Origin: a virus
Virus record (IMG/VR): IMGVR_UViG_3300025781_000094
Span: 1-20,893 of that record
Length of the DNA stretch: 20,893 nt
Reading direction: 5' to 3' (one strand)
Shown here in pieces: positions 1 to 20,893 of the stretch. Both the position numbers and the translations under genes were made by a program. The notes beneath the pieces were generated by a model, which was not told the DNA's origin, did not search any database, and saw nothing but the letters and a program-made list of their open reading frames with translations. Each line of letters starts with the position of its first letter. Within the stretch, counting starts at the first letter, position 1.

Positions 1-366
1 AACCAATGATGGGTCTTGGAAAATCCAGAAAACGATTGAAGAGGCTGCGTCTAAAGTTGTCTTAGAAGCATTTTTGCCCAAAGTGCGGCGGCCTTCTGCA
101 GTTGTATACTCAACGCCGTCAAATACGCCATAAACACGACCAACGGTTGTGTTTGCAGCTGCTTGAGCAGCGATTGTTAATTGACCTGAAGCAGTCAAAG
201 CTACTGGTTGGAACTGGTAAAAAGACTGACCAGAGCTCAAAGAGTAGGGAGCAGAGTATGAAGATCCGGGTGTGAATGTGTTTGTGCCAACGAATGGGAC
301 AGAACGATCCAAACCACTTGGATGATACACTGGCTTCAGACCAAAGGGTTGAAATGTTGCTGACAT
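1..366 (-). CDS. Phage structural (head-associated) protein, C-terminus outside window
   Basis: An open frame runs from the ATG at 366 leftwards off the window, giving 122 residues that begin MSATFQPFGLKPVYHPSG. The sequence is rich in Ser, Thr, Ala and Gly, has no charged helices, and alternates short hydrophobic and polar stretches as in beta-rich virion proteins. It is the last visible gene of the minus-strand head operon, 30 nt after the 185-aa protein, where capsid or capsid-decoration genes usually sit. I recall similar 'FGLKPVYHPSG' starts in structural proteins of uncultured aquatic phages, but this is memory, not a search. It could be a head-decoration protein or a small capsid protein. 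Virion role is likely; the exact role is inference. Confidence 0.7.
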   Translation of the reverse strand, partial: MSATFQPFGLKPVYHPSGLDRSVPFVGTNTFTPGSSYSAPYSLSSGQSFYQFQPVALTASGQLTIAAQAAANTTVGRVYGVFDGVEYTTAEGRRTLGKNASKTTLDAASSIVFWIFQDPSLV

Positions 367-396
367 AGTGTCAATTTCCTTTGTTTTTGAAGTTTG

Positions 397-954
397 TTAT
401 TGGAAGCGAACGTTTTTATTGGTCGCCTTTGCGGCCTCTTTTTCCATTTCCAAAAGTCCACCCTCGAGTACTGAACGCCCACCTTTACTTCCCTCTGCAG
501 CACCACGCACTTGTGCGGTGATGTTGCGTTGGTGCTCGAGGGGATCCTCGAGGTGTAGCATCTTCATAACTTCTTGGTACATGTCTTCTGGTAACTTAAA
601 GAGGATCATCTCATTACAAGATACACAGCCTTCAAACTTGCCCGAGCTCATCTTGCCTAGTCCTTCAAAGCCTTCTCCTAATTCCGAGGCTTTAACTGGC
701 TCATAACCCAACGCCATACGTTTGTCGATACTGTCGTAAGTATTGGTTGAAGACAACCAACACAAGTGCATGCCGGGAATTGTATTCGCCGGAATGTCAG
801 GCAACGCACTATTTGCCCACTTGTCTCTAAACGCATCAAGGCGTTCACGACGTGCAATGTCATCAGGAGCGGCGGTCATCGCGCGCTCTTTTACTTCTTG
901 AACCCGATCAGCTATGCGATCTTCTATGGTTCTCTTAATTCTTGTATTTGCCAT
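397..954 (-). CDS. Conserved phage protein of the head module, 185 aa
   Basis: ATG at 954, preceded on the minus strand by an AGAGGAT ribosome binding site about 8 nt upstream. The N-terminal 50 residues are charged and helical (IEDRIADRVQEVKERAM). The middle carries a compact conserved-looking part with GMHLCWLSS and a CVSCNEM stretch containing two cysteines (C-x2-C). The C-terminal 50 residues are again charged. The gene lies between the scaffold-like gene (5 nt gap) and the structural protein at 366. That position suggests a role in head assembly or a minor virion protein. No enzyme motif is visible. The C-x2-C pair alone is not enough to claim zinc binding. Confidence 0.75.
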   Translation of the reverse strand: MANTRIKRTIEDRIADRVQEVKERAMTAAPDDIARRERLDAFRDKWANSALPDIPANTIPGMHLCWLSSTNTYDSIDKRMALGYEPVKASELGEGFEGLGKMSSGKFEGCVSCNEMILFKLPEDMYQEVMKMLHLEDPLEHQRNITAQVRGAAEGSKGGRSVLEGGLLEMEKEAAKATNKNVRFQ

Positions 955-959
955 TTTGT

Positions 960-1943
960 TTATCCTCTATTTTGGCGGTCATACTGCGCGTATGCCCGGA
1001 TCATTTTGTTGCGTCGCTCTACATCGTCCCATGCGCCTGCGTCTTTAATTGCTTGAACACGGTCACGACTTAACGTGATGGTATTCTTGCTAGTTGCTGC
1101 CGACTCGTTCCTACTGGTAGGAGTTGGTCCGGCGCGGCGTTTTGGTTTGTCGCTCTTTTCCGCCTGATAGCGGTGTGGCAAACGTGCAGATAAACGATTA
1201 TCAAGCTCGTCCCAGTATTCTGAGTCTGACGGATCCCATCCATCAGCTGCAAGCTCTTGATCTATTACCTTGGCAATTCTACTATCTGTATCTCGGGCCT
1301 GTGGATCGAACCATGCGTTCTTTTTTAACCAACGTGTAGCGTGTTCTTGAACTTCTGTGCTAATTGGGTTAGGAACGTTTTGTTTTGGAGCCTTGGCAGC
1401 CTCGATTTGTTGCTTTTTATAGTGTTGGATCTGTTGCAAACGCTGTTTTGCGTCTGTTAACTGCTCCAAATACTCCACCTGAGCGGCCGCATCACCTGCT
1501 TGCGCTGCTTGTAGCATCTTCATCTTAGCATATTCGACCTTTGTGGCCTCATCTTCGATGGTTTTGTCAATCTGGGCAATACGCAGTGATGCCGCGCCAT
1601 TTTCCAGTGATGCTAAGCGTCTTGCAAGCTCTTCATTACGCTTCTCAAGTGAACTAATCTTGTTTTTAGCGCTAATTTCACGTTGGCGCTTAAGTTCTTT
1701 CTTTAATTTACGCTCTTCGCGTCGAGCTTCACGGATTTTTTCCCGTTCTTCCTCGGTTTCGCCATCTTCGTGGTCATCGTCGTTGCCATCTTCGTGGTCA
1801 TCGTCGTGATCTTCGTCGTCATGGTCTTCATTTTTGACTTTTTTAGGCGCTTCCTCTTTAATTTCATCAGGAAGGTCTATCTTGGCTATAAGGGAGCCAT
1901 CCTCTTGTTCCTTAATTGGAACATCTTTTTCATTTTCACTCAT
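960..1943 (-). CDS. Scaffolding-like head assembly protein
   Basis: 327 residues from the ATG at 1943, with GGAAG about 9 nt upstream. Residues 35-65 are an extreme acidic run of Asp, Glu and His in which a DDHEDG unit occurs twice. Residues 65-190 are strongly charged and heptad-like (EEREKIREARREERKLKKEL onwards) and should form long coiled coils. The C-terminal third is a mixed helical domain ending in basic residues. An acidic N-terminus, a central coiled coil and a basic C-terminus, in a gene between portal and capsid genes, is the usual architecture of phage scaffolding proteins, which line the procapsid and leave before DNA enters. No protease domain is visible. The role is inferred from architecture and position. 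Confidence 0.65.
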   Translation of the reverse strand: MSENEKDVPIKEQEDGSLIAKIDLPDEIKEEAPKKVKNEDHDDEDHDDDHEDGNDDDHEDGETEEEREKIREARREERKLKKELKRQREISAKNKISSLEKRNEELARRLASLENGAASLRIAQIDKTIEDEATKVEYAKMKMLQAAQAGDAAAQVEYLEQLTDAKQRLQQIQHYKKQQIEAAKAPKQNVPNPISTEVQEHATRWLKKNAWFDPQARDTDSRIAKVIDQELAADGWDPSDSEYWDELDNRLSARLPHRYQAEKSDKPKRRAGPTPTSRNESAATSKNTITLSRDRVQAIKDAGAWDDVERRNKMIRAYAQYDRQNRG

Positions 1944-1958
1944 AATTTTCTTCCAAAA

Positions 1959-2396
1959 TTAGTCTACAAACGCTTTCATCTTCTGCGCATGCTCAAAACT
2001 CTTAATGCGTGAGATGATTTCACGTGCCTGAATCGTAATAAACACCACGGGGGCGCCTTCGTCATCTGGCTGTACAACAAAACGGTCACCGCCGTACTTA
2101 ATGGTTCTAACCAAATCACCTTCTTTGCACCATGGGCCTTCAATCCAAGGCTCTAGGTTATCTGGTGACTTATATGCTAGGGGGCCAATTTGGCGTACTT
2201 TAGCTACGGTCTCATTGAAACGTAAGGTTTGTCGTGTCTCATCCACTAGGATGATGCCACCTTTACTGGTATTCTTTTCCCTGCGCAGTTGCACAAGTAC
2301 TCGATCACCTGCTACTTCGACACCGGGATCTACGTTTGGAAAACACTCCTCTTCCGTGCGTAAGTCTGGTTCGTCTTTTTGATTAATATCAAACAC
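1959..2396 (-). CDS. GroES/Cpn10-like co-chaperonin
   Basis: 145 residues starting at a GTG (2396-2394); an AGGAG lies 9 nt upstream on the minus strand, which decides the start. The Cpn10 fold signature is readable: VAGDRVLVQLRREKNTSKGGIIL at about residues 26-50, where the Lys-Thr-Ser-Gly-Gly-Ile-Ile-like segment is the mobile loop that contacts GroEL, followed by GPLAYKS and GDLVRTIKYGG near 98-108 and a late beta strand. Cellular GroES is about 95 residues, so this one is extended by about 25 residues at each end, as in phage co-chaperonins such as T4 gp31. It probably replaces or assists host GroES with GroEL when folding the capsid protein, which fits its place in the head operon. Confidence 0.85.
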   Translation of the reverse strand: MFDINQKDEPDLRTEEECFPNVDPGVEVAGDRVLVQLRREKNTSKGGIILVDETRQTLRFNETVAKVRQIGPLAYKSPDNLEPWIEGPWCKEGDLVRTIKYGGDRFVVQPDDEGAPVVFITIQAREIISRIKSFEHAQKMKAFVD

Positions 2397-2417
2397 TCTA
2401 CAGTGCTCCTATAACCT

Positions 2418-2609
2418 TTACAGGTCTTCTTCATCCTCCGATAATATGTTATCGATAATCGACAGGGCATCGGATAAACCCTCCCGTTTACCTACAAGCC
2501 TTTGATATGTGTCAAAGTTATGTACGTTAACGCCGGATGCTATAGCCTCCGTCATTTCATTTTGCGCGGCTTTAATTCTCTGCAGAATCTCGCTTAAAAA
2601 GTCTTTCAT
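2418..2609 (-). CDS. Small helical protein of the head operon, 63 aa
   Basis: I chose the ATG at 2609 (MKDFLSEILQRIKAAQNEM...) rather than the ATG 39 nt further upstream. The upstream extension (MGRIFPPYCISKI) is encoded across a hairpin and the TGCATTAGT motif and looks untranslated. The protein is amphipathic and helical, with 63 residues ending in an acidic tail (EDEEDL). It contains a NFDTYQRLVGKREGLSDAL stretch typical of small conserved phage proteins beside portal genes. It lies 21 nt upstream of the GroES-like gene. No catalytic motif is visible. It could be a head-assembly cofactor, but the sequence does not show this. Confidence 0.7.
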   Translation of the reverse strand: MKDFLSEILQRIKAAQNEMTEAIASGVNVHNFDTYQRLVGKREGLSDALSIIDNILSEDEEDL

Positions 2610-2615
2610 AATCTT

Positions 2616-2624
2616 ACTAATGCA
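2616..2624 (-). promoter_or_regulatory. TGCATTAGT motif, copy 1
   Basis: The minus-strand 9-mer TGCATTAGT ends 6 nt before the ATG at 2609. It is one of four exact copies in the window, all just upstream of gene starts. Its function is unknown. Confidence 0.4.
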
Positions 2625-2628
2625 ATAA

Positions 2629-2644
2629 GGCGGAAAAATCCGCC
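2629..2644 (-). other. Intercistronic hairpin
   Basis: A perfect 6-bp stem (GGCGGA/TCCGCC) with a 4-nt loop lies between the genes at 2654-2866 and 2418-2609. No U-tract follows on either strand, so it is more likely an RNA processing or stability hairpin, or an attenuating element, than a full intrinsic terminator. Confidence 0.45.
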
Positions 2645-2653
2645 CCAATGCTG

Positions 2654-2866
2654 CTAGTAAAAGTTACCGCCGCCAATTTCGTTTAGGTTCTTATCTGGAC
2701 CAACTTTTTGGCCTTTAGCCAATTTAGCTTGACCTGCGCCAATCTTCCAGTTGTTGTCACGGTGTGAACCAGACTTACCGCTGTCAACTTTTTGATCTGG
2801 GCCGCCAGCATAGCCGGGTGTACCAGTCATCTTATAGGCCTTTTTGTAGCCGAGTTCTTTTTCCAT
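2654..2866 (-). CDS. Small Gly/Lys-rich protein, 70 aa
   Basis: ATG at 2866 overlaps the portal stop codon by one base (TAATG), so translation is probably coupled to the portal. The protein is 70 residues, basic, and rich in Gly, Lys, Asn and Asp (GTPGYAGGPDQKVDSGKSGS, later KVGPDKNLNEIGGGNFY), with almost no predicted secondary structure. Small unstructured proteins of this kind are common beside portal genes in uncultured phages, but I know of no assigned function. It may be a minor head protein or a DNA- or scaffold-binding peptide; neither is shown by the sequence. Confidence 0.65.
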   Translation of the reverse strand: MEKELGYKKAYKMTGTPGYAGGPDQKVDSGKSGSHRDNNWKIGAGQAKLAKGQKVGPDKNLNEIGGGNFY

Positions 2867-5742
2867 TATTGTTCCTCAGTGGGTGGTTGGGATTGAGCGG
2901 CTTGCTGCTGTTGTGCCATCTGCTGCTCATGTTGCTGCTGTGATTGTTGTAAACCTTGTGCATGTTGCTGCGCTGTCTGTTGCATCTGTTGGGCATGTTG
3001 CTGCTGTGATTGCTCCAACTCAATTTGATTTTTAACCTGCTGCGCCTGTTGTTCAAATTGTTGTTGCTGTGTGCGGATGCCATGCTCACGAATATCTTGC
3101 TCAGCCGTTTGGATTGCCTGCATGGCAGATAGATCCTGCTCATGCTCTAACTGCATCTGGGTAGCATCAAACTGTGCACCGGCGGTGATCTGTGCCACAC
3201 GTTCTCTTGCGGCGTTGTTGATGTTAGCCATCGCAATATTGGTAGCATTTTTCTGGCTGTCGATATTGGTCTGGGTCTGATACTTAGCTTGTAGCTCTTG
3301 AACTTTTTGTTGCAGCTGCGCAATCTTGATCTGATAATCTTGAGATTGTTTTTGATTATCAAACTGCATTTGCATCTGAGCTTCTTGAGCTTTACGCTGG
3401 GTCTCAGCCATTTGTGTCTTGAGCAATACCTGTGCGGTAGGATCAGCATTTGCAGCAGCTTCTTGTTGCGCCTGCTGTGCCTGTGATACTTTCTGAGCCA
3501 AGGCATTAATTTGTTGTACGTACTGTGCCAAGTTAGCGTTGGCGTCTTGTGATACCATGTTAGACGCCAGTGCTAGTGCCTGTTGTGCCTCAATGTCTAA
3601 CGGCTGCTCTTGGTGTAAGTTTAACGTATCTTTGCCACCTGCAGCTTGCGCCACATAGGCACGCATGGATTGCAAATAGTGTAATGTTAAGTGTTGCTTA
3701 ATGTGCTCTAAAGCATGAGGTGCAAAAGCAGGACCAATAACAGGGTTGCCGCCGTAAGCTGGATTATTCGCATATTCTAAATGGATCTTAATGTGTGCAA
3801 TATGATCTTGATCTGGATACGCCGCAGCAGGGCGGCCCATGGTCATCGATACGTTTTCTAATGCCGGATTAGATTCGTTAGCGCCCTGTGGGTTTGGTAA
3901 TATTTCTTCGATGTTCGGCACCTTAAGTTGCTGTAACATGCGACGATAAATAGAACGCAGATCAAACATTCCGGGAGGGGCGGATGAACCCATCTGCAAC
4001 AACGCTTGTGTTTGAGCCAATCGTTGTGTTTCAGAGAAGATGTTAGGATCAGATACAGGACGAACGTCGTCGTTGTATGCAAAGTCACGTACCTTAATCT
4101 CTTCACCAGATTGGTTGTCCATCTCTTCCAAGTACCAGTGATTGATACGGGAGATGATCTTTAATGATTTAGCTTGGCTGCGATGTAAGCGTGCGTGAAT
4201 GCTGGAGAATACCTTTGCACCTTGCTCGATCAGAGCTTGGGTGGTGCCCACCGGTGTGTTGGCGTTGGCATCTTGAATTTTTTCTTCTGCGGTGGTAACC
4301 ACGCCCTTAGCGGCATCTGTTAACCATCCAAGCAAATTAAATAATGTCTGTGATGGTGGATTGAATGGCATTGCCATCGCAATCTTACGTACATCGTCAA
4401 CGCCCGGAGCGCCTTCGATCTCAATTACTTGAGTGGGTTCAATTCGGTCACTTTGGCCACCAATGCGTCCACCTTTGAGTTTAAGCATCGTCTGGCTGTT
4501 GTTGATATGAGCAGCATCAAGCAGAGCGCGTAAAGTACCAGTAAGAGCAGCGCTGAGGCCGCCAATAAGATGGGGGAGGCCAATAGCATAAGCACCGCGC
4601 CAAGGTATGAATTTGAACTCAACATACCAGTCAAGTTTTTCGAGCTTTTCATCGTTTGCATCCCAGTTGCGGTACAACGCCAGCACCTTACTGCTGGTCT
4701 CGTCAATAGTTAAAATGTATGGCGCACGTTTGCCGTTGGTTAGTGGATCATCTTCTAAACGAATAAAGCAGGTGATCTCATATACACGACGCAATCCGTC
4801 AATATTAACCGACGGAATATCTTTACCTTCGATCTTGTTGTTAGCCTTTTCAGCTTCGGTCTGATCGTTCAGTGGTGCGTCAGAGGTAGATTGGTAAATA
4901 TTATCTACGTCACGATAGATACCATCCTCAACACGTTTGAGGAATATATCTTCGGTAATGTCTTGCTGTTCTGTTACACGTTGTGCCGTGTAAAAGTTGG
5001 TCGATGAGAACGGTAGGTAGATGTTATCGATCGGTACCCACTCACACATCGGACGTTTTTGTTCTGTATCAAAGCGCCATTTAAGGAACTGTGATCCACC
5101 AAGTGGCAACTGAGTGAGCAGCTGCTCCATCTCGTCGCGGTATTCTGGAACCTGCTCGGTGAGCTGCCAGTTAAGGAAGTTGGTCTTACGGTCGGCGGTT
5201 TCTTCTTTGTAACGATTTGCCTCGCCCTTGATGTTAGACTTTACAATCCCTTCAGGTGGCAACAGTTCGCGTGCAGACGCGGCAGCAAAGTCAACACATG
5301 ACTCTGCCATGACTGGGTGGACGACTTTGGAAGCTCCGTCGAACGTGGCTCCTCCGGGCGCGTCCTTGCCTAGACCGGTACGGCGCAGGCCGTCTTCGTA
5401 TTGTTTATCTCGTTGCTTGCGTGATTCTTTGTCTACGTCAATGTAGTCAAGGTATTCAATCGCCAATGACTGTAGTACGCTTTCGTCAAACTCTTCTGCC
5501 AAGTTCGCATAGAACTCAGGATTTTTTAGTGGGCTTGATTTTTCTTGAAAGTTAACTACTACCGAACCATCTTCCAGTTCAATGACTTCCTGCTCTACCT
5601 CATCTGGGTCTAAGCCGAGGATGTCTTCATACTGCTCCATCTCGGCATCTTGTTCTTCTGCCAAGCCAAGGTCCTCTTCGCGAGTATCCAAGCCGGGTAG
5701 ATTGCCGCCAGATTGTAGTGGGATAGTTGGTTGTTGTGCCAT
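2866..5742 (-). CDS. Portal (head-tail connector) protein with long Gln-rich C-terminal tail
   Basis: 958 residues from the ATG at 5742. Residues 1-75 are acidic and low in complexity. The portal core runs from about 75 to 700, with conserved-looking stretches such as GATFDGASKVVHPVMAESC, LLPPEGIVKS, LPLGGSQFLKWRFD, VPIDNIYLPF, a GAYAIGLPHLIGGLSAALTG stretch, and VGTTQALIEQGAKVFSSIHA in the clip/stem region. These match the large portal family of short-tailed, P22-like phages. The ring of twelve copies is the DNA entry vertex and docks TerL. Residues about 700-958 are almost entirely Gln, Ala, Met and Glu heptads, probably a helical barrel projecting into the capsid as in P22, though unusually long and Gln-rich. 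It sits directly downstream of TerL (63-nt gap), the classic order. Confidence 0.9.
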   Translation of the reverse strand: MAQQPTIPLQSGGNLPGLDTREEDLGLAEEQDAEMEQYEDILGLDPDEVEQEVIELEDGSVVVNFQEKSSPLKNPEFYANLAEEFDESVLQSLAIEYLDYIDVDKESRKQRDKQYEDGLRRTGLGKDAPGGATFDGASKVVHPVMAESCVDFAAASARELLPPEGIVKSNIKGEANRYKEETADRKTNFLNWQLTEQVPEYRDEMEQLLTQLPLGGSQFLKWRFDTEQKRPMCEWVPIDNIYLPFSSTNFYTAQRVTEQQDITEDIFLKRVEDGIYRDVDNIYQSTSDAPLNDQTEAEKANNKIEGKDIPSVNIDGLRRVYEITCFIRLEDDPLTNGKRAPYILTIDETSSKVLALYRNWDANDEKLEKLDWYVEFKFIPWRGAYAIGLPHLIGGLSAALTGTLRALLDAAHINNSQTMLKLKGGRIGGQSDRIEPTQVIEIEGAPGVDDVRKIAMAMPFNPPSQTLFNLLGWLTDAAKGVVTTAEEKIQDANANTPVGTTQALIEQGAKVFSSIHARLHRSQAKSLKIISRINHWYLEEMDNQSGEEIKVRDFAYNDDVRPVSDPNIFSETQRLAQTQALLQMGSSAPPGMFDLRSIYRRMLQQLKVPNIEEILPNPQGANESNPALENVSMTMGRPAAAYPDQDHIAHIKIHLEYANNPAYGGNPVIGPAFAPHALEHIKQHLTLHYLQSMRAYVAQAAGGKDTLNLHQEQPLDIEAQQALALASNMVSQDANANLAQYVQQINALAQKVSQAQQAQQEAAANADPTAQVLLKTQMAETQRKAQEAQMQMQFDNQKQSQDYQIKIAQLQQKVQELQAKYQTQTNIDSQKNATNIAMANINNAARERVAQITAGAQFDATQMQLEHEQDLSAMQAIQTAEQDIREHGIRTQQQQFEQQAQQVKNQIELEQSQQQHAQQMQQTAQQHAQGLQQSQQQHEQQMAQQQQAAQSQPPTEEQ
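2928..3012 (-). repeat. Repeated low-complexity segment in the portal tail
   Basis: A 19-bp unit, CATGTTGCTGCTGTGATTG on the plus strand, occurs exactly twice (2928-2946 and 2994-3012) inside a CTG/TTG-rich stretch that encodes Gln-Ser-Gln-Gln-Gln-His-Ala-like repeats. It looks like slippage or unit duplication extending the Gln-rich portal C-terminus. Confidence 0.6.
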
Positions 5743-5776
5743 TGTTTAAGTATTCTGGATTTATGTTCCTAATTAC

Positions 5777-5785
5777 ACTAATGCA
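5777..5785 (-). promoter_or_regulatory. TGCATTAGT motif, copy 2
   Basis: An exact minus-strand copy, 34 nt upstream of the portal ATG, in the only gap of more than 50 nt in the head operon (5743-5805). Function is unknown. Confidence 0.4.
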
Positions 5786-5805
5786 CAGATATGTGCAAAA
5801 GCGCC

Positions 5806-7245
5806 CTATTGTGCATAGGGATTAGGTGTACGTTTGCGGTTATCGTCCGCGTAGCTATAATCGCGTGCTGGCAGGTAATCTAGCTGAATCCAGCCAGAAT
5901 CGCGTAAAACACGCAGGGCCTGTGATAATGAGTCCACATAGTCATCATGTCCGCCCGCCTCTGGGAACGAACATACCTGACGTATAAAGCGTTTAGACCA
6001 GTCGGCAAAGTCGCCGCGTTGCTGGGAATCTTCTGGAATAAACACCTTACCCTTGGCAACGAGGGGTGCCACGATGTTTAAGCGCTGTACCTTATCGGCA
6101 CGTCCGGGGTTGTATCCACGCACCGGAACGCCAGCACCTTGTAGCTCTTGTATCAATGAGATACCCGCCGACTTATCTTCCATCAGGATCAGGTCTGCCT
6201 TACGGCCCTTACCAAAGTCATTATCTGCGCCGTAGACCACCTCTTTAAAGTCGTCAATCACCTTGCGACGTAGCTCTGGGTAGGACAGGTGATGGTCCCA
6301 CGCATCTAAGAGGATGATTGCCGTGCCAGCATCTTCCTGTTCAAACACGCCCCAGATGGTGCATGCCGTGGGGTCGTTCATGGTCTTTTCGCTGGTAGCC
6401 GGATCGTAGCTGGCAATCACGTATTCCAAGTTAGGCGTGGGCTTAGATGCCGGCCACATGCGAAACTGTTTACGTTTGATAATACCTGCAGCTTCTGGGT
6501 CAAGGATCTCACCATAGATCTCTTGCCTGCCGATGTCGGTGCCATCATACGTCTCAAGCTGTTTGAAGAAGGTGGCAGATAAGTTTTCTTTATTATCGTA
6601 TGATGAGGCGTTTACCACATATACGTCACCGCCAACTTTACCTTCGTTAAGGTCTACAATTAATTCTTTTGGCTTGGGGGTGGTGGTGATGATTTGCTGG
6701 ACTCGCGGGATGCGCGGGTCTTTAAGGCGCAACGTGAACTGGACGCCATCGTATGCCTCGTCGAGGTAGTCGAAGGCGCACAGCTCATCAAACCATGCCC
6801 CGTGGTATTGCTTACCGCGGTAACGCTCTGGCTCGGAGGCTGGGATGCCTTGGATAATGGAGCCATTGGTAAGGGTAATTTCGAAGAGGGACTTGTTGTA
6901 GTCCCGGATGAGGCTGGGTGGGATGATGTTGAGGAGTCCTGAATCGCCTTCGAAGCAGGTGGCTCGGATGTCGTTTGACGTAGGAGCTGTGACAAGCCAG
7001 CGGGTGTTGCTGTAGTTCCAAGCCCGAATACCAATCCAATGACTAGCAGTGTGCGTCTTGCCAGACCCGCGGCCTGCGAGCATAAGGAATGTGTCATATT
7101 CTCCATCTTCTGGTTCTTTCTGGTGTGGTAGTGCCTGTATGGCCCACTTGACCTGCCAAATTGCCGCGTCCAATTGCTGCTTGGGCCAGTGGCTGTGCGA
7201 CTTGGCAAATAGTTCAAGGGTGCGTTGTTGCTTGTCTGTTAGCAT
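5806..7245 (-). CDS. Terminase large subunit (TerL)
   Basis: I start at the ATG at 7245 (MLTDKQQRTLELF), giving 479 residues. An earlier in-frame ATG at 7311 would add 22 Arg-rich residues translated from inside the Hint gene. The ATPase domain shows Walker A GRGSGKT at 58-64 and Walker B with the catalytic acid in WFDE at 151-154, followed by a TTTPKPKEL coupling motif. The RNase H-like nuclease has acidic residues in VIASYDPATSEK, LILMEDKSAG and GGHDDYVDSL, in the expected order. TerL drives ATP-powered DNA packaging through the portal and cuts the concatemer. The gene overlaps the end of the Hint ORF by 7 nt. No small terminase subunit is recognisable; the 102-aa gene upstream is only a positional candidate. 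Confidence 0.95.
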   Translation of the reverse strand: MLTDKQQRTLELFAKSHSHWPKQQLDAAIWQVKWAIQALPHQKEPEDGEYDTFLMLAGRGSGKTHTASHWIGIRAWNYSNTRWLVTAPTSNDIRATCFEGDSGLLNIIPPSLIRDYNKSLFEITLTNGSIIQGIPASEPERYRGKQYHGAWFDELCAFDYLDEAYDGVQFTLRLKDPRIPRVQQIITTTPKPKELIVDLNEGKVGGDVYVVNASSYDNKENLSATFFKQLETYDGTDIGRQEIYGEILDPEAAGIIKRKQFRMWPASKPTPNLEYVIASYDPATSEKTMNDPTACTIWGVFEQEDAGTAIILLDAWDHHLSYPELRRKVIDDFKEVVYGADNDFGKGRKADLILMEDKSAGISLIQELQGAGVPVRGYNPGRADKVQRLNIVAPLVAKGKVFIPEDSQQRGDFADWSKRFIRQVCSFPEAGGHDDYVDSLSQALRVLRDSGWIQLDYLPARDYSYADDNRKRTPNPYAQ

Positions 7246-8207
7246 GTGGGTATAAAGCCTTCTCCTACGAGAATCGTATGGTCTGACCCGGTGGTCTCCA
7301 GATGCACACACATCTGGGGCTGGATCGGTTGTATGTCCACAACATAGCGTCTGGCATGATGAACCTTTACAGGAGGCGAGACTTGGTGTTTAACCAGCTT
7401 GGTGCGGCTCTTAAAATAAATTCGATAGTTCTGATCTGCCACCGGGCGGATGCGGTGCGCCAGTGATTCTAACAAGAAACGCATCTGCCCAAACACATGC
7501 GCGTTGCGTGTCTTAAAACAAAACGTATCTTCTGCAACGTTGTACTGTTTAGGGTTGGCCGACATGATGCCAGACAACAGCTCGGTACGCTGCTCTATCG
7601 ACCCCATCAAATAATTTTCTGGGATCGTATTAATCTTTAAATCAATCTGCGGATCAATTCTGAACCGCGTCCGATTATTTTGCCGACGCTCTACTACCAC
7701 CACACGGTAGCCATAGTCACGAAACCGTTCAACCAGCTCGTCATAATCGTTGTTGCTTACCGACATCACGTTCTTAACACCGTGGCGCATAAACCAAAAC
7801 CCAAACAAGAACGGCGGTATGGGTAATGGTTGGTGTGGCAGTGCTAATGGCTTGGCGGTGGGCAACGAAAACAATTTTCTGTTGCGATAGTTGCGCAGTT
7901 CCAGTGCAGATAACGCGCCCACGCTAAAGTGCTTTAACGGCCGGCGAAATGGTTGTACGCCCTTGTATGTGCCCAGACGGTTACGATACTTTGGCGTCTC
8001 AAGCAAAAATCCCATGTGGCGATCTCCTTGCATGGTAAGGTGATCGTCAAATACAATCTCGTAGCACTCGTTCACAAAGTAGGTCTGCACTAACTTAATT
8101 TGAACCGGTGTGCCGTTTCGGTCAAACACATAGTCCCCCACCTTTAAGCGGTCGGCATATTTCCAATGGTCAAGGGTTAGTACTCGTTGGTTTGCTGTGA
8201 TTGCCAT
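7239..8207 (-). CDS. Free-standing intein-like Hint/degenerate LAGLIDADG protein
   Basis: 322 residues from the ATG at 8207. The N-terminus reads as an intein splicing block (RVLTLDHWKYADRLKVGDYV, residues 8-27) followed by a block B-like DRHMGF at 62-67. Residues 127-143 (PLPIPPFLFGFWFMRHG) and 198-218 (the YLMGSIEQRTELLSGIMSAN region) align by eye with the two LAGLIDADG motifs of intein homing endonucleases, but the acidic residue normally ending each motif is missing (MRHG for GDG, MSAN for MDTDG). The C-terminus (VVDIQPIQPQMCVHLE, then TILVGEGFIPT) is a clear intein block F/G, but it ends Thr-Cys-stop instead of His-Asn plus an extein. There is also no Cys or Ser at position 1. So it is a stand-alone ORF, probably unable to splice or cut, inserted between the 102-aa gene and TerL and overlapping both. 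Confidence 0.8.
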   Translation of the reverse strand: MAITANQRVLTLDHWKYADRLKVGDYVFDRNGTPVQIKLVQTYFVNECYEIVFDDHLTMQGDRHMGFLLETPKYRNRLGTYKGVQPFRRPLKHFSVGALSALELRNYRNRKLFSLPTAKPLALPHQPLPIPPFLFGFWFMRHGVKNVMSVSNNDYDELVERFRDYGYRVVVVERRQNNRTRFRIDPQIDLKINTIPENYLMGSIEQRTELLSGIMSANPKQYNVAEDTFCFKTRNAHVFGQMRFLLESLAHRIRPVADQNYRIYFKSRTKLVKHQVSPPVKVHHARRYVVDIQPIQPQMCVHLETTGSDHTILVGEGFIPTC

Positions 8208-8478
8208 AAAAGTTTTCTAGGACCCACTGGTCCAGCCAGCGCCCTAACGGCGCTCGAATGCGATTCTGTACATCATAGGGTAAGCGCTGTATGTCTACCG
8301 GCTTGGTGGTTACCCGCAGCCGAAACTCCATATACTTGGCCGTCTCGTTGTCTAACACCTCCACGGGCACGTCCACAGATTCAAAGTTATACAGATCACA
8401 TACCAGCACCCGAAAGCCTTTAAACTTTCCCGCCGCATCTTCCAATGCACCTTGGATCTGGTATACGTACTTACTCAT
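8170..8478 (-). CDS. Hypothetical phage protein, 102 aa, first gene of the leftward operon
   Basis: ATG at 8478; the upstream sequence TTAGTTGGTAT has no good Shine-Dalgarno site but holds the TGCATTAGT motif 6 nt from the start. The protein is 102 residues (MSKYVYQIQGALEDAAGKFKG...), mixed alpha/beta and moderately basic, with RWLDQWVLENF near the C-terminus. Its last 38 nt overlap the start of the Hint gene in another frame, suggesting coupled translation. As the first gene of the packaging operon it occupies the place often held by a small terminase subunit, but I see no helix-turn-helix and it is short, so I do not assign that function. Confidence 0.7.
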   Translation of the reverse strand: MSKYVYQIQGALEDAAGKFKGFRVLVCDLYNFESVDVPVEVLDNETAKYMEFRLRVTTKPVDIQRLPYDVQNRIRAPLGRWLDQWVLENFYGNHSKPTSTNP

Positions 8479-8484
8479 ATACCA

Positions 8485-8493
8485 ACTAATGCA
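8485..8493 (-). promoter_or_regulatory. TGCATTAGT motif, copy 3
   Basis: An exact minus-strand copy, 6 nt upstream of the ATG at 8478, the same spacing as copy 1. Confidence 0.4.
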
Positions 8494-8529
8494 AACAATT
8501 CTTTATTCCAGCCCCAAGGTTCAGACTTT

Positions 8530-8650
8530 AAATCATGTTGGGTCTGCTGGGTCTGCGGGGTCTAAACCCACTTTACCCGACACTTACGTTTTTATTTTTA
8601 AAAAAATTTTTAAAAAAGTACGTTTAGACCCAGCAGACCCAACATGATTT
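8530..8650. repeat. Long inverted repeat with 9-nt units (left copy)
   Basis: The left arm (8530-8567) and right arm (8622-8650) are complementary over 29 bp without mismatch, except that the left arm carries one extra 9-nt unit (GCGGGGTCT). The arms are built from GGGTCTGCT-like units. The 54-nt centre includes an AT-rich stretch of A and T runs near 8589-8617. The segment 8555-8646 recurs in the same orientation at 16278-16376. Possible roles are a strong RNA hairpin in the leftward leader, a terminator, or an iteron-bearing origin. Confidence 0.8.
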
Positions 8651-8828
8651 TAAGGGTAAACCCTAATAAAGTTGTTGTATTTTTACAAAAAAAATTTTAG
8701 GGTCTGTTTTGCACCAAAACGGTGCAGTATACAAAAACTTGAGGTCTGTGGGGCCCCCGCCCCGACCACCCCGATGGGACCCTAAAAGGGGGACTGGACT
8801 AAAAGAAAAGCCCCCCTCATTGCCAAGC

Positions 8829-8844
8829 TGGCACGATTCTTGCA
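8829..8844 (+). promoter_or_regulatory. Sigma54-type -24/-12 promoter element, rightward copy 1
   Basis: TGGCACG at 8829-8835, four bases, then TTGCA at 8840-8844. The -24 GG and -12 GC are separated by exactly 10 bp, as RpoN requires, and the bases match the known consensus TGGCACG-N4-TTGCW throughout. Transcription would start about a dozen bases downstream and run towards the early genes. No enhancer-binding activator gene is visible in the window. Confidence 0.5.
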
Positions 8845-8856
8845 TGGGCACACAGC

Positions 8857-8872
8857 TGGCACGCTTCTTGCC
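8857..8872 (+). promoter_or_regulatory. Sigma54-type -24/-12 promoter element, rightward copy 2
   Basis: TGGCACG at 8857-8863 and TTGCC at 8868-8872, again with GG-N10-GC spacing. It lies 28 bp after copy 1. The last base is C where A or T is preferred; everything else matches the consensus. Confidence 0.45.
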
Positions 8873-8873
8873 T

Positions 8874-8889
8874 AGCAAGTTTCATGCCA
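8874..8889 (-). promoter_or_regulatory. Sigma54-type -24/-12 promoter element, leftward
   Basis: On the minus strand, TGGCATG (8889-8883), AAAC, then TTGCT (8878-8874), with GG-N10-GC spacing. It points to the head operon, whose first ATG is at 8478. Its -12 box lies 1 bp from the -12 box of rightward copy 2, so the two directions should exclude each other. Confidence 0.45.
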
Positions 8890-8901
8890 GCTCGGGCGCT
8901 T

Positions 8902-8924
8902 AGCACTCACCGCCTATGAGTGCT
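8902..8924. promoter_or_regulatory. Perfect 8-bp dyad, possible operator
   Basis: AGCACTCA (8902-8909) and TGAGTGCT (8917-8924) are exact inverse complements separated by 7 bp. This spacing is typical of binding sites for dimeric helix-turn-helix regulators. As RNA it would form a short hairpin without a U-tract. Confidence 0.45.
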
Positions 8925-8957
8925 GATAATGGGGACAGACTCGATGGGTCGCGGCAC

Positions 8958-9087
8958 AATGACCACATTGCCAGTGTGGGTATTAGGGCGCGCAACCAGT
9001 GTGGTATACTGGAGGGTTGGGCGCGCGCATAATGACCACACTTCCAGCATGGGTATTAGGGCGCGTTGACAGCGTGGCAATATGGGT
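8958..9087. repeat. Imperfect tandem repeat, 73-bp period, two copies
   Basis: Copy A starts at 8958 and copy B at 9031. Both read AATGACCACA, then TCCAG- or GCCAG-like bases, then TGGGTATTAGGGCGCG, then a GTGG. The 16-base TGGGTATTAGGGCGCG block is identical in both. Promoter-like motifs follow this block in each copy (9002-9010 in A, 9066-9094 in B). Confidence 0.7.
9002..9010 (+). promoter_or_regulatory. Extended -10 promoter motif, rightward
   Basis: TGGTATACT fits the extended -10 form TGN-TATAAT with one mismatch. No good -35 box is found 16-18 bp upstream, which is normal for extended -10 promoters because they do not rely on sigma region 4. Confidence 0.45.
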
Positions 9088-9094
9088 GTATGGC
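9066..9094 (+). promoter_or_regulatory. Possible sigma70 promoter TTGACA-17-TATGGC
   Basis: A perfect -35 TTGACA at 9066-9071 is followed after 17 bp by TATGGC, a poor -10. It lies in repeat copy B at the place where copy A has its extended -10 motif. It would transcribe the early genes. Confidence 0.35.
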
Positions 9095-9350
9095 AATGAG
9101 GCGATGCGCCTGCGAGGGCGTCAGGTGGGGTGGACGCCTAATATCTGCCCCCACAAATACCCACGCCCTCCCACATTCCACCATATGAAACGGCTCAGCA
9201 AGGCGTCTAATCGGCTCATAGCGCCGTTTGTTTTAAAGCTGAGGCTAACCCCTTGCCCAGCTGAGATCTCTAGTAATCCAGTAACCACGGGGGTTTGCGG
9301 GCGGTCAAAGCTCATTCCGTGAGCCACCAATCAGCCGCGACCAGCTCATT

Positions 9351-9361
9351 TCACATTGTGA
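9351..9361. promoter_or_regulatory. CACATTGTG palindromic site, copy 1
   Basis: TCACATTGTGA is symmetric about its central base. It is paired with a second copy at 9389-9399, 38 bp further on, which suggests tandem operators for a repressor of the rightward operon. Confidence 0.4.
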
Positions 9362-9388
9362 GATAAATCGCCCAACTGTAAATCTTTA

Positions 9389-9399
9389 TCACATTGTGG
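9389..9399. promoter_or_regulatory. CACATTGTG palindromic site, copy 2
   Basis: TCACATTGTGG matches copy 1 at 10 of 11 bases. A -10-like TATACT follows at 9414-9419, so the site would overlap the -35 region of a promoter using it. Confidence 0.4.
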
Positions 9400-9413
9400 A
9401 ATGAAAGTGTGCA

Positions 9414-9684
9414 TATACTATTGATTCTGTGATCCAAATGACTATAATCGTTACTGTAGTAACGCAGTACAGCAGTAGATAGGAAGTGCAGGTCTAATAC
9501 CTGCGACCCCCAAAGATACTATTTAGACCAGCAGTACTAGATGGCGTGCAGATCTAGATGTCGAATGGCTTGGTACCCTTAGCATGGATCCGAGTCTCAA
9601 TAGTGAGGGGATGAGCTAGTAATGCTCAGAGCGTCTTGTATCAGGGCGCTCGAGGCAGTACTAACCCACCATAGGAGATACACC
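9414..9684 (+). other. Hairpin-rich leader before the first rightward gene
   Basis: This 270-nt stretch has several perfect short hairpins: GTTAC/GTAAC near 9450-9463, GCAGG/CCTGC with a 7-nt loop at 9488-9504, GGTCTAA pairing with TTAGACC about 25 nt later, CTAGAT/ATCTAG near 9538-9558, and GAGC/GCTC near 9613-9627. It may be a structured 5' leader. I could not fit it to a tRNA, a hammerhead or a riboswitch class I know. The CUGANGA and GAAA cores of the ribozymes downstream are absent here. Confidence 0.4.
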
Positions 9685-9867
9685 ATGTACCAAGACATCA
9701 ACGGCAATCAATTCGATTCGTATGAGCAGGCAGTGCGCCACTACGGCGGTGATCTATACGATGACGTTGACGATTACGAGGAAGTCGGCGATCACGCTGT
9801 ATGGCTGTACTACGCGCAGTTCCCAGTACAGAATGATCAGCGCGAAGACTTCGCTCGCTGTTATTAA
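9685..9867 (+). CDS. Small acidic protein, 60 aa, first gene of the rightward operon
   Basis: I chose the ATG at 9685 because ATAGGAG lies 9 nt upstream; the longer in-frame start at 9622 has no such site. The 60 residues begin MYQDINGNQFDSYEQAVRHYG and contain an acidic, Tyr-rich centre (DLYDDVDDYEEVGDH). No family is recognised. Its stop codon lies two bases before the first hammerhead ribozyme, so the 3' end of its mRNA would be set by self-cleavage at 9894/9895. Small acidic early phage proteins are often inhibitors of host enzymes or DNA mimics, but nothing here proves that. Confidence 0.75.
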   Translation: MYQDINGNQFDSYEQAVRHYGGDLYDDVDDYEEVGDHAVWLYYAQFPVQNDQREDFARCY

Positions 9868-9869
9868 CA

Positions 9870-9922
9870 GGTCGAAACCAGCTGTCAGCTGGTCTAAGCG
9901 TTAGGCGCTTACTGAAGAGACC
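9870..9922 (+). ncRNA. Type II hammerhead ribozyme, copy 1
   Basis: Read as RNA: stem II strand GGUC (9870-9873), GAAA (9874-9877), stem III CCAGCU-guc-AGCUGG (9878-9892), U16.1 and C17 (9893-9894), stem I UAAGCG-uuagg-CGCUUA (9895-9911), core CUGAAGA (9912-9918), stem II strand GACC (9919-9922). Every paired base is Watson-Crick. The core has A at position 7, which the family consensus CUGANGA allows. Cleavage is expected after C9894, giving a 2',3'-cyclic phosphate and a 5'-OH. It starts 2 nt after the stop codon of the 60-aa gene and ends 29 nt before the next ATG, leaving the AGGAG site of that gene free. Confidence 0.92.
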
Positions 9923-9951
9923 ATCAACCCTTTGCAATTAGGAGATTCAAT

Positions 9952-10593
9952 ATGACTTCATCAATTCAAACACGCGGTCACTGCCAGTGCTGTGGACGCC
10001 AGCAGGCAGTTCGTCATGGCATCTCAGCCCACGGCTACACCGTGGCTAACGGCTGGTTCCAAGGCGTATGCCAAGGTCACCGCTACGCCCCACTGGAAAA
10101 GAATCGCGCCACTACCGACCGCATGATCGCTGAGATCCGCGAGCAGGCTGTAGCGTTGCGCATCAAGGCTGACGAGACGCTAGCCGGTAAGCATGACCCA
10201 GCTGAATACAGCACTGGACGTAGCCAGTTCGTGGACGGCAAGCGCGTTATGATCAAGGCGCCATTCAGTGAGGCTAATGAATATCGCCAGCAAGACATTC
10301 GCAAGCAGTTAGCATGGGCGCTCAACTCCAAGGCTGACGCAGGCGAGGACTTCGTTAAGTTTATGAGCGCACTGGCTGACAAGGTGCACGGCACTGAGCT
10401 TGTAACAGTAGCCAAGCCACAGCCAGCCGAGCGCATCCAAGCAGGTGAGAAGCGCGTCAACGCCAAGGGCTTAGTCATGACAGCAGTGCGTCAGGACGGT
10501 CAGCGCCTGTATTTCAAATACCAGCGCGAAGATGGCAAAGAGTTCACCAGCTGGATCTCACCACGCTCTTGGCGTACCATGCAGTCTGTATAA
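9952..10593 (+). CDS. Zinc-ribbon-like phage protein, 213 aa, bracketed by ribozymes
   Basis: ATG at 9952 with TTAGGAG 10 nt upstream. The N-terminus has C11-x2-C14 (with C13) and C40-x2-H43, which fits a small zinc ribbon (HCQCCGRQQAV ... GVCQGH); similar N-terminal domains recur in phage early proteins. Residues 50-160 are charged and helical. The C-terminal 45 residues (VNAKGLVMTAVRQDGQRLYFKYQ...) look like a small beta domain. No enzyme motif is seen. Hammerhead copies 1 and 2 lie on either side, so self-cleavage would release the gene as a discrete RNA spanning 9895-10619. Nucleic-acid binding is plausible from the zinc ribbon but unproven. Confidence 0.8.
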   Translation: MTSSIQTRGHCQCCGRQQAVRHGISAHGYTVANGWFQGVCQGHRYAPLEKNRATTDRMIAEIREQAVALRIKADETLAGKHDPAEYSTGRSQFVDGKRVMIKAPFSEANEYRQQDIRKQLAWALNSKADAGEDFVKFMSALADKVHGTELVTVAKPQPAERIQAGEKRVNAKGLVMTAVRQDGQRLYFKYQREDGKEFTSWISPRSWRTMQSV

Positions 10594-10595
10594 CA

Positions 10596-10648
10596 GGTCG
10601 AAACAGTCGCGAGGCTGTCTACACGTAAGGCGTGTACTGATGATGACC
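10596..10648 (+). ncRNA. Type II hammerhead ribozyme, copy 2 (one extra U next to stem II)
   Basis: GGUC (10596-10599), GAAA (10600-10603), stem III CAGUC-gcga-GGCUG with one G-U pair (10604-10617), U16.1 and C17 (10618-10619), stem I UACACG-uaagg-CGUGUA (10620-10636), core CUGAUGA (10637-10643), an unpaired U at 10644, then GACC (10645-10648). Relative to copies 1 and 3 the stems carry compensatory changes, while GGUC, GAAA, UC, the core and GACC are kept. The extra U between A9 and stem II is a deviation that could slow cleavage. Expected cleavage is after C10619. The ribozyme begins 2 nt after the stop of the 213-aa gene. Confidence 0.85.
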
Positions 10649-10665
10649 AACCAATAGGAGGCTAT

Positions 10666-10842
10666 ATGCCAAAAGAATTTACCGTTACTGAAAGTGATTT
10701 AAACAACCGCCTTGACCTGCTACTTGATAGCGCGGTCAAACACCTCAATACTTTTGAAGAGCGCTCTGAGCACTTCTACCAAGCCCGCTCTATGGTGTGG
10801 CAAATCGAGGCGATTCTTGAGCGTCTCCAAATAGCGGACTAA
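10666..10842 (+). CDS. Small helical protein, 58 aa, bracketed by ribozymes
   Basis: ATG at 10666, preceded by ATAGGAGG with 5 nt between. The protein begins MPKEFTVTESDLNNRLDLLLD and ends ILERLQIAD. It is nearly all amphipathic helix, slightly acidic, with no Cys. No family is recognised. Ribozyme copy 2 lies just upstream and copy 3 starts 3 nt after its stop codon, so self-cleavage would release it on a 250-nt RNA (10620-10869). The SD, start and length support a real gene despite its size. Confidence 0.75.
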   Translation: MPKEFTVTESDLNNRLDLLLDSAVKHLNTFEERSEHFYQARSMVWQIEAILERLQIAD

Positions 10843-10845
10843 ACA

Positions 10846-10897
10846 GGTCGAAACCAGCGCGAGCTGGTCTATACGTTACGCGTATACTGATGAGACC
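10846..10897 (+). ncRNA. Type II hammerhead ribozyme, copy 3 (consensus core)
   Basis: GGUC (10846-10849), GAAA (10850-10853), stem III CCAGC-gcga-GCUGG (10854-10867), U16.1 and C17 (10868-10869), stem I UAUACG-uuacg-CGUAUA (10870-10886), core CUGAUGA (10887-10893), GACC (10894-10897). All pairs are Watson-Crick, the stem III loop is a GNRA tetraloop, and the catalytic core is the textbook sequence, so this copy is the most likely to be active. Expected cleavage is after C10869. It lies between the 58-aa gene and the gene at 10933. Confidence 0.93.
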
Positions 10898-10932
10898 ATC
10901 TGATTCAATAACCTTAGCAACTAGGAGAATTT

Positions 10933-11541
10933 ATGACCCCATACGCAAAATGCTCACGCAAGGGCACTCAAGGCTACGCCGTTATTTGGGCGCACCGTGA
11001 CCACACCAGCGCCTGCGCTAATACTCGCTTTTACTTAACATTCAACCAGCGCGATACTGCGCCTAGCGTGGACGCTGAGTCCTACCCAACCATGGAATGG
11101 GCTAAGCAGTACGCTCACAGCTGGTTGCGTGATCAGCCAGCCAAGCAGGCGCCCCGTGGCTTTGCCTTTGCCAGCGCTAATCCTCGCACCGTGGACGGCG
11201 AGTCCAATGACTGCGTCGTACGCGCCCTGTCACTCGCATTTAATAAGCCATACGCTGAGGTGCATGCCGTGTGCCAGCGCGCTGGACGTACCAAGGGTCG
11301 CGGTATGAATAACCTGATGATCAACAAGGCTATCGCTGAGCTCACTGGACGGACGGACGCCCAGCTCCAGCGCCAGCAACGCGCTCAGACGTTCACCACG
11401 TTTGCCCGTGACCATAAGGTAGGCAACTACATTGTGATCAAGCGCGGTCACGCTGTAGCGTTGATTGACGGTGTATTCCACGACGCGGGCTCGATTGGCG
11501 AGCCACGTGCCATTGTAAAATCAGTATTCAGAGTCAAATAA
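10933..11541 (+). CDS. Protein with C39/papain-like cysteine peptidase-type domain
   Basis: ATG at 10933 with CTAGGAG 7 nt upstream; 202 residues. Residues 1-75 form a separate N-terminal part (RFYLTFNQRDTAPS...), perhaps a small beta domain. From about 85 the sequence reads VDGESNDCVVRALSLAFNKPY, with a candidate nucleophile C94 at the start of a helix, then NYIVIKRGHAVALIDGVFHDAG with a candidate H173 and D184. This Cys ... His ... Asp order and the 'GHAVALIDG' strand pair are typical of the papain-like/C39 fold found in phage proteins. It could cleave a host protein or be a catalytically altered binder. Its mRNA 5' part begins with the 3' product of ribozyme copy 3. Confidence 0.7.
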   Translation: MTPYAKCSRKGTQGYAVIWAHRDHTSACANTRFYLTFNQRDTAPSVDAESYPTMEWAKQYAHSWLRDQPAKQAPRGFAFASANPRTVDGESNDCVVRALSLAFNKPYAEVHAVCQRAGRTKGRGMNNLMINKAIAELTGRTDAQLQRQQRAQTFTTFARDHKVGNYIVIKRGHAVALIDGVFHDAGSIGEPRAIVKSVFRVK

Positions 11542-11555
11542 TAGGAGCTCTTATC

Positions 11556-12272
11556 ATGATCAAAGTCGCGCCAGTATCCGATGAAAAAGACTACATCGGC
11601 TTTCTATCAATCGCTAAGCATGGGGGCGTTTGGAAGTCCCATGCGCAACGCCAATTTTGGTTTAAGTGCGACAACCTGCGCTTTATGGCAGGGCACGCTC
11701 AGCACCAAGCTGTGGGCGCTCGCGAGGGTGACCTCGTCGTGCAGTTCCACGGCACGATGCGCTGGGCTGATTACGGCGCGCGTTCAATTATTCCAGTGCT
11801 CATCTACGTTGTGCTCGATCAGGTCGGCGTGCGTCGCATTGTGCACGTTGGCGGTCACGGTAATGCGCGTGACGGCTGGCAACCTGACTTCGATGCCAAG
11901 ATCAAGGTCAAATTCGAGCGCCCTGAGGGCGTCGAGGGCATTCCAGTACCTGACCCCTTACCTGTGGTCTTATCGCAGGCTGTAGGCGCTGTAGGTGACA
12001 AGCTGGACGTATCCGCGACCGTGATCTATTTCAAGGCGTCATCGTTCCAAGTAAGCTATGCCGTGAGCACCAGCAGTTATTTCCATATCCTCAAGGATGC
12101 GGATGGTAATATCTATAAGTACAAGGGCTCCTCTATGCTCGGCGAGCAGGGTGCCACTGTGAAGTGCACAGCCACTGTCAAAGCCTACGAAGAGGGGCGT
12201 GACGCTGGCTCAGTAGTAACCGTATTAAAAGCCCCTAAAAACGTTTTTATCTCACCAAAGGAACCATCATGA
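11556..12272 (+). CDS. Hypothetical protein, 238 aa
   Basis: ATG at 11556 with ATAGGAG 9 nt upstream and 14 nt after the previous stop. The N-terminal half (FLSIAKHGGVWKSHAQRQFWF onward) has aromatic and basic residues and a VHVGGHGNARDGW loop; the C-terminal half is beta-rich with repeated Val and Thr (GDKLDVSATVIYFKASSFQVSY, later GATVKCTATVKAY). No family or active site is recognised. It overlaps the next gene by 4 nt (ATGA). It belongs to the block of small early-type genes. Confidence 0.75.
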   Translation: MIKVAPVSDEKDYIGFLSIAKHGGVWKSHAQRQFWFKCDNLRFMAGHAQHQAVGAREGDLVVQFHGTMRWADYGARSIIPVLIYVVLDQVGVRRIVHVGGHGNARDGWQPDFDAKIKVKFERPEGVEGIPVPDPLPVVLSQAVGAVGDKLDVSATVIYFKASSFQVSYAVSTSSYFHILKDADGNIYKYKGSSMLGEQGATVKCTATVKAYEEGRDAGSVVTVLKAPKNVFISPKEPS

Positions 12273-12556
12273 AACCAATCGGAGCATATTGCAACATTCG
12301 CTGGCTTGACACTAATGAAGAGGTGGACGGCTATTACTTCTCGTTCGGCGAGTACGATGACGAGAACGAGCCTGATCACGACTCGTACGGCGTGCGTGAT
12401 GACCACATCTTCTTTTACTGTGGTGGCGAGGACTCACTCAAGTCATACATGACCGAAGGTGCCGAGGACTTTATCGTCGTGAGTTATGAGCTCGAGTACG
12501 ATGACCGTGACATCGAGCACGCCCTTTTAATGCACGAAGCGGAGATTAATAAATGA
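12269..12556 (+). CDS. Acidic hypothetical protein, 95 aa
   Basis: ATG at 12269 overlaps the preceding stop by 4 nt, with AAAGGAA 7 nt upstream. The protein is strongly acidic, especially residues 27-45 (GEYDDENEPDHDSYG), and ends with a helical segment rich in Glu and Asp. No family is recognised. Very acidic small phage proteins sometimes mimic DNA, but charge alone is weak evidence. It overlaps the following gene by 4 nt. Confidence 0.7.
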   Translation: MKPIGAYCNIRWLDTNEEVDGYYFSFGEYDDENEPDHDSYGVRDDHIFFYCGGEDSLKSYMTEGAEDFIVVSYELEYDDRDIEHALLMHEAEINK

Positions 12557-12756
12557 AGACATACACCATGCTGGAAGTTGCCATCGAGTGCGCGTGGCAG
12601 ATCGGTGACACGCTGGAGAATCATCCGCGAGCTGAGTCTCGCTGGCGTGTCGCAGACATCGCGCAGGACATTATCAACCGCGGACTGGTCACTGAGACCA
12701 GCGAAGACATTGACGAGATTATTAACGCTTATTTAACTGAAAGGGGCTTAGCATGA
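12553..12756 (+). CDS. Small helical protein, 67 aa
   Basis: The ATG overlaps the upstream stop (ATGA). The sequence (MKTYTMLEVAIECAWQIGD...) is helical throughout, slightly acidic, with an RVADIAQDIINRG stretch that resembles one helix-turn-helix helix, though a full motif cannot be recognised. It overlaps the next gene by 4 nt. The overlaps on both sides and codon use like the neighbours support a real gene. Confidence 0.65.
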   Translation: MKTYTMLEVAIECAWQIGDTLENHPRAESRWRVADIAQDIINRGLVTETSEDIDEIINAYLTERGLA

Positions 12757-12998
12757 AGACATACCAATACAACCGCTTGATTAAAGCTGTAGAGATCCTC
12801 AAGGAACGTTACAAGGGTGAGATCTATGAGTCTTGCGACTGGTCGCACAACTTGTGGAGCTGGACGATCACCATCTGCTCCGAGGACGAAAACAACTACG
12901 ACGTCGTGGCGTATCGCGCCAATGGCAACGTAACGGACTGGAGCGACTACGTCGTTCTACCATCTTATGCAGTGCAATTTGAACTTACAGGAGTTTAA
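12753..12998 (+). CDS. Hypothetical protein, 81 aa
   Basis: ATG at 12753, ATGA overlap, with AAAGGGG about 5 nt upstream. It begins MKTYQYNRLIKAVEIL, followed by Trp- and Tyr-rich beta strands (SHNLWSWTITICSEDENNYD, later VTDWSDYVVLPSY). The first four residues equal those of the gene before it, but the rest does not align. No family is recognised. Confidence 0.65.
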   Translation: MKTYQYNRLIKAVEILKERYKGEIYESCDWSHNLWSWTITICSEDENNYDVVAYRANGNVTDWSDYVVLPSYAVQFELTGV

Positions 12999-13000
12999 TT

Positions 13001-13222
13001 ATGAACATCACAATCACACGCGAGCAGTACGACGCCATCCGTCAACTCAAACACTTTGCCCAGTGGTACATCAACGAGCACGAAGGTGCCTCGGGCAGTG
13101 CTGAGATGATCGACCAGTGGGAAGAGGACCGCGACGAGGTAGAGCGCGGTATCAAGACGCTGGACGAGATCGACGCTGGCATCCGCGAGCACAACGCAAC
13201 CCTTAACCTATGGAATACTTAA
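13001..13222 (+). CDS. Small charged helical protein, 73 aa
   Basis: ATG at 13001, two bases after the previous stop, with ACAGGAG 9 nt upstream. Highly charged and helical (MIDQWEEDRDEVERGIKTLDEIDAG) and net acidic, probably a coiled coil. No family is recognised. Confidence 0.65.
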   Translation: MNITITREQYDAIRQLKHFAQWYINEHEGASGSAEMIDQWEEDRDEVERGIKTLDEIDAGIREHNATLNLWNT

Positions 13223-13224
13223 TC

Positions 13225-13485
13225 ATGAGCACAATGTACGAAGTAACTAGTTTTGCATTTCACAATCGCAAACCATCCGAGGCGCAGATCGTGGCGTGCA
13301 TCAAGAACGCGATCAGCAAGGGGCAGTTTGCCTTGGATATCCACTGGGGTGAGAACTGCCTCACCTTTGATTACCAGCCAGCTCGTAAGCACCTGCAGGG
13401 GCGTGGCTGGATCAAGAACTTGTGCGGTGACTTTATTGCCAAAGAGTTCAACGGCAAAATAAAACGTGGCGAGCTCACTCTGTGA
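13225..13485 (+). CDS. Hypothetical protein, 86 aa
   Basis: I prefer the ATG at 13225 (MSTMYEVTSFAFHNRKPSEAQ), just after the preceding stop, over the in-frame ATG at 13210, which lies inside the previous gene. The ribosome binding site is weak. It is a mixed alpha/beta protein with a basic C-terminus (GDFIAKEFNGKIKRGELTL). No family is recognised. A 47-nt gap follows, the first real break after a run of overlapping genes. Confidence 0.65.
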   Translation: MSTMYEVTSFAFHNRKPSEAQIVACIKNAISKGQFALDIHWGENCLTFDYQPARKHLQGRGWIKNLCGDFIAKEFNGKIKRGELTL

Positions 13486-13532
13486 GCTTGTGACGTGTAA
13501 TACTGTTAACACTTAAACAAAACGGAGGATGT

Positions 13533-13811
13533 ATGGCTGATCTTAAATTTGCAGTGCGCGAGCTGGAGAAAACCTTTTGGAAGGAAGAGTACCTGCGCTT
13601 GTTTGAAGAGGTAAAGAATTGCAATACGCTCGGACGCAAGGTAGCGTACCTGCAAAATGTAATGCAGAGCAATTCCTCCAACTGGAGTGGTGGTTACTCT
13701 GCAACCAACATGGAAGAGCAGATGCGTCGCGAGATCGCGGTCGACATCCTGCGCACCGTTGCAATGGAAATTATGTACAGCGAAAGCAAAAAAGAAAAGG
13801 AGTCAGCATGA
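13533..13811 (+). CDS. Helical hypothetical protein, 92 aa
   Basis: ATG at 13533 with ACGGAGGA just upstream. It starts MADLKFAVRELEKTFWKEEY and is helical and charged, with a Ser/Gly/Asn-rich turn in the middle (SNSSNWSGGYSATN) and a Lys/Glu-rich end. The ATGA overlap with the next gene suggests coupling. No family is recognised. Confidence 0.7.
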   Translation: MADLKFAVRELEKTFWKEEYLRLFEEVKNCNTLGRKVAYLQNVMQSNSSNWSGGYSATNMEEQMRREIAVDILRTVAMEIMYSESKKEKESA

Positions 13812-14062
13812 AGCGTAACTTTAGAACTGCATTTAACCGACTAACCAAGCTGGGTGTACCAGTGCGTGAGACTAACGACGGCAAGTCGTTTTGGATCAGT
13901 GCCGAGGACTCAGAAAGCTACAAGTTTTGCGACTACTACGACGGCTATATGATCCCCGACTGGGAGTTCGGCGTGTCACCAGTGATCACGCAGACCCTGA
14001 GGGACCTAGGACTGTTTGCCGAGTGGCAGAACCCAGCCCAATTAAATGTATGGGAAAACTAA
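13808..14062 (+). CDS. Hypothetical protein, 84 aa
   Basis: The ATG at 13808 overlaps the preceding stop by 4 nt and has an AAAAGGAG site about 6 nt upstream. The longer in-frame opening to 13619 runs through the coding sequence of the upstream gene and is not used. The product begins MKRNFRTAFNRLTKLGVPVRE, with a basic start, an aromatic acidic middle (FCDYYDGYMIPDWEFG) and a helical end. No family is recognised. Confidence 0.7.
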   Translation: MKRNFRTAFNRLTKLGVPVRETNDGKSFWISAEDSESYKFCDYYDGYMIPDWEFGVSPVITQTLRDLGLFAEWQNPAQLNVWEN

Positions 14063-14065
14063 TTG

Positions 14066-14093
14066 TTGCGCTATACTATAACCGTGTTACAAT
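14066..14093 (+). promoter_or_regulatory. Extended -10 promoter motif before the gene at 14121
   Basis: TGTTACAAT (14085-14093) fits TGN-TANAAT, with a weak -35 TTGCGC at 14066-14071 and a 16-bp spacer. It lies in the 58-nt gap between two genes, at a place where the overlapping-gene block pauses. It is the second extended -10 motif in the plus-strand region. Confidence 0.45.
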
Positions 14094-14120
14094 GTTAAAA
14101 ACAACGAAAGGAATCACACC

Positions 14121-14483
14121 ATGAGATCACTAAATTCAATCTGCAGGGCCCGCGACGAGGCTCGTTATATCAGCCGTACTTGGTCATCATCCAAGCCAGT
14201 AGAGCCAGTCTCTGCCGTCGCTAAGATCATGCCTACCGCCGATGAGACCTACGGCTCACAGGAAAACAAGGACAAGTGGTACGCCCTTGAGGTACGTCAA
14301 AACAGTAACGGTGCCAAGATGTTTACGCCTGAGATCGCCCATGAGGCAAACAAGGGCTACAACCAACAAATGGGCACAGCTCAGTTTAAGCACCACTTTG
14401 ACCTATTCTCAAACCCTGAGGAGTTGATCAAATATATTGACCGTGCTAGATTTACAGTTCAGTACAAAGGAGAACAGGTATGA
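14121..14483 (+). CDS. Hypothetical protein, 120 aa
   Basis: ATG at 14121 with GAAAGGAA 8 nt upstream. The N-terminal 40 residues are basic (MRSLNSICRARDEARYISRTW); the rest is a mixed alpha/beta domain (DKWYALEVRQNSNGAKMFT, later HHFDLFSNPEELIKYIDRARF). No family is recognised. It overlaps the next gene by 4 nt. The promoter motif just upstream may give this gene and its followers, including the sigma-like gene, their own transcript. Confidence 0.7.
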   Translation: MRSLNSICRARDEARYISRTWSSSKPVEPVSAVAKIMPTADETYGSQENKDKWYALEVRQNSNGAKMFTPEIAHEANKGYNQQMGTAQFKHHFDLFSNPEELIKYIDRARFTVQYKGEQV

Positions 14484-14629
14484 TGTATAACTACTACTGC
14501 AACGGGCAGGGCTTCGAGGACTACGAGGACGCCCTGTTTTACGCTGAGGTGTTGCTTGCCCAGTTCAGAGTTTACAAAGCCATTTACACCCGCGACGAGG
14601 TCGCATCAATGATTAAGGAGATCGCATAA
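14480..14629 (+). CDS. Very small protein, 49 aa
   Basis: ATG at 14480 overlapping the previous stop (ATGA), with AAAGGAGAACAGGT upstream; the stop shares a base with the ATG at 14629 (TAATG). The product, MMYNYYCNGQGFEDYEDALF onward, is acidic and aromatic, with a predicted C-terminal helix (RDEVASMIKEIA). The tight overlap on both sides is the main evidence for a gene. Function unknown. Confidence 0.65.
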   Translation: MMYNYYCNGQGFEDYEDALFYAEVLLAQFRVYKAIYTRDEVASMIKEIA

Positions 14630-14898
14630 TGATTACAGATAACATGATCGATGACTTGGGCATCATCAACCAACAGATCAAAGAGCTCGAGTCTACAGCT
14701 CGTAGAATCAAAGCTGAGCTCATCGCCCGTGGCGTGGGCAAGTACGCTGGCATGGACTTTGTGGCTGAGGTCCAGCACTATCCACGCGAGACCATCAACC
14801 CAATCCTCGTACGTGAGTACGGTGACGAGGAATTGATCAAACAGGTGACACAGGTCAACATGGTGGACGCCGTGGTGGTAAAACGTGTCTCAGTATAG
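14629..14898 (+). CDS. Small coiled-coil phage protein, 89 aa
   Basis: ATG at 14629 shares one base with the previous stop; AAGGAG lies about 10 nt upstream. Residues 10-35 form a coiled coil (LGIINQQIKELESTARRIKAELIARG), followed by a KYAGMDFVAEVQHYPRE strand-like segment and a short C-terminal domain. This helix-then-beta pattern is common in small early phage proteins, and I think similar proteins are frequent, but I cannot name the family. It overlaps the next gene by 14 nt. Confidence 0.75.
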   Translation: MITDNMIDDLGIINQQIKELESTARRIKAELIARGVGKYAGMDFVAEVQHYPRETINPILVREYGDEELIKQVTQVNMVDAVVVKRVSV

Positions 14899-15064
14899 AT
14901 ACGTCCTCATAGACGAGTTTGGAGGGGCGCTACGGCGCTTTTCCAGCCGTCTTGAGGCTACCCCCTATCTAACTGACGGAGCGCGCCTAGAGCGCCTTAA
15001 ATTGCCTCCTAAGGTCGATCCTTATACCATCACAGTACAACTATTACAGGAGGCACCGTTTTGA
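14885..15064 (+). CDS. Small conserved-looking protein, 59 aa, GTG start
   Basis: This frame fills the apparent gap between 14898 and the sigma-like gene. It starts at GTG 14885 inside the end of the previous gene and ends with a TGA at 15062-15064 that overlaps the next start. The product begins with Met (GTG), SQYRYVLIDEFGGALRRFSS, and continues with RLEATPYLTDGARLERLKLP and a short tail. The YVLIDEFG...RRFSSRLEA pattern reads as a genuine protein, and I recall similar short phage proteins. There is no strong ribosome binding site, so translation is probably coupled. Function unknown. Confidence 0.7.
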   Translation: MSQYRYVLIDEFGGALRRFSSRLEATPYLTDGARLERLKLPPKVDPYTITVQLLQEAPF

Positions 15065-15630
15065 ATGATAATGACATCTTAAGTAGTTACCTGCAGTCGC
15101 TGTACGGCATCGAGCCACTGTCGACCAAAGAAGAGCACCAGCTCGCAAAAAAAATTCAGCAGGGCGATGGACTGGCGCTGGACAAGCTGATCAAGCACAA
15201 CCTGCGCTTTGTGGTGTACGTGGTCCGTGGCATGACCGCGTGGCATCACGGCAAGGTGCCCGTGGAGGACATGATCGCCATGGGCAACGAGGCGATGCTA
15301 ACCGCCGCACTGCGCTGGACTCCGACCAACAACGCCAAGTTTGCAACATACGCCAAGCCATTTATATTTAAGGGCGTGCGCCGTGAGCTGGACAACACAT
15401 CTAACCTGATCAGGCTCCCTGTAAACATTATGGAAGCCGTCAAAAAATTAAACTATAACGAGCGGACCTTATCGCAACTGCTCGGACGTAAGCCCAAAAC
15501 GGCTGAACTCGCCACCCTGATGGAAGTATCTGAGGCACGTATACACCAGCTCCGAGGATACATTAGCCGTGAGCCAGTATCACTGGACCACATCAACCAA
15601 GAGAAGTTTTTAGAAGAGCGAGAAGAGTAA
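15061..15630 (+). CDS. Sigma-70 family protein lacking region 4
   Basis: 189 residues from a TTG start at 15061, decided by a perfect AGGAGG 7 nt upstream. Region 1.2 is seen at about 5-35 (ILSSYLQSLYGIEPLSTKEE), region 2 at about 40-118 (NLRFVVYVVRG, then VEDMIAMGNEAMLTAALRW, KFATYAKPFIFKGVRREL, with the NLIRLPVN joint), and region 3 at about 124-180 (GRKPKTAELATLMEVSEARI and REPVSLDHI). The protein stops where region 3.2 and the -35-binding region 4 should begin. It could direct host RNA polymerase to promoters recognised through the -10 and extended -10 elements, or need a partner that supplies region 4. The stop codon shares a base with the next ATG. Confidence 0.85.
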   Translation: MNDNDILSSYLQSLYGIEPLSTKEEHQLAKKIQQGDGLALDKLIKHNLRFVVYVVRGMTAWHHGKVPVEDMIAMGNEAMLTAALRWTPTNNAKFATYAKPFIFKGVRRELDNTSNLIRLPVNIMEAVKKLNYNERTLSQLLGRKPKTAELATLMEVSEARIHQLRGYISREPVSLDHINQEKFLEEREE

Positions 15631-15977
15631 TGAATTGGACGGACGAACAGAAAAAAGCATACGAGCGTTTTATTAAGGCACGGGACCGCGTAGGACTGGT
15701 GCCAAGCGCAAATAGAAACAAGGGCAAGTGGATCAGGCAGGCGAGCGTACAGAGCACCGTCGACATCGCAGGACTGAACCATCCGTTGTATGAGGGCAAC
15801 CCCGAGTGGACTGAATACTTGGAGGCGTCCTTGGACTGGTGGCGTGTCGAGCCAGAGTTCCGTAAAACAGAACGCATGAGGATGACACGTGGTGATTATG
15901 GTAAACAGGACTCATGGGACGAACGCGCATCTCATATTCCTGACAGTTATAACAAAATTGAAAAGGATAATATATGA
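15630..15977 (+). CDS. Hypothetical protein, 115 aa, coupled to the sigma-like gene
   Basis: The ATG at 15630 shares one base with the sigma-like gene's stop (TAATG). The sequence MNWTDEQKKAYERFIKARDR onward is charged and Trp-rich, with a central NHPLYEGNPEWTEYLEASLDWW and a basic RKTERMRMTRGDYG stretch. No family is recognised. Coupling to the sigma-like gene makes it a candidate partner of that protein, perhaps replacing region 4, but no helix-turn-helix is evident, so this is only positional inference. Confidence 0.7.
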   Translation: MNWTDEQKKAYERFIKARDRVGLVPSANRNKGKWIRQASVQSTVDIAGLNHPLYEGNPEWTEYLEASLDWWRVEPEFRKTERMRMTRGDYGKQDSWDERASHIPDSYNKIEKDNI

Positions 15978-16171
15978 GCACGGTAATACCAACGGACGTC
16001 TACGATGAGGACGGCAACATGATACGGATCGAGTACTATGACACCCTAGGCGGTCATGTGCTGGACGTGGTATGGGACAAGGCAGACGAGCAGACCTCAG
16101 AAAACCGCGTAAAATTGCGGGAATGGGGCTCCAAGTTCTTGAAAAATAAAGGATATGAGGTGTTCTCATGA
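15974..16171 (+). CDS. Small acidic protein, 65 aa
   Basis: ATG at 15974 overlaps the previous stop by 4 nt, with AAAAGGA 7 nt upstream. The product, MSTVIPTDVYDEDGNMIRIE onward, is a short beta hairpin-rich acidic domain followed by a charged helix (SENRVKLREWGSKFLKNKG). No family is recognised. It overlaps the small membrane protein gene downstream by 4 nt. Confidence 0.65.
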   Translation: MSTVIPTDVYDEDGNMIRIEYYDTLGGHVLDVVWDKADEQTSENRVKLREWGSKFLKNKGYEVFS

Positions 16172-16257
16172 TAAAACAGGTCACGCAATACATCATGTTT
16201 ACAGCCATGTGGGCAGTATTGTTATATTACTTATTACTTATAGTTATGGCTATATAA
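16168..16257 (+). CDS. Single-span membrane peptide, 29 aa
   Basis: An ATG at 16168 overlaps the preceding stop (ATGA) and opens 29 codons: MIKQVTQYIMFTAMWAVLLY followed by YLLLIVMAI and a TAA at 16255-16257. From residue 9 to the end it is one hydrophobic helix after a short basic start, so it should sit in the inner membrane. The coupled overlap and the clean transmembrane pattern are the evidence. It could be a small lysis- or superinfection-related peptide; this is unproven. Confidence 0.55.
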   Translation: MIKQVTQYIMFTAMWAVLLYYLLLIVMAI

Positions 16258-16277
16258 CTAAAAGTCATGCTAGGAAT

Positions 16278-16376
16278 GCTGGGTCTAAACCCACTTTATC
16301 CCGAACTTACGTTTTTTATTTTTAAAATTTTTAAAATAAATAGAGATAGACCCAACAGACCCAGCAGACCCAACAT
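16278..16376. repeat. Dispersed repeat (right copy) of the long repeat at 8555-8646
   Basis: It shares GGGTCTAAACCCACTTTA, ACTTACGTTTTT, an AT core and the closing AGACCCAGCAGACCCAACAT-type end with the left copy, in the same orientation and 7.7 kb away. The right arm has three GACCCA-type units; the left arm is shorter than in the left copy. The two copies flank the ribozyme and early-gene block. Confidence 0.75.
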
Positions 16377-16438
16377 TTCAACATTATCTGTCGTTAAAAA
16401 TGGAGCATCACACAGCATTTGTAGTTAACTTTTCAAAA

Positions 16439-16486
16439 ATCATGTTGGGTACGAGTTTACATACCCAACATGATCCAACATGATTT
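16439..16486. repeat. 13-bp dyad with third half-site near the primase-helicase gene
   Basis: ATCATGTTGGGTA (16439-16451) and TACCCAACATGAT (16462-16474) are exact inverse complements with a 10-nt loop, followed directly by another half-site, CCAACATGATTT (16475-16486). The same ATCATGTTGGGT half-site forms the ends of the long inverted repeat at 8530-8650, so one protein may bind both regions. Confidence 0.7.
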
Positions 16487-16516
16487 CACATTATGAAACA
16501 AAATACCACCAAACTT

Positions 16517-16525
16517 TGCATTAGT
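16517..16525 (+). promoter_or_regulatory. TGCATTAGT motif, copy 4
   Basis: A plus-strand copy, followed by AAGGA, 12 nt upstream of the chosen primase-helicase start at 16538. It overlaps the leader of the longer ORF, supporting the shorter start. Confidence 0.4.
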
Positions 16526-16537
16526 AAGGACATGAAA

Positions 16538-18847
16538 ATGAACGACAAGCCCATCTGCCTGCCCGTGGACTGTGACAACATCCCCGTAGAGCTAAAGAAA
16601 ATACCACGCTGGGTGCTATGGCGCCTCGTAGAAATTGGTGACGCAGACAACCGTCGCTGGTCCAAGATGCCATTCCAGCACCATGGACAAGCCGCCTCTT
16701 CAACCAATCCAGCCACGTGGACGGACTTTATTACCGTCCAAGATGCCTATCAGTCCAACCCCGAGCGCTTTAGTGGCATCGGGTTCGTGTTCAGCGGTGA
16801 GGATGACATCATCGGCGTCGACTTGGATGACTGCTACGATGCCGCGACCGGCGCGTTCACAAATGTTGCACTGCAACATATTGCCAACTCGATCGACGGT
16901 TACATGGAGGTCAGCCCATCGGGGACGGGCGTGAAGATCTTCACCCGTGCCAACCTGCCAGCATCGCACGTGGACCACGCCATCGGACTGGAGATTTACC
17001 CTAAGTCAAGATTTTTTACAGTCACAGGGCACCGCCTTGGGGGCGCTTTACCGAGCGTCGCTCAGGACCTGACGAGCATCGTGCCACCACGCACGATTAC
17101 TCGGACAGGGGATGCCTTTGCTGACTACACGCCACCGCTCGAGGACTACGACCTGCAACGTGTTGAGCATGAGATCCTCGCCAAGTTACCGCTAGAGATG
17201 TACGGCTATGACAACTGGCTCAAGGTGGGCATGGTACTGCACCACCAGTTCGGCGGTGACGTTGAGGCGTGTGAGGCATGGGACCGGTGGAGCTCACTGG
17301 GACCGGACTACCACACCAACGCCTGCGCGAACAAGTGGAGGACGTTCAAAGGGTCAGGCGCCACACTGCGTTCACTGGTGTTTATTGTGAACCAGCAGGC
17401 ACGCAAGGAGGCGATCGCACGCGGTGAGATCGTGTTAGATAACGGCGCGATGAACCATGCGCGGACTTATCTTGACACCAACTGCGCGACCGAGGAGGGG
17501 TACAAGATCGTGCACTATGCACAGGACTTTTACACCTACAGCGGCACACACTACGAGCTGACCGAGGAGGCAACCGTCAGGTCAAAGATGTACGCCCTGC
17601 TAGATAAGTGTAAGCGCGCTGGCAAGAAGGGCGAACTGCAACCATTTAATCCATCACCTGCCTCAGTATCTGCGGCAATTGATGCGGTCAAGTCGATCGT
17701 GCACCTACCCAACCACGTGAACACCAGACCGCCGATATGGTTAGAGGAGTACAGCGCCAACAAGCCCGAGGCATCGAAGTTGGTATCACTGCGCAATGGA
17801 CTGTTTCACCTAGAAGACAACGTACTGATCCCGCACTCGTTAGGATTCTTTACACAGAACTCGTTGCCGTTTGAGTTCAATCAGAACGCGCAGTGCCCAA
17901 TGTGGTTGAAGTTTTTAAATGACGTGTGGCCCAACGATCAAGAGTCGATCGATTGCCTGCAGGAAATGTTTGGATATATCCTGTCAGGTGACACGCGCCA
18001 GCAGAAGTTTTTTAACATCATCGGACCGCGCCGTGCGGGTAAGGGCACCATCAACAAGGTGCTCGTCAGCCTGCTCGGTCAACACAACACGGTAGCACCT
18101 GAACTAGGAGAATTGTGTGATACTTTTGGACTACAACCTTGGCTTGGCAAGCTCCTTGCCTCCTTTACCGACGCCCGTGCGCCTGAGCGTAATCGTGGCG
18201 CTGTGGTCAGTCAGCTACTACGCATTGTGGGTGGAGATACTGTCACAGTCAACCGCAAGAACAAAGAAAGTTGGAATGGCTATTTACCTACTAGGATTGT
18301 CATCTATTCTAATGAGGCTCTACAGCTGACCGAGAACTCCAACGCGCTGACCGGACGTATGATCGTGTTTAAGCTGTCTAAGTCTTTTTGGAACAGTGAG
18401 GACACCGACCTGTCGTTCAAGTTAGACAAGGAGCTGTCGGGCATATTTAACTGGGCGATGGAAGGATTACGACGCAGATTAGCGCGCGGTGGATACTTCT
18501 TACAACCAAGCTCAGGCAAAGAGCTGTTGGACCTCATGGCAGAGCTGGGCAACCCAGTGGGCACGTTCGTTGAGGACGCGTTGATCATGGACCCGAATGC
18601 ATACGAGCTCAAGGATGACGTGTTTGACTGTTACAAACGTTGGGCACTTAAGAAGCAGATGGCAACCGGAACTGAGCTGGCATTTAAGCGTAGGTTCTTA
18701 GCGGCAACTCAAGAGCACGGCGTACGAGCAGATCGTATTACCGAGCACAAAGAAATTAAACACGTGTACTACGGCGTGCGTTTGAACAGCAAGGCGCGTG
18801 CGTACGTTGACACAATTATCAGAACAGGCGAAGGAGTATTTGAATGA
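16538..18847 (+). CDS. Primase (primase-polymerase type) fused to SF3 helicase
   Basis: I start at ATG 16538 (MNDKPICLPVD), 7 nt after AAGGA; in-frame ATGs at 16493 and 16532 have worse or no sites. The product has 769 residues. Residues about 1-200 look like an AEP primase-polymerase domain, with the acidic pair in IIGVDLDDCY near 95-97, SPSGTGVKIF, and a EIYPKSRFFTVTGH strand. A PriCT-2-like linker follows (AKLPLEMYGYDNWLKVGMVL, CEAWDRWSS). The C-terminal half is a poxvirus D5-like superfamily 3 helicase: Walker A GPRRAGKGT near 495, LLASFTDAR as Walker B, and TRIVIYSNE with the motif C Asn, then a winged-helix-like tail. It would unwind and prime phage DNA. Putative iterons lie just upstream. 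Confidence 0.9.
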   Translation: MNDKPICLPVDCDNIPVELKKIPRWVLWRLVEIGDADNRRWSKMPFQHHGQAASSTNPATWTDFITVQDAYQSNPERFSGIGFVFSGEDDIIGVDLDDCYDAATGAFTNVALQHIANSIDGYMEVSPSGTGVKIFTRANLPASHVDHAIGLEIYPKSRFFTVTGHRLGGALPSVAQDLTSIVPPRTITRTGDAFADYTPPLEDYDLQRVEHEILAKLPLEMYGYDNWLKVGMVLHHQFGGDVEACEAWDRWSSLGPDYHTNACANKWRTFKGSGATLRSLVFIVNQQARKEAIARGEIVLDNGAMNHARTYLDTNCATEEGYKIVHYAQDFYTYSGTHYELTEEATVRSKMYALLDKCKRAGKKGELQPFNPSPASVSAAIDAVKSIVHLPNHVNTRPPIWLEEYSANKPEASKLVSLRNGLFHLEDNVLIPHSLGFFTQNSLPFEFNQNAQCPMWLKFLNDVWPNDQESIDCLQEMFGYILSGDTRQQKFFNIIGPRRAGKGTINKVLVSLLGQHNTVAPELGELCDTFGLQPWLGKLLASFTDARAPERNRGAVVSQLLRIVGGDTVTVNRKNKESWNGYLPTRIVIYSNEALQLTENSNALTGRMIVFKLSKSFWNSEDTDLSFKLDKELSGIFNWAMEGLRRRLARGGYFLQPSSGKELLDLMAELGNPVGTFVEDALIMDPNAYELKDDVFDCYKRWALKKQMATGTELAFKRRFLAATQEHGVRADRITEHKEIKHVYYGVRLNSKARAYVDTIIRTGEGVFE

Positions 18848-19011
18848 CACCAGCACAGGTAGCATATAAAAAATGGAAAGATTCTCATCTAGTTAACATG
18901 CGTGTATATACAGACGAGCAGATGTTTGAGCTGGGCTACAATGCGCGCAGTGATGAGATCGAAGAGCTGTTAAAAGAAGTAGAACAAAAACAAAAGAAAG
19001 TTAAAAAATGA
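18844..19011 (+). CDS. Small basic coiled-coil protein, 55 aa
   Basis: ATG at 18844 overlaps the primase-helicase stop (ATGA), with AAGGAG about 10 nt upstream, and the TGA overlaps the next ATG at 19008. It begins MTPAQVAYKKWKDSHLVNMR and ends in a Glu/Lys helix (EIEELLKEVEQKQKKVKK). The overlaps and codon pattern make it a probable gene. No family is recognised; it may bind nucleic acid or the helicase. Confidence 0.65.
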   Translation: MTPAQVAYKKWKDSHLVNMRVYTDEQMFELGYNARSDEIEELLKEVEQKQKKVKK

Positions 19012-19493
19012 GTGACCTACAAAAGTTTATGGAGTCGTGGTATGCAAAAGGATCGCCCATCCGCCCACCGTTTGAGCACGCAGTACATTGCACCGACATG
19101 GCATACGCCCTGACCATCTATCGTGAGGGGCAGTATCAGATCGAGCTGTACACCTGCCTACCAAACACCGAGACCAAGGTACACAGCCACCCCGGAATTG
19201 AATCCATCGCGGTGTATTTGGCAGGTAACTTATCGTTTGCTCGCATGGGTGGGCAGTTCAGAGATCTATCTCAATACCAAAAAGCCGCGCCCGATGGGAC
19301 GCACATGCTGTTAGGTAAGTTCGTAGATTCAGTGGACGGTACAGATCATGCACTTCGGGTGCACAAAGAGGGCGGTGCGTTTTTGTTGTTTCAAAAGTGG
19401 CACGACAAAACACCAACCTCCGTGGCGATTGAGTACGATGGGCAGACGCTAGGACACATTCACGATGAGACCATTAAAAATGCAATGGAATAA
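19008..19493 (+). CDS. Cupin-like protein, first of a tandem pair
   Basis: 161 residues, ATG at 19008 overlapping the previous stop. A cupin motif 1 is visible at about 55-75: KVHSHPGIESIAVYLAGNL, with HxH, a Glu three residues on and a Gly after seven more, a usual metal-binding set. A later GTHMLLGKFVDSVDGTDHAL segment gives another His, as in motif 2. The protein aligns by eye along most of its length with the next gene (IRPPF, YREG, ELY, the HxHP strand, GNLxF, HMLLGK, GGAFL). Cupins bind a metal and small substrates or act as binding modules; the substrate here is unknown. No transmembrane segment or signal peptide is visible. Confidence 0.65.
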   Translation: MSDLQKFMESWYAKGSPIRPPFEHAVHCTDMAYALTIYREGQYQIELYTCLPNTETKVHSHPGIESIAVYLAGNLSFARMGGQFRDLSQYQKAAPDGTHMLLGKFVDSVDGTDHALRVHKEGGAFLLFQKWHDKTPTSVAIEYDGQTLGHIHDETIKNAME

Positions 19494-19971
19494 TGTAGAA
19501 GAGTTTATGGGCTGGTGGCTTGAGACGCGGATCATTCGTCCGCCGTTCAAGGACACCATGTTCACCACAGACTTTGCGCAGTCATTTTGTTTGTATCGTG
19601 AGGGTCGTTTTCAGGTAGAGCTGTATTTGCTCAAAGAAAACATCACCACACCATTTCACCGGCACCCTAACGTGGACTCCATGTTTTTGTATTTAGGTGG
19701 TAACTTGGAATTTGGTTTACCGGATAAGACGTTTACAAACACACAAGAATTTCAAAAAGAAGGTGAACATGGCGCGCACATGTTGTTAGGTAAAATAGCG
19801 GTTGCCATGGATGGAGAACTGCATTCGGTGCGTACGTATGACCAAGGCGGTGCATTTTTAAGTTTTGAATATTGGCAGGACAAAGATCCAAGTTCGGTGG
19901 TAGTAAACTGGGACGGTGAGTATGACGGTCCGGTGCACATAAAGACGGTAACTGCAAATGAAAAACTTTAG
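19480..19971 (+). CDS. Cupin-like protein, second of a tandem pair
   Basis: I prefer the ATG at 19480 (MQWNNVEEFMGWW), which aligns best with the start of the paralogue; an in-frame ATG at 19465 has AGGA 10 nt upstream and cannot be excluded. The product is 163 residues. It keeps TPFHRHPNVDSMFLYLGGNL, but the motif 1 Glu is replaced by Asp, and keeps GAHMLLGK and GGAFLSFEYW. Divergence from the first copy is high (I estimate well under half identical), so the duplication is old. The two may form a heterodimer or a two-domain assembly. It overlaps the upstream gene by 14 nt and the next gene by 14 nt. Confidence 0.65.
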   Translation: MQWNNVEEFMGWWLETRIIRPPFKDTMFTTDFAQSFCLYREGRFQVELYLLKENITTPFHRHPNVDSMFLYLGGNLEFGLPDKTFTNTQEFQKEGEHGAHMLLGKIAVAMDGELHSVRTYDQGGAFLSFEYWQDKDPSSVVVNWDGEYDGPVHIKTVTANEKL

Positions 19972-20236
19972 ATTCAGAAAGACAATCAAGCGCAATAACT
20001 TCACCAAAATATTTGGTGGCGTTGGTCAGCGTCGGTTTGTTTCTACGTACGTTAAGGGTAATAGAATGGAGCGCATTTTAGAGCGCCTGTGTTTTAACAA
20101 AATACCACACACCAAGATGCAAAAAACCCGTCGTGCACATCAAGGCTGGCGTAATAAAATATTTGGTAGCATACAGGCGCTTAAGATCCGCTTGAAGTAT
20201 GGCAGACGTAAATCTGTAACACAGTTTAGGAGATAA
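19958..20236 (+). CDS. Highly basic small protein, 92 aa
   Basis: ATG at 19958 overlaps the end of the cupin gene by 14 nt. The product is very rich in Arg and Lys (MKNFRFRKTIKRNNFTKIFG, then KMQKTRRAHQGWRNKIFG, ending in basic residues), so it would bind nucleic acid or nucleic-acid-binding partners non-specifically. The codon use matches the neighbours. No family is recognised. Confidence 0.65.
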   Translation: MKNFRFRKTIKRNNFTKIFGGVGQRRFVSTYVKGNRMERILERLCFNKIPHTKMQKTRRAHQGWRNKIFGSIQALKIRLKYGRRKSVTQFRR

Positions 20237-20237
20237 T

Positions 20238-20450
20238 ATGAAGACCGAAATTTATGTGTGGTGGATCCGATTACAATCACATCACATGCCTTGGACTAAA
20301 CTGTATAAGTATCGAGTGCATGAGTGGCAAAGTATGAAAGAAACTAATAGGATACTCACTGGGTTTTGGTTTGGTGATCACAAAGGCAGTCTTGAACAAA
20401 AAACAGATTGGGATACAGTCAAAAAGATGGTAGGAGAATTAGATGAGTAG
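20238..20450 (+). CDS. Hypothetical protein, 70 aa
   Basis: ATG at 20238, one base after the previous stop, with TTTAGGAG 7 nt upstream. The protein is Trp-rich (seven Trp in 70 residues), starting MKTEIYVWWIRLQSHHMPWT and ending in a DWDTVKKMVGELDE helix. No family is recognised. It overlaps the next gene by 8 nt. Confidence 0.65.
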   Translation: MKTEIYVWWIRLQSHHMPWTKLYKYRVHEWQSMKETNRILTGFWFGDHKGSLEQKTDWDTVKKMVGELDE

Positions 20451-20601
20451 AGACGGCGGCAAGGGCGACAAGCGACGCCCACTTAGCGTACCAAAGGAGC
20501 AGTTTGAGAATAACTGGGATGCCATATTTAAAAAGCCAACACCACTGGCAGACAAAGTGGTCAAGCAGATTGAGGAGTCTGTTAAAAATGAACGCAAATG
20601 A
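20443..20601 (+). CDS. Small conserved phage protein, 52 aa
   Basis: ATG at 20443, inside the end of the previous gene, with TAGGAG about 9 nt upstream; TGA at 20599-20601. The product reads MSRDGGKGDKRRPLSVPKEQ, then FENNWDAIFKK and a charged tail. I recognise the GDKRRPLSVxxEQFxNNWDxIF pattern from many phage small proteins of unknown function. It overlaps the next ATG (20588) by 14 nt. Confidence 0.75.
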   Translation: MSRDGGKGDKRRPLSVPKEQFENNWDAIFKKPTPLADKVVKQIEESVKNERK

Positions 20602-20893
20602 ACTAGCTGATGCACTTCAGGAAACAGAACCGTACTACTCAACGGACTATAAGTTATTTGACCAAGCAGCCATCATGCTACGCCAGCAACAAGCGCAAAT
20701 TGATACCTATAAGTTACAAAATAGCAATCAAATTGATACCCATAGGTATGAACCAGTAGCGTGGATGATGGAAAACCCTCAAAATACGAGTGCATATTTG
20801 ACTTTTGAAAAACCCACAAGAGAAATGAAAATTAGTCATCAAGCTATCCCACTCTACACCCATCCAGCAAAGACACTAACAGATGAGGAAATA
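20588..20893 (+). CDS. Hypothetical phage protein, C-terminus outside window
   Basis: ATG at 20588, overlapping the preceding gene; the frame is open to the window edge (102 residues). It starts MNANELADALQETEPYY and includes AAIMLRQQQAQIDTYKLQ, EPVAWMMENPQ and IPLYTHPAKTLTDEEI. The EPVAWM ... IPLYTHP pattern recurs in phage proteins of unknown function. At 20697-20750 a short imperfect repeat (CAAATTGATACCTATA and CAAATTGATACCCATA) lies inside the coding sequence. Confidence 0.7.
   Translation, partial: MNANELADALQETEPYYSTDYKLFDQAAIMLRQQQAQIDTYKLQNSNQIDTHRYEPVAWMMENPQNTSAYLTFEKPTREMKISHQAIPLYTHPAKTLTDEEI

What the first reader, a model, noticed from the sequence alone, without database searches (positions are those of the whole stretch)
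9870..10897. Three tandem type II hammerhead ribozymes, one in each of three consecutive intergenic spacers of a phage operon
Each spacer folds as GGUC, GAAA, hairpin stem III, UC, hairpin stem I, CUGANGA, GACC. This is the complete type II hammerhead core with the expected cleavage nucleotide C. Stems I and III differ in sequence between copies but keep pairing: stem I is UAAGCG/CGCUUA, UACACG/CGUGUA and UAUACG/CGUAUA. The core is constant. Hammerheads in phages and bacteria are known, but a regular array punctuating successive genes of one operon is, as far as I know, not a described arrangement.
Basis: partly seen in the sequence, partly recalled or inferred. Interest (0 to 1): 0.96.

Follow-up and report, generated by a model that had tools for sequence, protein, structure and literature searches.

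The report
Hammerhead ribozymes between phage genes
Three tiny self-cutting RNAs sit in the gaps between successive genes of a virus of bacteria, each starting right after one gene's stop signal and ending just before the next gene's start; this arrangement is known in outline, but here it follows a strict layout shared by dozens of related viruses, which makes its purpose testable.

Summary
Three complete type II hammerhead motifs lie at 9870-9922, 10596-10648 and 10846-10897 (+), with predicted cleavage after C9894, C10619 and C10869. A descriptor finds them 3 times in the window and 0 times in 1000 shuffles. A covariance model from relatives scores them 70.7-78.5 bits. In 146 distinct relatives the catalytic core is invariant, the cut nucleotide is C or A, and the stems covary strongly. 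The claim that such arrays are undescribed is wrong: Perreault et al. 2011 (PMC3088659) reported clustered hammerheads flanking phage genes, with cleavage in vitro and in E. coli.

What looks new: (i) a short-loop subtype without the usual type II pseudoknot, missed by Rfam; (ii) a strict stop-codon / ribozyme / ribosome-site module; (iii) arrays of up to 11 copies; (iv) in a phage group marked by an undescribed leader hairpin, ribozymes fill the promoter-proximal spacers (78, 57, 28, 8, 3, 0%) whatever genes lie between; (v) a copy in the orthologous spacer of an isolated Burkholderia phage.

Most likely function, inferred: co-transcriptional cutting of an early polycistronic mRNA into single-gene messages with hairpin-capped ends. 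Catalysis was not tested.

The parts
9870..9922 (+). type II hammerhead motif, copy 1 (cleavage expected between C9894 and U9895); stem II GGUC/GACC, stem III CCAGC/GCUGG, stem I UAAGCG/CGCUUA, loop I UUAGG
   Evidence: sequence; descriptor and null; covariance model 70.7 bits, E 4e-16; ortholog with compensatory stem changes in L113
10596..10648 (+). type II hammerhead motif, copy 2 (cleavage expected between C10619 and U10620); extra U between A9 and G10.1
   Evidence: covariance model 72.8 bits; Rfam RF02276 29.4 bits, below its cut-off of 37; orthologs in L112 and Burkholderia phage Karil-Mokiny-1, both with the extra U
10846..10897 (+). type II hammerhead motif, copy 3 (cleavage expected between C10869 and U10870)
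   Evidence: covariance model 78.5 bits, E 5e-18
9617..9664 (+). conserved leader hairpin UAGUARUGCUCAGAGC..GCUCGAGGCAGUACUAA in front of the first gene; not in Rfam
   Evidence: 52 viral stretches; structure and covariation in the apical stem; 34 of 37 copies with at least 1.5 kb downstream sequence are followed by a hammerhead, none preceded by one within 3 kb
9421..9448 (+). candidate sigma-70-type promoter TTGATT-16-TATAAT for the operon (weak: number of such sites in the region is at the chance level)
9685..9867 (+). gene 1, 60 aa, unknown; stop UAA ends 2 nt before copy 1
9952..10593 (+). gene 2, 213 aa, PHROG 17208, unknown function; stop UAA ends 2 nt before copy 2
10666..10842 (+). 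gene 3, 58 aa, unknown; stop UAA ends 3 nt before copy 3
   Evidence: family c15
10933..11541 (+). gene 4, 202 aa, PHROG 3754, unknown function; no ribozyme in the spacer after it

Best explanation
The three elements are self-cleaving type II hammerhead ribozymes of a short-loop subtype. They cut the nascent early polycistronic mRNA of this phage once in each of its first three intergenic spacers, after C9894, C10619 and C10869. Because cleavage in a type II hammerhead falls between two closed hairpins, each upstream message ends in the stem III hairpin (2',3'-cyclic phosphate, one unpaired C) and each downstream message begins with the fully paired stem I hairpin (5'-OH) just in front of its ribosome-binding site. 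The result is single-gene messages with hairpin-protected ends, which uncouples the promoter-proximal genes from each other in stability and dosage. Shown here: motif, core invariance, covariation, position between stop codon and ribosome-binding site, conservation in orthologous spacers, restriction to promoter-proximal spacers. Inferred: catalysis (from the family), processing in vivo, end protection.
For: Core positions invariant in 146 distinct relatives, position 17 C (132) or A (14), never G. 590 double compensatory cells against 154 in shuffles, 99.8% of cells paired. RNAalifold unaided recovers the structure. 81 of 82 distinct pattern matches found without requiring stem I or stem III to pair do form stem I, and 80 of 82 form both stems. 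Stop codon of an open frame ends within 4 nt before, or on the first base of, stem II in 122 of 143; start codon with SD a median 19 nt (minimum 12) after it; both flanks tight in 88 of 120 against 21 of 1200 random positions. GNRA or YNCG tetraloops in 89 of 116 four-base stem III loops, i.e. selection for a very stable hairpin at the future 3' end. Orthologous spacers keep the ribozyme with compensatory changes. Related tandem phage hammerheads cleave in vitro and in E. coli (PMC3088659).
Against: No cleavage experiment on this subtype could be run or was found in the papers searched. All three copies are below Rfam's cut-off. Copy 2 has an extra U at a core junction. The loop I/tail pseudoknot that speeds known type II ribozymes is absent. 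No transcript data; end protection is unproved, and 5'-OH ends could equally destabilise. Some spacers in the same phage group lack the ribozyme (L113, L168, L171, L221).
Confidence: 0.68

Rival explanations
1. Translation-gated switch: the ribozymes are active, but a ribosome finishing the upstream gene covers the stem II 5' strand and GAAA (the stop codon is 0-4 nt away), so cutting happens only when the upstream gene is not being read to its end. Cleavage then reports translation of the upstream gene.
For: Stop codon within 4 nt before, or overlapping, stem II in 122 of 143, in 12 cases the ribozyme's own first G being the last base of the stop codon; the downstream start is never closer than 12 nt, so mainly the terminating ribosome should overlap the fold (ribosome footprint from general knowledge).
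Against: Phage spacers are compact in general, so abutment may be mere economy; the invariant A just before stem II suits UAA/UAG stops by itself.
Confidence: 0.15
2. The ribozymes act as attenuators: cutting exposes 5'-OH ends that speed decay of distal pieces, producing a dosage gradient along the operon.
For: Ribozymes are confined to the first spacers after the leader: 32/41, 23/40, 11/39, 3/37, 1/35, then 0/86.
Against: Both new ends are closed hairpins with very stable loops, the opposite of what decay would favour; the gradient is in ribozyme presence, not in measured RNA.
Confidence: 0.1
3. Inactive relics or a dispersed boundary repeat that promotes gene shuffling by recombination at a shared sequence.
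For: Gene families between copies are shuffled among phages, and the shared string GGTCGAAAC would serve as a short homology.
Against: Relics would not keep an invariant core with compensating stems and the NUH rule; stems differ between copies of one array, which lowers homology.
Confidence: 0.04
4. Chance hairpins or transcription terminators.
For: Each element contains two hairpins.
Against: 0 hits in 1000 shuffles; no terminator-like site in the region; no U tract; one-strand core conservation.
Confidence: 0.01

Closest known systems
Clustered hammerhead ribozymes of prophages (Perreault et al. 2011, PMC3088659)
   Same: Several hammerheads in one operon flanking single genes of unknown function; proposed to cut long phage transcripts into gene-length mRNAs; tandem sets cleave in vitro and one in E. 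coli
   Different: Here arrays reach 11 copies, are mostly homogeneous in subtype, abut the stop codon, and in one phage group follow a conserved leader hairpin and thin out with distance from it
Rfam RF02276 Hammerhead_II
   Same: Same permutation (stem II open), same core, cleavage after GUC
   Different: RF02276 has a 2-bp stem II, a longer stem I loop and a 3' tail for a pseudoknot with loop I; these have a 4-bp stem II, a 6-bp stem I, a UNANG-type 5-nt loop, invariant A's flanking stem II and no pseudoknot; none of them reaches the cut-off in the loci tested
HHphage of haloviruses HF1/HF2 (in PMC3088659)
   Same: Hammerhead a short distance (13 nt) upstream of a phage gene's start codon
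   Different: Archaeal virus, structurally variant hammerhead, reported next to one helicase gene rather than as an array

Membership tests
Hammerhead ribozyme | invariant core CUGANGA ... GAA, with A15.1-U16.1 pair | tested here: met
   all three copies; 146 of 146 distinct relatives; copy 2 has one extra U after A9
Hammerhead ribozyme | NUH cleavage triplet | tested here: met
   GUC in all three copies; C 132 / A 14 among relatives, never G
Hammerhead ribozyme | three helices around the core, supported by covariation | tested here: met
Hammerhead ribozyme | Mg2+-dependent self-cleavage giving 2',3'-cyclic phosphate and 5'-OH | not testable with these tools
   needs in vitro transcription
Type II hammerhead | stems I and III closed by loops, stem II open | tested here: met
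Rfam RF02276 Hammerhead_II | score at or above gathering cut-off (37 bits) | tested here: not met
   copy 2 29.4 bits, copies 1 and 3 not listed; in 14 array loci only the long-loop copies of L088 and L093 pass
Pseudoknotted type II hammerheads (Perreault 2011) | loop I pairs with the tail 3' of stem II (4 bp or more) | tested here: not met
   19.2% own tail against 20.5% swapped tails in 146 short-loop ribozymes; long-loop controls 82% against 44%
Clustered phage hammerheads (Perreault 2011) | several hammerheads flanking genes of one phage operon, same strand | tested here: met

The most novel reading that the evidence does not exclude
A phage operon format in which the stop codon, a self-cleaving ribozyme and the ribosome-binding site form one compact unit, so that a ribosome terminating on the upstream gene directly controls whether the mRNA is cut, applied only to the promoter-proximal genes behind a dedicated leader RNA.
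Probability: 0.15. Interest if true: 0.85.

Novelty: new variant of a known kind. Interest (0 to 1): 0.6.

Why it matters
The role of hammerheads in bacteria and their phages has been called an open question (PMC6155905). The strict stop / ribozyme / ribosome-site module, the promoter-proximal gradient and the presence of a copy in an isolated phage turn it into a set of simple experiments. It also shows that the standard Rfam model misses an entire common subtype, so counts of phage hammerheads based on it are too low.

Tried and rejected
Generic forward search CTGANGA..GAAA is uninformative, because in type II the GAAA comes first. Rfam at gathering found nothing in the window. Loop I/tail pseudoknot: tested and rejected for this subtype. 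Terminator reading rejected. megablast against isolated phages found no match; six isolated relatives searched whole had no hit, one did. The search for related loci with gene 4 gave no relatives. One genome hit (L103, Maribacter) is a chance match without pairing. An AUCAG tail complementary to the core CUGAU occurs after 14 of 108 distinct ribozymes with a 4-bp stem II; a trap for the cleaved product was considered but not tested. Conservation of the outer stem of the leader hairpin in A4 is partly imposed by the search pattern; only the 13 loci, found by the 3' half alone, are free of that. The gene walk behind searches is a simple SD/start heuristic, not a gene finder; it capped ribozymes at 2.5 kb, but the uncapped list has none beyond 1.26 kb.

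Full report
Observation. The window is a 20,893-base virus record from IMG/VR with portal, terminase and GroES-like genes on the left (-) and a rightward block with a sigma-factor-like gene and a primase on the right. At the start of the rightward block, four co-directional ORFs (9685-9867, 9952-10593, 10666-10842, 10933-11541) are separated by three spacers, each holding one motif of the order GGUC, GAAA, stem III hairpin, GUC, stem I hairpin, CUGANGA, GACC. This is the type II permutation. A descriptor with core and pairing finds exactly these three, none on the other strand, and none in 1000 dinucleotide shuffles. All three fold as drawn. Rfam gives only a sub-threshold hit to RF02276 on copy 2.

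Relatives. A pattern that fixes core and stem II letters and the first two stem I pairs, with no pairing demanded elsewhere, matches 99 stretches in viral contigs and five in genomes. Of 82 distinct matches, 81 form stem I and 80 form both stem I and stem III. An alignment of 45 diverse copies gives the same structure by RNAalifold without guidance, with 12 of 16 pairs showing double changes. A covariance model recovers the three window copies at 70.7-78.5 bits. Aligned hits (146 distinct) show every core base invariant, position 17 C or A only, and 590 doubly changed paired cells against 154 expected from shuffles. The alignment is fitted to the model and so leans towards it; the 80 of 82 figure does not depend on it.

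A short-loop subtype. Outside the core, three positions are essentially invariant: A directly before stem II (146/146), U as first base of loop I (146/146) and A directly after stem II (142/146). Stem II is 4 bp and stem I 6 bp in nearly all; loop I is mostly UNANG. Loop I does not pair with the 3' tail more than swapped tails do (19.2% against 20.5%), whereas long-loop hammerheads of L093, L088 and others do (82% against 44%). I infer that a fixed-distance contact between the loop I U and the flanking A's replaces the pseudoknot. In 14 array-bearing loci Rfam detects 11 copies, all long-loop ones in L088 and L093, against roughly 60 found by the descriptor and the model.

The module. In 122 of 143 ribozymes the stop codon of an open frame ends within 4 nt before stem II or overlaps its first base, and the next start codon with a Shine-Dalgarno sequence follows at a median of 19 nt, never under 12. 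Both flanks are tight in 88 of 120 ribozymes and in 21 of 1200 random positions of the same loci. The ribozyme thus fills the whole spacer. In a ribozyme-free spacer of the same phage group, stop and start lie about a dozen bases apart (L113).

Arrays. Besides the three in the window, single contigs hold 4 (L003, L012, L019, L088), 7 (L045), 8 (L093) and 11 copies (contig of L013, read as L108, within 4.8 kb).

Leader and gradient. A 46-50 nt hairpin, UAGUARUGCUCAGAGC...GCUCGAGGCAGUACUAA, lies in front of gene 1 (9617-9664) and in 52 viral stretches. Of 37 copies with at least 1.5 kb of downstream sequence, 34 are followed by a type II hammerhead within 0.17-1.26 kb and none is preceded by one within 3 kb. 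After this leader the share of spacers with a ribozyme falls with rank: 32/41, 23/40, 11/39, 3/37, 1/35, 0/31, 0/29, 0/26. The genes in between belong to many families, though two families (c3, c15) are nearly always preceded by a ribozyme. Position in the operon rather than gene identity seems to matter most. The loci belong to one loose phage group, so they are not fully independent.

Orthologous spacers. In L113 the homologue of gene 2 (73% identity) has a ribozyme in the copy 1 position whose stems I, II and III are all changed yet paired. In L112 (76%) and in isolated Burkholderia phage Karil-Mokiny-1 (36%) the same gene is followed by a ribozyme in the copy 2 position, both with the extra U after A9 seen in copy 2. 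The insertion therefore looks maintained rather than decayed. In L112 the copy 1 position is taken by a second leader hairpin instead.

Mechanism. Cleavage of a type II hammerhead leaves a closed hairpin on each new end; types I and III leave one end single-stranded (from the geometry of the fold). Stem III loops are GNRA or YNCG in 89 of 116 four-base loops, more than catalysis needs and what a 3'-end protector would want. The best reading is cutting of an early polycistronic message into protected single-gene messages. Gating by the terminating ribosome is the most interesting alternative and is directly testable. Nothing here shows catalysis.

Known or new. Clustered hammerheads flanking phage genes, their proposed processing role and their activity in vitro and in E. 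coli were reported by Perreault et al. 2011, and a 2017 review calls their role open. The subtype, the module, the gradient, the leader association and the size of arrays are, as far as the searched library shows, not described; supplementary alignments of the 2011 paper could not be opened, so some short-loop copies may be listed there.

Noticed in passing
window 9617-9664; L112:3707-3754 and 3938-3985; 52 viral stretches: Undescribed, highly conserved hairpin RNA in front of the first gene of the operon, nearly always followed by hammerheads; in L112 it occurs a second time, in the spacer where the window has ribozyme copy 1.
   Followed up: partly
window about 9455-9616; L112:3495-3700; L113:3495-3700: Longer non-coding leader upstream of that hairpin with conserved blocks such as GTGACTAAGTACCAGCCT..ATAA.CATGTGGCAGACCTA in relatives; no Rfam match.
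   Followed up: no
window 7239-8207 (-): ORF beside the terminase that matches an early stretch (81-310) of a long terminase profile and looks to me like a Hint/intein-type domain; possibly a free-standing or broken intein.
   Followed up: no
window 8518-8662 and 16257-16376: Two related palindromic elements (AGACCCAGCAGACCCAACAT arms) of about 120-145 nt, like a small mobile repeat.
   Followed up: no
window 19008-19493 and 19465-19971: Two adjacent, seemingly paralogous genes of unknown function (repeats D7 and D18).
   Followed up: no
window 8954-9004 and 9027-9077: Direct repeat of 51 nt (80%) in the non-coding region between the divergent gene blocks.
   Followed up: no
L127:2619-2697 (PV388296.1 65080-65158, -): The deposited start of CDS0113 of Burkholderia phage Karil-Mokiny-1 (locus position 2670) lies inside the predicted ribozyme, so that start is probably misannotated.
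   Followed up: partly
L108:1946-2049 and L108:2853-2943: Hammerheads with a long or branched insertion in stem III.
   Followed up: no
L045, L046, L035, L004 and others: AUCAG directly after stem II in 14 of 108 distinct ribozymes, complementary to the core CUGAU; may trap the cleaved product.
   Followed up: no
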